64,000 nucleotides of DNA. It comes from Candidatus Thiodiazotropha endoloripes. GTDB lineage: Bacteria > Pseudomonadota > Gammaproteobacteria > Chromatiales > Chromatiaceae. Under the pieces are notes generated by a model, which was not told the origin of the DNA, did no database searches, and saw only the letters and a program-made list of their open reading frames with translations. Numbering within the stretch: position 1 is the first letter of the stretch; each line of letters opens with the position of its first letter. The translations under genes and the position numbers were made by a program. This document shows, in pieces, positions 1 to 64,000 of the stretch. The stretch is from the NCBI GenBank assembly GCA_001709035.1, contig LVKA01000019.1:62001-126000 (forward strand). The letters run 5' to 3'.

Positions 1-269
1 TCACTAATCTGCTGCGCCCCCTCAAGCCGGAACTCAAGATTTTCAATCGACTCCTGCAGGTTCTTGCGATGCTGAATAGTGTCCACTTCGGTGGCGATGA
101 AACGGGCATTGGGATAGCGCCGGGCCAGGTTTTTTGTCAGCCAGGCAGAGCCGCACCCCAGCTCGATTCCCCGCATCCCATCGAACCGCAGGAGCTGCTC
201 CATGAGGTCCAGTTCCTGTCCGGTGACATAAGCTTCAGGCCGATCAAGAACCATTTGATTTGCTGACAT
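1..269 (-). CDS. Class I SAM-dependent methyltransferase, cut by window edge
   Basis: The gene reads leftward from an ATG at 269 and runs off the window without a stop, so only about the first 89 residues are visible. Residues 35-47 carry a motif I-like glycine-rich loop (GIELGCGSAWLTK), followed by an acidic position at the end of the next strand (FIATEVD). This is the SAM-binding start of a class I (Rossmann-fold) methyltransferase. The substrate cannot be told from this fragment. It is divergent from the ClC gene at 334, so the 64 bases between them should hold both promoters. Confidence 0.75.
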   Translation of the reverse strand, partial: MSANQMVLDRPEAYVTGQELDLMEQLLRFDGMRGIELGCGSAWLTKNLARRYPNARFIATEVDTIQHRKNLQESIENLEFRLEGAQQIS

Positions 270-333
270 TTTATTACTGCTCCAGTATCTTATCCTGTTT
301 CGCAGTCCATTCTACGCTATAGGTTTCCACAAC

Positions 334-2064
334 GTGCTACTCGATGGGATAGTTAATCGGCTCGACCGGCTGCGACTGCAGCTCTCCCGTCACGACGCGC
401 TGCTGATCCTGTCGGTAATGGGGCTGCTGTGCGGTTTTCTTGCCGGTATGGTAATCGTGCTGTTTCGCCTGCTTGTGGAGTCTATCCAGGCATCCATGCT
501 GCCTGGCGGTGAGGTGGAGAACTATGAAGCCCTGCCGCCGCTGATTCAGTTCGCCCTGCCGGTGATCGGGGGACTGCTGCTGGGCTTGATGTTCGTGCGT
601 TTTTCCAAAGGACTCCATGTGCTGGGTATCGCGCGGGTCATGGAACGCCTGGTCTACCACCAGGGACACCTCTCCCTGCGCGGCTTGCTGCTGCAGTTTT
701 TCGGCGCCGCAATCGCCATCATTACCGGCCACTCGGTAGGTAGAGAGGGCCCCCATGTATTTCTCGGCGCCGCCAGCGGTTCGCTGCTTGGCCAATATCT
801 CTCACTGCCCAACAACAGCATTCGCATTCTGGTTGGTTGCGGGACTGCGGCCGGCATCTCCGCCTCTTTCGACACCCCGCTGGCCGGGGTGATCTTTGCC
901 CTTGAAGTGGTGATGATGGAGTACACCCTGATCAGTTTCATACCCATCATGCTGGCTGCCGTCAGCGCCAACAGCCTCTCCCTGATGATGTTCGAGGGTG
1001 AGCGGGTATTCGACCTGGATATCATCCAGCTCGGCTCATTGCACGAACTGGCATTCATCCTGATGTTGGGACTGGCCGCCGGCACTGTCTCAGCGGCCTA
1101 TGTTCAACTGATTGAATTCATCTCCGACAAGAGTCAGAAAATGAGTATCTGGCTACGCAACCTGAGCGCCGGAGTACTGGTCGGTCTGTGCGCGCTGGTC
1201 GCACCCCAGATCATGGGCATTGGCTATGACACGGTTAACCAGATCTTGCTGGGTGAAATCGGCTTGAGCCTGCTGGCACTGCTGGTGGTGGCGAAGTTAA
1301 TCGCCACTGCAGCGAGTATCGGGTTGGGCATCCCGGGCGGCACCATCGGCCCTGCCCTGTTCATCGGCGCTGCACTCGGCGGGGTTTTTGCCCCGCTACC
1401 TTCTCTGCTGCTCGAAGGACCGGTATCCGACCCCGGCGTCTATGCCCTGATCGGTATGGGCGCCGTGATGGGCGCCGCACTGCAAGCCCCGCTGGCCGCC
1501 CTGACCACGGTGATTGAATTGACCCACAATCCGGAAATCATCATGCCCGGAATGCTGGCAATCGTGGTAGCCAGCCTGGTCAGCAGCGAAGTGTTCGGCA
1601 AATCCTCCATGTTTCACACCCTGCTGGAAGCCACAGGATTGAACTACCATACCGATCCGGTGATGCAGTCCCTGCGCCGGACCGGGGCGGCTGAATTCAT
1701 GAACCGCAGTTTTGTTCAGCTCGACGCAAGCCTGAGCCGGGAGGCGGCCAAGATGGCACTTAATCAGAAACCTGAATGGGTGCTGATCAATGGCCCTGAG
1801 GACGAGCTGGCCCTGATGCCCAGCGTCGAACTGTTACGCAACCTGGAACTGCAGAACGACAAAGAGATCGATCTGCTAAAAATCCCGGCAACCCGCTACC
1901 AGATGTCTCCCATCCGCATGCAGTCCACCCTGCAGGAGGCGCTGGAAATTTTGGACAACAGCAGTGCGGAAGCACTCTATATCGAATGGTTTGATGAGGC
2001 GCACTATTGGCGTATCCAAGGCATCCTGACCCGTGCTCAGATCGAATCCGCCTACCGCTTTTAA
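334..2064 (+). CDS. ClC-family chloride channel/transporter with C-terminal CBS-like region
   Basis: A polytopic membrane protein of 576 residues with a GTG start. It carries the ClC signature GREGP at residues 136-140, including the gating glutamate E138, then FDTPLAG (179-185) and a third glycine-rich loop, GIPGGTIGP. Such proteins move chloride or similar anions across the inner membrane. The position equivalent to the E. coli ClcA internal proton glutamate (E203) appears to be V192, as in channel-type or uncoupled members, and the usual GSGIP loop is replaced by a divergent stretch near residues 92-100. The last ~115 residues look like a CBS pair, less certain. The family call is firm; channel versus exchanger is inference. 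Confidence 0.9.
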   Translation: MLLDGIVNRLDRLRLQLSRHDALLILSVMGLLCGFLAGMVIVLFRLLVESIQASMLPGGEVENYEALPPLIQFALPVIGGLLLGLMFVRFSKGLHVLGIARVMERLVYHQGHLSLRGLLLQFFGAAIAIITGHSVGREGPHVFLGAASGSLLGQYLSLPNNSIRILVGCGTAAGISASFDTPLAGVIFALEVVMMEYTLISFIPIMLAAVSANSLSLMMFEGERVFDLDIIQLGSLHELAFILMLGLAAGTVSAAYVQLIEFISDKSQKMSIWLRNLSAGVLVGLCALVAPQIMGIGYDTVNQILLGEIGLSLLALLVVAKLIATAASIGLGIPGGTIGPALFIGAALGGVFAPLPSLLLEGPVSDPGVYALIGMGAVMGAALQAPLAALTTVIELTHNPEIIMPGMLAIVVASLVSSEVFGKSSMFHTLLEATGLNYHTDPVMQSLRRTGAAEFMNRSFVQLDASLSREAAKMALNQKPEWVLINGPEDELALMPSVELLRNLELQNDKEIDLLKIPATRYQMSPIRMQSTLQEALEILDNSSAEALYIEWFDEAHYWRIQGILTRAQIESAYRF

Positions 2065-2157
2065 AAACTCATGGTAACGATTAAAAAAAACACCAACATC
2101 TTGCGACGAAAAAGCATAAGATATTACTAATTTTTAAACGACGTAGAGAGGGGGCAT

Positions 2158-3072
2158 ATGAACGACACTATCAGTAACCCGGACACTATCCTCGTTGATG
2201 AGCAGCCAGTAAGACTTGATGAGCTGCTGGCGGAATATCACAAGCTGAAAGCGGATGTCGAAGAGGAGAAGAAGCAGGACAAAAAGGCAGTCCGGCGATT
2301 CAAGCGGGAAGAGGAGCTGAAACCCTACCAGGCTGAACTGATCAAGATGCAGCAGTATCTGGAGAAGACCCGCACCCGCATGATCATTCTCTTCGAAGGA
2401 CGGGACGCAGCCGGTAAAGGCGGCACCATCCGACGAGTCACCCGCTACATGAACGAGAAGCACTACCGGGTGGTGGCCCTGGGCAAGCCCACAGACGAAC
2501 AGAAGACCCAGTGGTTCTTTCAGAAATATGTCACCCAATGCCCACGTGGCGGCGAAGTGGTGTTGTTCGACCGCAGCTGGTACAACCGGGCCGTGGTTGA
2601 GCCGATCTTTGGATTTTGTTCTGATGAAGAGTATGAGAATTTCATGATCGGTTGCCCCGGTTTTGAAAAGGACCTGGTTCGTCAGGGCACCATTCTGGTG
2701 AAACTCTACTTCTCAGTCACCAAAGAGGAACAGGCAAGACGATTCGAACGACGTAAGAATGATCCATTGCGTCAATGGAAACTGTCGGAGATCGACGTTC
2801 AGGCTCAGGACAGATGGGACGATTTCACCAAGCAGAAGTATGAGATGTTGAAACGCACCAACACCACTCATGCACCCTGGACGACGATCCGCTCAAACGA
2901 CAAACACAAGGCCCGGGTCAACGCCATGCGGGTGATACTCAATTCAGTGCCATATGAGCGCCTGAACCCCGATCTGGATTTTGTCCCGGATCCAACTGTA
3001 GTGGTCTCCGGTTCCAGAGATTTGGAACTGATGGAGGCCCAACTTCTGCAGCAGGGTAAATTCGTCGGCTGA
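2158..3072 (+). CDS. ppk2: Polyphosphate kinase 2 family protein
   Basis: A 304-residue protein of the PPK2 family, which transfers phosphate between polyphosphate and nucleotides. The first ~70 residues are charged and helical. A Walker A loop, GRDAAGKGG, lies at residues 81-89, and FDRSWYNR at 137-144 contains the Walker B aspartate D138. The single-domain length and motifs match class I PPK2, which usually makes nucleoside triphosphates from diphosphates; substrate preference cannot be read from sequence. A purine-rich GAGAGGGGG ribosome site precedes the ATG. The gene is followed by a perfect hairpin, so it looks monocistronic. Confidence 0.92.
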   Translation: MNDTISNPDTILVDEQPVRLDELLAEYHKLKADVEEEKKQDKKAVRRFKREEELKPYQAELIKMQQYLEKTRTRMIILFEGRDAAGKGGTIRRVTRYMNEKHYRVVALGKPTDEQKTQWFFQKYVTQCPRGGEVVLFDRSWYNRAVVEPIFGFCSDEEYENFMIGCPGFEKDLVRQGTILVKLYFSVTKEEQARRFERRKNDPLRQWKLSEIDVQAQDRWDDFTKQKYEMLKRTNTTHAPWTTIRSNDKHKARVNAMRVILNSVPYERLNPDLDFVPDPTVVVSGSRDLELMEAQLLQQGKFVG

Positions 3073-3080
3073 TCCCTTCC

Positions 3081-3105
3081 AACGCCGGGTTCCAGACCCG
3101 GCGTT
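3081..3105 (+). terminator. Hairpin terminator after ppk2
   Basis: A perfect 10-bp stem (AACGCCGGGT pairing with ACCCGGCGTT) around a 5-base loop starts 9 bases after the ppk2 stop. No long T-run follows, so it is a strong hairpin but not a textbook intrinsic terminator. Confidence 0.65.
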
Positions 3106-3224
3106 GTCTCTGCAACCGGCTTTAAGTCAGCCGAGTTTTGCTTTGGCAGGGATTCTCCTCTCTTGGATGATAGGCTACATTTGTCATATCTTAGGGCCAC
3201 TCGACAGGCATCCAATCGACTCTG

Positions 3225-3866
3225 ATGAACCAAAACACCAACCTGCTTCTGCTGGCTCTGCTGTGGCTTGGTTATTTTCTGATTCACTCCACTCTGGCTT
3301 CGCTGACCGTCAAGCAGTGGCTGGCCAGCCGCTATCCCCGGTTAACCCCCTGGTACCGAATTCTCTTCAACCTGCTGGCAACCGCTCTGCTACTCCCGCC
3401 ACTGATCATGGTCTGGATGCTGCGCAGTGAACCGCTTTGGGTGTGGCAGGGAATCTGGTCCCTGCTGGCTTACGCATTGATGCTGCTGGCCTGCCTGGGA
3501 TTTATCTGGTCTCTGCGGTTTTACGATGGGCAGGAGTTCCTGGGATTCAGCCAGCTGGCCCGAAGACAACAGCAGATGGCCGATCAAGAGCAGCTGCACA
3601 TATCGCCCATGCATCGATATGTACGTCACCCCTGGTATAGCCTCGGGTTACTGCTTGTCTGGACCCAGGATATGGATCCAGCCCGACTGGTTTCGGCAAT
3701 CTCAATCACCCTCTATCTGTGGCTGGGCTCCAGACTGGAGGAGCAAAAACTGGTTACTTTTCATGGCACGATTTACCAGGAGTACCAGCAGAGGGTACCT
3801 GGTTTGATACCCAGACCCTGGCGCTATCTCTCCGAGTCAGAGGCCCGCGAGCTGCAGAACCGATAG
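3225..3866 (+). CDS. Integral membrane methyltransferase of the ICMT/NnrU/MddA type
   Basis: A 213-residue hydrophobic protein with about five predicted membrane segments. The conserved C-terminal region has RHPWYS (around residue 134), then a GSRLEEQKL stretch and YQEYQQRVP, the pattern of the isoprenylcysteine carboxyl methyltransferase / phospholipid methyltransferase fold that binds SAM at the membrane face. Bacterial relatives include methanethiol S-methyltransferase (MddA) and NnrU. This protein is somewhat shorter than typical MddA, so the substrate is left open. The next gene is convergent. No partner gene in the neighbourhood narrows the role. Confidence 0.75.
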   Translation: MNQNTNLLLLALLWLGYFLIHSTLASLTVKQWLASRYPRLTPWYRILFNLLATALLLPPLIMVWMLRSEPLWVWQGIWSLLAYALMLLACLGFIWSLRFYDGQEFLGFSQLARRQQQMADQEQLHISPMHRYVRHPWYSLGLLLVWTQDMDPARLVSAISITLYLWLGSRLEEQKLVTFHGTIYQEYQQRVPGLIPRPWRYLSESEARELQNR

Positions 3867-3908
3867 CCGCTGCTTACTATCCCCAGCTTTCAGCCACCCA
3901 CAAAAAAA

Positions 3909-3924
3909 GGGGGCACAAGCCCCC
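3909..3924 (-). terminator. Intrinsic terminator of the exported Met/His-rich gene
   Basis: GGGGGC pairs with GCCCCC around an ACAA loop. Read on the minus strand the hairpin is followed by a run of seven T. It lies 27 bases past the stop of the minus-strand gene at 3952. Confidence 0.8.
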
Positions 3925-3951
3925 CTCACGGTTTGACTGAAAATTTAAATA

Positions 3952-4866
3952 TCAGTAGCTGGGATCCCAGAAGTTCCCCTGACCATAAGGCGCCGGACCA
4001 TAGCCATATCCTGGATACCGGGGGGCAGGCATTGCCCCAGGATTGCCGTAGGGCCCCTGACAGCCTTGACCACAGGCTTTACCATGCCCTGGCCCCATAC
4101 CGTGACCTCGACCCATACCATGCCCCATGTGTCTTCTGTGCATGGCATGGCAGGCAGCACGCTCTTCATCCGTCATCCCTTCAATCACCGCCTGGTGTTT
4201 TGCCCACTCCTCTTCCATCGCCTTTTTACGGGCCACCCATGGCGGTGTTTCAGACATCTCGATACCCTGCTGCTTCGCCTGTTCCCGCATCTTCTGATAG
4301 CGCTCCTGACGATAGGCATCACGCTCCTCGGGGCTCATGTTCATCATCTTCTCATGGTGCTGACGACGCTCATCCATCGATGGCCTGTTGGCTTCCATCT
4401 GCGACATCCGCCAGGGCGGATGTGCCGGCAGCATTACGCCAGCCTCTTCCGCACGATTGCGCAACTCCTGATAGCGGGTCTCTCGCTCCTTCCAGCGTTG
4501 TGTATAGGCATCATCCATAGCGGTGGCTGCCTCAGCGTCCGCTACCGGCTCTGACTGCATGCCAGCTTCAGCGGCAGGTTCGGTTGCCTGATCCCCACCA
4601 GCCGCCTCACTCTGCCCCGTCTCGGCCCCCATGGATTCACTCTGATCCGATGCCGGCTCAGCCGCCGCTGCGGCCTCAGCCGTCTGCGCTTCAGCTGACA
4701 CAATCGGAGCCAGCCCGGTGGCAGCAGCCTCCACCGTCTCAACCGCTTCCCCGGCCTCACTCTGGGCCATACCACCACCCTCCTGGAGGGCTTCTTCTGC
4801 ATTGATTTCAGCGCTTAAGGGCAGCAGAGAAGCCACCATCAGGGTCAAGAGTTTTTTCTTATACAT
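3952..4866 (-). CDS. Exported Ala/Glu-rich protein with Met/His/Gly-rich tail
   Basis: A 304-residue protein of unrecognised family. A signal peptide (MYKKKLLTLMVASLLPLSAEINA) is followed by about 100 low-complexity Ala/Glu/Ser residues. A central region then contains two related stretches ending HPPWRMSQME and TPPWVARKKAMEEE, each after a run of charged helix, suggesting an internal repeat of some 60 residues. The tail is rich in His, Met and Gly (HRRHMGHGMGRGHGMG), then Tyr/Pro/Gly. The tail could bind metal; that is inference from composition alone. A clear AAGGAG site precedes the ATG and an intrinsic terminator follows, so it is a single-gene unit. Confidence 0.7.
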   Translation of the reverse strand: MYKKKLLTLMVASLLPLSAEINAEEALQEGGGMAQSEAGEAVETVEAAATGLAPIVSAEAQTAEAAAAAEPASDQSESMGAETGQSEAAGGDQATEPAAEAGMQSEPVADAEAATAMDDAYTQRWKERETRYQELRNRAEEAGVMLPAHPPWRMSQMEANRPSMDERRQHHEKMMNMSPEERDAYRQERYQKMREQAKQQGIEMSETPPWVARKKAMEEEWAKHQAVIEGMTDEERAACHAMHRRHMGHGMGRGHGMGPGHGKACGQGCQGPYGNPGAMPAPRYPGYGYGPAPYGQGNFWDPSY

Positions 4867-4996
4867 GCTCAGATCTCCTTCGATGATCCAGATTGGGATA
4901 AGGAATTAAACCGACAACCGGACAGCCGCTGACCAGCCTACTCCCCCCGGCTGATTCTCGCTCAATCAGGGTACCTATCCAGTTGTCACGTTTAAG

Positions 4997-5632
4997 TCAG
5001 TTTACCGAGGCTTCAGGCGCCTCTTGTTTTTCAGTTTTCTTATTCTGAGATTTGAGTGTAGCAACCTTTTCGGCAAGTTCAGCCAGTAACCCGTCCATTC
5101 CCTTGTTTTTCACCAGGTTTCTGAATGACGTGCGGTAGTTACTGACCAGACTCACACCATCCACTGCCACATCGTAAGCATACCAGTCATCATTCCGGAA
5201 ACGTAACTTGTAACTGACCGGCAGCTCTTTATTCGAGGCCACGATGTAGGTCTGTACATTCGCCAGCTTGCCCTTCAGGCGCTCACGCCCCATGCGCACC
5301 TCCTGATTGGAATAGCTGTCCATAGCGGAATAGTAGGTCTGTTCGAGCAATTCACGAAACAGCGTAATGAACTGTTCCCGTTGGGGTGCCGTGGCCTTAC
5401 GCCAGTTGGCCGCCAGTATCACCTGGGACATCGACTCATAGTCGAAGCGCGAGCGTACGATGGTTTTGACCATGTCGCGACGCTCCCCCTTATCCAGGTT
5501 CTCATCCTTAAGGATCTCGAGAATTTTATCCACCGTCTCTTTGACCCGCTCTGATGGCGTAACCTTGGCGGCAGCAGGCAGACTGGTGGTAAATGTCAGT
5601 GACAGTAGCAAAATTGAAAACAATCTCATCAT
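4997..5632 (-). CDS. MlaC/Ttg2-like periplasmic phospholipid-binding protein
   Basis: A 211-residue protein with an N-terminal signal peptide ending in AAA. The mature part matches the MlaC (toluene tolerance Ttg2) family: an N-terminal helical segment, the RFDYESMSQ and ILAANWRKAT region, EREQF-like QREQFITLFRELLEQTYY, and then the beta-rich half with PVSYKLRF and WYAYDVAVDGVSLV. MlaC shuttles phospholipids between outer and inner membrane complexes. Here it stands apart from mlaFEDB genes, downstream of a sensor gene, so its partner complex is not shown in this window. Confidence 0.85.
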   Translation of the reverse strand: MMRLFSILLLSLTFTTSLPAAAKVTPSERVKETVDKILEILKDENLDKGERRDMVKTIVRSRFDYESMSQVILAANWRKATAPQREQFITLFRELLEQTYYSAMDSYSNQEVRMGRERLKGKLANVQTYIVASNKELPVSYKLRFRNDDWYAYDVAVDGVSLVSNYRTSFRNLVKNKGMDGLLAELAEKVATLKSQNKKTEKQEAPEASVN

Positions 5633-5768
5633 CGATCTTATCCCTTATTATTTGGCTGGTTGTTGAGACAACGGTTTTCGCGAAAGGTGCTCGGGCGATC
5701 CTGCAGTGAATGCAAGTCAGATCCCGGCTGCAGACTGCAAAACAGTGCCGGTTGCCCGAGTATCACCG

Positions 5769-7217
5769 CTATTCCCCGCTCTCCTCATCAGAAATCGGCG
5801 CGGTGGTTGGCACAATTGACAAATGTTGACGTTTTGAACCGCCGGTATACTGATCGATGCGCCAACAGATGGAGACCCGCCTGGCATCTTCATTGTCTTC
5901 CGCCCCGACGATATGACTGTATTGCAACAGCACCATTTCCGTCTCATCAGGAAGTATCAATCGGTAACTGATTTTACTCGGCTCGATGCTGTTCTCGACA
6001 AACAGGGGTGATACGAGCTCCCGGTCCTGTGGGTGCACCAGCTCCAGAAAGGCGTCGGAGGTCGGCTGAAAATCCCCCTCTTTCATCCCTACGAGTGCGA
6101 ACATATCCTCCTCCCACAAGCACTCGCCCTTGGCAGGATCCCAGGCCCAGCTCGCACAAGGCAGCACATGGTTGGTAAAATCGACCTGACGGCGCAGGCT
6201 CTTGGCTCTGCTTCTGTAGCGCTTGGTCTTGTGCTTGAGCTCCAACAGCTTATGTTTCAGCAACTCTTCCCGTTTGCGCAGCCGTTTGATGGAGCGTCGG
6301 GTTTTAGAGCGGTGGTGTTCCAGGCCATGCTTTGAACGCCTGTTGACTATCCAGATCAGTATCAAACTCCAACTGATCAGCAACACCCCCCACAGCAGAT
6401 TGACAAAAAAGCTGGATTGACTTGGCAGTGTATTCTCAACCTCAGGCCAGTTGTTCCAGATCTCATGCAGTTCATCCAGGCTGAGACGATCGATCGCTTT
6501 TTGCAGCAAGCTGTGCAATGCGGGAGTAGCGGCGTGGGTGACCAGCGCTACATCCATGGTCAGATCGAGTTGCTGGGTAACTTTCAGTCCTTTGAAGCGC
6601 CCCCCGGCAAGAAGATATTCGACACTGGTGGTGTCTCCGAGATAAACAGGCATCCGTCCATCCACGACCGATTGCAAAGCGCTCTCAAGCGATGCAAAAG
6701 ACCGCGACTTGATGCCGGGAAGATAGTGGGGCAACAGCTCTTCCCAGATCGTTCCCGTCGTCACGGCGACTTCCTGCCCTTGCAAACCGGCGATCTCCTT
6801 CACGGAGAGCTTCTGCTTTGCATAGAGGGCGGTAGGCAGGGTGATATAGGGACGGGAAAAGTGTAAATCGGCGGGGGTTGTAGCAGAGTGGACCATCGCC
6901 CCAATCAGGTCGATCTCGCCACTGCGAAGGCCCTCCACCAGGGCATCGACCGAGTTGTAGTTGACCAGGTCGAGATTGAGGCCAAGCTTGGCTGCCAAAG
7001 CACGCAGGTAGTCTGCCGCCAAGCCCATCGTCTGTCCAGCCTCGAAATAGAGAATCGGCGCGCTGATCTCAACCACACCAACCTTGAGATTCTGTCGATC
7101 ATCCAGCCACGCTTTCTCTGCCAAACTGTATCGAGAAACCTGAGCAACTACCTGCCCGACTAGAAACAGTCCCAGCAGACCTATGCCCAATTTAATCAAT
7201 AACGTCCTTGAACTCAC
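5769..7217 (-). CDS. Membrane sensor: periplasmic binding domain, TM, coiled coil, PAS, no output domain
   Basis: A 482-residue protein with a GTG start. An N-terminal membrane segment is followed by an SBP_bac_3 (amino-acid-binding type) domain at about residues 35-255, with LKVGVVEISAPILYF and the SGEIDLIGAMVHS stretch. A second TM lies near 270-290, then a Lys/Arg-rich coiled coil, then a PAS fold (FTNHVLPCASWAWDP onward, about 345-460). Domain order resembles BvgS/hybrid sensors, but the protein stops after the PAS domain, with no kinase, GGDEF or EAL domain. It probably passes signal by protein contact; the ligand is unknown. Confidence 0.8.
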   Translation of the reverse strand: MSSRTLLIKLGIGLLGLFLVGQVVAQVSRYSLAEKAWLDDRQNLKVGVVEISAPILYFEAGQTMGLAADYLRALAAKLGLNLDLVNYNSVDALVEGLRSGEIDLIGAMVHSATTPADLHFSRPYITLPTALYAKQKLSVKEIAGLQGQEVAVTTGTIWEELLPHYLPGIKSRSFASLESALQSVVDGRMPVYLGDTTSVEYLLAGGRFKGLKVTQQLDLTMDVALVTHAATPALHSLLQKAIDRLSLDELHEIWNNWPEVENTLPSQSSFFVNLLWGVLLISWSLILIWIVNRRSKHGLEHHRSKTRRSIKRLRKREELLKHKLLELKHKTKRYRSRAKSLRRQVDFTNHVLPCASWAWDPAKGECLWEEDMFALVGMKEGDFQPTSDAFLELVHPQDRELVSPLFVENSIEPSKISYRLILPDETEMVLLQYSHIVGAEDNEDARRVSICWRIDQYTGGSKRQHLSIVPTTAPISDEESGE

Positions 7218-7493
7218 CGCTTAACTCACCCCATTACCCCGACTTTTACAGACTATTCCATGATCCGAGTCATCTGCCAAGATGGATTTGCGGATTTTTA
7301 CACTGATACCCGTACAACCCAGCCATGAGTTTGGTGAGGTTTTGCCTGACAAACAACAGCGAATAGCGCTTAACCCGGGAACTTGCCAAGCCTTCAACGG
7401 CACTCTGCCAGATGGAAGCGATAACTTTCTAAGCCAATCGATACTACGTACAATGAGATTTCGCCAACCGTTGACGTAAAAAAAGCAATTGCA

Positions 7494-8060
7494 GTGGAAC
7501 AGTTCATACACCCCTGGCATCTTCGCCTGGCTCGCGATGTCATTCATGCAGGCGGGCTGATTGCCTATCCAACCGAGGCTGTATTTGGGCTGGGCTGCCA
7601 CCCCCAGGATGGGGATGCCGTAGCCAGACTCCTGAAGCTGAAACGACGCCCACAGGAAAAGGGATTGATTCTGATCGCCGACAGGCCTGAGGCCCTTACG
7701 CCCTATCTGGGTGAGATACCTGAACAGGCCTGGCAACGGGTTGTTGAAAGCTGGCCTGGACCGAACACCTGGGTAGTACCCGCCTCAGAGCGCACCCCGG
7801 TCTGGCTGACCGGCAGGCACGATTCGATCGCCGTGAGAGTTACCGACCATCCACTGGCCGCTGCACTCTGCAGAGTCGCCGGTACGCCACTGGTCTCCAC
7901 CAGTGCCAATCTCAGCCAGCACCCTCCGGCACTGAATCCTCTGCAGGTCAATCTGCGTTGCACCCCCGGTGTTGACCTGGTAATCCATGGCAGGACAGGG
8001 GGGTTATCGCGACCCACAGTCATCAGAGACGCCCTGAAAGAGACCCTGATTCGAGGCTGA
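7494..8060 (+). CDS. tsaC: Threonylcarbamoyl-AMP synthase (Sua5/YrdC/YciO family)
   Basis: A 188-residue single-domain member of the Sua5/YrdC family. It makes threonylcarbamoyl-AMP from threonine, bicarbonate and ATP for the t6A modification of ANN-decoding tRNAs. The N-terminal PTEAVFGLGCHP motif, the KRRPQEKGLIL stretch and the STSANLSQHPPA motif are all present and form the substrate site. Length matches E. coli TsaC (about 190 residues), without the extra Sua5 domain. The start is a GTG. The gene is divergent from the SBP-PAS gene and ends at a strong hairpin. Confidence 0.93.
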   Translation: MEQFIHPWHLRLARDVIHAGGLIAYPTEAVFGLGCHPQDGDAVARLLKLKRRPQEKGLILIADRPEALTPYLGEIPEQAWQRVVESWPGPNTWVVPASERTPVWLTGRHDSIAVRVTDHPLAAALCRVAGTPLVSTSANLSQHPPALNPLQVNLRCTPGVDLVIHGRTGGLSRPTVIRDALKETLIRG

Positions 8061-8086
8061 GAGGTAGCAGACTGGAGCATGAAAAA

Positions 8087-8113
8087 AAACCCACCCGGGG
8101 AATGGGTGGGTTT
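8087..8113. terminator. Bidirectional intrinsic terminator
   Basis: AAACCCACCC (8087-8096) pairs perfectly with GGGTGGGTTT (8104-8113) around a 7-base loop. It follows tsaC on the plus strand and has a T-run when read on the minus strand, so it could also end transcripts coming from the thioredoxin gene. Confidence 0.85.
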
Positions 8114-8350
8114 AAAGCGCTTATGTTTCAGCGCCGGAGGAGGATCGAAACCATCAAAACTTATCCATAATGACGGCTGCGCTGAAAAAATCTTTAGCCA
8201 TCTCCGGAAGTTAATTACCTAAAATTGTCATAAACCACTAGCTCTTTGTATTTATAGCGATTTTTTCTTTGTATATTGCTCGAATCCGACTCAATCAAGG
8301 CCGCTGGACAACTATTAAACATCGCCCGAGAGCCGCACACGCTAAAGCGT

Positions 8351-8710
8351 CTAAAAATCGCCCAGATGTTCGACGATCCACGCCCTGATCCAGTGGCTGG
8401 CACGGGAACCGTGAAAACGCCCTCTCTCTTCCCCATCGACAAACAGTATGACGGTTGGAAACCCCCGTAGCCGATAGCGCCCGGCTAGCCGCATGTTGTC
8501 ATCCACTTCAAGTTTTGCCAGCTGCATTCGTCCCTCATACTCGCTGACCACACGCTCCAGGGCTGGCGCCAGTGAGATACAGGGGGCACACCATTCAGCC
8601 CAGAAATCGACCAATACCGGCCCCTGGTGGGATAGTTGGATCACCTGCTCATCGAAGCCCGCCTCATCGACATTGTAGATATAGGGAGGATTCTGCTTGT
8701 TGTTACTCAT
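8351..8710 (-). CDS. Thioredoxin-family protein
   Basis: A 119-residue one-domain thioredoxin fold with the active site WCAPC near residues 40-44, the cis-proline region GFPTVILFVDG, and no signal peptide, so it is cytoplasmic. The N-terminus (residues 10-30) resembles the thioredoxin domain of CnoX/YbbN more than classic TrxA, but there is no TPR tail. It should carry out dithiol-disulfide exchange; the client is unknown. It is divergent from hemB. Confidence 0.85.
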   Translation of the reverse strand: MSNNKQNPPYIYNVDEAGFDEQVIQLSHQGPVLVDFWAEWCAPCISLAPALERVVSEYEGRMQLAKLEVDDNMRLAGRYRLRGFPTVILFVDGEERGRFHGSRASHWIRAWIVEHLGDF

Positions 8711-8780
8711 GAAGACAGCCTGGAGTCTTGGATTTTTTTACGTTTTCGGATCACTACTACGGAAGATTTTCAACCGATAG

Positions 8781-9854
<1,074 letters not shown>

Positions 9855-9876
9855 TTGAATCCGTGTTAACAGGCCC
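9855..9876. repeat. Solo copy of the GGGCCTGTTAAC element end
   Basis: TTGAATCCGTGTTAACAGGCCC begins on the base after the hemB stop codon and matches the right terminal repeat of the two MITE copies at 53.1 and 58.7 kb at nearly every position. No partner end is visible nearby. Confidence 0.7.
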
Positions 9877-9899
9877 AGGCCCACGAGCAGCAGAACCCT

Positions 9900-10712
9900 A
9901 TGGATAAGTACGCAGTCATCGGCAATCCAATCGCCCACAGCAAGTCTCCTGAGATCCATGCCGCCTTTGCCCGTCAGACCGGTGAAGCGGTGACCTATGA
10001 GCGCATTCTCGGTGACAAACAGAATTTTGCCGGGGATGTGCATCGGTTCATGGCTGAGGGTGGACAGGGGCTGAATGTCACCGTGCCCTTTAAGGAGGAG
10101 GCCTGGCGACTGGCTGACGAACTGAGTGACAGAGCCCATACTGCGGGTGCGGTAAATACCCTGATCCGCCTCGATAACAACCTGCTGCGGGGAGATAACA
10201 CCGACGGGGTGGGTCTGGTTCGCGATCTGACGGTAAACCAGGGATTCCGCATGGCGGACAAACGTATCCTGATGCTGGGTGCGGGTGGTGCGGTGCGTGG
10301 TGTGATGCGCCCGCTGCTTGAGCAGAAACCGAAACGCATCATCATCGCCAACCGGACTGCCAGCAAGGCGTACGCCCTAGCCAGCGTGCTTACCAGCTAT
10401 GGACAGGTGGCCGGCTGTGGACTGGAAGAGCTGCAAGGCATGCAGTTCGATCTGATCATCAACGGCACAGCTGCGGGACTCGATGGTGAAGTGCCCAACA
10501 TACCCGATGATGTCCTGACCAAAGGGGGTTGGTGCTACGACATGCTATACAGCAACCAGGCTACCCCGTTTCAGATCTGGGGAAAGGCCCATCGGGCCGC
10601 CCGCTCTCTTGATGGTCTCGGCATGCTGGTGGAGCAGGCAGCGGAATCCTTCCGGCTTTGGCGCAGCATCCTACCGGAAACCCCGCCGGTGATATCCATG
10701 TTACGGGATTGA
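9900..10712 (+). CDS. aroE: Shikimate dehydrogenase
   Basis: A 270-residue AroE that reduces 3-dehydroshikimate to shikimate with NADPH in aromatic amino-acid synthesis. The substrate site is visible as NPIAHSKSPEIH near the start and NVTVPFKEEA (catalytic lysine), and the nucleotide-binding loop as GAGGAVRGVM followed by ANRTASKA. Length is the family norm. It follows hemB closely and converges on minE with only 36 bases between the stops. Confidence 0.97.
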   Translation: MDKYAVIGNPIAHSKSPEIHAAFARQTGEAVTYERILGDKQNFAGDVHRFMAEGGQGLNVTVPFKEEAWRLADELSDRAHTAGAVNTLIRLDNNLLRGDNTDGVGLVRDLTVNQGFRMADKRILMLGAGGAVRGVMRPLLEQKPKRIIIANRTASKAYALASVLTSYGQVAGCGLEELQGMQFDLIINGTAAGLDGEVPNIPDDVLTKGGWCYDMLYSNQATPFQIWGKAHRAARSLDGLGMLVEQAAESFRLWRSILPETPPVISMLRD

Positions 10713-10748
10713 TAGGACCACCTGAGTTCATCGCCCGTTGATGTACGC

Positions 10749-11018
10749 TTACCCGGTGGAGCGTTCACCCTCGGGCAATACGATATTCAGTTCCAACACC
10801 TCGTGATGCTCATCATGCTCCAGGTTGACATTCACCGCGCCCGGCTCAACCGCGACATACTTGCGCAGCACCTTGAGAATATCCCGCTGCAGCTGTGGCA
10901 AGTAAGAGGGGGCGTCCCGACCCGCGCGATCATGAGCCACCAGGATCTGCAGACGCTCCTTTGCAAGCGATGCTGAACCGGATGTGGATTTGGATTTAAA
11001 GTAGCTCAACAAACCCAT
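10749..11018 (-). CDS. minE: Cell division topological specificity factor MinE
   Basis: An 89-residue MinE, which stimulates MinD ATPase and drives the pole-to-pole oscillation that places the Z ring at mid-cell. The sequence starts MGLLSYFKSK, the membrane-targeting amphipathic segment, and continues with AKERLQILVAHDR, the anti-MinCD helix/strand that switches conformation. The ATG at 11018 is chosen because an upstream extension would run through minD in another frame. It lies 4 bases after the minD stop, so the two are translationally linked. Confidence 0.96.
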   Translation of the reverse strand: MGLLSYFKSKSTSGSASLAKERLQILVAHDRAGRDAPSYLPQLQRDILKVLRKYVAVEPGAVNVNLEHDEHHEVLELNIVLPEGERSTG

Positions 11019-11022
11019 TGTC

Positions 11023-11832
11023 TTAACCCCCGAACAAGCGGCCCAGCAGGCCTTTCTTCTCGATCTCAAGGAAGCGGTGAGGCAGTTGTTCTCCCAGATA
11101 ACGGGCCACCACATCACTGTAGGCCTGTCCCGCCGTACTCTCACCATCCATGATGACCGGCACACCTGAGTTGGAGGCATTGAGCACTGCCTGGGATTCC
11201 GGAATCACCCCAATCAGATCGAGAGAGAGGATATCCTGCACATCCTCAACACTCAGCATCTCACCACGCTCCACCCGCTCAGGGGAGTAGCGGGTCAGCA
11301 GCAGATACTCGCGAATCGGTTCCCGGTCCTCTTCGGCCCGTTGGGATTTGCTTGAGAGGATACCGATCATACGATCCGAGTCGCGCACCGAAGAGACTTC
11401 CGGATTGGTCACAACGAACGCATCATCTGCATAATACATTGCCATCGTGGCACCCAGCTCAATACCCGCAGGTGAATCACAGACAATGTAATCAAAATCT
11501 TCAGACAGATCAGTCAGTACCTTGCCCACACCCTCTTTGGTCAGGGCCTCTTTGTCGCGAGTCTGTGACGCCGGAAGAATAAACAGGTTCTCATTCCGCT
11601 TGTCTTTGATCAGCGCCTGATTGAGACGCGCCTCACCGTGAATGACATTGATAAAGTCATACACGACCCGACGCTCACACCCCATGATCAGATCGAGATT
11701 TCGCAGACCCACATCGAAATCGATCACCACAGAGCGGAAGCCACGCTCAGCAAGCCCCATTGCCAAAGCTGCCGCAGTAGTGGTCTTCCCTACGCCCCCT
11801 TTTCCGGATGTGACAACGATGATTCTACTCAA
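11023..11832 (-). CDS. minD: Septum site-determining ATPase MinD
   Basis: A 269-residue deviant Walker A ATPase (SGKGGVGKTT near residue 10) that recruits MinC to the membrane. The C-terminal amphipathic membrane-targeting helix is present (EIEKKGLLGRLFGG). The start is a TTG at 11832, preceded by a GGGAG site 7 bases upstream; it gives the standard N-terminus (M)SRIIVVTSGKGG and the standard length. A longer reading with 46 extra upstream residues has no family support. Order is minC-minD-minE, as in other gammaproteobacteria. Confidence 0.96.
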   Translation of the reverse strand: MSRIIVVTSGKGGVGKTTTAAALAMGLAERGFRSVVIDFDVGLRNLDLIMGCERRVVYDFINVIHGEARLNQALIKDKRNENLFILPASQTRDKEALTKEGVGKVLTDLSEDFDYIVCDSPAGIELGATMAMYYADDAFVVTNPEVSSVRDSDRMIGILSSKSQRAEEDREPIREYLLLTRYSPERVERGEMLSVEDVQDILSLDLIGVIPESQAVLNASNSGVPVIMDGESTAGQAYSDVVARYLGEQLPHRFLEIEKKGLLGRLFGG

Positions 11833-11887
11833 CTCAATGCTCCCATTTTCTAGGTATATAAACTTTTCAGATCTATGATCAATCCGA

Positions 11888-12604
11888 CTACAACTTTTTG
11901 AATACCAAGGCATCCCCCAGTAGGGTGACACGCACAAGACGCCCCATAAAACGGGCTTCAAGATCCTCACTCACTTTGTAACGACCCGCGATTGAAACCA
12001 GCTCCGCTCTGAGGTCCTTGCAAAATATTGCGGCCTGCTCATCACCTCTCACCCCGGCCATCACCCGACCACGAATGGAGGTGTAGGCATGAATGCTGCC
12101 ATTTGCCACCACTTCCGCGCCACTGCTTACCGGCGCCAACAGCACCAGATCACCCTGTGCATAGACCCGTTGTCCGGATCGTACCGGCGTGTCGACAACC
12201 TTGGTCGCCACAGGCATCGATGAGGATGGGGCACGGGGCCGCTTTGTGGACTCTTTTTTTGCAGAACGGCGGTTATCGGAAAATACTGCCAGCTCCAGCA
12301 ATCTCGCCTGTTCCTGAAATGCCTTCGAGCCACCCCGAACACCAACCGGTATCAACCCGTAACCGCGAATGGCACCGACCGCGACAGCCAGGTCGCTATC
12401 CGCCATCTCAACCTCACTCTGCGTAAGGTCGATCACTATTGGTGTGTTGCGAAAGAAATCGGGCGCCTTGGCGATGCGCTCGCATAGCAGGCCATCAATG
12501 GCATCGGTATCCAGCTCAGACATGCATAGCTTCAACAGTGTGAATGCACCCGCTTTCAACTCAACCTTAGAACCCTCTGCGGTGAAATCTGTTGTGGTCG
12601 TCAT
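11888..12604 (-). CDS. minC: Septum site-determining protein MinC
   Basis: A 238-residue FtsZ-assembly inhibitor. The N-terminal FtsZ-binding domain covers about residues 1-105. A Ser/Lys/Arg/Pro linker follows, and the C-terminal beta-helix domain starts near RSGQRVYAQGDLVLLAPVSSGAEV and contains the characteristic GSIHAYTSIRGRVMAG stretch that binds MinD. It is the first gene of minCDE, with 55 bases between its stop and the minD TTG. Confidence 0.96.
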   Translation of the reverse strand: MTTTTDFTAEGSKVELKAGAFTLLKLCMSELDTDAIDGLLCERIAKAPDFFRNTPIVIDLTQSEVEMADSDLAVAVGAIRGYGLIPVGVRGGSKAFQEQARLLELAVFSDNRRSAKKESTKRPRAPSSSMPVATKVVDTPVRSGQRVYAQGDLVLLAPVSSGAEVVANGSIHAYTSIRGRVMAGVRGDEQAAIFCKDLRAELVSIAGRYKVSEDLEARFMGRLVRVTLLGDALVFKKL

Positions 12605-13145
12605 CGGTCAAACACCTTCAGGATCAAGGTGAATCTGTAATCGGATTGAGTTTTCATCAAAACTGATCCATAGAATCCAGGAGAACCATAACCCTCTCAC
12701 CAACCTGAAACCGACAGACCACTCTTAAAGATGCCCCGGTCAGTTATCACAGAAGGGTTACCCGAACACCGTTAAAAAGAAAATCGTTTTTAACAGGCCC
12801 GCTAAATCGTAAATGAAATTTGTTACGACGCCTTATCCCATTCCGGAACCTGTGAACTGGTGCAAATTATCAAAATTTTTAATCCTCACCGATTGCAAAA
12901 CCGGCAAAAACCCAATGCCACACAGGATTTTTTATAACGATGATTAATTGTTAGAGCGCCATTGACCCTGAAAAAAACCGTGGCAGTAAACATCTGTCCT
13001 GCCTTGCCACGTTTATCGACGCAAAAAAATGTACGGTAAAAATTGAACGTCGCTGCTAGGGGAATCCCTAGCTAGCCATCTCGACCTATCCCTGCTCTCA
13101 TCCCACATTATCTATCTAACCGTTACGAAAAGGAGTTTCGCAAAG
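12605..13145. other. 541-base divergent intergenic region
   Basis: No gene seen. It separates minC and the protease lipoprotein gene, which point away from each other, so it should hold both promoters. It contains a GTTAAAAA...TTTTTAAC inverted repeat near 12773-12795, an adjoining solo MITE end (TTTTTAACAGGCCC, to 12800), a CGTGGCA...TGCCACG hairpin with a long loop (12979-13011), and a symmetric site at 13055-13072. Confidence 0.5.
13055..13072. promoter_or_regulatory. Perfect inverted repeat, possible operator
   Basis: GCTAGGG and CCCTAGC flank GAAT, a perfect 7+7 symmetry 73 bases before the protease gene start. It lacks a T-run and looks more like a dimer-binding site than a terminator. 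The cognate regulator is not identified. Confidence 0.4.
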
Positions 13146-15512
13146 ATGAATAGATGGAACTATCTAAAATCTCTCATTCTTTATTTATCTCTTATCCTGA
13201 CCATCTCAGCCTGCGGCGGCGGAGGTGGGGACGATGACGATCCTGAACCAACCTCAAACAGAGCGCCCACCGCTGAGGATATTTCAGTCACAAGCAATAT
13301 CAACAGCCCCTATATCAACATCAAGCTGATCGGTAACGACCCGGACAATGACACCCTATCCTATAGCATGGAGGCTGCCAGTGATGGCTCCGGTTATGAG
13401 CGCGCCTTTGTCAATCCCAATACAGGTGACCTCTACGCCATCCTCACAGACGATGGTACGGACATCATTGTTATTCCGTACAAGGTAACCGACGGCTCCC
13501 TCTTCAGTAACGTTGCCGAGGTCACCATATCCATTGGAGAACTGGAGGGGCATGGTACAGGCGCCAACGAAATTCCTGCTGAAGAGTATGGACGCCTGGA
13601 GCTGGCTTTCTTTGATGGCGAGCGGTTTGGCTCCACACTCGGAGATGATCCCAGCCTGCCAGCCTCGATCGACCTTTCGGGAAATTTTCCGCAGCCGGGC
13701 AACCAGGGTACACAGGGCAGTTGCGTCGGCTGGGCAACCGGGTATGCCTTGAAATCCTACCACGAAAAGGTTGAAGAGCAGTGGGCCTTCTCGGAGGCAA
13801 CGGTGTTCAGTCCCGCCTGGATCTACAACCAGATCAATGGTGGTGTGGATCAGGGTTCACGCATCGATGAAGCCTTACAGTTGATAATCGATCGAGGTGC
13901 TGCCACCTGGGGAAACATGCCCTATGACAACACCAATTTCACCAGACAACCCAGTCAACAGGCGATCGCTCAGGCTGCCAACTACAAAGCGCGTGAGTAT
14001 CGCTCCATTACCAGTACACAGCAGATAAAGGCAGCCCTGGCAAATCGAAATCCGGTGGTGGCCGGTATTCTCGTATACGATGATCTACAGAGACTGAGCG
14101 GCCCTAACTCGGTCTACAACTCAACCACCGGCGAACCAAGTGGTGGCCATGCGGTAACCCTGGTCGGTTACGACGACAACAAGTATGGCGGGGCTTTCAA
14201 AATCATCAACTCCTGGGGAACCGGCTGGGGGGATAATGGTTTTTTCTGGCTCCCCTATACCATGGTCGGTCGGGTCATGTCCCAGGCACTGGTTTTAACC
14301 GATGGCGCCAATACCGGCGAGAACACCGATGATGATGTCGACCCGGTTGTTCCCCCCACCGATGGCGAACTACCCAATCTGGAGATTGTTCAATGGCAGC
14401 TCAATTACGACACCCAGGCCGGCGGTCAAGGCACCTGGCAGTGGGAGGTCATCAATGGCGGCACAGCCGATGCGCCAATGGGTGCGGATGTCAATCTGAT
14501 GCTATCGACGGATAACCAGATCGACAGCTCCGATTGGTATATCGTCTATGAAGAGATCCCGGTGACCCTGGCACCAGGTGACAGTGCTTCACGTGATCAA
14601 TCCAACCCCAGATATTTCAAACTGCCGCAAAATCTGCCGCCTGGTGACTACTACATCGCCACCTGGGTGGATGATCTGCAGGAAGTCGAAGAGAGTGACG
14701 AACATGACAACCAATCGTTTGGTGACGGCCAGGTCCACATCGACTCCTCATCCCTACCCGACATTGCGATCGATTACTGGTATGCAGAGTGGGACAGTTA
14801 TGGAAATGGCCTGTTGGAGTATACGGTATACAACGATGGTGACGTCCCAACGACTCGCACCGATTGGGATATCAACCTCATCTTGACCATTGGTGAAGAT
14901 ACCAGCCAGGGGGGCTATTACCTCTTTTACGAACATGCTAATCATATTCTCGATCCGGGCGTGTCTGTCTATCGGGATGAGGAGTCTCCCGCCAGTTTCA
15001 ATCTCTTCACCGATACCAATGGAAACTCAATTCCCAGCGGCACCTACTATATGTCGCTCTGGGTAGATGATCAGGGATATGAAAATGAGTCCAACGAAAT
15101 CAACAATCTTTCCATTGGCAATACTCAAGTCACATTGACCAACAACAGTTATCGATCATCATCGGAGGACCAGCAGGGAGCAACCAAGAAACCGGCCTCT
15201 GACAACAACAGCGATATGCAGGCATTGGCATTCGACGGTGCAGGTAAAAACATCAGACACACTTATAACGGGCGCCGCATCCCCGATACCAACGTACTCA
15301 TGGCGAAAGTCAAAATCACCGATCAGGCTGACGGTAGCCGCACCATGACAGTATTGGAAAGCGACAAACCTGGTAGTAGTCAACAGACAGGCACCATCTC
15401 CGGTGAAAAGCGTTACAACAAGGTTATAACCTCTGCTGACCAGGCTATAACCCCAAGGGTAAACCGCATACAAATGCCTATAGCTCAGGATACCGATAAT
15501 GATACGAAATAG
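13146..15512 (+). CDS. Lipoprotein papain-like (C1A) cysteine protease with CARDB-like repeats
   Basis: A 788-residue protein. The signal peptide ends in a lipobox (LTISAC), then a Gly/Asp-rich linker, so it is membrane-anchored outside the cytoplasm. A cadherin/Ig-like domain (APTAEDISV...DNDTLSYSM) covers about residues 40-125. The papain-fold protease follows at about 175-380, with the catalytic Cys in GNQGTQGSCVGWATGYA, the His in GGHAVTLVGYDD, and the Asn in INSWGTGWGDNGF. Two CARDB-like domains follow (about 410-530 and 540-665), each ending in a DDxxEVEE or NESNEINN motif, then an unassigned tail. A good AAGGAG site precedes the ATG. Substrate unknown. Confidence 0.88.
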   Translation: MNRWNYLKSLILYLSLILTISACGGGGGDDDDPEPTSNRAPTAEDISVTSNINSPYINIKLIGNDPDNDTLSYSMEAASDGSGYERAFVNPNTGDLYAILTDDGTDIIVIPYKVTDGSLFSNVAEVTISIGELEGHGTGANEIPAEEYGRLELAFFDGERFGSTLGDDPSLPASIDLSGNFPQPGNQGTQGSCVGWATGYALKSYHEKVEEQWAFSEATVFSPAWIYNQINGGVDQGSRIDEALQLIIDRGAATWGNMPYDNTNFTRQPSQQAIAQAANYKAREYRSITSTQQIKAALANRNPVVAGILVYDDLQRLSGPNSVYNSTTGEPSGGHAVTLVGYDDNKYGGAFKIINSWGTGWGDNGFFWLPYTMVGRVMSQALVLTDGANTGENTDDDVDPVVPPTDGELPNLEIVQWQLNYDTQAGGQGTWQWEVINGGTADAPMGADVNLMLSTDNQIDSSDWYIVYEEIPVTLAPGDSASRDQSNPRYFKLPQNLPPGDYYIATWVDDLQEVEESDEHDNQSFGDGQVHIDSSSLPDIAIDYWYAEWDSYGNGLLEYTVYNDGDVPTTRTDWDINLILTIGEDTSQGGYYLFYEHANHILDPGVSVYRDEESPASFNLFTDTNGNSIPSGTYYMSLWVDDQGYENESNEINNLSIGNTQVTLTNNSYRSSSEDQQGATKKPASDNNSDMQALAFDGAGKNIRHTYNGRRIPDTNVLMAKVKITDQADGSRTMTVLESDKPGSSQQTGTISGEKRYNKVITSADQAITPRVNRIQMPIAQDTDNDTK

Positions 15513-15834
15513 CGCCATGTTATCTCTATCCCTGAGCCTACTGCTGGTTACTGCCAGTTGTTCCACAAAAAACTCGGAGCCTCAAACCGATCAAAAGATC
15601 AGTCAAGCCAATGAGAAACCGGGCATGCCGGACAAATCGATTCAGCACTGTAAGGAGGCGGGGTTCGAAAGCGTAGTGGTTACTGAAAACGGTATCCCCA
15701 CAAGTTATCTTTGCATCAATCCCAGCACCAGTAAAAAGTGTGACAGCTGGGCCTTCTATCGGGGGGACTGCAGATTGGACAATTCAGACGCCCCCTCATC
15801 AACTGACAAGGCGATTAAAATCAAGCAGCAATAG
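15499..15834 (+). CDS. Small DUF333-like lipoprotein
   Basis: A 111-residue lipoprotein (signal peptide and lipobox VTASC). The mature part has the cysteine spacing and WAFYRGDC ending of the DUF333 family (HCKEAGFESVVV...YLCINPSTSKKCDSWAFYRGDC). The molecular role of that family is not established. The start codon lies inside the last codons of the protease lipoprotein gene (14-base overlap, different frame), so the two are almost certainly co-translated and may act together in the envelope. A partner or inhibitor role is speculation. Confidence 0.75.
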   Translation: MIRNSAMLSLSLSLLLVTASCSTKNSEPQTDQKISQANEKPGMPDKSIQHCKEAGFESVVVTENGIPTSYLCINPSTSKKCDSWAFYRGDCRLDNSDAPSSTDKAIKIKQQ

Positions 15835-15905
15835 CGTAGCCGGAAACCGCAGTACAATGGCAATGCGATTAATGAATCTGCAGTGATAGTACAACCACGC
15901 AAATC

Positions 15906-15937
15906 ATTTCGCCCTCTTCACTGTAAGAGGGCGAAAT
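15906..15937. terminator. Perfect 13-bp hairpin between convergent genes
   Basis: ATTTCGCCCTCTT pairs with AAGAGGGCGAAAT around a 6-base loop, 72 bases past the DUF333-like stop. No long T-run follows, so termination is likely but not certain. Confidence 0.65.
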
Positions 15938-16169
15938 ATCTTGTGGTAACAGCGCACTGCCAGTTTGATAGCTGATTCATCATGAATTGGATATCATTTT
16001 CTCCATACCATTGCATTATCAATGGAGACAAACGCAAAGATTGTTATTCCACTGAAAACGACTAACCCGAATGCCAAAGACGTCACATTACCAACGTGAA
16101 GTAAATTGAATAATTATTAGATGAGGACAATTGAGTCATTCACAGCATTCAAGCTGTGGGCTTCGTTGC

Positions 16170-16198
16170 CTGGATTCCGGTATCCGCCGGAATGACGA
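16170..16198. repeat. REP-like palindrome of a type common in proteobacteria
   Basis: CTGGATTCCGG, a short centre, then CCGGAATGACGA: a palindromic pattern that occurs in many copies across proteobacterial genomes. One copy seen here. Confidence 0.6.
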
Positions 16199-16335
16199 GC
16201 GCTATACCGGCCTAACTCTCCGTTGTTGATCTCCATATTATCAAACCAGAAATAACTGGAGCGTGTTAGCGAGACTGATCCTGGAGCGTAACACTTATTC
16301 AAGCTCACGCTACATACAGGTGACAATAAAAATTT

Positions 16336-18297
16336 TTAACTGGGAATTTCCACTGAATCTGAAAAACAGACCTTCTTTTCATGATTGCGCTTTGCTTCGT
16401 ACATGGCCAGATCAGCCTGTTTCAGTAAATCACTTACCTGCTGATGATTTGGATAGAGAGAAACACCGACACTCGCATCAACGGCACAGTGATTTCCTTG
16501 AATCTCAATCGGCTGATCCACCGCAGCGATAATTTTATCTGCGACATAGCTAACGGCATCAACAGCATTCAAATCTCTTAGCACAACTACAAATTCATCC
16601 CCACCCAGGCGGGCCACTGTATCTCCCTCACGCACCACTGCCGAAATCCGCTTGGCCACTTCCTGCAAAAGCAGATCACCAACCTCATGACCAAAACTAT
16701 CATTGACCATCTTGAATTTATCGAGATCAAGAAACAGTACCGCAACCATTGAATCATTTCGCCGTGCATAGCTGCATGATTGTTCAAGTCGATCTTGTAA
16801 CAGAAGTCTGTTTGCAAGACCGGTCAGGGGATCATAGAAAGCAAGCCGCTCCAGTTCCACTTGTTGATTTTTACGTTGTGTTATCTCGGTAAATATTCCT
16901 ACATAGTTGGTAAGGTCACCATGCTGATCTATTACGGCACTGATACCCAACCATTCAACAAAAACTGCACCATCTTTTTTTCGATTCCAGATCTCACCCT
17001 GCCAGAAACCTTTTGTTTTGATTTCTGACCACATAGCCTGGTAGAAATCCCCGGAGTGCTTGCCCGATTTTAGAAGGGCCGGTTTCTCACCAATTATCTC
17101 CTCAGCAGAGTATCCGGTGATTTCGGTGAAGGCATTATTCACCGAAACAATATTCTCCAGTTGATCAGTTATCATGATTCCTTCCGTTGCACACGCCATC
17201 ACCTGATGACTCAGGCGCAACTGCTCCTCCGACCTCTTCCGCTCAGTCACATCCCGGATCACACATACTGTATGCAATTGACCCTGAAATGGCATCGAGG
17301 CAATTGACATTTCCAATGGAAACTCTTTTCCCTCCCGGTCTATACCAACTTGCTCGATTACTCCATCACCTATCTGGGTTTCACTTTTCAAGAAACCGAT
17401 CAGGCTCTGATCTTTCTCTTGATGATTACCGGTAGCACGAACGAGATCGTAAATCGTTCGCTCGAGAGCTTCACTCTCCTGATAACCAAAAATGCGTGCG
17501 GCCGCAGGATTCCAACTCTCAATTCTTCCCTGTTGATTGGTGGTGAGAATGGCATCCTGAGCTGACTCTCTCATGGCACTGAGTTTCATCTCTTTCTCTG
17601 CCAACTGATCCTGGAAATGCTGCCGCCTCCTCACATCGAATCCCGCTCTGACTGCAACAATCAACAACAGAACCAGAATAAATAACGACAGACCGTGACT
17701 TGATGATGTGCCATTTCTGATCAGGGTAAGCAGGGCTCGATTGTCATCTGTTATGTCATAGTAGAGTTCGAAGGCGCCAAGAAACTCCTTGCCATTCATC
17801 ATCGGAACGTAAATTTCCACCACATCACGGGGAACCGTCTCACCCTCCATGGTCGTTGCCTGCTTGGTTACCAGCTTGCTATAAGTCTGACCAACCGCCA
17901 CCTTGTCATGAAAATAGCTGTATTCGTTATAGTTACCGATATCCTCTGCAGCGGTTGAGTAGACAGTCAATCCATCGGCATCGAACAGTTTCGCCTTCCA
18001 CAACGCATAGTCCGCTTCCAGCATGGCGATATGGTGTTCAAACACAGGGTCGACCACATCGGGCGCTATGGGTTGATTTCCCAGGCCCAGCATATTACGC
18101 ATATGCCCGGCAGACAGCTTGGCATTACGCTCAACAACCGTAATCAACAAATCAGAAAACTTCGGCTGTAGATATTGAGAGGAGAGAATTGGAAAGGCCA
18201 ATACAGCACTCACAGACACAAGTAGGCCATAACGGATGAAAGGCACCCGCCAAGCAGCAATTAAGTTGGCCCAAATCTCGCTCACCTGACAGCCCAC
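16336..18297 (-). CDS. Membrane PAS-PAS-GGDEF diguanylate cyclase
   Basis: A 653-residue protein with a GTG start. Two membrane segments (about 22-42 and 205-225) enclose a periplasmic sensor region. Two PAS domains follow (about 240-360 and 365-485), the second with the ITGYSAEEIIG and WQGEIWNRKKDG patterns. The C-terminal GGDEF domain has FYDPLTGLANR and an intact GGDEF active site. A RxxD inhibitory site (REGD) sits five residues before the motif. It should make c-di-GMP and be subject to product inhibition. No EAL domain. A start 12 bases later (GTG) is equally possible. The input signal is unknown. Confidence 0.9.
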   Translation of the reverse strand: MGCQVSEIWANLIAAWRVPFIRYGLLVSVSAVLAFPILSSQYLQPKFSDLLITVVERNAKLSAGHMRNMLGLGNQPIAPDVVDPVFEHHIAMLEADYALWKAKLFDADGLTVYSTAAEDIGNYNEYSYFHDKVAVGQTYSKLVTKQATTMEGETVPRDVVEIYVPMMNGKEFLGAFELYYDITDDNRALLTLIRNGTSSSHGLSLFILVLLLIVAVRAGFDVRRRQHFQDQLAEKEMKLSAMRESAQDAILTTNQQGRIESWNPAAARIFGYQESEALERTIYDLVRATGNHQEKDQSLIGFLKSETQIGDGVIEQVGIDREGKEFPLEMSIASMPFQGQLHTVCVIRDVTERKRSEEQLRLSHQVMACATEGIMITDQLENIVSVNNAFTEITGYSAEEIIGEKPALLKSGKHSGDFYQAMWSEIKTKGFWQGEIWNRKKDGAVFVEWLGISAVIDQHGDLTNYVGIFTEITQRKNQQVELERLAFYDPLTGLANRLLLQDRLEQSCSYARRNDSMVAVLFLDLDKFKMVNDSFGHEVGDLLLQEVAKRISAVVREGDTVARLGGDEFVVVLRDLNAVDAVSYVADKIIAAVDQPIEIQGNHCAVDASVGVSLYPNHQQVSDLLKQADLAMYEAKRNHEKKVCFSDSVEIPS

Positions 18298-18795
18298 TGG
18301 TATCTATGACAAGTTTCACAAATGTAGAAAAGCCCCTATATGCCTTCAGACGCTTAATTTGATGATCGGCACTTTTTACAGCTACTTGAGAGATAATCGC
18401 CTGTGTCATCCCATAATGAGAACATGGGCTGATCGGCTGTCACTCCCATCAGCGTTGCAATCATCAAGAACAGTATGATTTATCACTATTAATCAGAAGT
18501 ATAGACGTCTTACCCGATCACTCGTATTCGACACAAGAGGCAACAAACCAGCGGCACTCCATTCATTGATTCCATACGGAGTCAGTCCCTTACAGCATCA
18601 AATTCAGTCGTCTCAAACCCTTAACTCAAAAGGGTTATGAAACCAATTGAAAACTGTTTTATTCAAAACAGAGCGCCATAAAGGGATCTTTCACCGGCGG
18701 AATAGGTGAAAAATGTCAAATTGCAGGATTTGTCTACAGGCCCAATATTCAGAATACCCACTGATTCCAGGGCCTGTTAAGACGAAATCAAACAC
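18298..18795. other. 498-base intergenic region
   Basis: No gene seen. It contains two short hairpins (AACCCTT/AAGGGTT at 18616-18636 and CTGTTTT/AAAACAG at 18654-18671) and, at its right end, a solo MITE-type terminal repeat. Confidence 0.5.
18770..18795. repeat. Solo copy of the GGGCCTGTTAAC element end
   Basis: GGGCCTGTTAAGACGAAATC matches the left terminal repeat of the MITE copies with a few changes. It ends right at the stop of the VPLPA-CTERM gene. Confidence 0.55.
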
Positions 18796-19488
18796 TCAAC
18801 CAACACTGTCTCGATGCCGTGAAAACCCAACCAAACCCAGCAGAGCGGATCCAAACAGCCACACCGCCGCCGGAATGGGTATTGGGGCAACTTCCCTGGA
18901 AAAGGTACAACTGGCATCCAGACAGGTTGTGCGAAAACCGAACAGCTCCTCGACGACGGCATGACCCGAACCATCCCAACCCTGCACAGAGAGCCCCAGG
19001 CCTGCGGTATGGAGTTCATAGATACCTGGATCTGCACCATCCGCATCGGGGATCAATTGATAGAGCAGGAAGTCCGCTGTGTCTCCTGGGCTGATAGTCC
19101 CGTCGATCGCGAACCAGGAGTCGGAAGTCGGCGCACTGAAACGGTACTGGGAGCCGGCATCACCACAATTCAGGGTAAAGGTATCGCTGCAGGTACGGGT
19201 GGTAAACGGCACAACCCTTTCATAGCTGGCAAACGGCACCCCATTCGCTTCTGCCGGAAATTCCTCCTCATGCCACCCATGTAGTGGCGGCGCTGAGCGG
19301 TTATAGCGCAGTGGATCCGAATTCTCATCCAGGGAGAGGGTAACCCGAACATCGATGGTCTCGTCGGCCGCGACAGTAGCTGTCGGCTCAGTGAATACCA
19401 GGGAACCCATCACCGCCGCATAGGCAGGAGCACTCTGTAGTGCAGCTATAGTCAAGGCGGTCATTCCAATGGAACTGTGTAACTTCAT
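18796..19488 (-). CDS. VPLPA-CTERM sorting-domain exported protein
   Basis: A 230-residue protein with a signal peptide (cleavage after APAYA) and a C-terminal sorting signal: IPIPAAVWLFGSALLGLVGF followed by SRHR. That is the VPLPA-type CTERM pattern: short motif, hydrophobic helix, basic end. In species with the exosortase-like system such proteins are sorted to the surface or matrix. The body has about four cysteines and beta-rich character; no enzyme motif recognised. A GAGGTG site lies 6 bases before the ATG. No exosortase gene is in the window. Confidence 0.8.
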   Translation of the reverse strand: MKLHSSIGMTALTIAALQSAPAYAAVMGSLVFTEPTATVAADETIDVRVTLSLDENSDPLRYNRSAPPLHGWHEEEFPAEANGVPFASYERVVPFTTRTCSDTFTLNCGDAGSQYRFSAPTSDSWFAIDGTISPGDTADFLLYQLIPDADGADPGIYELHTAGLGLSVQGWDGSGHAVVEELFGFRTTCLDASCTFSREVAPIPIPAAVWLFGSALLGLVGFSRHRDSVG

Positions 19489-19527
19489 GTTAACACCTCA
19501 TCTATATTTTTAGCGGCCCCGCTTTGT

Positions 19528-19591
19528 CGAGGCTGTTCCCAGCTTACACGATCCACTCTCCGAATATTGCGACAGCCTCGTAAAAGCTGGG
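19528..19591. promoter_or_regulatory. Interleaved inverted repeats upstream of the VPLPA-CTERM gene
   Basis: CGAGGCTGT (19528-19536) is complementary to ACAGCCTCG (19572-19580), and CCCAGCTT (19538-19545) is complementary to AAGCTGGG (19584-19591). The order A-B-A'-B' is a pseudoknot topology rather than a nested hairpin. It ends 40 bases before the gene start and could lie in its leader. Function not known. Confidence 0.35.
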
Positions 19592-19679
19592 CAACCATGA
19601 TAACCCATGGCCCCCAGCGTCATTGCGGATAATCAGCCTCCAGTTTGTTAACAAATCTCACGCAATCCGACTGCAGCCG

Positions 19680-20210
19680 TTAGCCGGCATGGCGTTGCGC
19701 AAGCTTCACGTAGTGTTCAGCGGTATAGGCAATGACCTCCTGCTCTTTCTCTGTCAGAACCCTGACCCGCCTGGCAGGACGCCCCAACCAGAGATACCCA
19801 CCCTCCAGCGTACGACCCTGAGGTACCAGGGACCCAGCCCCCAGCATCACGCCCCGCTGCAGAACGGCGCCATCAAGAATTGTCGATCCCATGCCGATAA
19901 AGCAGTCATCGGCGATTTCACAACCATGCAACAGAACCCGATGGCCCACTGTAACCCCGTCGCCAATCACCAGCGAGCGGCCACCGGGCAGATAATAACT
20001 GTCGTGGGAGACATGCATAATTGAACCGTCCTGGATATTGGTACGGGCGCCGATTTCGATTTTATGTACGTCTCCCCTGACCACGCTCATTGGCCAAATG
20101 GAGGCTTGTGAGGCAATATTGACATTGCCGATCACCACAGCCGTCTCGTCGATCCAGGCATCGTCTGCGATTTGTGGTTGATGGGATTCAAATGGGCGAA
20201 TATTCGTCAT
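19680..20210 (-). CDS. Gamma-class carbonic anhydrase family protein (YrdA-like)
   Basis: A 176-residue left-handed beta-helix protein built from hexapeptide repeats. The metal-binding histidines are visible in SIMHVSHD and in GHRVLLHG, and the RGD of VVRGDVHKIEIG is conserved. The family binds zinc or iron, and some members hydrate CO2, but many YrdA-type members show no measured activity. Length is normal. It is divergent from lemA with 23 bases between start codons. Confidence 0.92.
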   Translation of the reverse strand: MTNIRPFESHQPQIADDAWIDETAVVIGNVNIASQASIWPMSVVRGDVHKIEIGARTNIQDGSIMHVSHDSYYLPGGRSLVIGDGVTVGHRVLLHGCEIADDCFIGMGSTILDGAVLQRGVMLGAGSLVPQGRTLEGGYLWLGRPARRVRVLTEKEQEVIAYTAEHYVKLAQRHAG

Positions 20211-20233
20211 AGCTATTGGAGGTTCCTGAACCG

Positions 20234-20806
20234 ATGGAAATTGCGTTTTTTGTATTGATTGGTGCCGCCGTTGTTATCCTCATATACGGCGTCATGATTT
20301 ACAACAACCTGGTGCGTCTGAAACACGATGTCAACAAGGCCTGGGCGAATATCGATGTGTTGTTGAAACAGCGCCACGATGAACTGCCCAAGCTGGTTGA
20401 GACCTGCAAACAATACATGAAATTCGAGCAGGAGACCCTGGAAAAGGTGATGAACGCTCGTGCTGCAGTCAACCGAGCCATGCAGCAGGGGGATGTGGGC
20501 GCGGTTGGTGCTGCCGAGGGGCAGTTGCGGCTGGGCCTGGGCAATCTGTTCGCAGTGGCGGAGAACTATCCGGACCTGAAAGCCAATGAGACCTTTCTGC
20601 ACCTGCAGAGCCGTATCACCGGTCTGGAAAACAGCATCGCCGACCGGCGTGAGTTTTATAATGAAAGTGTGAACAATAACAATGTGCGCATCGAGCAGTT
20701 TCCCGATATCATTCTAGCCCAACAATTCTCCTTCAAAGCCGCCGAACTGCTGGAGTTCGACGAGTCCGAGAAGACTGACGTGGATATGGGTACATTATTT
20801 AGTTGA
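20234..20806 (+). CDS. lemA: LemA family membrane protein
   Basis: A 190-residue protein with one N-terminal membrane segment, the conserved IYNNLVRLKHDVNKAWANIDVLLKQRHDELPKLVE core and a helical bundle, ending in the short YNESVNNNN region typical of LemA. The ATG at 20234 is chosen because a GGAGG site lies 11 bases upstream; a TTG 18 bases earlier is the alternative. The biochemical role of LemA is not settled. Its stop codon overlaps the start of the next gene by one base, so the pair is co-translated. Confidence 0.92.
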   Translation: MEIAFFVLIGAAVVILIYGVMIYNNLVRLKHDVNKAWANIDVLLKQRHDELPKLVETCKQYMKFEQETLEKVMNARAAVNRAMQQGDVGAVGAAEGQLRLGLGNLFAVAENYPDLKANETFLHLQSRITGLENSIADRREFYNESVNNNNVRIEQFPDIILAQQFSFKAAELLEFDESEKTDVDMGTLFS

Positions 20807-21750
20807 TGCAGGAAATCGCCAATCTGGGAACAGGGGCTTTTTTCTTCTGGAGCACCCTGTTGATACTGCTGTCGCTGGCAGCGCTCTATTTCTCTTTCTA
20901 CCATCTCCATCGAGCCCGCCTGATCGAGGACACCCCAACCTCGCGCATACGCTCCGCCCCCCAGGGCTATGTCGAGCTGATCGGCGAGGCCGATATGATG
21001 AAGGGTGAACCGGTGATATCACCGCTCAGTGCGACCCAATGCTGCTGGTGGCGTTACAAAGTTGACCGCAAGGATGACAAGGGCTGGCACGCGGTACGTA
21101 GCGAAAAGAGCAACGCCCTGTTTCTGATCAAAGATGAAACCGGCGAGTGCATACTCGATCCCGAGGGGGCCACAATCACCCCCAGTGAACGCAATATCTG
21201 GTATGGCCCCAACTCAACCCCCTCAGCAGGCCCTGACCGGGGGATCGGCACCACCCATAGCCAGTTCAACCGCTTTGGACTGCAGATATCGATCAACACC
21301 ACATTCGACGGGGACTATCGATACAGCGAGGAGCTGATCATGCCCGGTGACCCGCTGTACGCCATCGGTCTGTTCAGCTCACTGGGCGAAATCGACAGAA
21401 AAGCGATGCGCGATGACATGGTCAAAGAGCGTCTGCGTCAATGGAAGAGCGACCATGCCACGTTACTTGACCGCTTCGATCTGAATGGGGATGGAAAAAT
21501 TGACCTGGACGAGTGGGAAAGCGCCCGCAAAGCGGCCAAACAGGAGGTCACCCGGGAGCAGCTCAAAGAGGACCAGCAGCCCCTGCATACACTCAGCACA
21601 ACCGGCTCTAGCCAACGCCCGATGTTGATCTCGACCAAGGAGGAGTTTGATCTGGTCAGACGCTTCCGCTACTACTCCTTCTTCACCCTGGCGGCCTTTT
21701 TCGCCCTCGGTTCAGGTAGCGCATGGTTCATTGCGGCGCGCATGTTATAA
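20806..21750 (+). CDS. GIDE-type membrane protein with an inserted EF-hand
   Basis: A 314-residue protein with one membrane segment near the N-terminus and one at the C-terminus. The region between (about 45-200) resembles the GIDE domain: ARLIEDTPTSRIRSAPQGYVELIGEA, then SPLSATQCCWWRYKV. There is no RING finger. At about residues 222-233 it has a canonical calcium-binding loop, DLNGDGKIDLDE, within an EF-hand helix pair, an unusual addition. It follows lemA with a stop/start overlap, a pairing often seen in proteobacteria. Function unknown. Confidence 0.78.
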   Translation: MQEIANLGTGAFFFWSTLLILLSLAALYFSFYHLHRARLIEDTPTSRIRSAPQGYVELIGEADMMKGEPVISPLSATQCCWWRYKVDRKDDKGWHAVRSEKSNALFLIKDETGECILDPEGATITPSERNIWYGPNSTPSAGPDRGIGTTHSQFNRFGLQISINTTFDGDYRYSEELIMPGDPLYAIGLFSSLGEIDRKAMRDDMVKERLRQWKSDHATLLDRFDLNGDGKIDLDEWESARKAAKQEVTREQLKEDQQPLHTLSTTGSSQRPMLISTKEEFDLVRRFRYYSFFTLAAFFALGSGSAWFIAARML

Positions 21751-21830
21751 GATAGCCCCTTCGCGATTTAATAACACAGCACCTTATAAACCCGGCCTGT
21801 CGCCCGGAATGATACAACAGGAAACCTTGC

Positions 21831-22376
21831 ATGACCTTGAAAACTGTCTGGATACTACTTTTTGCAGTATTCATTGCCACCCCGGCCCCGGCCAGGGATA
21901 TCCTGCTGGATGACCCGCTGGATGATGAGGAATACGACGCACCCGACAAACTTGATTGGCTGGAGGGTGAGGTTCAGGTTCCGGATAGCATAAACAGTGA
22001 TGACCTTCAGGAGTTTGAGGTTGCCGCCAATGAGACGAGATTTCGCTACTATGTGGAACGAAATTCGATTCAGCATAGTGCCGACGGTGCGGTGCGTTTC
22101 ACCCTGGTGATTCGCTCCAGCTCCGGCGCTTCGAATAGCTCGTACGAGGGATTTCGCTGTCGGGAACGCCTCTACAAAGTCTATGCCTATGGCGGGGGTA
22201 AGCGCCTGACGCCAATGCCGGGTGGGAAGTGGGAGCCGATCCCTAAAGATGAATCGACAGACTATCGCGCCACCCTCTATGACGACCTGCTCTGCAACCT
22301 GCAGATTGGCGAACCCAATCCGATAGAGCAGGCCATCGAAGCGATGCGGAACAATATCAAGGTAGGCAAAGACTAA
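21831..22376 (+). CDS. CNP1-like exported protein
   Basis: A 181-residue protein with a signal peptide ending APAR. The mature part fits the CNP1-like family of proteobacterial envelope proteins: an acidic N-terminal stretch, then FRYYVERNSIQHSADGAVRFTLVIRSSSGASNSSYEGFRCRERLYKVYA. Two cysteines (in FRCRER and LLCNLQ) may form a disulfide. The family has no established function. It follows the lemA pair by 80 bases on the same strand. Confidence 0.75.
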   Translation: MTLKTVWILLFAVFIATPAPARDILLDDPLDDEEYDAPDKLDWLEGEVQVPDSINSDDLQEFEVAANETRFRYYVERNSIQHSADGAVRFTLVIRSSSGASNSSYEGFRCRERLYKVYAYGGGKRLTPMPGGKWEPIPKDESTDYRATLYDDLLCNLQIGEPNPIEQAIEAMRNNIKVGKD

Positions 22377-22510
22377 TAAGCACTGCTGACATAATCCCTC
22401 AGCAGCCACAAACAGCAGCTTTCGTATCGATTGCCTGATTGAGCATGTTTTTGCTTCGGATAACTCCATCGGATAGATTTCAACAGCCGCCCTTCCGGAA
22501 CGTTTAAGCA

Positions 22511-22540
22511 GGGCCTGTAAACCCTAATCCAACTGGCCCT
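22511..22540. repeat. Divergent solo MITE-type end
   Basis: GGGCCTGTAAACCCTAATCC, a variant of the terminal repeat, 55 bases upstream of prlC. The flanks AGGGCC...GGCCCT give a short symmetry. Confidence 0.45.
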
Positions 22541-22594
22541 AAGGGGGCAGTAACCGATACGCTTTGCATAACATAAAGAACCAGGAACAGAACC

Positions 22595-24625
22595 ATGACC
22601 AATGCCCTGCTTGATATGACCGGACTGCCACCCTTCAGTCGGATTAAGCCTCCCATGGTGGAAGCCGCCATCGACACACTGCTGCAGGAGAATCGCCAGA
22701 CCATGGAACGCCTGCTCAGCACTATCTCCGATCCTGGCTGGGATAATTTTGTCGAGCCTCTGGAAATTGCCGAAGACCGGCTCAGCCGAACCTGGTCACC
22801 CGTCAGCCATATGAACTCCGTGGTCAATCATGATGAACTGCGCGAGGTCTACAATGCCTGCCTACCCAAGCTGAGCGAATACGCCACCGAGGTCGGCCAG
22901 AACAGCCGGCTGTGTGAGGCCTACAAAAAGGTTACCGAACAGGGCGGCCTGGACGACGCGCAAAAAAAGATGCTCGAAAACACCCTGTTGGAGTTCCGAC
23001 TCTCAGGGGTCGATCTGCCGGAAGAGAAAAAACAACGCTTTAAGGAGATCAGCCAGAGTCTTTCCAAACTGACCACCAAATTTGAGGAGAATCTGCTCGA
23101 CGCGACCAACGCCTGGAGCAAGTTAATCACCGACCCGGAACAGCTGACTGGTCTGCCGGAGTCTGCCATGGCACTGGCCAAACAGACCGCGGAGCAGCGC
23201 GAGCAGCAGGGCTGGTTGCTGACCCTGGAGTTCCCCTCCTACTTTCCGGTGATGACCTATGCGGATCAACGGGAACTGCGCAGAGAGCTCTACGAGGCCT
23301 ACGCCACCCGGGCCTCGGATTGCGGTCCCCATGCGGGTCAGTGGGACAATAGCGAGGTCATGGAGCAGATCCTGGCGCTGCGCCATGAGCAGGCGCAATT
23401 GCTCGGCTACAACAACTACGCAGAGCGCTCTTTGGCACGCAAAATGGCCCGCAGCACGGAAGAGGTGATGAGCTTTCTGACCGATCTGGCTGAACGCTCC
23501 AAGGCCCAGGCGGAACGTGAGCTGGCCGACCTGACACAATTCGCTCGTGAAAACTACGGCATCGATCATCTGGAGGCCTGGGATATCGGCTACTACTCGG
23601 AAAAACTACGTCAACATCGCCACGCCATCAGCCAGGAAGAGCTGAAACCCTATTTTCCCGAAACCCGGGTGATACCCGGCATGTTTGCGGTGGTGGAGCG
23701 TCTCTATGGGATCCGTATCCAATCCGTCGAAGGGGTGGATACCTGGCATCCGGATGTGCGTTTTTATGAGATCCGCGACATGCAGAACCAGCTTCGCGGG
23801 CAGTTCTATCTCGACCTCTATGCACGCCCGAAAAAACGTGGCGGCGCCTGGATGGACGAGTGTGCGACCCGATTTTTCAGCGAATCAGTCGACCAGATTC
23901 CGGTAGCCTACCTGACCTGTAATTTCTCCCCCCCGGTGGGTGGCCAGCCGGCGCTCTTCACCCATGATGAAGTGGAGACCCTGTTTCACGAATTCGGTCA
24001 TGGGCTGCACCACATGCTCACCCGCATCGACTATCCCTCCGTTGCTGGAATCAACGGTGTGGCCTGGGATGCGGTGGAGCTGCCCAGCCAGTTCATGGAA
24101 AACTGGTGTTGGGAGCAGCAGGCACTGGAACTGTTCTCCGGCCATGTGGAGAGCGGCGAACCGATCCCGGACGAACTCTACCAGCGACTGCATGGGGCGA
24201 AAAATTTCCAAACGGCGATGCAGATGGTGCGTCAGCTGGAATTCTCGATCTTCGACTTTCGCATTCATCAGGAGTACGACCCGGACCAGGGAGGAAGGAT
24301 CTATCAGATTCTCGATCAGGTGCGCGAGCAGGTCTCAGTGATCAAACCACCTTCCTGGAACCGTTTCCCACACGGTTTTTCACACATCTTTGCCGGTGGT
24401 TATGCCGCAGGGTACTACAGCTACAAATGGGCCGAAGTGCTCTCAGCCGACGCCTTCTCCAGATTCGAGGAGCAGGGCATCTTCAGTCAGGAGGCGGGAC
24501 AGGCCTTTCTGCAGGAGATATTGGAACAGGGTGGTTCAAAGGATGCCATGGAGCTGTTTGTCGCGTTCCGAGGCCGGGAGCCACAGATCGAACCCTTGCT
24601 GAGACACAGCGGAATCAGTGGCTGA
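22595..24625 (+). CDS. prlC: Oligopeptidase A (M3 family zinc metallopeptidase)
   Basis: A 676-residue cytoplasmic peptidase that degrades short peptides, including signal peptides. The zinc site reads TLFHEFGHGLHH, with the HExxH histidines and glutamate, and the third ligand lies in the following helix (WDAVELPSQFMENW). The C-terminal HGFSHIFAGGYAAGYYSYKWAE substrate-clamp region is intact. Length matches E. coli PrlC (680). It stands alone on the plus strand. Confidence 0.96.
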   Translation: MTNALLDMTGLPPFSRIKPPMVEAAIDTLLQENRQTMERLLSTISDPGWDNFVEPLEIAEDRLSRTWSPVSHMNSVVNHDELREVYNACLPKLSEYATEVGQNSRLCEAYKKVTEQGGLDDAQKKMLENTLLEFRLSGVDLPEEKKQRFKEISQSLSKLTTKFEENLLDATNAWSKLITDPEQLTGLPESAMALAKQTAEQREQQGWLLTLEFPSYFPVMTYADQRELRRELYEAYATRASDCGPHAGQWDNSEVMEQILALRHEQAQLLGYNNYAERSLARKMARSTEEVMSFLTDLAERSKAQAERELADLTQFARENYGIDHLEAWDIGYYSEKLRQHRHAISQEELKPYFPETRVIPGMFAVVERLYGIRIQSVEGVDTWHPDVRFYEIRDMQNQLRGQFYLDLYARPKKRGGAWMDECATRFFSESVDQIPVAYLTCNFSPPVGGQPALFTHDEVETLFHEFGHGLHHMLTRIDYPSVAGINGVAWDAVELPSQFMENWCWEQQALELFSGHVESGEPIPDELYQRLHGAKNFQTAMQMVRQLEFSIFDFRIHQEYDPDQGGRIYQILDQVREQVSVIKPPSWNRFPHGFSHIFAGGYAAGYYSYKWAEVLSADAFSRFEEQGIFSQEAGQAFLQEILEQGGSKDAMELFVAFRGREPQIEPLLRHSGISG

Positions 24626-24636
24626 TTTATAGTCCG

Positions 24637-24664
24637 CGAATGGGCGCGAACAGACGCAAATGTT
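24637..24664. repeat. CGCGAAT-type dispersed repeat
   Basis: CCGCGAATGGGCGCGAACAG and the following CGCAAATG match the reverse complement of 54662-54687 at roughly three quarters of positions. This pattern recurs in many proteobacterial genomes. Confidence 0.4.
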
Positions 24665-24798
24665 CATCTGCTTGCGTCGCCAGTACAGTGTTCTTGCTCA
24701 CCGGATTGATGATTAAATTCCAACCACACTAATCTCGACGTAACAAATCGCATTTACGTCGATTGGTGTTGATTTGTGGACTGAAGTTAAAAAAAAAC

Positions 24799-24819
24799 GG
24801 GTGACGCAAAGCGTCACCC
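24799..24819 (-). terminator. Intrinsic terminator of the small two-gene unit
   Basis: GGGTGACGC pairs with GCGTCACCC around AAA. Read on the minus strand the hairpin is followed shortly by a T-run. It lies 14 bases after the stop of the gene at 24833. Confidence 0.85.
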
Positions 24820-24832
24820 CGTGGTTGGCAAG

Positions 24833-25342
24833 TCAGATGCCGAGGGCATCGATACCCCAACCAACACCACCTAGCTCAACTTCAGGATGTTGTTGCCGAA
24901 CCGAATGTTCGACTTGTGAAACCCGCCAGCGAGGGACATCAACCAACAGTAGAAATTCTCCGTGTTTCAACGGCACATCAAAGTCATCGATTTGGGATTG
25001 TGGTACCTGACCTGAAAAGTAGAAGCTCAGAAACACCGCAGCGACTACTAAAGCCAGGCAGCCTGCCACAAGCAACCATTCGGATGCCCATACACCGATC
25101 AACAGAACCGCAATTGCCGCAAAACAGAGCAGCAGATTGATATCCCAGAACCAGCTCTCCAACCGTGCTGTAAAACCGCGCGTTTGGCGTATCTTTGCTG
25201 CCGGTAGCTCCTTCAGGTCGGCACCCGGCCTGGCCACGGCATGGATGTGTTGCCGCTTCACCCTGGCGAACATCAGGTCTCTAACCACTTCCTCCGCATG
25301 ACGTTTAGAGGGCACCAGCATAGAGATACGCCGTAATATCAT
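24833..25342 (-). CDS. Two-TM membrane protein of unknown function
   Basis: A 169-residue protein. The N-terminal ~60 residues (SMLVPSKRHAEEVVRDLMFARV) look like a small alpha/beta domain resembling DUF1269/general-stress-protein type regions. Two adjacent membrane helices follow (about 68-110), then a soluble C-terminal part with VPLKHGEFLLLVDVPRWRV. The ATG at 25342 is preferred over a GTG three bases earlier. It follows the 63-residue gene directly. The function is not known; a DUF1269-like tie is tentative. Confidence 0.7.
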   Translation of the reverse strand: MILRRISMLVPSKRHAEEVVRDLMFARVKRQHIHAVARPGADLKELPAAKIRQTRGFTARLESWFWDINLLLCFAAIAVLLIGVWASEWLLVAGCLALVVAAVFLSFYFSGQVPQSQIDDFDVPLKHGEFLLLVDVPRWRVSQVEHSVRQQHPEVELGGVGWGIDALGI

Positions 25343-25345
25343 CAC

Positions 25346-25537
25346 TCAACCCTCAGCCACATAGTCATCTGACACGTTGCCACAGATCACTTTCTGACCT
25401 TCTAGCGCCATATCCATATACAGTCGCTTGGTCTCTTCACTTTCAAAATAGATCTCGACACCCTTCTCACCGTCGCCTTCATAGAGGCAGGGGTGATCAT
25501 CGGGATTGGATACATCACGCAGCGTAATTGGATCCAT
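25346..25537 (-). CDS. Small conserved-looking protein of unknown function
   Basis: A 63-residue acidic cytoplasmic protein (MDPITLRDVSNPDDHPCLYE...), whose stop lies 3 bases before the next gene's start, so they are co-transcribed. I do not recognise the family. A TTG at 25555 would add six residues; neither start has a clear ribosome site, so the start is uncertain. Confidence 0.6.
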   Translation of the reverse strand: MDPITLRDVSNPDDHPCLYEGDGEKGVEIYFESEETKRLYMDMALEGQKVICGNVSDDYVAEG

Positions 25538-25919
25538 GGTTGTTCTGATATTCAATCTGGTGTGTGCCTTTCTGTTGTAGAGAATGCCGCAGCCTATTCT
25601 CTGGCCTTGATCATGGGCAGCCTGCTGCCGCCCGGATTGAAGGTCAGTAAAATCCGTTTCGGTTACTACTCAGAATTCACTTTTACAAGACTGTACTCAA
25701 CAGCGATACCTTAAGCTATAGAAATACCTAGCAAAACAATCAAGATTATAGGCCTTCTAAATCTGACGAGGAAATTGGGGGATTGTTGCCGAGAGAGGTG
25801 GATTCAATCGGTATAACGACCTACAGACTATTAACACCAATCCAAAAGGCCTGCCGGGGTTGGATGAGCGTAAACAGTCTCTGGATAGGCTGCTGTTTGG
25901 ATTGCAATCAGCCGCTAGC
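25538..25919. other. 382-base intergenic region, nothing recognised
   Basis: It lies between the stop of the transporter gene and the start of the small gene, both on the minus strand. I see no coding signal, strong hairpin or repeat in it; it should contain the promoter of the small two-gene unit. Confidence 0.4.
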
Positions 25920-27233
25920 TTAAGCGCTGGTGAAAAGATCAAAAAACAGCCAGTAGACCAGACTGGCGAGGATCAGACCGAAGAACATCACCGGGATGCC
26001 GGTTTTCATCCAGATCAGTGGGGTTATTTTCGCCTCTGGCATACCGCTCTTTTCAGACTCGCTGACCGCGATGATATTTGCTGTCGCCCCCAGGTGGGTG
26101 CCATTCCCCCCCAGACCGACACCAAGCGCCAGAGCCCACCACAGGGGCGCAATGTTCACCCCGCTGCTCTCAAGCCCCAGAATGATCGGAATCATAGTCA
26201 CCGTAAAAGGTATGTTGTCCACCACCGCACTGAGAACCGCAGCCACCCACATCAGCAGCAATCCGGTGATCAACAGCATTTGCGGATCTCTGGCGAGTCT
26301 GGCCAGCTGATTTCCCAACAGATCGAGCAGTCCAGAGGCCTCCACCCCGCCAACGATCATGAACAGGCCGGCAAAGAAGAACAACACCGACCAGTTGACC
26401 GTACCGAAAATCTTCTCCATATCGGGCTTCAGCATCAGCAAAGCCAGACAGAGCCCGATGAAAGAGGCATAGGCGGGCAGGATATGCAGATTGTGGTGGA
26501 TGAAAAAGAGCACCACCACCACAGCCAGGGAAAACAGGGTGCGCTTCAGCCCCTTGGCATCCTTGATCGCATGGGTATCGACCAGAGTTCGGGGATCCTC
26601 GCCAACATTGGTCAGCTGTTCGCGAAACAGAAACAGCATCAGCGCCACCGTACCGACCCATACCACCAGCACCGGTAACCCCATGTGTACCAGGAAAGAG
26701 TTGAAACTGATATCGGCAGCACTGCCGATCATCAGGTTGGGGGGATCACCCACCAGCGTAGCGGCGCCACCGATATTCGAGAGCATCGCCTCTGCCATCA
26801 GGTAGGGCATGGGATTGATCTTCAGCAAGCGACAGATGAGTACGGTCAACGGTGCGAAAACAATTACCGTGGTGACATTATCCAGGATCATGCTGATCAG
26901 ACTGACCGCCAGACTGAGATAGATCAGCAGCAGTTTCGGGCTACCCTTGGCCCAACGGGTAATATGCACCGCCGCATAGTCGAAGGCCCCGGTGGGACGC
27001 AGCAGCGCGACCAGCATCATCATCGCCGCCAACAACAGAATGGTGTTGCCGTCAACCGCCAGCAGCGCCTGCTCCTGACTGTAGAATCCCATCCACATAC
27101 CCACACCAATCATGGTCAGGGCGCCCAGCATGGCGGCTGTAGTTCGATGCAGTATCTCCGTGAAAATCAGGATATAGGCGCCCAACAGCAGAAGCGCCGA
27201 GACCCACATCTCGATTGTGATCTGCTCCATCAT
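25920..27233 (-). CDS. ArsB/NhaD-type (SLC13/P-protein-like) ion transporter
   Basis: A 437-residue protein with about 11-12 membrane helices. It has the ion-transporter superfamily hallmarks: MILDNVTTVIVFAPLT in the first half, SNIGGAATLVGDPPNLMIGSAA, and the second-half counterpart VVDNIPFTVTMIPII with GLGGNGTHLGATANII. Relatives move arsenite, sodium/proton or dicarboxylate anions; the substrate cannot be read here. The ATG at 27233 overlaps the TGA of the CBS gene (TGATG), so it is translationally coupled to it. It is the last gene of the ttcA-CBS-transporter operon. Confidence 0.85.
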   Translation of the reverse strand: MMEQITIEMWVSALLLLGAYILIFTEILHRTTAAMLGALTMIGVGMWMGFYSQEQALLAVDGNTILLLAAMMMLVALLRPTGAFDYAAVHITRWAKGSPKLLLIYLSLAVSLISMILDNVTTVIVFAPLTVLICRLLKINPMPYLMAEAMLSNIGGAATLVGDPPNLMIGSAADISFNSFLVHMGLPVLVVWVGTVALMLFLFREQLTNVGEDPRTLVDTHAIKDAKGLKRTLFSLAVVVVLFFIHHNLHILPAYASFIGLCLALLMLKPDMEKIFGTVNWSVLFFFAGLFMIVGGVEASGLLDLLGNQLARLARDPQMLLITGLLLMWVAAVLSAVVDNIPFTVTMIPIILGLESSGVNIAPLWWALALGVGLGGNGTHLGATANIIAVSESEKSGMPEAKITPLIWMKTGIPVMFFGLILASLVYWLFFDLFTSA

Positions 27234-27691
27234 CAGTCGATGCAACACTCTTTGGTTACTATCGCCGCAGCAACGCTCATACGCGTCACCACTCCTTGAT
27301 AATCCTCGCCTTCAGTAACAAACAGATACTCCGTGTTGTACTGCTCCATAATCGCCAGCGCCTTGATGGCTTGAAAATTGGCTGACAGACGAACCGTATC
27401 CGGATAGATGAAATCATCCACACTCCGGGACATCAAATCCTCCGCTTTGATGTGGGGAAAATCGAGATGCTCGATATCATCCCCAAGCAGATGGGCGCCT
27501 TGAATGATGTCATCGGGAATACAACAGATACGGAACATATGCCTTACCGAGAAGCGTCCACTGATCGCACCACTCTGATCCACATAAGGAATGCCGGGAA
27601 CCCCTTTGCTGACACACTCGGTCATCACTTCACCGACACTCATACCCGGACGGGCGACCTTGGTCGGAATGGAGATATGTTTGATTTTCAT
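27233..27691 (-). CDS. CBS-domain protein
   Basis: A 152-residue soluble protein with two CBS motifs: the first about residues 12-60 (SVGEVMTECVSKGVPGIPYVDQSGAISGRF), the second about 85-150 (AEDLMSRSVDDFIYP ... EYLFVTEGEDYQGVVTRMSVAAAI). CBS pairs bind adenine nucleotides and regulate partner proteins, often transporters. It overlaps the ttcA-like gene by 4 bases (ATGA) and the transporter start by 1 base. The likely role is nucleotide-dependent control of the transporter; that is inference from context. Confidence 0.85.
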   Translation of the reverse strand: MKIKHISIPTKVARPGMSVGEVMTECVSKGVPGIPYVDQSGAISGRFSVRHMFRICCIPDDIIQGAHLLGDDIEHLDFPHIKAEDLMSRSVDDFIYPDTVRLSANFQAIKALAIMEQYNTEYLFVTEGEDYQGVVTRMSVAAAIVTKECCID

Positions 27692-28422
27692 GGCGGGGCT
27701 TCATCCATCATCGGTTTCATGGCATGCAGCATATTGGCGAACAGGTGGCTGTTGCTGCGCTCCTCCCGGGCCAGCAGCTGCTTCATGTAGGCGCGCTGGG
27801 TCGGCTTGGTGAAACAGGCCGGGCAACTGTCGGGAATGATCGGCAACCCCGCCTTCACGGCAAAATCGCCCGTCTGAGTCTCCCGGCAATAGACCAGTGG
27901 CCGTATGATGCGAATATCCCCCGCATCATTCACATAGTGCGCCTTCATGGTACGCATCTGGCCACCGTGAAACAGGGACATCATCAGACTCTCCGCCAGG
28001 TCGTCCAGGTGTTGAGCCAATGCCAGAACATTATAGCCCTGCTTGCGACAGGTGCTGTACATGATGCCCCGTTTCATGCGCGCGCAATAGGCACAAAACG
28101 AGTCACCCGACAGCTTCTCCCTGGCCTCCTCCATAATCGGCTGTTCGGCGTAGACCCAGGCCACACCCAATGCCTCGTAGTAGGCTTTCAGCGGTGCCGG
28201 ATCAAATCCCTCGATCTCGGGATCAACGGTAATCACACCCAGCTCAAACTCGACCGGTGCATAACGTTGCAGATGGGAGAGTACTTGTAGCAGAGTAAGG
28301 GAGTCCTTACCTCCGGATACGCCGAGCAGAATACGATCCCCATCGCGAATCATCTTGAAATCCGCAATCGCTCTGCCCACTTTGCGCATGATTGACTTCG
28401 GGGGTTTGATTGAATCGTTCAT
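27688..28422 (-). CDS. ttcA: TtcA-like PP-loop tRNA thiolation protein
   Basis: A 244-residue ATP pyrophosphatase. It has a PP-loop SGGKDS (residues ~35-40), the FCAYCARMKRG CxxC pair and a second CPAC pair near the C-terminus, the cysteines that hold an iron-sulfur cluster in TtcA, plus IIRPLVYCRE. TtcA makes 2-thiocytidine at position 32 of some tRNAs. At 244 residues it is clearly shorter than E. coli TtcA (311) and may be a paralogue with another substrate. The start chosen is the ATG at 28422; a longer reading has no support. It leads a tight operon with a CBS protein and a transporter. Confidence 0.75.
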   Translation of the reverse strand: MNDSIKPPKSIMRKVGRAIADFKMIRDGDRILLGVSGGKDSLTLLQVLSHLQRYAPVEFELGVITVDPEIEGFDPAPLKAYYEALGVAWVYAEQPIMEEAREKLSGDSFCAYCARMKRGIMYSTCRKQGYNVLALAQHLDDLAESLMMSLFHGGQMRTMKAHYVNDAGDIRIIRPLVYCRETQTGDFAVKAGLPIIPDSCPACFTKPTQRAYMKQLLAREERSNSHLFANMLHAMKPMMDEAPP

Positions 28423-28698
28423 ATGGCCATTTTGACATGAAGCTTGTTGCGCACCAATGCCGGAAAGTGGCGGCCGCTTCGACTGATTGGCGGATGTCTC
28501 AGCCACGGCCAGGTAACTGCTGAATCTATATGGCTTTTTCAACCGCAAACGCAGGGGTTGGTATTGAATCAGGAGATTTCTTCTCATCCCGGACTTGATT
28601 CAAAACTGATCTGAGGTCATAAAGGTCTATGCGGGAGTGGATGGAAGCGCTACTGCCGGAGGAATCAATCACAGTCATGTCATCATGGGGGCATACAA

Positions 28699-29625
28699 AT
28701 GGATATTTTTGTTCTGGTTTTTCTTGTTCTAGCTGTGGTACTGGTCGTTCTGGGTGCCAAACGTGTACCTCAGGGCAATGAGTATACGGTGGAGCGATTT
28801 GGCCGCTATACCAAAACCCTGCGACCCGGCCTCAATCTGATTGTTCCGGTGATCGATCAGATCGGCAAGAAGATGAATATGATGGAACAGGTGCTCGATG
28901 TGCCCTCACAGGAGGTCATTACCAAGGACAACGCCATGGTCACCGTGGATGGCGTGATCTTCTTCCAGGTACTGGATGCCTCACAGGCCGCCTATGAAGT
29001 GAACAACCTCTACGGGGCGATTCTCAACCTGACCATGACCAACATCCGTACTGTGATGGGATCGATGGATCTGGACGAACTGCTCTCGCAACGGGATACG
29101 ATAAACACCCAGCTGCTCACTGTGGTGGATGACGCCACCACCCCCTGGGGTGTCAAAGTCACCCGTATCGAAATCAAGGATATCTCACCACCAAGAGACC
29201 TGGTCGATGCGATGGCCAGACAGATGAAGGCGGAACGGGAAAAACGTGCCGCCATACTCGAAGCGGAAGGCTTGAGACAGGCAGAGATACTCAAAGCGGA
29301 AGGTGAAAAACAGGCTGCCATCCTGGAAGCGGAAGGTGACAAGGAGGCTGCATTTCGTGAGGCGGAGGCAAGAGAGAGACTGGCAGCCGCAGAGAGCAAG
29401 GCGACAACCCTGGTCTCCGAAGCGATTGCCAAGGGTGATGTGAATGCCATCAACTACTTCATCGCGCAGCGATATACCGAGGCACTGCAAAACATCGCTT
29501 CGGCTGAAAATCAGAAACTGATTATGATGCCTCTGGAAGCTTCCAGCCTGATCGGCTCCGTAGCGGGTATTGGAGAGATTGCCAAACAGGCCCTTCAGAG
29601 CAACAGTAAGGAGAGCAACCAATGA
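28699..29625 (+). CDS. qmcA: SPFH/stomatin-like membrane protein (QmcA/paraslipin)
   Basis: A 308-residue protein with an N-terminal membrane anchor ([18 protein letters not shown]), then the SPFH domain ([31 protein letters not shown]) and a long Glu/Ala/Arg-rich coiled coil with several repeats of EAEG-type motifs ([20 protein letters not shown]). It forms oligomers at membrane microdomains. The stop codon overlaps the start of the NfeD gene, the standard partner of this family. Confidence 0.93.
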
Positions 29626-30068
29626 GTTGGCTGTCTCACCTCGACTACTGGCACTGGTTCATCCTGGCGGTTGTGCTGATGATCCTGGAAGTCTTTTCCC
29701 CGGGAGCTTTTTTAATCTGGATGGGGCTTTCCGCGGCCATTACCGGACTGACACTACTGCTCTTTCCGGAGCTTGCCTGGCAATTCCAGCTGATCTTTTT
29801 CGCGGTCTTCAGTGTTGCCGTGATTGTCCTGGTTCGCCTGTTTCTGCAGCATCGCCCCATAGAGACCGACAGCCCCCATCTCAACCGGCGGGGTGAACAG
29901 TATATCGACCGGGTTTTCACCCTGCAGGAACCGGTCATCAACGGTGTGGGAAAAATCAGTGTCGACGACAGCACCTGGAAAATCAATGGTGACGATTGTC
30001 CCGCAGGAACCAAAGTCAAAGTCGTTGGCGTTCAGGGTGTGGTGCTGCTGATCGATCAAGCCGAATGA
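29622..30068 (+). CDS. NfeD-family membrane protein (short form)
   Basis: A 148-residue protein with two or three membrane segments in the first 75 residues and a C-terminal OB-fold ([48 protein letters not shown]), the NfeD1b pattern without a protease domain. It overlaps the qmcA-like gene by 4 bases (ATGA). It likely supports the SPFH protein in membrane organisation, as in E. coli QmcA/YbbK. Confidence 0.9.
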
Positions 30069-30268
30069 GTAGAGAGCTTTAATTCTATTTCGACACAATT
30101 ACCCACAGAGGTACTACACTCAGATTAAGTTGAAGTAAACAAAGAACAACAAAATGATTAGCTTGATTCGCGGCTCTATGCATCTCCCGTTCTACAGCAA
30201 TAGACCAATGGCTCTGAAGAGCCTCTTAGAGGTGACTGGAGAGTCGATACAAGTGGGCAACACCACCA

Positions 30269-31480
30269 ATGAAACTATTTGACACGAACCATCTCCTGTT
30301 TGTTGATAGCGACCGGAATCAGCTAGAAGCTCTGAAAAGAACCCTCAGGGATCACAACGACCAGTGGCAGCTACACTTTTGCGATTCATCCGCCAGTGCA
30401 TTGGAGCTGTTACATCAACTGCCGATAGCAATCATCATCAGTGAGACCCAGCTAGGCAGCAAGAGTGGCAGCGAACTGCTGAAGCAGGTACAACAACAAT
30501 ATCCGAGCACCACCCGCCTACTGTTTTCCGGCCAGGCTCTCCGCACACCCGCCCAGGAAATTGTTCATCACGCCCATCAGTTTATTGCCAAACCCTGCGA
30601 TACCCAGACTCTGATTGTCATATTGGAACGGGTCATTCAGCTTAGAGATCTACTGAATAATCCTGCCATGACGGAGATGGTTAACAGCCTGGGCTCACTT
30701 CCCAGTCTGCCCGCCAGCTATCAGCAGATGATCGAGGCACTGCAATCGGAGGACACTTCATTGGCGGAGATCGGCGAGATCGTTGCCAAGGACCTGGGAA
30801 TGTCGACCAAACTGCTACAGATGGTCAACTCCGCCTTTTTCGGGCTACCGCAGCAGATCTCATCACCGCAACACGCGGTAACCCTGCTTGGTATCGAGAC
30901 GGTTTCCAATCTGGCGCTGGGGGCAGCCATCTTCTCACGTCTCGATCAGGCACTGATCGATGAATTCAAACTTGAGCCCCTGTGGCAACACAGCCAGTCG
31001 GTGTCAGGTCTGGTCAGGCAGTTGGGGATGGCAATGGGGATGAGCCGCCAGGAGCTGGAAACCCCGGTTATGGCCGGCATGCTGCACGACCTGGGTAAAC
31101 TGATTCTCGCCTCGCAGAACCAGGATGAGTATCGCCGTATCGTCAAACAGGCCACTCAGGAAATCCTGCCCCTATTCGAAACTGAAGCAGAAGCCCTGTG
31201 GTGCCATCATGCCGGTATCGGGGCCTATCTGATGGGCTTGTGGGGATTACCCTTCTCCGCAGTTGAGGCGGTCGCACATCATCATAACCATGAGTATCAA
31301 TCGATCGATCGCAAGGATTGTTTGTTGGTCTACGGCGCCAACCTGCTGTTGCACTGGTTAAGCGATGAGCAGTACAGGCAACACTACGACCCCCAGTCTC
31401 TACAATCCCTGCTTGGTGATGAAGAGTTCAACCGTTGGCACAAGATTGCCCAGGAGTACCTTGATGGACAAACCACCTGA
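30269..31480 (+). CDS. Receiver-HDOD protein with Glu at the phosphorylation site
   Basis: A 403-residue protein: a receiver domain (1-125) and an HDOD domain (about 140-345, with SLPASYQQMIEAL, ISSPQHAVTLLGIETV and GMLHDLGKLIL). Receiver acidic residues D13 and D15 and K108 are present, but the phosphoacceptor position reads ISET, so Glu59 replaces Asp. It should not be phosphorylated in the normal way and may sit in a fixed active-like state. HDOD proteins regulate signalling in motility, stress and c-di-GMP networks. The next response regulator gene starts inside its end, so they form one operon; no kinase gene is adjacent. Confidence 0.88.
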   Translation: MKLFDTNHLLFVDSDRNQLEALKRTLRDHNDQWQLHFCDSSASALELLHQLPIAIIISETQLGSKSGSELLKQVQQQYPSTTRLLFSGQALRTPAQEIVHHAHQFIAKPCDTQTLIVILERVIQLRDLLNNPAMTEMVNSLGSLPSLPASYQQMIEALQSEDTSLAEIGEIVAKDLGMSTKLLQMVNSAFFGLPQQISSPQHAVTLLGIETVSNLALGAAIFSRLDQALIDEFKLEPLWQHSQSVSGLVRQLGMAMGMSRQELETPVMAGMLHDLGKLILASQNQDEYRRIVKQATQEILPLFETEAEALWCHHAGIGAYLMGLWGLPFSAVEAVAHHHNHEYQSIDRKDCLLVYGANLLLHWLSDEQYRQHYDPQSLQSLLGDEEFNRWHKIAQEYLDGQTT

Positions 31481-32621
31481 AAAAGTTTTAATGGTGGACG
31501 ATGACCGTAACCTGCTCGACTCTTTTCGCCGACAATTCCGTAAACGTCTGAACCTTGAAACAGCCACCAGTGGAGCGGACGGCGTTCAGGCTGTAAGAGA
31601 TGGGGGCCCATTTGCCCTGGTGGTCTCCGACATGCAGATGCCGAATATGAATGGGGTGGAGTTTCTTTCCAAGGTAAGGGAGCAGTCACCCAATACGGTA
31701 CGCATCATGCTCACCGGTAACGCCAATCTGGATGTTGCCATCGACGCGGTGAATGATGGCAACATCTTCCGTTTTTTGAATAAGCCGGTAGAGACTGAGG
31801 TTCTCTATCAGACCGTCATAGAGGGTATCAAGCAGTATCGTCTGATCACCAATGAAAAGGTGTTGTTGAATAAAACCCTGAAAGGGGCGGTTGACCTACT
31901 GGCTGATGTTCTCAGCATGGTCAATCCAGATGCGTTCAGCCAATCTTCCCGCATCAAACATCATGTCAGAAGTATTGTCAGAAGCCTTTCACTGGAAGAT
32001 GGCTGGCACTACGATCTTGCCGGTATGCTTTGCCAACTGGGTTATGTCAGTCTACCCGACGATCTGATACACAAAGTCATGGCTGGTGATGAGTTAAGCA
32101 AGGCGGAAACGGAGCTCTATAACTCACATCCTGAGATGGGGAGCCGGCTGTTAAAACATATACCCCGTCTCGAAACGGTTGCCGCGATGATCGAGCATCA
32201 ACTCGACGATATCGGCAAGATTGAAATCCAGGGAAAACTGAACAATGAGGAAAAGGCAATACTGGGCGGGCAGATTTTAAAGGTCGCCATCAATTACGAC
32301 AAACTGCTCGACACTGGTAAATCGGAGGAAGAGGCGATCGAATTCCTTCGGGACAATCCTGAACACTTCGATCCGGCACTGGTGGAGATACTCATCCAGG
32401 GATCGATGAACCGCAAAGTCGAGATACTGAATCTGCCCCTTGATCAACTTGAGCCGGGGATGATCGTCGACCAACCGATCAAAACCAATGCCGGTGCTCT
32501 GCTGCTCGCCAAGGGGCAACCATTGAGTCAAGCCATGGTGTTCAAACTAAAGGTGGCTTATGATCGGGAGGTGCTGCCCGATACCAGTTTCAGAGTGTTC
32601 CGTATAACATCGATTGACTAG
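31464..32621 (+). CDS. Response regulator with degenerate HD-GYP domain
   Basis: A 385-residue protein. The ATG at 31464 has an AGGAG site 7 bases upstream and overlaps the HDOD gene by 17 bases. The receiver is complete (VDDD, D56 in VVSDMQMP, K107). The C-terminal part (about 140-300) has the HD-GYP fold, but the catalytic HD of LLHDIGK reads MLCQLGY (C190, Q191), and no HHE..DGxGYP motif is visible. It is therefore probably not a c-di-GMP phosphodiesterase but a phosphorylation-responsive adaptor. The stop codon TAG is formed at the junction with a MITE-type repeat end. Confidence 0.85.
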   Translation: MDKPPEKVLMVDDDRNLLDSFRRQFRKRLNLETATSGADGVQAVRDGGPFALVVSDMQMPNMNGVEFLSKVREQSPNTVRIMLTGNANLDVAIDAVNDGNIFRFLNKPVETEVLYQTVIEGIKQYRLITNEKVLLNKTLKGAVDLLADVLSMVNPDAFSQSSRIKHHVRSIVRSLSLEDGWHYDLAGMLCQLGYVSLPDDLIHKVMAGDELSKAETELYNSHPEMGSRLLKHIPRLETVAAMIEHQLDDIGKIEIQGKLNNEEKAILGGQILKVAINYDKLLDTGKSEEEAIEFLRDNPEHFDPALVEILIQGSMNRKVEILNLPLDQLEPGMIVDQPIKTNAGALLLAKGQPLSQAMVFKLKVAYDREVLPDTSFRVFRITSID

Positions 32622-32643
32622 GGCCTGTTAACGCTAATCCAAT
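32619..32643. repeat. Solo MITE-type end at the response regulator stop codon
   Basis: TAGGGCCTGTTAACGCTAAT matches the left end of the large copies at 53.1 and 58.7 kb. The TA plus the first G of the element make the TAG stop of the upstream gene. No partner end is seen within the next kilobase. Confidence 0.7.
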
Positions 32644-32654
32644 GCATTGACAAT

Positions 32655-33023
32655 TCAGCCAGTACCGGCCTGAAGATCAGACCATACCGCGTACTCATTG
32701 CCGTTTGGGTCGCAAAAATGGAAACGCCGGCCTCCTGGAAACCCAAACACCGGGACTTTGATTCGCCCACCGGCATCGACGATCTTCGCCTGAGTCTTCT
32801 CCAGATCACGGCTGTAGAAGACGATAAGAGCACTGCCTCGCTCAGCCGCTGTGGTCAGTTCAGAGTGGTAGAATCCGCCATCAAGACCCGCGTTGGAAAA
32901 GGCGCAGTAGTCCTCACCGTAATCGACAAAATCCCATCCGAAAACCTGTTTGAAAAATACCTTCACCGCTTCCAGATCCGAGGCGGGGAACTCAACATAA
33001 TCTATGGATTCGTGATATCTCAT
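32655..33023 (-). CDS. VOC-family protein
   Basis: A 122-residue vicinal oxygen chelate fold protein (glyoxalase/bleomycin-resistance type): IDYVEFPASDLEAVKVFFKQVFGWDF, then the FHFCDPNGNEYAVWSD end. The family binds metal and small molecules; the ligands and reaction cannot be told. It is convergent with the response regulator gene, with the solo repeat end between them. Related proteins of this small, single-domain form are often of unknown function. Confidence 0.85.
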   Translation of the reverse strand: MRYHESIDYVEFPASDLEAVKVFFKQVFGWDFVDYGEDYCAFSNAGLDGGFYHSELTTAAERGSALIVFYSRDLEKTQAKIVDAGGRIKVPVFGFPGGRRFHFCDPNGNEYAVWSDLQAGTG

Positions 33024-33232
33024 GCCAGCTAACCTGAAAGAGTTTTCAGGGCTTATCTGTGATAAAGCGACCGAGCAGCCAATCTATCAGTGTCGGCATT
33101 CATTCAGACCTAGACCCCCGAAAAAACAAGCGAAAAGTAACTCTCTGCAAACCGCAAATCTGTTTCTGAATTTAACTATAGAGCAAACCGGTGGCATGCT
33201 GATTGGATAATCGCTTACATCGGATCCGGTTA

Positions 33233-34246
33233 TTATCGATCAATTTCCGCCTCCGGACTCAACACAAGCTTACCGATCATGCCACCCTCCTCAATCAGCT
33301 GATGGGCCTCCACCACTTTCTCAAAAGGCAGAATTCGATTCACTGCGATTTTGAGACAGCCGCTATCGATCATCTCGGCACAATCGCTCAGAATGGCCAC
33401 CTGATTGATCCTTGCCTGGGGAAGATGGCGCAACATGGGAGTCAGCATCAACGTGAATCCTATGCGCAGATTCCGAGTACGCGCCTCTTTCCACTCGATG
33501 CCGTTTCCTGGATCGAGCAGCGTCACCAGATCGCCATAGTGGGCAGTGGCTGCAATGGAATCGCTGAACACCGGCCCGCCGACACTATCCAATACCATAT
33601 CGACACCCCGACCGTCTGTCAGTCGCATCACCTCATCGACAAACCCACCCTGCCTGTAGTTGATCACATCATCAGCACCCAGCTCCCTGACAAACTCCTG
33701 CTTTTCCTGACTACTGACCGTGGTCAAAACCCTGATCCCAGCCTGTTTTGCCAGCTGAATCGCCACATGACCCACACCACCAGCTCCGGCGTGTACCAAC
33801 AGAGACATACCATCGGTCATGCGTCCACGGCCGAATATCGCCTCCCAGGCGGTGATCAACACCAGGGGACCGGCCGCCGCATGGGCGAAATCCAGAGAAG
33901 CGGGTTTTCTGCAACAGACCGTCTCATCCAGTACAGCAAATTCAGCATAGTTACCCTGCAGCCCCCCCAAGCCGCCATTGCAGTACCAGACCTCGTCACC
34001 GGGCCGGAAATGGGTTACTGATTCACCACACTCAACAACGAGGCCGGCGCCATCGCAGCCAAGCACAGCAGGCAGGCCATCGTCAGTAAACACACCTCTC
34101 TGACGAAGTTTGGTATCGATCGGATTGACTCCGGCCGCCATAATTCTGATTTTGATCTCAGTTGGATTTTCGATCGCAGGCTCAGGGATCTCTTCAACTT
34201 TCAACACCTCCGGCTCTCCCAGCTCCCTCAACACCACTGCTCGCAT
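33233..34246 (-). CDS. Zinc-independent quinone oxidoreductase-like MDR enzyme
   Basis: A 337-residue medium-chain reductase. The N-terminal catalytic part has GVNPIDTKLRQR and the LGCDGAG stretch. The Rossmann loop is HAGAGGVGHVAIQLAKQAG, and LGADDVINYR is the usual NADPH-region pattern. It lacks the zinc-binding cysteine set, so it fits the NADPH:quinone oxidoreductase (zeta-crystallin) branch. The substrate is unknown. An AGGAGG site lies 5 bases before the ATG. It stands alone, close to other redox and stress genes. Confidence 0.88.
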   Translation of the reverse strand: MRAVVLRELGEPEVLKVEEIPEPAIENPTEIKIRIMAAGVNPIDTKLRQRGVFTDDGLPAVLGCDGAGLVVECGESVTHFRPGDEVWYCNGGLGGLQGNYAEFAVLDETVCCRKPASLDFAHAAAGPLVLITAWEAIFGRGRMTDGMSLLVHAGAGGVGHVAIQLAKQAGIRVLTTVSSQEKQEFVRELGADDVINYRQGGFVDEVMRLTDGRGVDMVLDSVGGPVFSDSIAATAHYGDLVTLLDPGNGIEWKEARTRNLRIGFTLMLTPMLRHLPQARINQVAILSDCAEMIDSGCLKIAVNRILPFEKVVEAHQLIEEGGMIGKLVLSPEAEIDR

Positions 34247-34402
34247 TGAATCCTCCTAATCGGTAATTTGTCCTCGATAGCAACAAACTAAATACCGATT
34301 TTATTTTTTGTAATTTGTTTGTATCCGATGGGTGCGTTCATATTCAGCTATGCATGAATATGTAATTATAGTTTTTCTGGCTGAAATAACTGTTCGCCAT
34401 GC

Positions 34403-34469
34403 TTAGGGCCTGTTTATGATAAAAGTTAAGGTAGTGGATTCATAGTTAATTAGTGTTAACAGGCTCTAA
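34403..34469. repeat. Short two-ended element of the MITE family
   Basis: TTAGGGCCTGTT at the left and AACAGGCTCTAA at the right are inverted (11 of 12 positions match), with 43 bases between. The right end stops one base before the uracil-DNA glycosylase ATG and carries the only purine-rich motif (AACAGG) at ribosome-site distance. Confidence 0.6.
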
Positions 34470-34470
34470 C

Positions 34471-35079
34471 ATGTCTCGTATAGAACTGCTTCAAGCACAC
34501 CAACAAAAACTCAGTGCATGCCGCCTCTGTCAATCCATGACCGGGCCAGTGGTAATGGGCAATGTCACACCCTCGCCTATACTGCTGATCGGACAAGCAC
34601 CTGGCGATAAAGAGGGGAGCGCGGGAAAACCCTTTGCCTGGACTGCGGGAAAGACTCTTTTCAAATGGTTTGATGCGATCGGGATGTCCGAATCGCAATT
34701 TCGCAACCGGGTCTATATGGCCGCAGTCTGTCGCTGCTTTCCAGGTAAAAATCCGAAGGGGGGCGACCGGGTCCCCAGCAAGGCGGAAATCGCCAACTGC
34801 AAGCGCTGGCTGGACCGAGAAGTTGAGCTATTGCAACCCAAGCTTCTGCTGCCGGTAGGCAAACTGGCAATCAGTCAGTTTCTTGATGTGGACAAATTGG
34901 CTGATATCATCGGCAAACAACATCGCCTCAGCCTGGCTCATGGGGATACGGACCTAATCCCACTCCCCCATCCATCCGGCGCCTCAACCTGGCATAGAAC
35001 AGAACCGGGAAAATCGTTATTGGCTCAGGCCTTGAAACTGATCCGGCTCCACCCGGCCTGGCAATCGGTATCCGAGTGA
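34471..35079 (+). CDS. Uracil-DNA glycosylase family 4-like protein
   Basis: A 202-residue protein of the uracil-DNA glycosylase superfamily, which removes uracil from DNA. Motif 1 reads GQAPGDKEGSAGKPFAWTAG, the family 4-like form, an N-terminal CRLCQS supplies two cysteines of the expected iron-sulfur cluster, and motif 3 is LPHPSGASTWHR. The ATG at 34471 is preferred over a GTG inside the repeat. The protein belongs with other stress and repair genes in this stretch. Substrate range would need assay. Confidence 0.82.
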   Translation: MSRIELLQAHQQKLSACRLCQSMTGPVVMGNVTPSPILLIGQAPGDKEGSAGKPFAWTAGKTLFKWFDAIGMSESQFRNRVYMAAVCRCFPGKNPKGGDRVPSKAEIANCKRWLDREVELLQPKLLLPVGKLAISQFLDVDKLADIIGKQHRLSLAHGDTDLIPLPHPSGASTWHRTEPGKSLLAQALKLIRLHPAWQSVSE

Positions 35080-35380
35080 CGAAGCGATCAGCCGACAGGG
35101 TGTTCGCAGGCTATTTATTCGCCAGGCAGAGAGAAACAATTTACATCCAGTCAATTTTATTACATTGTGCAACTCTATTAACCCGGCGACCAAATAGTTC
35201 ACTTTCAGCCACAGTGAGCCTGGCTGCAGCGAGGCATCAAAACGCCGCTGTAGCACGCCTACTGCAAGTTTTGATAACGAAGTCTGCAGGCAGGCTCAAT
35301 GCGACCTGCCTTCATAAATCAGTTAGTTAGGGACTTCAAGCAGACCCTGTTAACGCTACTTAAACGACGAGGAAAATCCA
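35080..35380. other. 301-base intergenic region with dispersed repeat
   Basis: No gene seen. It contains the CCGGCGACCAAATAG repeat (35182-35257) and an ACCCTGTTAACGCT variant of the MITE end near 35343, 38 bases before the OsmC-family start. Confidence 0.5.
35182..35257. repeat. CCGGCGACCAAATAG dispersed repeat, long copy
   Basis: CCGGCGACCAAATAGTTCAC begins a stretch that recurs at 45708 (short) and at 62209 (long). The right half of this copy, GCTGCAGCG ... CGCTGTAGC, can fold as a hairpin with one G-T pair. Confidence 0.65.
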
Positions 35381-35845
35381 ATGACAGAAGAAGTTGGGCG
35401 ATTCACCATCCATCTAGAGCAGGAAGAGGATTACGCTTTCCGGGTGAAATTCGATCTCAAGAAGGCAGAGGATGTCATCATGGATGAACCGCCACCCCTC
35501 GGAGAGCGCAACGGACCCAACGCCTCGCGTATGCTTGCCGCTGCGGCCGCCAACTGTCTCAGCGCCAGCCTAATGTTCTGCCTGGCGAAAGAGGATGCGC
35601 CTTCAAATGAAGTGACCACGGAAGTCACTTGCACAATCGTGCGAAATGATAAAAAACGCCTGCGGGTCGGTCGGCTTGATGTAAAGATAACGGCCGGAGA
35701 TGAGCTTTTGAGTTCGAAAAAAAGTGACCGCTGCCTGACGCTGTTTGAAGACTTCTGCGTGGTTACCGCCAGTATCAGAGAGGGTATCCCCGTCGGGGTG
35801 GAAGTACTCAACCAGGCAGGAGAGATATTGCATAAAGCCGAATAG
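35381..35845 (+). CDS. OsmC/Ohr-family protein
   Basis: A 154-residue protein of the OsmC fold. One catalytic cysteine lies in AAAANCLSASLMFC and the second in LFEDFCVVTASIREG, the peroxidatic/resolving pair of organic hydroperoxide reductases. No signal peptide, so cytoplasmic. It should reduce organic peroxides with a thiol donor. The subgroup (Ohr, OsmC or YhfA-like) is not certain. It ends 8 bases from the stop of the convergent Cache-domain gene. Confidence 0.85.
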   Translation: MTEEVGRFTIHLEQEEDYAFRVKFDLKKAEDVIMDEPPPLGERNGPNASRMLAAAAANCLSASLMFCLAKEDAPSNEVTTEVTCTIVRNDKKRLRVGRLDVKITAGDELLSSKKSDRCLTLFEDFCVVTASIREGIPVGVEVLNQAGEILHKAE

Positions 35846-35853
35846 CCGGCAGC

Positions 35854-36960
35854 TCAACGGAACAGATGCCACAAATCGACAGGCCTTCGGTTAACCACAG
35901 GTTTTGCTTGTAGCTGCCCCAAGCGGTAACGACCCAGGATCACTACCGCAAACACCAGCAACAGGGTCAAAACGAGGGCAATGAACAGCCACAGGTTTCG
36001 TTGCGGTAGCAACAATGCCTGTTGCTGCTCCTCGGTCATCACCACCACCAACCGGTAGCTATGGGTAAAACCAACTGCACCGTAAGTGACCGTGCGATAG
36101 CTGAAAATCCCCTCTGGCCTGTTGATCTGACCCGATGGGGTCCGCTGCATCATCGCCCACACATCAGGGTAGTTTTCATTGAACTGCCGTGTTTCAGAGG
36201 ATGATTCTGGAAACATGAACTGCCACTCCTGATGGCTGCTGAATCCACGCAGATAATTACCCGATTCATCAAGCAACAGCAGTCCACCATGCACCAGGCT
36301 GGCATGCCGCTGCAGATCACCAAAGATATGGCTGACCAGGGCATTCACCACCAGCAGTGCCTTGATCTCACCATCCACATCCAACGGTGTCACCAGGCGA
36401 ACCATCGGCTTATAGGGAATCTCAACCTTTCCCTGTTCCACATTCAGATCGATCGGCGAAGCATAGATCGCACCGGCATCCATCGCCATACCCTGCTGAA
36501 TGTAGTAGCGATGGGATTTGTTCTGTAACTGATCGGTGGATACCCGACTCGCGCCATGGGAAGTCAAATCGACACGCAGACGCTCCTTTCCGCTCAGGTC
36601 GATCAGACGTATATGATCATAGAGACGCTTTTCGGAAACAAACAGCTCCCAGTCAGCCGCAATCCGGTTCAGTACCAACTCGTCGTAGTAGAGGATCGCT
36701 CTGATAAGATCCGGATTGGATGCCAGCAGTTTCACATCCGCTCTCAAGTCGTTGCGCCTCTGTTCCAGGGTATAGAGAGTGCTGTCGGCGGAGAGATCGG
36801 TCAGATCCCGCCACACCTCTTTCATGTTGTCGACACTCAGTCTGTAACCCACCCATAGCACCAGATTGGCGAATACCAGCATCATTAAAACCAATAATGA
36901 GGCTCTGCCAACGAGTTGGATATGTGGGTGACTTAGGCGTGTTGTATTTGATATTCGCAT
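35854..36960 (-). CDS. Orphan double-Cache membrane sensor without output domain
   Basis: A 368-residue protein with a membrane segment at about 20-42 and another at about 325-345, and between them a long periplasmic domain of the double Cache type: LEQRRNDLRADVKLLASNPDLIRAI, IRLIDLSGKERLRVD, SPIDLNVEQGKVEIPYKPMVRLVTPL and the VNALVSHIFGDL stretch. Cache sensors normally feed a kinase, GGDEF or chemoreceptor domain, but here only ~23 residues follow the second TM. It may sense a small molecule and signal through partner proteins. The ATG at 36960 is the first in frame. Confidence 0.78.
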   Translation of the reverse strand: MRISNTTRLSHPHIQLVGRASLLVLMMLVFANLVLWVGYRLSVDNMKEVWRDLTDLSADSTLYTLEQRRNDLRADVKLLASNPDLIRAILYYDELVLNRIAADWELFVSEKRLYDHIRLIDLSGKERLRVDLTSHGASRVSTDQLQNKSHRYYIQQGMAMDAGAIYASPIDLNVEQGKVEIPYKPMVRLVTPLDVDGEIKALLVVNALVSHIFGDLQRHASLVHGGLLLLDESGNYLRGFSSHQEWQFMFPESSSETRQFNENYPDVWAMMQRTPSGQINRPEGIFSYRTVTYGAVGFTHSYRLVVVMTEEQQQALLLPQRNLWLFIALVLTLLLVFAVVILGRYRLGQLQAKPVVNRRPVDLWHLFR

Positions 36961-37083
36961 TCCATGCGCACCACAGGTGAGAGGTCTCCACTGATTAATT
37001 AAATCTCAAAGGTGTCTGCCCAGATCCTTTGGGATCCCTATCTATAGGCATAGCACATCGAGAAAAATTTTAAATCCATTCTA

Positions 37084-37118
37084 GGGCTTGTTAGCGCTAA
37101 TCCAATACGCCCTGTTGT
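37084..37118. repeat. Solo MITE-type end
   Basis: GGGCTTGTTAGCGCTAATCC and CAATACGCCCTG match the left 35 bases of the copy at 53096 with several changes. No gene abuts it. Confidence 0.55.
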
Positions 37119-37202
37119 GCCTGATCGACGGGCAGACAGTGCCTCTCATCAACCGGCACAACGGTTCGCAACACGGTCAGTTGCATTCACACAGCGGGAG
37201 AT

Positions 37203-37838
37203 TCAGGCCGGATAACAGACACCGGTGCCACCCAGTCCACAATATCCGGCAGGATTCTTGGCCAGATATTGCTGATGATAGTCCTCGGCATAATAGAGCG
37301 GTGGCGCATCAACGATCTCTGTGGTGATCGGAGCGGATGTCACCTGTGCCAGAGCATGCTGATAGTCCTCCCGGGAAGCCTGGGCCAGCACCCGTTGGTC
37401 ATCGTCGAAAGTATAGATTCCAGAGCGGTACTGGGTACCCACATCATTCCCCTGCCGCATGCCTTCGGTTGGGTTATGAGACTCCCAAAAGGTCTTCAGC
37501 AGCGTTTGATAATCGATCTTCGCCGGATCATAGACCACCAGCACCACCTCATTGTGGCCGGTCATTCCGGTACAGACCTCTTTATAGGTCGGATTGGGCG
37601 TCGATCCCGCCGCATAGCCCACAGCGGTTGAATAGACCCCGTCCAGGCTCCAAAAGCGGCGCTCCGCCCCCCAAAAACAACCCATACCAAACATTGCTGT
37701 TTTCATGCCCTGCGGAAACGGCGGCAAGATCCTGTGACCGCTGACGAAGTGCTCAGCATTGAGCTGAATCGGTGTTGTGCGGCCAGGCAACGCCTCATCT
37801 TCAGCAGGCATTTTGGTTTTGCGTCCAAGTCCAAACAT
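37203..37838 (-). CDS. msrA: Peptide methionine sulfoxide reductase A
   Basis: A 211-residue MsrA, which reduces the S-form of methionine sulfoxide in proteins. The active site [11 protein letters not shown] starts at about residue 53, with the catalytic cysteine, and the YCGLGGTG end holds the resolving cysteine area. The N-terminal extension (~45 residues) is as in E. coli MsrA, and no signal peptide is seen, so cytoplasmic. It lies near other oxidative-stress genes. Confidence 0.95.
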
Positions 37839-38070
37839 GGGAGGCTCCTGTAATCTGTTGCCACAAACCGACTCACTCTGTCAGATAGACAGATGTATCA
37901 CCATTTGGTTTGATCACGGTGACAGCGCTTGCCGGGAATCATTGAATAATGATCAATATAGCGTCGAATCCGACACGGCCAACCCCACACCCTGTGCGAT
38001 TAATCAGGGCGAGTTAACGGTGTCCGGTTAATCCGAGCCTGGCTAGTGGGCCATTTGCGCCGGCAACCGC

Positions 38071-39210
38071 TCAGAGCAGATAGTAGGCCGCACCGGCCGA
38101 GGCGGCCAGCAAGGCTCCCAGCATGACCCAGATTGTGTTACCGGCTGCGGGCTTCTCATTGACCACCGTCTGTTGAGCCAGATGCTGTTCCAGCATCTGC
38201 TCAACCGTCTCGGTTGCAACGGAGTTGGCAACTTCCTGGGATACCTGTGTGGCGGTCTCGTGCACATGGGCCTCCAGAGACCCTTCAGTGACCACCCTGA
38301 TGTGCTCAATCATATCGTTCTTTTCAGGAACCTGTTCGAGAATTCGCGCTTCCTGCTGTTTGAGGCGGTCGGAAAATTCATCCCTTGTTTCGTTGATCTG
38401 GGTGAAAGTAGTGGCCTGGATCAGCTCTTCCACACTGCGCTGGTTCAGCTGTCTGACATAATCTTCAAGATCGCTGTTAACCTCCTCCACCACAGCCTTT
38501 TTCAGCTCCTCCGTGTCAATCTCCGCAGGCTTTGCACTCTCTGACTGCTGCCTGAGTTCAGCCAGCATCGGTTGCAGCTTCTGCTCCAGATAGTCGTCCA
38601 CGAGTCCGGCCAGGCGTTGTTCGAGGGAGTCTGTGACCGCCTGCTCGACAATCTCGCGGACAACCACTTCTGCACTCTGAGTGGCAGCCTGCTGGGCAAT
38701 ACGCTTTATATCCGCTTCTGAGAGGCCGACCGGCACTGCCTGGGCAGGCGTCTCCCCTGCCTCGACCAGATCTACCGGCAGCTCCGCCTGCTCCTCGGCC
38801 ACCTCGACCTGCGCAGAAGCACTCATCGCCACTTCACGCTGATGCTCTTCGATCAGGTCGATAATCTCACCAAGACTCTCTTCTGTCGGTGGCTTCGCCA
38901 GGATGCCAAGAGCGCCATGATCGACAGCGGCACGAACATACTCATCACCCTCGTTGGCGGTACACATCACGATCGGTGTGGCATCGAAACGGGGATCCTT
39001 TTTGATCTCGGTAATGGTCTCAAGTCCATCGATACCTTCCATCAGGAAATCGACAAAAATGGCATCGGGTGTGAGCGTCTTCAGGCGCTCCAATGCCTCC
39101 TCTCCGGATTCCGCCATTTCCACGCCGTCAAAACCGCTTTTTTTCAGCATACGACTGAGAACAATACGTGCAGATTTTGAATCATCTACCAGAAATGCTT
39201 GTTTTGACAC
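38071..39210 (-). CDS. Tail-anchored response regulator with long coiled-coil region
   Basis: A 379-residue protein with a GTG start. Residues 1-120 are a complete receiver domain: D9/D10, phosphoacceptor D54 in IFVDFLM, T84 and K106. Residues ~120-345 are Glu/Gln-rich with long heptad-like stretches (EELKKAVVEEVNSDLEDYVRQ). A hydrophobic helix, VMLGALLAASAGAAYYLL, forms the very C-terminus (about 357-379). A response regulator anchored to the membrane by its tail is unusual: there is no DNA-binding or enzymatic domain. It may transmit phosphorylation to a membrane assembly. No kinase gene is next to it. Confidence 0.85.
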   Translation of the reverse strand: MSKQAFLVDDSKSARIVLSRMLKKSGFDGVEMAESGEEALERLKTLTPDAIFVDFLMEGIDGLETITEIKKDPRFDATPIVMCTANEGDEYVRAAVDHGALGILAKPPTEESLGEIIDLIEEHQREVAMSASAQVEVAEEQAELPVDLVEAGETPAQAVPVGLSEADIKRIAQQAATQSAEVVVREIVEQAVTDSLEQRLAGLVDDYLEQKLQPMLAELRQQSESAKPAEIDTEELKKAVVEEVNSDLEDYVRQLNQRSVEELIQATTFTQINETRDEFSDRLKQQEARILEQVPEKNDMIEHIRVVTEGSLEAHVHETATQVSQEVANSVATETVEQMLEQHLAQQTVVNEKPAAGNTIWVMLGALLAASAGAAYYLL

Positions 39211-39502
39211 TATAATTTCCTTTTCTAGAGGTTGGTATTCAAGGAGTCGACTGCAAATCAGCTAGTTGTTTTTAATGGCTTTATTTGGCTTTTTATCGGT
39301 TATCGCTAGAAGAAAGAACAGAAAATCCGCCCCTTCCACAAATCCTATAACCCACCCGTATCAACCGCAACCGGATCATCGTTTATTTATGACACAGGCA
39401 ACCAACACACCTTCTGCCGACTCTCTTTATAAATAGCAACTCGCCTATAACCGGCCAGGGTCCTATAATTGGCGACCGTTTACCTTAAAACCTGAGTAGC
39501 TG

Positions 39503-42500
39503 ATGGTCTCCGAAACCCTGAATAACCCTGGTCATCCTATTGAATCCCTGCTGCAGCAACGCATCCTGATCCTCGATGGAGCGATGGGTACGATGATCCA
39601 ACGACACAAGCTGAGTGAGCAGGATTATCGAGGAGAGCGCTTTGCCGATTGGCCCTCCGATTTGAAGGGTAATAACGACTTGCTGTGCCTGAGCCAGCCG
39701 GAAATCATCCGCGATATCCATCAGCAGTACCTGCAAGCCGGCGCCGATATCCTCGAAACCAACACCTTCGGCGCCAACAGTGTCTCCATGGCGGACTATG
39801 ATATGTCCTCCCTCGCCTATGAGATGAGTGAGGCAGGCGCCCGTCTGGCCAGGCAAGCAGCCGACCAATACAGCACCCCGGAGAAGCCCCGCTTTGTTGC
39901 CGGGGTACTCGGCCCAACCAACCGGACCGCCTCCATCTCCCCGGATGTCAACGATCCGGGGGCGAGAAACATCCATTTCGACGAGCTGGTCAGTTGCTAT
40001 GCCGAGGCCGCCCGTGGGCTGATAGCCGGTGGCAGTGATCTGCTACTCATCGAGACCATTTTTGACACCCTGAATGCCAAAGCCGCCGCCTATGCCTGTG
40101 AATTGGTCTTTGAAGAGGATCAGGTCAGCTTGCCGGTGATGATCTCTGGCACCATCACCGATCAATCCGGGCGTACCCTCTCCGGGCAGACCACCGAGGC
40201 CTTCTACAACAGCTTGCGCCATATTCGTCCCCTCTCGGTAGGACTCAACTGCGCCCTGGGTCCGGATATGCTGCGTCAGTATGTGGAGGAGATATCGCAA
40301 ATATCTGAGTGCTTTGTCTCCGCCCATCCGAACGCAGGCCTACCAAACGAATTCGGCGAATACGACCTGGATGCCGCCCACATGGCCGAGTATCTGAGCG
40401 AATGGGCCGACGCCGGTTTTGTCAACATCGTCGGTGGCTGTTGCGGTACCACACCACAACATATTCAGGCGATCGCCCAGGCGCTGCAGAGTAAGCCACC
40501 GCGCAACCGACCAGAGATCGAAAAACAGTGCCGCCTGGCCGGCCTGGAGCCACTCAACATCGGCCCGGACAGCCTCTTCGTCAACATCGGTGAGCGGGCC
40601 AATGTGACCGGATCGGCAAAGTTCAAACGCCTGATTCTCAGTGAAGAGTATGACGAAGCTCTGGATGTCTGCCGGGAACAGGTGGAAAACGGGGCGCAGG
40701 TTGTGGACATCAATATGGATGAGGCGATGCTGGACGGGGTGGCGGCCATGCAGCGCTTTCTCAACCTTTGTGCCGGTGAGCCGGAGATCGCCAAAGTGCC
40801 GGTGATGATCGACTCCTCCAAGTGGGAAATCATCGAGGCCGGACTGAAGTGTGTACAGGGCAAACCCATCGTCAACTCCATCTCCCTGAAAGAGGGTGAG
40901 GAGAAGTTCTTCCAGCAGGCCAAGGCGTGTCGCCGCTATGGCGCAGCTGTGATCGTGATGGCCTTCGATGAGCTGGGACAGGCTGATACCTTCAAGCGCA
41001 AGGTTGAGATCTGCAGCCGCGCCTATCGGCTGCTGACCGAGCAGGTCGGTTTCCCCCCGGAAGAGATCATTTTTGATCCCAATATCTTCGCCATCGCCAC
41101 CGGCATCGAAGAGCACAACAATTACGGCGTGGATTTCATCGAGGCGACCCGGGAGATCAAAGCGAGCCTGCCCCACGCCATGATCTCCGGCGGCGTCTCC
41201 AATGTCTCCTTCTCCTTCCGGGGCAATAATCCGGTGCGGGAGGCGATCCATGCGGTCTTTCTCTACCATGCGATCCGTGCCGGCATGGATATGGGCATAG
41301 TCAACGCCGGACAGCTGGCTGTCTATGACGACCTGCCCGAGCAACTGCGCACTACCGTTGAGGCGGTGGTCTTGAACCAGGACCCGGAGGCGGGTGACCG
41401 ACTGGTCGACCTGGCCCCGCAATATCTGGGAGATAACAGCCAGGCGAGCGCCAAGGAGGATGCGGAGTGGCGCTCCTGGCCGGTCAACAAGCGACTGCAG
41501 CACGCTCTGGTCAAGGGGATCACCGAATTCATCGTGGAGGATACCGAAGAGGCCCGCCAGCAGGTGAACAAGACCCTGGAGGTGATCGAAGGACCTCTAA
41601 TGGACGGCATGAACCAGGTGGGGGATCTGTTCGGCGCCGGCAAGATGTTCCTGCCCCAGGTGGTGAAATCTGCCCGGGTGATGAAAAAATCCGTGGCCTA
41701 CCTGGAGCCCTTCCTGGAAGCCGAAAAGGCGGATTGCGCTACCCAGGGCAAGATTCTGCTGGCCACAGTCAAAGGAGATGTGCACGACATCGGCAAGAAT
41801 ATCGTCGGCGTGGTACTGCAGTGCAACAACTACGAAGTCATCGATATCGGCGTGATGGTGCCGGCGGATACCATTCTGCAAAAGGCCAAAGAGGAGCAGG
41901 TGGATCTGATCGGTCTCTCCGGCTTGATCACCCCCTCCCTGGACGAAATGGTCCATGTCGCCAAGGAGATGCAGCGCCTCGGTATGAGCCAGCCGCTGAT
42001 GATCGGTGGTGCCACCACCTCCATCGCCCACACAGCGGTCAAGATCGAACCCCAGTACGAGCACCCGGTGGTCTATGTTGCCGATGCCTCCCGGGCGGTG
42101 GCGGTTGCCTCCAACCTGCTCTCCGATGAGCTACGAGCGCCCTATATGGACCAATTGCGCGCTGAGTACCAACAGGTTAGGGATCGTCGTGCGGCGGCGA
42201 ATGAATCCCGCCATCTGATACCGCTCGCCCAGGCGCGACAGAATCCGACCCGGATCCCGTGGCAAGCGTACCAACCAACCACACCGAACATCTGTAAAGC
42301 GGACTATCAGCCCGCGGCAGGATGCCGGGTGATCCGCCTGGCGGAGTCGGGCCAGCCGGAACAGCACCCCGCCAGCATGGTGCTGCTTGAGGATATCCCC
42401 ATTGCCGAGCTGATCGACTATATCGACTGGACCTTCTTTTTCCACGCCTGGCAGCTGAAGGGGCGCTACCCACAGATTCTTGATGATGAGGTGAAGGGTG

Positions 42501-43282
42501 AAGAGGCCGGCAAACTGTTCGCCGATGCCCAGGAGATGCTGAAACAGATCGTGGATGAGAAGTGGTTGCGGGCCTCGGCCCTGGTCGGCCTGTTTCCGGC
42601 CAACTCGGATGGCGATGATTTCAATCTCTATCGTGACGATCAACGATCAGAGCCTCTGAGCAGATTGCACAACCTGAGAAAACAGGGTCGCCAACCGAAC
42701 GGAAAATATAACGAATGTCTGGCCGATTTCGTCGCCCCGCAGGACTCCACCGTCAAGGACTATCTGGGGGCCTTCGCCTGCACGGCCGGGATTGGCATCG
42801 ACGCCAAGCTGGAAGCCTTTGAAAAGGAGCATGACGACTATCGGGGAATCATGCTGAAAGCACTGGCCGACCGCCTGGCAGAGGCACTGGCCGAGTGGTT
42901 GCATCAACGGGTGCGCCAGGATTTCTGGGGCTATGCCCCGGATGAATCCCTGAACAACAATCAGTTGATCGCCGAGGAGTATGCAGGAATCCGTCCCGCT
43001 ATGGGCTATCCCGCCAGCCCGGACCATACGGAGAAGGATCTGCTCTGGTCCCTGCTCTCAGCAGAGGAGCATACCGGCATCTGGCTGACAGAGAGCATGG
43101 CGATGGTGCCGACCGCCTCGGTGAGCGGTCTCTATATCGGCCATCCCAGCTCCCGCTATTTCGCAGTCGGCAAGCTGAATCGTGATCAGGTTGAGGATTA
43201 TGCGGCACGCAAAAAGATGCCGCTGGACGAAATGGAGCGCTGGCTGGCGCCAAACCTGGCCTACACACCGACTGAAAGCTAG
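39503..43282 (+). CDS. metH: Cobalamin-dependent methionine synthase
   Basis: A 1259-residue MetH that transfers the methyl group of methyltetrahydrofolate to homocysteine through cobalamin. Four modules are visible in order: the homocysteine domain with zinc cysteines (GLNCALGPD and [11 protein letters not shown]), the pterin domain ([16 protein letters not shown]), the B12 domain with the DVHDIGKN His ligand near residue 757, and the C-terminal AdoMet reactivation domain. Length is close to E. coli MetH (1227). I looked for a cobalamin or SAH riboswitch in the 292-base upstream region and did not see one, though TATAAT occurs at about 39461 and could be a -10 box. Confidence 0.98.
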
Positions 43283-43660
43283 TGACCCATTCACCGCCAA
43301 TGCTCGCTATACAGACAATCATTGTCTGATGCCTCAATCCATAGCCATCAGCATGTGATTTAAAAGAGAGAGTAGCTCCCCTCTCCCCTTGCGGGAGAGG
43401 GGCTGGGGGAGAGGGGCGAATAGGCATCTCCTCGGCTAAATTTGAGTTAGCGGGTTAGCTGTGGTCTATCAGTTAAGGGACTTGGAACGACTGAGCCCCT
43501 CAAATTGTAGTACCGGTGCAATGGAGATGAACTGCTACCGTTGAAACTCTCTCGTTTCGCACAGATCAAACCAGAGCTTCATACTATTTGTGTTCATTTG
43601 CGGAGTGATTTTCTTCTCTCCATTCACGGCCTAGATCAGGCCCAACCAGCCAAACCCAGC
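43283..43660. other. 378-base intergenic region
   Basis: No gene seen. It contains the CAGACAAT/ATTGTCTG symmetry near 43312-43328 and the C/G-rich repeat at 43376-43417. It separates two convergent genes. Confidence 0.5.
43376..43417. repeat. CCCCTCTCCC-type REP-like palindrome
   Basis: CCCCTCTCCCCTTGCGGGAG followed by AGGGGCTGGGGGAGAGGGG folds on itself and belongs to a repeat type widespread in gamma- and betaproteobacterial genomes. Confidence 0.65.
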
Positions 43661-44521
43661 TCAGCGGTTCAGATTGAAGCGGCCCTGTTTATCGAGGGGG
43701 ATTTTGATATCGCCAATGATCGGGGTATCGCCGGTTGCGTCGAGCATACCGCTCAACTCGTAGGAGAGTCCCCGGCCGCCCACCAGGGCGCTATAGAGTC
43801 CACTGCCCGCTTTTTGCAAATCGAGGGAGAGGGGCAGGTGGACTCTGCCCTTGCCTAGCTTGTCGACGTTCAGGGTTTGTGCCGCCGCACCCTGCCCCAC
43901 ATCGATACCGTTCAGTTTGAATTGATAGTCGAGCCGCTGCAGCATCAGCGCAAAACGGTTGGGATTCTCAACCTCCAGCTCAAGCATCAAGTCGATGGCT
44001 TGCAAGCTCAGTCGCTGCACATCGATCCGACTGACCCTGACATCGGGCAGCTTGGGAACCGGCAGAACCCCCTGATAACTCACCGGCAACCGCACCCGCC
44101 CCAGTAGAGGCACATCGACACCCAATCCCAGATCCAGCTGATAGGGCACGTCATCCCGTTTGCTCAATTCACTGTACTGCTTGAGCAGTTGCTCAAACTC
44201 CATCCTGACCGGCAGTTTGACTTGACTTTTACCATCCGCGGCCAGACTCATGCCCATGGCCTGCTGACCTTTCAGGAATCTCCGGTTGAGCAGTTGCAGG
44301 TCATAATCGAGCCCATCCAGGGTGATCGCCACAGGATTGGGGTTATCCACCTCCACATCAAACAGCAGATCGATGCCTCTAAGGTCGAGACCTGACAGCT
44401 TGACCCCTTTGACCTCACCAGTAGGCGCGATTCCGGTCATCAACTGTTCGGCCTGCTGCAGGGATGAGCAGCCCTGAAACAGCAAGACCAAGAACAGGAG
44501 GGTGATCGTTTGTCTATACAT
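43661..44521 (-). CDS. LEA-14/WHy-domain lipoprotein with two repeats
   Basis: A 286-residue lipoprotein (lipobox LLFQGC). It contains two LEA type 2 (water stress/hypersensitive response) domains, about residues 30-135 and 160-270, each with the DxxxLFDVEVDNPNPVAITLDGLDYDLQL-type pattern (second copy: LMLELEVENPNRFALMLQRLDYQFKLNG). The fold is immunoglobulin-like and is found in envelope lipoproteins of unknown role. The start has no clear ribosome site. It follows the choice-of-anchor-type gene on the same strand with a 20-base gap that holds a MITE end. Confidence 0.8.
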   Translation of the reverse strand: MYRQTITLLFLVLLFQGCSSLQQAEQLMTGIAPTGEVKGVKLSGLDLRGIDLLFDVEVDNPNPVAITLDGLDYDLQLLNRRFLKGQQAMGMSLAADGKSQVKLPVRMEFEQLLKQYSELSKRDDVPYQLDLGLGVDVPLLGRVRLPVSYQGVLPVPKLPDVRVSRIDVQRLSLQAIDLMLELEVENPNRFALMLQRLDYQFKLNGIDVGQGAAAQTLNVDKLGKGRVHLPLSLDLQKAGSGLYSALVGGRGLSYELSGMLDATGDTPIIGDIKIPLDKQGRFNLNR

Positions 44522-44534
44522 AAGTGATTTTCAA

Positions 44535-44556
44535 GGGCCTGTTAACATGAATTCAA
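44535..44556. repeat. Solo MITE-type end encoding the C-terminus of the upstream gene
   Basis: GGGCCTGTTAACATGAATTC, then AA, matches the left end of the MITE copies. Read on the minus strand it encodes LNSC and the TAA stop of the gene at 44542. Confidence 0.65.
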
Positions 44557-45258
44557 TAAGAACCTTTTGTTGTGCCGGATCAACCGCACAAGCAGAACAA
44601 ACAGTATCATGCTCAAGCCCATTGCGCCGCCACCACCGTGATAGTGATCATCCCCATCACGATAACTGTCCTCAAGGGGGAGTGCCCGGAGGTCCCGGTC
44701 ATCATAAGGTCCGTACTCGACCAAAAAGGCGTCATTGTCAGCATCATACAACTCGATCAGGACATCATAATAACCACTTGGGTAACCATCCAATAGACGG
44801 GTGACAACCTCATAATCATCATCGGAATCGTCCCGATCAATCGGGAAGCTCTCGGTGGTGTAGTAGCGATTCCACGGGCCGCCTTCCAAGCTCAGATAGA
44901 GCTCCGCATAGACCCAGGCCCGGCCACTGATTACATCCGCATCAAAACTGACACTCAACCGATGGTAGTAGCCATCGTCATCATCGTCACGGCTGATTAC
45001 GGTCCGTGCATCAAAAATCGAAAAATCCGGATCGTGATAAGCACGCACATTGGAACGATTCAGCTGCTTCTGACCGCTACCGGTGACAACCATCGGTTGC
45101 TGGATATCGATCTCCGCCTGATCGAGCTGCGCTTTCCAATCCTGTTTGGCGACCGGACCTTCGACAGACTGGGTCAACCGCTCAACAGACTCATTCGCCT
45201 GCAACAAACAAGCTGGCAGCAACAGTGTCAAAGAAATCAATATCTGTGTCATCTTCAT
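44542..45258 (-). CDS. Choice-of-anchor H-like exported protein with C-terminal anchor
   Basis: A 238-residue protein with a signal peptide. The body matches my recollection of the choice-of-anchor H family: YYHRLSVSFDADV, WVYAELYLSLEGGPWNRYYTTESFPI, and GYPSGYYDVLIELYDADNDAFLVEYGPYDD. The C-terminus has GGGGAMGLSMILFVLLVRLI plus basic residues, a GlyGly-CTERM-like anchor. The last residues (LNSC) are encoded by a repeat end. A GGGAG site precedes the ATG. Family is known for anchored surface proteins; role unknown. Confidence 0.65.
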   Translation of the reverse strand: MKMTQILISLTLLLPACLLQANESVERLTQSVEGPVAKQDWKAQLDQAEIDIQQPMVVTGSGQKQLNRSNVRAYHDPDFSIFDARTVISRDDDDDGYYHRLSVSFDADVISGRAWVYAELYLSLEGGPWNRYYTTESFPIDRDDSDDDYEVVTRLLDGYPSGYYDVLIELYDADNDAFLVEYGPYDDRDLRALPLEDSYRDGDDHYHGGGGAMGLSMILFVLLVRLIRHNKRFLLNSC

Positions 45259-45303
45259 GAGAAATCTCCCGCAGGGGACCGAAAGGGATCGAGTAAACTG
45301 AGC

Positions 45304-45606
45304 CTAATGATCCCGGTGACGTCGACGACGGTCACGCTGGTGGCGATCACGGTCACGGTCACGATGGCGATGACCATGCTTATGCCGATCTCGATGACGA
45401 TAACCATGGCTGTCGCTATGGCGATGGCTGGGATAGTAATCATGTCGATGACCATGGGAATAGTGATGGCCATGGCTGAAATGCAGTCCAAGCAGTACAC
45501 CACCCAGTAAGCCGTGCGGCAGATCATGAGCCTGAGCGGTCGGTGTCAATGTAATCGAAGTGGCAAGGAGTACGCCGATTGCCAGGGGTTTGAGTCTGTT
45601 GTTCAT
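45304..45606 (-). CDS. Small exported His/Arg/Asp-rich protein
   Basis: A 100-residue protein with a signal peptide (cleaved after TAQA) followed by a strikingly His-rich mature part: HFSHGHHYSHGHRHDYYPSHRHS then HRDRHKHGHRHRDRDRDRHQ. Such composition can bind metals such as nickel, copper or zinc, but no known family was recognised. A GGAGG site 6 bases upstream supports the ATG. It is probably transcribed with the neighbouring genes 44542 and 43661. Confidence 0.65.
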   Translation of the reverse strand: MNNRLKPLAIGVLLATSITLTPTAQAHDLPHGLLGGVLLGLHFSHGHHYSHGHRHDYYPSHRHSDSHGYRHRDRHKHGHRHRDRDRDRHQRDRRRRHRDH

Positions 45607-45707
45607 GATGAACCTCCATAGGTATGCCTGACCTAAAGCATATGGAGGTATTGCTGAACGAAAGCTGAATGGGGAGGAAATCTCAGCGAATGGAAATAAT
45701 GATTACT

Positions 45708-45734
45708 CCGGCGACCAAATAGTTCACTTTCAGC
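45708..45734. repeat. CCGGCGACCAAATAG dispersed repeat, short copy
   Basis: CCGGCGACCAAATAGTTCAC followed by TTTCAGC is identical at 26 of 27 or more positions to 35183 onward. The homology stops after the first third of the longer copies. Confidence 0.7.
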
Positions 45735-45760
45735 TGGAGTAACAACCTGCCAGTGTCAGA

Positions 45761-46051
45761 TTAAGCTGACACCTCTTCTGGAACAAGCCCATTGCGACGT
45801 AGCACTTTGGCAATCTTTTTGGCTTTTGCCGCCAAGCGGGAGAGATCGGCAAAACCAGGCACAACGCCCTGATCAAGTTTTATCTGCCACTCATCCAGCT
45901 CACTCTCCAGATAGATAAGCAGCTTGCCGGAACAGCCTTCACAGGATTCACCACAGCGCTCCTCTTCGCTTAAATCGAAAGGAATCTGTGTACGAATCTG
46001 TACAATCAGCTGCCGCATGGCAACTTGTGTATTGGGTTTACGCTCAACCAC
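45761..46051 (-). CDS. Small Cys-containing protein of unknown function
   Basis: A 96-residue cytoplasmic protein. Its clearest feature is ERCGESCEGCSGKLL, a C-x3-C-x2-C cluster near residues 33-40, followed by a helical stretch and the RRNGLVPEE end. The cluster could bind metal or iron-sulfur; not established. It lies 17 bases downstream of the Lys-rich gene on the same strand and may be co-transcribed with it. I do not recognise the family. Confidence 0.6.
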   Translation of the reverse strand: MVERKPNTQVAMRQLIVQIRTQIPFDLSEEERCGESCEGCSGKLLIYLESELDEWQIKLDQGVVPGFADLSRLAAKAKKIAKVLRRNGLVPEEVSA

Positions 46052-46068
46052 CAGACAACAGAACTTCC

Positions 46069-46323
46069 TTATTTACACTTCTTGCTCAATTCATCACGGC
46101 GCTTGGTACCTTTTTTTAGCTGCGCCTGGACGATCTTCAGATCGGTCTTCATACGTTTGTACTTTTTCGAGTTTTTCTCTTCATCGAGCTTCTTTTTAAG
46201 GCGCTGCTCTTTTTTCTTTAACTGATCCAACAGTTCATCAATTCGATCACACTTGGCTTTGTCAGAAAGCTCCGCTTTTTCCAGACGTTTTTTCAGATTT
46301 TCAAGCAGGTCATTAATTTTCAT
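46069..46323 (-). CDS. Small Lys-rich coiled-coil protein (paralogue of 51832 gene)
   Basis: An 84-residue, highly charged protein with a likely coiled coil over most of its length (KAKCDRIDELLDQLKKKEQRLKKKLDEEKNSKKYKRMKTDLKIVQ). Two cysteines. It is clearly related to the protein at 51832: RIxxLL, KKxEQ/KKQER, KKYKRMKTDLKI versus KHKRLATKIKI, and RRDELSKKC versus RYRQLTNKC. The function of both is unknown; a nucleic-acid or polyphosphate-binding role would fit the charge but is inference. Confidence 0.6.
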   Translation of the reverse strand: MKINDLLENLKKRLEKAELSDKAKCDRIDELLDQLKKKEQRLKKKLDEEKNSKKYKRMKTDLKIVQAQLKKGTKRRDELSKKCK

Positions 46324-46406
46324 GGATCAAACCTTCTGTAAGTAAAACCAATTCGAACTCGAGCTTTACAAGGGACGCCAGGTTGCTATGCGCAACACAT
46401 ACCGCA

Positions 46407-48203
46407 CTACTCTTCTTCTACCTCATCCGGAGGAATCACCGTCTTTGCCATACGCTTTGCAAAATAGTAGATACGTTTCTGTTTTTCGATGATGTCGACC
46501 TCAGTGGTGTAGGCCGCAATCCGATTCGGTTCTTCCGCAACCAGACGGGTCGCCTGATGCTGTGCAGCCGAATCGGCCAGGGAAGTTATCTCATTTTTCA
46601 TCGCAACTACCGCATGCGCCACATCGGTATTGATCTGGGATACCGACTGTACGGCACCATCCACCGCCCGGATAATGACCCGATGAAAGCCTTCCAGCAC
46701 CTGCTTGGTCGGCTCACTGATCGAAAAGCCGATACTGATCCGCTCATGGCCAAGTGCGACCAGATTGGTTTCGATGGTATCACCGATGTTCTCCAGATCG
46801 CCTACCGCCTCCATCAGACTCAACAGCTCTTCCGTCTGTTTATCGGTCAAGCTCTGTTTACTGATTCTGCCAAGGTAGTCGAGTATCTGCTCATAGAGGA
46901 TATCCACCTCATCATCGAGTTGCGCCACCGCATTCAGGGATTCATGACTGCCACCGATGATCGCCGGCATGATCTGGTCAAGCATTGCCTGAACCCGCTC
47001 ACCCATATGCAACACCTCAAGCCGAACCCGGTCCAGCGCCAGGGAGGGAGTACTGAGCAGCTCCTCATCCAGGTACTTTGCACTGACGGCTATACCCTCC
47101 TCCTCGATCAGACGATCGGGCAAAAACAACTCCACCAGTCGGGCGATGTAGGCGGTAAACCCGATAAATACCAGGGTGTTGGCGATATTGAAGACGGTAT
47201 GGGCATTGGCGATCTGCCGTGGTGTCTCGGCACCCAACCGTTCGATACCCGAGAGCTCCGGATGAGATGGGGAGAAGGAGACCACGAAATCCGCCAGATA
47301 GGGAATGAACATAATCCACAGCAATACCCCGGAAACGTTGAAGATGACATGCACCATGGCGGCCCGGACCGCCTCTCTCGGTTTGCCGATGGAGGCGAGC
47401 ATGGCGGTCACACAGGTACCGATATTGGCGCCAAAGGCGAGCGCGATACCGGCAGGCAGGGTAATGAAACCCTGACTCGCCATCACGATCACAATACCGG
47501 TGGTGGCCGAGGAGGATTGAATCAAACCGGTAAAGGCGGCCGCCACGAGAATACCGATAACCGGGCTCTCCATGCTGATCATCAGATCCAGAAACGGCTG
47601 ATAACTCCTCAGAGGTTTCATGGCATCGCTCATCACGCTCATGCCGAAGAACACCAGACCCAGCCCCATAATCATGCCGCCATACTGTTTGATGCGTTCA
47701 TTTTTGGAGATGAACAGCATGCTGAAGCCGACACCGATCATCAACAGTGCCGCTTTGGTCACCTTAAACGCGACAATCTGGGCAGTGATGGTAGTACCGA
47801 TATTGGCCCCCATGATGACCCCGATCGATTGGGTGAAGGTCATCAGGCCGGCGGTGATAAAACCGACCACCAAGACGGTGGTTACCGAGGAGGATTGAAT
47901 CACCGCCGTGACGAAAGCGCCGGTGGCCGCTCCCATGAAACGATTACTGGTGAGCTTGGCAAGAATGTTCTTCATGCGATCACCGGCAACCGCTTTCAGG
48001 GCATCCGCCATCTGCTCCATGCCGAACAGAAACAGGGCGAGTCCGCCAAACAGCTTCATGCCCATCACGCCCCATTCGATGCTCTGTTCTGCGGTAGCCC
48101 CCAATGCAGGCAGTGTAAAGAGCGCCAGAATGCCGCCAAGACAGAGCAGGATCAGAGGTTTGGTGATAAATTCATTATCTCTGCAGGGGGTCTTAAAAAT
48201 CAT
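46407..48203 (-). CDS. Na/Pi cotransporter family protein with PhoU-like domain
   Basis: A 598-residue protein. The first ~380 residues hold two inverted halves, each with a QSSS repeat (VTAVIQSSSVTTVLV and FTGLIQSSSATTGIV), the hallmark of the NptA/SLC34-like sodium-phosphate family. The C-terminal ~220 residues are a PhoU-like helical domain, as in E. coli YjbB. It should move phosphate with sodium, likely exporting or importing depending on conditions. The ATG at 48203 is preferred; 23 more upstream residues are possible but lack support. Confidence 0.9.
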   Translation of the reverse strand: MIFKTPCRDNEFITKPLILLCLGGILALFTLPALGATAEQSIEWGVMGMKLFGGLALFLFGMEQMADALKAVAGDRMKNILAKLTSNRFMGAATGAFVTAVIQSSSVTTVLVVGFITAGLMTFTQSIGVIMGANIGTTITAQIVAFKVTKAALLMIGVGFSMLFISKNERIKQYGGMIMGLGLVFFGMSVMSDAMKPLRSYQPFLDLMISMESPVIGILVAAAFTGLIQSSSATTGIVIVMASQGFITLPAGIALAFGANIGTCVTAMLASIGKPREAVRAAMVHVIFNVSGVLLWIMFIPYLADFVVSFSPSHPELSGIERLGAETPRQIANAHTVFNIANTLVFIGFTAYIARLVELFLPDRLIEEEGIAVSAKYLDEELLSTPSLALDRVRLEVLHMGERVQAMLDQIMPAIIGGSHESLNAVAQLDDEVDILYEQILDYLGRISKQSLTDKQTEELLSLMEAVGDLENIGDTIETNLVALGHERISIGFSISEPTKQVLEGFHRVIIRAVDGAVQSVSQINTDVAHAVVAMKNEITSLADSAAQHQATRLVAEEPNRIAAYTTEVDIIEKQKRIYYFAKRMAKTVIPPDEVEEE

Positions 48204-48472
48204 AGTTTTTCTCGTTAAGCAGCGAAACCTGCAACGGCGATCAGTGGCATGTTGGGTCGTTGTATAAATCACTCCTCAGAGTGACTTTAAAAAAGCACTG
48301 CCACGCTTGATCCCCTTGCGCACAGGTTGTCATTGTCAGTCTTGTTCATCCGCTGACTTTGATGACATGGTTCTGTGGCATCCCGGCCGTGATAACTATT
48401 CTAGTCTGTGTTTCTGCATGGTGCTTTGGGCACCCATCGAGTATAGCAGCACGTCATGCTGAGTCTGTCGGT

Positions 48473-49735
48473 TTATAGTAAACGCTCAATTCTGACTTTG
48501 ACAACAGAACGCTCATCCGCTTCGACGACCGTCATCCGATGACCCTGCTCCTCAAAGCTGTCACCTTCAACCGGAATATGGCGAATACGACTGATCATCA
48601 AACCGCCGATGGTCAGCGCCTCTTCCACCGGAAACTGTACATGCAGAATATCGTTGATTTCCGAGATCGGTGTGCGGCCACTTACCAGATGGGAGTTCTC
48701 ACTCTCATGTTCGATATAGATGCGCCGTTTCGGGTGATACTCATCGAAGTCGTAACCCACATCAATCTCACCCACCACCTCTTCAAAAACATCCTCCATG
48801 GTGAGGATACCCACAGCCGAGCCGAACTCATCCACCACCACCGCCATATGATCCTTACGAGCCTGCAACATCGGCAGTGCCCGATCGATGGTCTGGCGTG
48901 GAGAGAGATAGAGCACCGGACTGATGAAATCGGATATCGGACGATTGTCCAGATCCGGCTGCATAAGATCCCAGGTGTCGAGTGTCAGGATACCCTTCAC
49001 ATTGGTGATATTGCCACGATAGACCGGCAGTCTGTTGTAGCCGTGTTTCATCACCAGTCTGACCGCCTCCTTCATGTGGCGTACTTCATTGAAGCCCACC
49101 ACATCCGGCAGAGGGATCATCGCCTCACCCACGGTGGTATCCGCGAAACGAATGATGCGTCTGATACGTTTCCGGTCGATGGTCTGGGGATCAGATGTGG
49201 TATCGGATATATCCAGCAGCACTCTCAACTCTTCGCGGGTGATGAACATGTTCTGCGGCACGCTGCCGCCGCCAACGATACGGGTTACCAGACGGGCAAC
49301 ACGACTGAATATGAAGATCACCGGATAGAAGACATAGGAGAAGAAACGCAGCACATAGATCAGCCGGCCAACCAGATTGTCCGCCTCCTGCTGAAACACA
49401 CTCTTCGGTACCACCTCACCGAAGATCAGCAGAATCGGGGTTAGAATGATCACCGAGATCAAGTCGCCTGCCGCACCAAAGTGTTCAATGCAGACCAGCG
49501 CACCCAGGGTGGAGATGATCACGGTGGCCAGATTGGTTCCCATCAGGGTGGTACCCAGGATCACATCGGGGGTTTTGAACAGCTTCAGCACCAACGCCGC
49601 ACCCCGATTGCCAAGCTTGGCCAGATGCCTCAACTTCAACTTGTCGGAGTTGACCATGGCGATCTCGGAGCCGGAGAAGAACCCTTTCAGCAACAGGAAG
49701 ACGACAATGATGAGTAACTCAACGCTCCAGCTCAT
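48473..49735 (-). CDS. CNNM/CorC-family protein (DUF21-CBS-CorC_HlyC)
   Basis: A 420-residue protein with the DUF21/CNNM membrane domain (four hydrophobic segments in 1-150, with FFSGSEIAMVNSD and IFGEVVPKSV), then a CBS pair (about 205-325, NRLPVYRGNITNVKGIL), then the C-terminal CorC_HlyC domain. Relatives transport or sense Mg2+ or other divalent ions. An AGGAGG site lies 7 bases before the ATG. It overlaps the upstream paralogue by 17 bases, so they form one operon. Confidence 0.88.
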   Translation of the reverse strand: MSWSVELLIIVVFLLLKGFFSGSEIAMVNSDKLKLRHLAKLGNRGAALVLKLFKTPDVILGTTLMGTNLATVIISTLGALVCIEHFGAAGDLISVIILTPILLIFGEVVPKSVFQQEADNLVGRLIYVLRFFSYVFYPVIFIFSRVARLVTRIVGGGSVPQNMFITREELRVLLDISDTTSDPQTIDRKRIRRIIRFADTTVGEAMIPLPDVVGFNEVRHMKEAVRLVMKHGYNRLPVYRGNITNVKGILTLDTWDLMQPDLDNRPISDFISPVLYLSPRQTIDRALPMLQARKDHMAVVVDEFGSAVGILTMEDVFEEVVGEIDVGYDFDEYHPKRRIYIEHESENSHLVSGRTPISEINDILHVQFPVEEALTIGGLMISRIRHIPVEGDSFEEQGHRMTVVEADERSVVKVRIERLL

Positions 49736-51218
49736 CTGGCACCTCCTTCGCTAAAGGTTTGTTTTCATTATCAGCAGTTTCTGTATCCTGCTCCGTGTTG
49801 TCACCATCCGGCTCCAGTTCAGCGGCGTCATCCTGCCTGTTGAGCGATTTCTCATCTGTCTCGGAGCCATCAGGCTGATCGTCATCAGACTCCTTTGGCG
49901 TCTCCTCATCGGCGACGATTTTGCGCACTTGAATCTTGCTGATTCTTAAACCGGTCACTTCCCGCGCAATGAATTCATAACCCTCATAGCGGACCTTATC
50001 GCCCTCTTTCGGCAGGCGGTCAAACAGACGGAATGCAACCCCGGCTATGGTGCTCATGACCGGATCTTCGATATCGAAATTGGTCAGGTTGTAGAAGTCG
50101 CTCAGCCGCATGTCGCCCGGTACGACATAACTGTTTTCATCCTCTTCCTGATAATATTCAAGCCCCACCATCTTGCCGCTGATCTCACCGAAGATGAAGG
50201 TCAGTACATCCTTCATGGTGACAATACCCAGCACCTCGCCATACTCACCAAGCACGATCGCCACCCGGGTATTGTGTGCCTGGAAATAGTCGAACATCTC
50301 ATCGACTTTCTTGGTCGGCGGTACAAAGTGGGCGGGTTTGATGATCATCTCCAGGGTTACCTGCTCCAGGTCCCCACCCCCTTGAATCAGACGCAGAATA
50401 TCCTCGGAATGGATAAAACCGATGACATTGTCCCAATGCCCCTGGTAGACGGGAATTCTGGGGTGCTGGTACTCTCTGAATCTGTCGATCAGCTCGGTCA
50501 CCGGCAGAGCCGCATCGAGAAACAGAATTCGTGGCCCAGGCGTCATGATGCGGGAGATGTCCGTTTCAGAGGCTTCGATGACGTTATCGATCAACACCCG
50601 TTCAGTGGCTTCGATGACGCCGCTCTCCTCGCTCTCTTCCAGCAGGGTTCGCAGCTCATCCGCATGCAGGATGTTCTCCCGACTGATCGCCTCACCCACC
50701 ACCAGCGTGGTAATCCGGTCGGAGATCTGCCGTACCACTTCCCTGAGCGGGGTAATCAAAACAATCCAGCGCGGCAGGATCCGGGCCGTCAGCCGGGTGG
50801 CAAATTTGACCGGAAAACTGACCGCAATGGTCTTCGGGGTAACCTCACCAATCAGCAACAGCAAGGGCACCATGATCAGAATATTGAACCAGCCGACGTC
50901 CTGCTCGCCAAACAACAGCAGCAGGATCGCCGCCATATTTGCTGCGGAGGCGATGTTGACCAACTCATTGCCGCAGAGAATCGAGATGATCAAACGCCTC
51001 GGCTCATCGAGCATGGCGTGGATATTCTCCGAATGCTTGTCGCGGCTGTGTCTAAGCTTTTGCAGATCGATACGGCTGAGCGAAAAGAGTGCTGTTTCCG
51101 ACCCGGAGAAGACAGCCGAGAACCCGAGCAGCAACACCTGCAGGCTGCCCCGCAGGATTAGCTCCCAGTTCACGTCCCCCATGCCAAGGGAGTCGTATAG
51201 TGTTCTCAACTCTTCCAT
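49719..51218 (-). CDS. CNNM/CorC-family paralogue with acidic tail
   Basis: A 499-residue protein with the same layout as its downstream neighbour: DUF21/CNNM membrane domain (VFSGSETALFSLSR, LIGEVTPKTIAVSF), CBS pair (about 205-330) and CorC_HlyC domain (about 345-425). The C-terminal ~70 residues are Glu/Asp-rich and low complexity, extra to the family. The ATG at 51218 is preferred over a TTG three bases earlier. Two such proteins in tandem suggest a hetero-assembly or a division of roles; this is inference. Confidence 0.88.
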   Translation of the reverse strand: MEELRTLYDSLGMGDVNWELILRGSLQVLLLGFSAVFSGSETALFSLSRIDLQKLRHSRDKHSENIHAMLDEPRRLIISILCGNELVNIASAANMAAILLLLFGEQDVGWFNILIMVPLLLLIGEVTPKTIAVSFPVKFATRLTARILPRWIVLITPLREVVRQISDRITTLVVGEAISRENILHADELRTLLEESEESGVIEATERVLIDNVIEASETDISRIMTPGPRILFLDAALPVTELIDRFREYQHPRIPVYQGHWDNVIGFIHSEDILRLIQGGGDLEQVTLEMIIKPAHFVPPTKKVDEMFDYFQAHNTRVAIVLGEYGEVLGIVTMKDVLTFIFGEISGKMVGLEYYQEEDENSYVVPGDMRLSDFYNLTNFDIEDPVMSTIAGVAFRLFDRLPKEGDKVRYEGYEFIAREVTGLRISKIQVRKIVADEETPKESDDDQPDGSETDEKSLNRQDDAAELEPDGDNTEQDTETADNENKPLAKEVPDELER

Positions 51219-51831
51219 CAACTAGACCCAATTCTCTAACTTGTAAACTGACAGCAGTACAGATCAGACCACAACGTCTACCATCAAATGGTTGTGGACT
51301 GTGTCACGCACAACCTGCAGCAGCTCAATTCAATATTGGAGCAGCGCGTCAAAACCTGTTTGACGATCTGTTTGTATCGTCTTTAAGTCACGAGATGATC
51401 GATAACTCAATCAACCTGCAACCGGACTTTAACCTTCAAATGTCGATGGCAAGCAGAAAAAACAGGCCGAAACGGACCAGTGCCATCAAGCATCCTAATA
51501 GCGAAAACTCCTTTGAGAACAAACAGATTTAAGACGTAACGGCAGGAATTGTCGATCTGAACCCGGTCCTGTGCGGCCTGGCCATCAGTCACAACAAGCC
51601 TTGCGAAATTCCACCACCCATCAAACGCCAGCCGGTTGGCGCCAATCCAATGAATCTGCCTTCAAGAGGATACTGCCAAACCCTAATTATTACATATAAG
51701 ATAAGATCTTATAACTTAGGCTATAAATTTAATAACTAAAGAATAAAACTCGCGCCACTCAACCGGGTCTGCCTGAGTCAATGTAGTCCGGTAGTGACCG
51801 GCTCAACCACGCCAGCTATGAGGTGGATGAC
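51219..51831. other. 613-base intergenic region
   Basis: No convincing gene seen. It separates divergent genes and should hold both promoters. The right part is AT-rich, with the ATAAGATCTTAT palindrome at 51701-51712. Confidence 0.5.
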
Positions 51832-52077
51832 ATGCCTCCTGAGAAATTGATCGAAAAACTGTTTCGTCTACTTGATCCCAGTCGTAAAAAGCTGAAAAGT
51901 GAACGTATCAGAGACCTGCTGAAGAAGATGAAAAAGCAGGAACGGGCGGCCAAATCCAAATTAAAGAAGACCAAGGACAAAAGCAAACACAAACGGCTAG
52001 CCACCAAAATCAAGATACTGCACACACAGAGAAAAAAGGCCGTCAAACGCTATCGACAGCTTACAAACAAGTGCTGA
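51832..52077 (+). CDS. Small Lys-rich coiled-coil protein (paralogue of 46069 gene)
   Basis: An 81-residue, strongly basic helical protein (ERIRDLLKKMKKQERAAKSKLKKTKDKSKHKRLATKIKILHTQRKK...). The ATG at 51832 has an AGGTGG site 5 bases upstream; a GTG nine bases earlier is the alternative. It is homologous to the protein at 46069 over the last ~60 residues, and both end in KC/KCK. No known family recognised. It stands alone, convergent with the WYL regulator, whose stop is 15 bases away. Confidence 0.6.
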   Translation: MPPEKLIEKLFRLLDPSRKKLKSERIRDLLKKMKKQERAAKSKLKKTKDKSKHKRLATKIKILHTQRKKAVKRYRQLTNKC

Positions 52078-52092
52078 CTGATCAGTGCCGGG

Positions 52093-53082
52093 TTAAGCAT
52101 CCGATTCAGTCTGGTCCGCGTCATACTGCGCCACGGCCTGACGTAATCGGTCTGCAATCTCAGCTCTCAATTCAGGGGGAGAGACCACCTCCACTTCGGC
52201 GCCATAGCGCATCAGATCCATGATCAGCTCTGCTGTATGGGCATACGGCAGCACAAGCTCATAACGGCCATCCTCCAGCCAGCGACTCTGCTGCTGAGGG
52301 TGCCAGCTCTCTTTGGCGACCCACCTGGCTCGATGCCTGGTGAATCGCAGTACCGCCTGATGACTCGCTGAACCGGAGAATATGCCGTAGGCCTCTGAGA
52401 AGTGGGCATCGAGCTGCTCACTCTGCAACTCGACCGCCGCTTGATCGCTCTCACGAACCTCTGAAATCGCATCCAGGGCAAAGGTCCGCAATCCCTCACG
52501 CAGATGGCACCAGGCATCCAGATACCAGTTGTCCCGATAGAGGGTCAGGCGTTGTGGAGAGACCTCACGTTCAGTCACTTTATCGCTACCGCGATTGTAG
52601 TACTTCAGGCTGACCCGGTGTCTGGCGGCCAAGGCAGAGGCAAGCTGTGTCAGATAGGGACCGGCGGGACGGGCTGCTGCCCTTAACAGCCGAATATGGC
52701 GTGAAATCGGTTCAACCTGGCCTGGTTGACGACTCAACAACTGATCGATTTTACGTCTCAGAGGCTGCAGATGGCTCTCCAGCAGGCCGGGTTGAATCTC
52801 AGCCAGCAGCTGTTGGACTGTCAGTAAAGCCTGCAGCTCGGAAGCGTTGAACCAGAGCCCGGGAAGCTGATACATCTCCCCTTCTGCGGCGTCATAGTGG
52901 TAGCCGTTACGTTTGCGATCATAGACAACCGGAGCATTCAGATAGAGCCTCATCTCTTCGATCAGGCGTTTTACCGTTGCCCTGGAGCACTCCAGCTCCT
53001 CTTCCAGACGCTGACGGGAGACCGGATAACGGGCTGACTGAAATATTCGATTGAGCTCAAAGATCCGATCGAACCGATCCAT
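52093..53082 (-). CDS. HTH-WYL transcriptional regulator
   Basis: A 329-residue protein with an N-terminal winged helix-turn-helix (FDRIFELNRIFQSARYPVSRQRLEEELECSRATVKRLIEEM), then a WYL domain (about 145-225, with VSPQRLTLYRDNWYLDAWCHLREGLRTFALDAI) and a C-terminal WCX region (RYGAEVEVVSPPELRAEIADRLRQ). WYL proteins of this type are ligand-responsive DNA-binding regulators. The target is unknown. A MITE ends 11 bases upstream of the ATG, and the AGGA that could act as its ribosome site is partly from the element end. Confidence 0.9.
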   Translation of the reverse strand: MDRFDRIFELNRIFQSARYPVSRQRLEEELECSRATVKRLIEEMRLYLNAPVVYDRKRNGYHYDAAEGEMYQLPGLWFNASELQALLTVQQLLAEIQPGLLESHLQPLRRKIDQLLSRQPGQVEPISRHIRLLRAAARPAGPYLTQLASALAARHRVSLKYYNRGSDKVTEREVSPQRLTLYRDNWYLDAWCHLREGLRTFALDAISEVRESDQAAVELQSEQLDAHFSEAYGIFSGSASHQAVLRFTRHRARWVAKESWHPQQQSRWLEDGRYELVLPYAHTAELIMDLMRYGAEVEVVSPPELRAEIADRLRQAVAQYDADQTESDA

Positions 53083-53093
53083 CAATTAGATCC

Positions 53094-53380
53094 TAGGGCC
53101 TGTTAACACGAATCCAATACGTCCTGCTGGGGCTGTTTTTGTGCCCAGCAAGGCAGAATGAGCGTGGTGCCGTTATTCTACATGAGCGCATAATAATCCC
53201 GCTGGGCGCAAAAACAGGCCCAGCCCCCTCTCTCAAATTAATCTGTGGGGTTGCGCCTGAAAAAGCGCCACGAACCGTTGCTCGTCGCTCATTTGGAACA
53301 ACCAAACTACGCTCCTCGCGCCTTGATTGGCGCTTTTTCAGGCACAACAGGACAACTTGGATTCGTATTAACAGGCCCTA
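53094..53380. mobile_element. MITE copy A, ~283 bp with GGGCCTGTTAAC terminal repeats
   Basis: GGGCCTGTTAACACGAATCC at 53096 and the inverted GGATTCGTATTAACAGGCCC ending at 53378 form terminal repeats of about 22 bases, flanked by TA on both sides (possible target duplication). An internal inverted repeat (GCGCCTGAAAAAGCGCC against GGCGCTTTTTCAGGC) lies at about 53251-53342. No transposase gene. About three-quarters identical by eye to copy B at 58736, over the whole length. It sits between rsfS and the WYL regulator. The TA-flanking and TIR style resemble IS630/Tc1-type derived elements, which is inference. Confidence 0.85.
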
Positions 53381-53737
53381 TTTGGATTCCCGGGTCTGGC
53401 CGCTGTTGTTCACTTCATCCACAGACCAGAGCCGCTCCAGATGATAGAAATCCCTGACCTTCGGCAGCATCACATGCACCACCACACCATTCAGGTCGAC
53501 CAGCGCCCACTCACCATCTTCGACACCCTCGGTTCCCAATGGCATCTCACCGGCTTGCTTGGCTTTGAATTCGACACTTTGTGCAATCGACTTGACATGA
53601 CGATCCGAGGTGCCGCTGGCGACGATCATGATATCCGTGATACTGGTCTTGCCACGTACGTCCAGTACCACCACATCCTTCGCTTTCATGTCGTCGAGGA
53701 TCTCCAGGACGATATCTCTAAGTGCTTCTATCTGCAT
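53378..53737 (-). CDS. rsfS: Ribosome silencing factor RsfS
   Basis: A 119-residue RsfS/Iojap protein, which binds ribosomal protein L14 and blocks subunit joining in stationary phase. Conserved parts seen: VLDVRGKTSITDIMIVASGTSDRHVKSIA and GEWALVDLNGVVVHVMLPKVRDFYHLERLW. The C-terminal tail (SVDEVNNSGQTRESK) runs to a TAG stop whose TA is the MITE flank and G is the element's first base, so the original end may have been longer or different. Follows nadD on the minus strand. Confidence 0.95.
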   Translation of the reverse strand: MQIEALRDIVLEILDDMKAKDVVVLDVRGKTSITDIMIVASGTSDRHVKSIAQSVEFKAKQAGEMPLGTEGVEDGEWALVDLNGVVVHVMLPKVRDFYHLERLWSVDEVNNSGQTRESK

Positions 53738-53896
53738 TGAGTCTCATTTTGTTTGCTGTAACAGGCTGCGTCCATTTTATCGGGTCTTGCCAACAAGCAT
53801 AACCCATCATTAGAAATTATTTGTTGAATCACCATTTTTCGGGTTAAGAACAGAGCCAATCACAAGCATGATCTCTCACCGATATCGGGTAAGAAT

Positions 53897-54523
53897 TCAA
53901 TCCCGATAGAGCCCTTCAGCGTGAATAATCTGCAAAACAGCCTCTGGCAGCAGATATCTTGGGCTTTCATCCTGTTTGATCAGATTTCGGATCAGACTGG
54001 CTGAGATATCGAGCTGGGTAACAGTCTGGACTCGAATTCCCCCAGCCTTTATCAGGTTGAATTGACGCTCGGGCTGACTCTCATGCCTCTGCAGAAGCCC
54101 CCTTGCGGCCTCTGAGAGTTGTGACTCGCCTGGGCGTCTCATGACAACCAGATGGGCAAGCTGCAGTATTTCATCCGGTTTGTGCCAGTCGGGGAAACCA
54201 CTGAATGCATCCATACCCATCAGCAACAGCAGGGGCTGGTCGGGAAAATCGTGATGTAAATCGCGCAGCGTATCCACTGTGTAGGAGTCACCGGCACGCC
54301 TCAACTCCCGATCATCGGCGACAAAGCCGGGCTGTTCCGTAATGGCCGCCTCAACCATCCGCAGGCGCAGCTCGGTGGAGGCCTGGGGCTGATCCCGATG
54401 AACCGGACCATGCAGAGGAATGAACCTTACTTGCTTGAGGCCGACCGCCTGCATGACATCCAGTGCGGTGCGTAAATGGCCATTGTGTATCGGGTCAAAG
54501 GTGCCCCCCAGGATACCGATCAT
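53897..54523 (-). CDS. nadD: Nicotinate-nucleotide adenylyltransferase
   Basis: A 208-residue NadD that makes nicotinate adenine dinucleotide in NAD synthesis. The ATP-binding HIGH-like motif is GTFDPIHNGHL near the start, and the C-terminal ISASLIRNLI is the ISSTxIR-like motif. The ATG at 54523 gives the standard N-terminus (MIGILGGTFDPIH); a longer reading with 36 extra residues is not supported. Lies between proA and rsfS, the common gene order. Confidence 0.95.
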   Translation of the reverse strand: MIGILGGTFDPIHNGHLRTALDVMQAVGLKQVRFIPLHGPVHRDQPQASTELRLRMVEAAITEQPGFVADDRELRRAGDSYTVDTLRDLHHDFPDQPLLLLMGMDAFSGFPDWHKPDEILQLAHLVVMRRPGESQLSEAARGLLQRHESQPERQFNLIKAGGIRVQTVTQLDISASLIRNLIKQDESPRYLLPEAVLQIIHAEGLYRD

Positions 54524-54601
54524 TCTGGACCTAACGGGAGGGGCGCTTGGCTGCCCAGAGCTGCACCGCATCCATCGTGATGAGATTATCCGTGAATAAA
54601 C

Positions 54602-54687
54602 GCCAATCACCGCGAGTGGATGCAAAATCAAGCGCTAGCAAAAAAGTGCTTTGCGGCATATTGCGGTGATTGGCGTTCATTGGCGGT
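54602..54687. repeat. CGCCAATCACCGC inverted repeat region
   Basis: CGCCAATCACCGC at 54602-54614 and GCGGTGATTGGCG at 54664-54676 are perfect inverted copies. The right half, extended to GGCGTTCATTGGCGG, resembles the repeat at 24637. It lies in the 196-base gap between proA and nadD. A 60-codon reading frame crosses it (54531-54713, minus), but it looks non-coding. Confidence 0.55.
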
Positions 54688-54719
54688 TTCAATCTCCTAA
54701 GACCAAAGATCATTCGGGA

Positions 54720-55991
54720 CTAGCTGCGAATATGTCCGTCACCCAGCACGATATACTTCACCGAGGTCAGCCCCTCCAGGCCGACCGGTCCACGGGCATG
54801 AAACTTGTCTGTAGAGATACCGATTTCCGCACCCAGACCATACTCAAAGCCATCGGCGAAGCGGGTCGAGGCATTCACCATGACCGAACTGGAGTCCACT
54901 TCGGTGAGAAAACGTCTGGCGCGGGTGTAGTTCTCGGTAATAATCGCATCGGTATGCTGAGAACTGTGGGTATTGATATGATCAATCGCCTCAGCCAGCC
55001 CAGGCACGACCCGGATCGACAGGATGGGCGCCAGATATTCGGTGTCCCAATCCTCATCCGTTGCACTGGTGCAATCCTCAATCAGCTCGCAGCTGCGGGC
55101 GCAGCCACGCAGCTCAACCCCTTTCTCATCCAGCGCCGGAGCCAAACGGGCGAGGGCTTGCGCGGCAACATCCTCCGCAACCAGCAGAGTCTCCATAGTA
55201 TTGCAGGTGCCATAACGTTGGGTTTTGGCATTCATCGCCACGGCATAAGCTTTTTCCAGGTCAGCCTGATCGTCGATATAGACATGGCAGATGCCATCCA
55301 GATGCTTGATCACCGGCACCCGGGCATCCTGACTGATCCGCTCGATCAATCCCTTGCCTCCCCGGGGTATGATCACATCCACATAGTCCGGCATGGTGAT
55401 CATGGCGCCCACCGCCTGGCGATCTGTGGTGGCAACGACCTGAACAACCGCCTCCGGCAGACCCGCCTTGTTCAAACCGGCAGCGATACACTGGGCGATC
55501 GCCTGATTGGAATAGTAGGCCTCCGAGCCGCCTCTCAACACCGCTGCATTGCCCGATTTTAGGCAGAGCGCCGCCGCATCGGCGGTGACATTGGGACGCG
55601 ATTCATAGATGATCCCCACCACGCCCAGCGGGACTCTCATACGTCCGACCTGGATGCCACTGGGCAGATATTTCATATCAAAAATCTCGCCTACCGGGTC
55701 GGCCAGGGCCGCAATCTGGCGCACCCCTTCGATCATGCTGTCGATGCGTGCCGGGGTCAGTTCCAGACGATCGAGCAGAGCGCTGTCCAGGCCTTTCTCC
55801 CGACCCTTCTCCAGATCCAGACTGTTTTCACTCATCAGCCGCTCTCTGGCCTCGTCCAGCGCCTCGGCAATCGCTTCGAGTGCCTGGTTTTTCTGGGCTG
55901 TCGGTACACCGGCCAGTGTCCGCGAGGCCTGGCGGGCCTGCTGACCCAGCTCTTGCATGTATCCGGCGATATCGGAGATCTTGTCTAACAT
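54720..55991 (-). CDS. proA: Gamma-glutamyl phosphate reductase
   Basis: A 423-residue ProA that reduces gamma-glutamyl phosphate to glutamate semialdehyde in proline synthesis. The aldehyde dehydrogenase-fold core is seen: [30 protein letters not shown], and the catalytic cysteine in [13 protein letters not shown]. Length is normal. It leads proA-nadD-rsfS. Confidence 0.97.
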
Positions 55992-56225
55992 TGTTTAAAT
56001 GGTGCTCATCTGAAAATATTACGATTGTTTAACTTTACCAAACCCGAGCTGAAATGGCCCGGATTCCTGGCAGTTTGACCTGACATCTGCATCCAATCCC
56101 TGTTTTGACCGTAACTATTTTAAGGGTTTTATTTCATCGGCTTCAAAGTAAAAGGTTTAAAGTTAAACCCAACTCTACCGATCTAATAGGCAGGAACTCA
56201 CCGAACAGATAACGGTCCAGAAATA

Positions 56226-56750
56226 ATGAACAGACTCTTTTTAAGTTTAATCTTATTGATGGTTGCGAGCGGCCAGCTCTGGGCAGAGCCATCGCTGTTT
56301 GGCGTTCCGATGCATTCCAAGGGTGCCAACACCTTCTACATCTCCGGCAAGATCGGCAACATGGCGCCAACTGAATTCATGGTCGACACCGGCTCAAGCT
56401 ATATGACCATCAATGAGAACACACTGGCCGAACTGCAGGCAGTAGGCAACCCACGTTACCTGAGAGATCTGAAAGGGGTGCTTGCCAATGGCGCGGAAAT
56501 GTTGGTACCAGTCTATACCATCACCGATGTACTGATTGGCGAGAAGTGTCTTCTGGAAGAGGTTGAGGTGGCCGTTTTTCCCGGCAAAACCAGACAGATT
56601 CTTGGTCTGAGCGCACTCTTGAAAACAGCGCCCTTCACTTTCTCCGCCGAACCTCCACAACTGCAGTTGAGTAACTGCAATTTACTGGAGATGGCTACCG
56701 ACAGCCAACAACAGACACAGCTGGCCGCCGGTATATCATCCCCTAACTAG
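56226..56750 (+). CDS. Exported retropepsin-like aspartic protease (clan AA)
   Basis: A 174-residue protein with a signal peptide (cleaved near LWAEP). The active-site motif FMVDTGSSYMTI matches the retropepsin-like aspartic protease family (one aspartate per chain, so a dimer), and the second glycine motif reads ILGLSALLK. The family is a group of periplasmic or outer-face proteases of unknown substrate, TIGR02281-like. It converges on the EF-hand gene 26 bases away. Confidence 0.82.
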   Translation: MNRLFLSLILLMVASGQLWAEPSLFGVPMHSKGANTFYISGKIGNMAPTEFMVDTGSSYMTINENTLAELQAVGNPRYLRDLKGVLANGAEMLVPVYTITDVLIGEKCLLEEVEVAVFPGKTRQILGLSALLKTAPFTFSAEPPQLQLSNCNLLEMATDSQQQTQLAAGISSPN

Positions 56751-56776
56751 GGATACCATCTAAAAGCGGAGCCGGC

Positions 56777-57031
56777 TTATTTGGTCTCTGCAGGCATCGC
56801 TTTTGCTTCGAATGCACTGAATTCAGCTGCATCAACACTGCCGTCCTGATTGGCATCAGCAGCTTCCCAGCCTTTATAGAGTGCTTCATTAGCGGTGGCT
56901 TCTTCTGAAGAGATGCTGCCATCAGCATTGGTGTCCAATGCAGTGAATGCATCCTCACCGGCAACTGCAGCCGTAACAAATCCAGCTGTAACCAGTGCCA
57001 AAGCGGCAAGTTTAATGGTTTTCGTATACAT
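56777..57031 (-). CDS. Exported EF-hand protein 1
   Basis: An 84-residue protein with a signal peptide (cleaved after AVAGE region). Two EF-hand calcium loops are seen: DTNADGSISSEE and DANQDGSVDAAE. It should bind calcium in the periplasm. It is clearly paralogous to the next gene (57295), with the same EALYKxW linker. An AAGGAG site lies 7 bases before the ATG. Confidence 0.85.
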   Translation of the reverse strand: MYTKTIKLAALALVTAGFVTAAVAGEDAFTALDTNADGSISSEEATANEALYKGWEAADANQDGSVDAAEFSAFEAKAMPAETK

Positions 57032-57294
57032 TATGTTCTCCTTAACGAATTTTATGGTTATGCCCAGAGATCCCTATCTACAGCATCGATCGTCTGGTGC
57101 CCCCTATAAGACACCCCAGACAGAAGAAATGCGGTGATAGGAATCACAGTTCCACTAATTAAATTCCTTTTAGAAAATCAGGAAGTTGCTAATGGATCGG
57201 CAACTAATAACGCTATCAAGTCCCTGTGATTTACCAGCGACCAGACCATTCTGGCCACCGGTTTTCTACCCAAAACTCATTCAGAGTTGTTCAA

Positions 57295-57546
57295 TTATTT
57301 AGCCGCTGGTGCAGCCTCAAAAGCACTGAATTCAGCCGCGTCAACCTGGCCGTCAGCATTCGCGTCAACCTTGGCCCAATCCTTGTAAAGCGCTTCATCA
57401 GCAGTGGATTCTTCAGCTGAGATGTAGCCATCAGCATTCACATCCAGCTTGGTGAAGGCACCTTCGTCCGCCGCATTGGCCACTGCAAAAAAACCGGCTG
57501 CTGCCAAAGCTACTACACCTTTTTTAATCATCATGGTTTTCATCAT
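57295..57546 (-). CDS. Exported EF-hand protein 2
   Basis: An 83-residue paralogue of the 56777 protein with a signal peptide (cleaved after ANA). The calcium loops are DVNADGYISAEE and DANADGQVDAAE, and the same ADEALYKDWAKVD linker joins them. The ATG at 57546 is chosen because AGGAG sits just upstream; a second ATG follows three bases later. A gene duplication made the pair. Role unknown; both likely buffer or sense calcium in the envelope. Confidence 0.85.
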   Translation of the reverse strand: MMKTMMIKKGVVALAAAGFFAVANAADEGAFTKLDVNADGYISAEESTADEALYKDWAKVDANADGQVDAAEFSAFEAAPAAK

Positions 57547-57707
57547 CTTTCTCCTTTCAATGATTTGTTTTAAATGCAAAGCCCTCTGACTGAGGTCTCT
57601 GTAGGCGATAAGACAACGATGAGGAAAAAAATTGGGTGACAGAAGTCACAAATAAAAAGGAATAGCTTTCCCAGGCACTTAGTTACTAATTCAGGTTGTG
57701 CTCCCGA

Positions 57708-58721
57708 TCACAGGCAGGTCATTCCGGAAACCCCTTGTGCAACATTTTTCAAGGCCAGCCAGGGGTCTTCCGAATTCAGACCCTTGATCATACGATCAAC
57801 ATCTGAACACTGTATTAGTAATTTTCTCCAAGCGTTGGCCGAACCCCTGGAGAGCGCTTTACTTACCACAGGCTTACGTTTATCCCAAACCCGGTAGGCG
57901 GCCATCACCTGGTTGCTGTTACGCCCCTGTTCCAGCTCATTGGCCATTTCCGCCAGCGTGCGAATCTCACGACTCAGGGCCCACAAAACCACGGGCGCCG
58001 CTACACCCTCCGCCTTCAATGAAGACAACATTCTCAAACCCTTGGCTGTCTGCCCATTCATCAGGGTATCGAGCAGGCTGAACACATCGAAACGGGCACT
58101 GTCCGCAACAGCTTGCATCAACTGATCCTGTGTCACTACCCCTTCCCCCTGCAGCAGTAACAGCTTCTCGATCTCCTGGTTGGCGGCCAGCAGATTGCCT
58201 TCCACCCGATCCATCAGCATCTGTACAACCCCGGCTTCCGGGATCAATCCGGCCTGTCGCAGCCGTTGCTCGATCCACGGCATCAGCCGGTTGCCCTCCA
58301 CCGGCCAGACCTGTATGACCACACCCAGCTGATCGACCGCCTGCAGCCACTTGCTCTTCATCTGCGACTTTTCCAACTTCGGCAGGGTTATCAGCAACAA
58401 CGTATCTTCGGCTGGACGTTGACAGTATTCGATCAGCGCCTTGCCCCCCTCATTGCCGAGCTTGGCGCTGTTCAAGCGCAGCTCAAGCAGTCGCCTGTCA
58501 CCAAACAGGGAGAGACTCTCCGCCGCCTGATTGAGAGCGGACCAGTCGAAGCCACCAACCGGATCCAACACCTCTCTTTCACTGAATCCCTGCTGTCGTG
58601 CAGCCTGGCGTATCTGGTCAGCCGCCTCCATCATCTGCAGCGGCTCATCACCGCTGAGCAGATAGAGTGGCGCCAGATCACGTTTCAATTGGGCGCTGAG
58701 TTGGTCGTTACGGAGTCTCAT
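57708..58721 (-). CDS. holA: DNA polymerase III delta subunit
   Basis: A 337-residue HolA, the clamp-loader subunit that opens the beta clamp. The start MRLRNDQLSAQLKRDLAPLYLLSGDEPLQ and the GxEGNLLAANQEIEKLLLL stretch match the family. No Shine-Dalgarno site is visible before the ATG. A MITE starts 15 bases upstream and separates it from lptE, its usual upstream partner, so its promoter or translation signals may now come from the element. Confidence 0.94.
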   Translation of the reverse strand: MRLRNDQLSAQLKRDLAPLYLLSGDEPLQMMEAADQIRQAARQQGFSEREVLDPVGGFDWSALNQAAESLSLFGDRRLLELRLNSAKLGNEGGKALIEYCQRPAEDTLLLITLPKLEKSQMKSKWLQAVDQLGVVIQVWPVEGNRLMPWIEQRLRQAGLIPEAGVVQMLMDRVEGNLLAANQEIEKLLLLQGEGVVTQDQLMQAVADSARFDVFSLLDTLMNGQTAKGLRMLSSLKAEGVAAPVVLWALSREIRTLAEMANELEQGRNSNQVMAAYRVWDKRKPVVSKALSRGSANAWRKLLIQCSDVDRMIKGLNSEDPWLALKNVAQGVSGMTCL

Positions 58722-58735
58722 GAGGTTTGGTCAGA

Positions 58736-59020
58736 GGGCCTGTTATCACCAATCCAACACGCTCTGCTGGGTCGGTTTTTCTGCCCAGTAAGGCAGAGTG
58801 GGCGTGGTGTAGTTGATCTACATGAGCGATTGATAACGCCGCTGGGCGCTAAAACAGTCCCAGCCCCCTGTTTAAGATACCCATACTGGGGACTTGCGCC
58901 TGAAAAAGCACAACTCGGCGTTGCTCTTCGATCATTTGGAACAACCAAACCTCTCTCCTCGCGCCTTGATTGGCGCTTTTCAGGCGCAACTGGGTGTGTT
59001 GGATTCGTGTTAACAGGCCC
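58736..59020. mobile_element. MITE copy B, ~285 bp with GGGCCTGTTAAC-type terminal repeats
   Basis: GGGCCTGTTATCACCAATCC at the left and GGATTCGTGTTAACAGGCCC at the right (ending 59020) form the terminal repeats. The right side is flanked by TA, the left by GA. The internal layout matches copy A, with the GCGCCTGAAAAAGC ... GGCGCTTTTCAGGCGC inverted repeat at about 58899-58988. It sits between holA and lptE. Confidence 0.85.
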
Positions 59021-59032
59021 TAGCTGTGCGAT

Positions 59033-59551
59033 CTATCTCAATCCGGCTTCCATTCTGCGAATGATCTGTGCCGCAAGATCGCGTCGCATATCATCCATCA
59101 TCAGGGCGGTTTCATTCCTTTGACCCAGCTCGTCACTGCCGCTGAAGCTGAGTTGCCTGACCAATTCCAACGGCTCTTCATGGGGCTCCATCCCACTCCG
59201 GGCGGTGAGCCGGACCCTGGCCCGCAGACGCAACTCATTATCCAGCGCCTTGCCATTGGCATCCACAGAAAGTACCCGGCTGGAGAACTTCTCTTCCAAC
59301 ACCTGAAAGACATATTTCGCCGACTCCCGATCGGGGGAGAGGATCACCCCACCGCCAAGCAGTTCTCTCTGCAGTACGCCGGCAACTGTGTCGATTTGGT
59401 CACCTGCGACGATGTAGAGTCCATTCAGCGCGGCCGAGGGCTGTGCATAGCCTTTCAGATGAAAGCCACAGCCAGAGAGTAAAAGCAGTAGGCTCCCGGC
59501 CAGCCAGGGAGCCAGCAAGCGCCAACGCTGGAGACTACTTGGCAACGACAT
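59033..59551 (-). CDS. lptE: LPS-assembly lipoprotein LptE
   Basis: A 172-residue lipoprotein ([15 protein letters not shown]) that plugs the LptD outer membrane channel for LPS insertion. The family pattern [59 protein letters not shown] is present. It overlaps the end of leuS by 17 bases, the usual leuS-lptE arrangement. Confidence 0.93.
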
Positions 59552-62117
59552 TGACCAGTTTGTTCGGCACTACGATGACTTTCCTCACCGTCGCCTCACC
59601 GACGAAGCGCTGCACATTGTCATTCGCCAGGGCAATCGCCTCGACGGCGGCTCTATCCGCATCCGCCGGCACCTGGATGTTGGCACGCACCTTCCCGTTG
59701 ACCTGCACCACATAGGGCAGACTCTCCTGTACCAGTGCCGCCTCATCCGGTTGCGGCCAGTCACTGGCCAGGATCTCCTCACCGAAGCCTAGTTCCCGCC
59801 AGAGGTGATGGGAAACATGGGGTGCGATCGGCGCCAACAGTCTCAACACCAGGGAGAGCCCCTCTTTCAAAATCGCCAGATCCTGGTCTGAGCCGCCGAG
59901 CTTATAGAGGATATTGGTCATCCCCATACTCGCGGAGACCACATTGTTGAAGCGTTGCCTCTGGTAGTCGTAGAGCGCCTTTTTCAACAGTTCATGCAGC
60001 TCCCGTCGTGCCGCTTTCTGCGCCTCATCAAAGTCAGTCACCTCAGCGAGGGGCTGGCTGAGCTGCTGCTGATACCCGTCAACCAGCGCCCACAGGCGTT
60101 TGATGAAACGGTAAGCTCCTTCCACGCCATCGTCACTCCACTCCAGAGACTGATCGGGGGGAGAGGTGAACATGGTATAGAGCCTGACGGTATCGGCGCC
60201 ATAACGGTCGATCAGTGTCTGCGGATCGACCCCGTTGTTCTTCGATTTCGACATCTTCTCGATGCCGCCGATCTGAACCGCACTGTTATCCGCTTTGAGG
60301 AGTGCCGACAACGGCCGTCCCTTGTCGTCACTGCTGACGTCCACCTCAGTCGGGTTGTACCAGTGTTTGCTGCCATCCTCCGCCTCACGGTAGTAGGTGT
60401 CGGCCACCACCATACCCTGGGTGAGCAGACGGGTGAACGGTTCATTGCTGCTGACCAGCCCCGCATCCCGCAACAGCTTGTGGTAGAAACGGGCATACAG
60501 CAGATGCAGCACGGCATGCTCGATACCGCCCACATACTGGTCCACCGGCAACCAATAGTCGGCCCGCTGATCCAGCATGCTGTCCGCCCCTGGGCAGGCA
60601 TAACGGGCGTAGTACCAACTCGACTCCATGAAGGTGTCGAAGGTATCGGTCTCGCGTTGCGCCGCACCGCCGCACTCGGGACAGGTCACATCTGAAAACT
60701 GCGGGTTGTTTTTGATCGGGTTGATGGTATTTTCGTCGTAGACAATCTCTTCGGGCAGACGTACCGGCAGATCGTCCAGGGGTACCGGCACGATGCCACA
60801 GTGGTCACAATGGACCATTGGGATCGGTGTACCCCAATAGCGTTGCCGTGAGACGCCCCAGTCCCTGAGCCGGTAGTTCTTGGTCTTACCTCCCTTATTC
60901 CGCTCCTGCAGCCACTCGGCGATGGCTTCGAAGGCTTCTGCAGAGGTTTGCCCGGTAAACGGCCCGGAATCGACCAGCACACCCTTTTCAATATAAGCCT
61001 CGGCCTGAATATCCAGCGCCGATCCATCCTCCGGCTGAATCACCTGTTTGATGGGGATACCATATTTTTTTGCGAAGGCGTGGTCCCGCTCATCGTGACC
61101 TGGCACCGCCATTACCGCGCCTGTGCCATAGGTCATCAGGACAAAATTCGCCGCATAGACCGGCACCGGATCACCACTGACGGGATGAATTGCGTCGATG
61201 CCGAGCGGCATGCCCCGCTTCTCGATCGTCTCCAGTTCCGCCTCGGAGGTGCCACCCTGACGGCACTCCTCGATGAAGCCTGCCAATTCAGGATTGTCTG
61301 CCGAGGCCTCCAGGGCCAACGGATGTTCCGCCGCAACCGCCACATAGGTCACCCCCATCAGGGTATCCGGGCGGGTTGTATAGATGGTCAGTCCCTGCTC
61401 AGCCCCTTCGATGGCGAAATCCATCTGCACACCATAAGAGCGGCCGATCCAGTTGCGCTGCATGGTGCGCACCTGCTCCGGCCAGGCCTCCAGCCCGTCG
61501 ATCTCATCCAGCAGCTCGTCGGCATAATCGGTAATCTTGATGAACCACTGGGGGATCTCACGCCGCTCCACCAGCGCCCCGGAGCGCCAGCCCCGACCAT
61601 CGATCACCTGCTCATTGGCCAGCACGGTCTGGTCCACCGGGTCCCAGTTGACCTGGGCATTCTTGCGATAGACCAGGCCCTTCTTGTAGAGCTCGGTGAA
61701 CAGCCACTGCTCCCACTTATAGTAGTCGGGTTGACAGGTAGCCAGCTCCCGCTGCCAGTCGTAACCGAAACCAAGGCGTTTCAGCTGGGACTTCATGTAG
61801 TCGATATTCTGGTAGGTCCAGGCCGCTGGCGCGACCCGGTTCTTCAACGCCGCATTCTCTGCCGGCAGGCCAAACGCATCCCAACCCATGGGTTGCAGGA
61901 CATTCTTACCCAGCATCCGCTGATATCGGGCAATCACGTCACCGATCGTATAGTTGCGCACATGCCCCATATGGAGCTTGCCGCTGGGATAGGGAAACAT
62001 GGAGAGGCAATAGAATTTCTCCTTCTGTGGATCCTCCGTGACTTCAAAGATCTTTGCGCTTTCCCAGTATGACTGGACCTCAGCCTCAAGTTGGGCTGGA
62101 TCGTATTGATTCTGCAT
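59535..62117 (-). CDS. leuS: Leucyl-tRNA synthetase
   Basis: An 860-residue LeuRS. The HIGH-type motif reads [11 protein letters not shown] near residue 45, the CP1 editing domain has [22 protein letters not shown], and the KMSKS motif is [10 protein letters not shown]. The length matches E. coli LeuS (860). It leads the leuS-lptE-holA block. Confidence 0.98.
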
Positions 62118-62208
62118 ATTCAGGCCTGAAATTGTGATTATCTCGGATAATCGCGGAAGGATACCGCAGCAGGCTGCCGACAGAAAGGTTCTCGACTGAA
62201 ACTCTTCG

Positions 62209-62272
62209 CCCGGCGGCGAAATAGTTCGCTTTCAACCGCAGCAGCGCGGCATCGATACACCGCTGTGGCACT
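62209..62272. repeat. CCGGCGGCGAAATAG dispersed repeat, long copy
   Basis: CCCGGCGGCGAAATAGTTCG starts a 60-base stretch that matches the copy at 35182, with GCAGCAGCGCGGCATC ... CGCTGTGGCAC at the right. It lies upstream of leuS. Confidence 0.6.
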
Positions 62273-62310
62273 CAGACCGCGAGTTCACAGCATGAAGTCT
62301 TTTGAGGGGA

Positions 62311-62745
62311 TTATTGGGAAGCGGCCATACCGACCATGGAGCTTTCCGGGTACATGAGGCTGAGGACCATCTCGATTGCCTCCTCCCAGGCCATTTTCAC
62401 CTCAGCGTCATACTCGTCATCAAAACGCTCGATGGTGCTCAACAGGGCATCCCTCCACATCTCAAAGTGACGCTGATCCACTTTCAGACGGGTGTGGATA
62501 CGACCCAGCATCTCTAAATAGAGCACCACACCCGGTTTGCCCATCAGAGCATCCTCAATCATCTGCAGAGTCTCTTTCAATTTACCCTTCAGCTGATCCA
62601 TGTCCCGGGCATGAAAAATCGTGGCGATCTCATCCGATTGAGCGATGAAATGGTCATAGAAGGTATCGTAGAAGCCCTGTTTCAGACTGATCCGACGAAG
62701 ACTCTGTTGAAAGCGCTTTAAGTTGGTTCTAGTGATCGTAGACAT
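62311..62745 (-). CDS. Globin-like protein
   Basis: A 144-residue all-helical protein matching the single-domain bacterial globin fold. The proximal histidine should be that of GRIHTRLKV (about residue 89), followed by the helix RHFEMWRDALLSTIERFDDEYDAEVKMAWEEAIEMVLSLM. A distal Phe-rich stretch is near GFYDTFYDHF. It may bind haem and oxygen or NO. The ATG at 62745 is preferred; a TTG 24 bases upstream is the alternative. Confidence 0.78.
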   Translation of the reverse strand: MSTITRTNLKRFQQSLRRISLKQGFYDTFYDHFIAQSDEIATIFHARDMDQLKGKLKETLQMIEDALMGKPGVVLYLEMLGRIHTRLKVDQRHFEMWRDALLSTIERFDDEYDAEVKMAWEEAIEMVLSLMYPESSMVGMAASQ

Positions 62746-62979
62746 AATATTGGCCAATTGCTCGCCCAACTTAACGGCAGACCCGCAGAAAACTTTCAGA
62801 ACCAGTTAACACTATTCAAACGGTATTCATAAAATTCTCGGCACGCAGATTCCTCAGCTGATTCATGCATATGGTCCAACAAGTGGTACTATTAGCCGGT
62901 CTGGCCCAAGCCTGCAACGCAACCGCATGTCTAGGCAGGCCTAGGGAGAGCGGAATAAAAACCACCAAGAGCTTAGGTA

Positions 62980-63936
62980 ATGAAGCTGATAATACAGATC
63001 CCGTGCTATAACGAAGAACAAACCCTGGCCCTGGCGTTGGCGGAACTCCCCAGAGAGGTAGCTGGATTCGATCAGGTCGAATGGCTGATCATCGATGACG
63101 GCAGCACCGACAACACCCGCCAGATTGCACTGGATAACGGTGTCGACCATGTGGTCGGATATACCAAAAACCAAGGCCTGGCGAGAGGTTTCATGCTGGG
63201 GCTCGATGCCTGCGTCAAACAGGGTGCGGATGTTATCGTCAATACCGATGCAGATAACCAGTACAACGCCGGCTACATACCTGACCTGACCAAACCCATA
63301 GTCGAAGGTAAAGCCGACATGGTGATCGGCGCCCGACCGATCCAGATGATTGAACACTTCTCACTGACCAAGAAGATGCTGCAACATCTGGGCAGCAGCG
63401 TGGTGCGTAAAGTCAGCCATACCAACATCCCCGATGCGCCGAGCGGATTCCGTGCTTTCAGCCGGGAAGCGGCGATGAAGCTGAATGTGTTCAACGAATA
63501 CACCTATACCCTGGAGACCATCATCCAGGCAGGCATGAAACAGATGGCGGTCACCTCGGTGCCGGTGGAGGTCAATGAGGACCTCAGGCCATCCAAGCTG
63601 GTGAAGAGCATCAGCAGCTATATCAAGAAGTCGATCATCACCATTCTGCGGATCTTCGTGGTCTACAAACCGTTTCGCTTCTTTCTGGCGATCGGTCTGG
63701 CCCTGTTCAGTCTGGGTATGATATTGGGTTTACGCTTTCTCTACTACTATCTGACCGGGGACGGGCAGGGCCATGTGCAGTCGGTGGTACTCGCCGGTGT
63801 GATGATGGGTATCGGCTTCCAGACCTTCCTGGTGGCCTTCATCGCCGATCTGTTGAGCGTCAACAGAAAACTGCTGGAAGAGGTGCAATACCGCTTACGA
63901 AAGCTGGAATCGGAGCCACGGCCGAAAAACGAGTGA
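62980..63936 (+). CDS. Family 2 glycosyltransferase with C-terminal membrane segments
   Basis: A 318-residue protein. The N-terminal GT-A domain (MKLIIQIPCYNEEQTL, LIIDDGSTDNT, and the VNTDADNQY metal-binding DxD region) matches family 2 glycosyltransferases of the dolichol-phosphate mannosyltransferase type. Two membrane helices lie at about 230-255 and 270-300. The sugar and acceptor are unknown; polysaccharide or lipid modification is likely. It is the last gene in the window, and no clear neighbour in the remaining 64 bases. Confidence 0.9.
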   Translation: MKLIIQIPCYNEEQTLALALAELPREVAGFDQVEWLIIDDGSTDNTRQIALDNGVDHVVGYTKNQGLARGFMLGLDACVKQGADVIVNTDADNQYNAGYIPDLTKPIVEGKADMVIGARPIQMIEHFSLTKKMLQHLGSSVVRKVSHTNIPDAPSGFRAFSREAAMKLNVFNEYTYTLETIIQAGMKQMAVTSVPVEVNEDLRPSKLVKSISSYIKKSIITILRIFVVYKPFRFFLAIGLALFSLGMILGLRFLYYYLTGDGQGHVQSVVLAGVMMGIGFQTFLVAFIADLLSVNRKLLEEVQYRLRKLESEPRPKNE

Positions 63937-64000
63937 TGGCCCGGATTTGTTTGGGCGATCGGTCCGGCGACTAACGCTCAGTCCCCGCCCCCACCCGCCA

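What the first reader, a model, noticed from the sequence alone, without database searches (positions are those of the whole stretch)
53094..59022. A GGGCCTGTTAAC-ended MITE family, two full copies plus many solo ends
Two ~284-bp non-coding copies (53096-53378 and 58736-59020) share terminal inverted repeats of ~22 bases, a shared internal inverted repeat and about three-quarters identity by eye. At least eight more end-like sequences lie at 9855, 12788, 18770, 22511, 32619, 35343, 37084 and 44535, and a 67-bp two-ended form at 34403. This is an active or recently active non-autonomous element family. TA at the flanks hints at an IS630/Tc1-type source.
Basis: partly seen in the sequence, partly recalled or inferred. 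Interest (0 to 1): 0.7.

Follow-up and report, generated by a model that had tools for sequence, protein, structure and literature searches.

The report
Fork-polar scars of a symbiont MITE
A clam-symbiont genome carries a family of small, hairpin-rich, gene-less mobile DNA insertions, and most of its lone ends look like roughly 29-base scars left when an insertion collapsed, with the surviving end usually the one the replication fork reaches last.

Summary
53096-53378 and 58736-59020 are copies of a hairpin-rich, non-coding element with at least 28 near-full-length copies in this genome and 224 matches to its 22-base end, against 0 for a reversed control. It also occurs across Candidatus Thiodiazotropha and in 11 of 61 sampled genera of its family. 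Target duplication: TA. The likely source type is IS5-family, not IS630/Tc1: an 834-835 bp IS in a congener shares 13 terminal bases.

The surprise is the "solo ends". Half (88 of 174) keep 28-31 bases, stopping where the inner GCCCT repeats the outer boundary of the opposite end. Full copies, partial collapses and scars occur at the same sites in different species, so I read scars as deletions between short direct repeats. Keeping the left or the right end is nearly equivalent by sequence, yet the fork-distal end is kept in 42 of 46 scars of one genome mapped by dnaA and dif and at 98 of 118 independent sites overall. Full copies show no bias (27 of 57). I infer replication slippage over hairpins; which nascent strand slips is unresolved.

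The parts
53096..53378 (+). full copy 1 of the element (283 bp)
53094..53095 (.). TA, left target duplication of copy 1
53379..53380 (.). TA, right target duplication of copy 1
53096..53124 (+). left 29-base end module of copy 1
   Evidence: module length from scars
53126..53224 (+). inner hairpin A of copy 1 (arms 53126-53149 and 53201-53224)
53250..53348 (+). inner hairpin B of copy 1 (arms 53250-53270 and 53328-53348)
53350..53378 (-). right 29-base end module of copy 1
58736..59020 (+). full copy 2 of the element (285 bp), between lptE and holA; flanks GA and TA
22511..22539 (+). 29-base scar ending GGCCC, followed by TA; absent from the three syntenic relatives
32621..32644 (+). one-ended scar; shared and decayed in G002, 72-bp two-ended form at this site in G008
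44535..44558 (+). old scar, remnants in four genomes; in G011 a full copy is nested in it
9855..9876 (-). one-ended scar (against the fork rule); partly shared with G002
18770..18791 (+). decayed end, shared with G002
37084..37124 (+). truncated copy, about 41 bases
35343..35364 (+). decayed end, resemblance shared by relatives

Best explanation
A non-autonomous IS5-type element (MITE) inserts at TA, mostly within (C/T)TA(G/A). It has two ~29-base end modules around two adjacent hairpins of about 100 nt. The last bases of each end module (GCCCT) repeat the outer boundary of the opposite end (GGCCCTA). During chromosome replication the hairpins fold in single-stranded template; the polymerase stalls at a hairpin foot and the nascent 3' end re-pairs with the distant copy of the repeat, deleting the interior and one end. 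What remains is a ~29-base scar, often still between TAs. Two mirror-image deletions are possible; fork direction picks one, so the kept end is the one the fork reaches last. Shown: the family; TA duplication; the repeats; full, partly collapsed and scar states at the same sites in different species; the polarity; that it does not follow flanking gene direction. Inferred: that slippage is the enzymology, and that the scars without a known full counterpart arose the same way. A polymerase that copies the kept end first and then meets the hairpin foot would be the lagging-strand one, but leading-strand slippage from the outer repeat gives the same product.
For: Solo ends stop at 28-31 nt of element in 88 of 174. 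Same-site states: full L019 against scar L158:11173, joined at GCCCT; 94/59/18 bp at one site and 283/208/about 8 bp at another; L077 and L094 with different endpoints at one site, L110 full against L039 scar. TA[29]TA against an empty TA: L186:15015 against G000, L226:3528 against G002. Polarity: G002 42 of 46 scars by dnaA and dif; G004 10 of 12; all sets by local GC skew 101 of 122 scars, 98 of 118 after merging shared sites. Controls: full-copy orientation 27 of 57. Both flanking genes against the fork: still 14 of 17 solo ends follow the rule. Inner repeat matching the outer one over 5 or more bases: 14 of 21 G000 scars against 6 of 56 ends of long copies. Polarity also in scars that are not the commonest unit (64 of 83) and in those without TA on the inner side (37 of 50). 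Published slippage model: PMC4134008, PMC6377680 (passages).
Against: Longer truncated copies lean the same way, 34 of 52 (G002 9 of 11), so the contrast with scars is modest (Fisher p 0.017). 21 of 122 scars break the rule, including exact ones at G002 C6:782538 and C6:1267106. For the commonest unit (TAGGCCC, 39 scars) I found no full copy at the same site. Outside G002 and G000 each set is small (G004 10 of 12, named 15 of 20, G008 3 of 4). Local GC skew of 8-20 kb stretches is a noisy proxy for fork direction. Nothing was measured in cells.
Confidence: 0.7

Rival explanations
1. The 29-bp unit (GGGCC...GGCCC between TAs) is itself mobile and is inserted by an IS5-type transposase with a fork-dependent orientation, as reported for Tn7/TnsE and IS200/IS605.
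For: The TAGGCCC unit recurs 39 times in G000 and G002 sets and 37 of 39 are polar. TA[29]TA sits against empty TA sites. Orientation bias by replication is known for other transposons (PMC5371812, passages).
Against: Scars of other sequence and scars without TA on the inner side are polar too (64 of 83; 37 of 50). Full copies and scars share sites. Full copies, moved by the same kind of enzyme, show no orientation bias (27 of 57). The unit has one intact end and only a 5-bp inverted match at the other side.
Confidence: 0.15
2. The ~29-base motif is a functional, selected polar sequence of the chromosome (like KOPS or Chi), and the MITE ends are derived from it or mimic it.
For: Strong polarity relative to origin and terminus.
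Against: Scars shared between species decay at least as fast as their flanks, some by further deletion; many are recent and species-specific; boundaries coincide with the mobile element's.
Confidence: 0.04
3. Solo ends are ordinary random decay of MITE copies.
For: Some are: 52 of 174 extend beyond 34 nt with varied endpoints, e.g. 37084 in the window.
Against: Sharp stop at 28-31 nt (88 of 174) and polarity of 101 of 122 scars (p about 1e-13).
Confidence: 0.07
4. Transcription of neighbouring genes, not replication, sets the polarity.
For: Genes tend to follow the fork, so the two are correlated.
Against: 14 of 17 solo ends between two genes that oppose the fork still keep the fork-distal end; 25 of 32 between two genes that follow it (longest-ORF gene calls).
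Confidence: 0.04

Closest known systems
IS5-family insertion sequences (NCBIfam NF033580 IS5_3; PF13340 + PF01609)
   Same: The IS found in G007 has a left end identical over 13 bases, CTA/TAG flanks and TA duplication.
   Different: The MITE shares only the ends; its interior is unrelated hairpins. That this IS moves it is not shown.
Bacterial MITEs such as QMITE2 of Coxiella (review PMC10969869, passages)
   Same: Small, non-coding, inverted ends; most copies shorter than full length (10 of 78 QMITE2 copies full length, as the review says).
   Different: An endpoint fixed by a direct repeat and fork polarity are not mentioned in the passages seen.
Terminal-only PATEs and IS605-type remnants of Haloquadratum (PMC3119063, passages)
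   Different: IS605-type elements without inverted ends; the passages seen mention no replichore polarity of remnants.
Hairpin-promoted replication slippage between direct repeats (PMC4134008, passages; Trinh & Sinden recalled, not read)
   Same: Repeat at a hairpin foot, deletion of one repeat and the intervening DNA.
   Different: In vitro or plasmid systems; here a genome-wide natural series with two competing mirror-image deletions.
Directional copy-choice deletions of mitochondrial DNA (PMC6377680, passages)
   Same: Deletion direction set by strand-specific replication (67% by unique deletions).
   Different: Large deletions in mitochondria, read from imperfect repeats rather than from which transposon end survives.
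Replication-oriented transposons: Tn7/TnsE, IS200/IS605 (PMC5371812, passages)
   Same: Orientation follows the fork.
   Different: There insertion is oriented; here full insertions are not (27 of 57), the remnants are.

Membership tests
Bacterial MITE | short, non-coding, multicopy, with terminal inverted repeats | tested here: met
   263-285 bp, at least 28 copies, inverted arms
Bacterial MITE | target duplication at insertion | tested here: met
   TA/TA flanks in 23 of 33 copies over 240 bp; nested insertion in G011 with TA duplication
IS5-derived MITE | ends shared with an autonomous IS5-family element | tested here: inconclusive
   13 identical bases at one end, 3 mismatches in 12 at the other, in an IS of G007 only; none in G000
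IS5-derived MITE | mobilised by that transposase | not testable with these tools
   needs an experiment
IS630/Tc1-derived MITE | ends shared with an IS630-family (DDE_3) element | tested here: not met
   PF13358 at 3 loci in 2 of 10 genomes, no pair of such ends
Replication-slippage scar | deletion between short direct repeats next to a hairpin | tested here: met
Replication-slippage scar | dependence on fork direction | tested here: met
   42 of 46 and 10 of 12 by dnaA/dif; 98 of 118 sites by skew
REP/REPIN | RAYT (Y1 HUH) transposase | not tested
   no search was made

The most novel reading that the evidence does not exclude
The commonest 29-bp unit is itself a transposable element, about the smallest imaginable, inserted at TA in one orientation relative to the fork by an IS5-type transposase that reads the inner GGCCC as a second end.
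Probability: 0.13. Interest if true: 0.75.

Novelty: new variant of a known kind. Interest (0 to 1): 0.55.

Why it matters
The element is a natural, nearly mirror-symmetric reporter: two almost equivalent deletions compete and fork direction decides. Copies in more than twenty genomes could give an evolutionary-scale record of strand-asymmetric hairpin slippage, which is otherwise studied with constructs and in mitochondria. Scar orientation might also help to read fork direction in draft genomes of this group, and the mechanism may explain why lone MITE ends are so common here.

Tried and rejected
IS630/Tc1 source: PF13358 loci lack the ends. Structured-RNA explanation: no Rfam match in the window at gathering thresholds. 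An autonomous element bounded by the same 22-mer: in the first 113 sequences only two outer-to-outer spacings exceeded 320 bp. One, window 32621-34466, holds a zinc-type dehydrogenase and a glyoxalase-like gene, not a transposase. The other, L098 1015-5788, holds two large ORFs that I listed but did not search. Transcription as cause of polarity. Selected motif. Which nascent strand slips: junction letters gave no clear answer.

Literature: searches listed nothing that I recognised as replichore-polar MITE remnants; only open-licence papers are held. Papers were seen as passages; the rest only as listings.

Sampling caveats. My first G000 set happened to take only minus-strand ends from contig C10, chosen after I had seen the listing; I then fetched the other unpaired C10 ends listed and more and recounted, so one search replaces for totals. 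Listings are capped, so the G000 set is a part of its ends. For G002 I took every exact unpaired end listed on C3, C6 and C7, not C9:882. One search leaves out the C7 scars of G002 (2 of 48), whose fork direction is unknown. One search uses 3 of the 4 stitched genomes as query and skips ends with 4 mismatches. Solo ends closer than 350 bases (inner side) or 30 bases (outer side) to a stretch edge were dropped before the counts, and duplicates were merged. One search scored 40 of 203 candidates and six per genome, so copy numbers are floors. Gene calls are longest-ORF approximations.
Full report
What is in the window. Copy 1 (53096-53378) and copy 2 (58736-59020) end in GGGCCTGTTAACACGAATCCAA-like inverted repeats and fold into two adjacent hairpins between the ends. 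Copy 1 lies between a WYL-domain regulator gene and rsfS; copy 2 between lptE and holA. The 12-mer end is over-represented in the window: 17 matches against 3.57 expected.

The family. In the window's own assembly (G000, 25 contigs, 4.87 Mb) 28 near-full-length copies were found; 40 of 203 candidates were scored, so this is a floor. The 22-base end with up to 3 mismatches occurs 89 times forward and 135 reverse; the reversed pattern 0 times. An exact search of the GTDB species genomes gave 82 stretches, in records titled Candidatus Thiodiazotropha, symbionts of lucinid clams, a Chromatiales MAG and a Sedimenticola MAG. G011 contig C9 has the length of JAEPDS010000009.1 of Thiodiazotropha sp. 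'RUGA', so I take the window to come from that genus (inference). In the wider family 16 of 116 sampled genomes and 11 of 61 genera match. The best pair of 28 copies is 98.1% identical and the mean over 211 compared pairs is 82.7%: fairly recent activity.

Source. Flanks are TA/TA in 23 of 33 copies over 240 bp, mostly as (C/T)TA...TA(G/A). PF01609 had no match in G000 and matched in 6 of 8 genomes. Two of its loci, both in G007, are an 834-835 bp insertion sequence with a left end identical over 13 bases, a right end with 3 mismatches in 12, CTA/TAG flanks and an IS5-family transposase in two frames. PF13340 matched in 1 of 10 genomes, the same G007, at 3 loci. IS630-type PF13358 matched in 2 of 10, without a pair of such ends. 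I file the element as a probable IS5-type MITE; that this IS moves it is not shown.

The solo ends. Aligned by their end, solo ends follow the element for 28-31 bases and then stop in 88 of 174 cases. The stop lies where the inner GCCCT of one end repeats the outer boundary GGCCCTA of the other. Of 98 scars of 27-34 nt, 70 have TA outside, 62 have TA just inside and 45 have both. A full copy in G000 and a 30-base scar in G002 occupy one site, joined at GCCCT. One site holds 94-, 59- and 18-bp forms in three species; another holds 283 bp, 208 bp and a remnant of about 8 bases. L077 and L094 share a site but differ in endpoint, and L110 (full) and L039 (scar) share another. A scar in G002 lies as TA[29]TA against a single TA in G000 (CA in G008), and one in G000 against a single TA in G002. 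Some scars ended in chance similarity to the flank instead, e.g. CAATTGACC at C18:141902. In G011 a full copy is nested in an old scar with TA duplication. So several solo ends are shown to be remnants of insertions that are longer elsewhere; I infer that most are.

Polarity. Keeping the left or the right end uses mirror-image repeats, so sequence alone hardly favours either. I located dnaA (G002 C6:1.215 Mb; G004 2.953 Mb; G000 C18:0.289 Mb) and a dif-like site (G002 C3:1.705 Mb; G004 0.752 Mb). The sign of GC skew changes at the same places in G002 and G000 C18. In G002, 42 of 46 scars keep the end reached last by the fork, longer truncated copies 9 of 11; in G004 10 of 12 scars and 3 of 4 truncated copies. 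By local GC skew: scars 101 of 122 (G002 43/48, G000 30/38, G004 10/12, named records 15/20, G008 3/4), 98 of 118 after merging shared sites, truncated copies 34 of 52. Thus truncated copies lean the same way more weakly (Fisher p 0.017). Orientation of full copies is unbiased, 27 of 57. Between two genes that oppose the fork 14 of 17 solo ends obey the rule, between two that follow it 25 of 32, convergent 33 of 37, divergent 12 of 17, inside a called gene 2 of 6. Within the window 5 of 6 counted ends obey; 9855 does not. Other exceptions include exact scars at G002 C6:782538 and C6:1267106 and L226:3528.

Mechanism. Published work describes a polymerase pausing in the first direct repeat at a hairpin foot and re-annealing at the second (PMC4134008, passages), and directional copy-choice deletions in mitochondria (PMC6377680, passages). 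Here the inner repeat lies at the hairpin foot. An Okazaki polymerase that copies the fork-distal end first, stalls at that foot and jumps to the far outer repeat yields the observed product. A leading-strand polymerase jumping from the outer repeat would yield it too. In G000 the inner repeat matches the outer one over 5 or more bases in 14 of 21 scars against 6 of 56 ends of long copies, as repeat-dependent slippage predicts; it could also mean that the TAGGCCC unit is a mobile subfamily. I give that rival 0.15, because other scars and scars without TA inside are polar too (64 of 83; 37 of 50).

Novelty. MITEs, palindrome slippage and terminal-only remnants are known. I recognised no description of replichore-polar MITE scars in searches of an open-licence library that lacks most subscription journals.

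Noticed in passing
44535-44558, 9855-9876, 53378-53380: Family pieces abut gene stop codons: the stop of the ORF 44542-45258 lies inside the scar, the ORF 8844-9854 stops at the base before the scar, and the rsfS stop codon is made of the element's last C plus the TA duplication.
   Followed up: partly
58736-59020: Copy 2 lies between lptE and holA, two genes on the same strand, so a strong hairpin would be transcribed if they share a message.
   Followed up: no
G000 contig C18, 288961-290280: dnaA lies on the window's own contig, about 163 kb beyond the window's right end, so forks should cross the window from right to left.
   Followed up: yes
L192 / L036 (G011), site of window 44535: A full copy is nested in an old scar of the same family, in its GTTAAC centre.
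   Followed up: partly
G127, G103, G130: Other genera carry only half of the element (query 153-283) or only part of hairpin B (query 181-236), so the hairpin modules may spread separately.
   Followed up: no
several loci: Short two-ended forms recur at the same lengths, 147 bp (7) and 94 bp (5), which suggests preferred internal deletions or mobile short forms.
   Followed up: no
54594-54690: By eye: an inverted pair AACGCCAATCACCGC ... GCGGTGATTGGCGTT near nadD, unlike this family; possibly another small repeat element.
   Followed up: no
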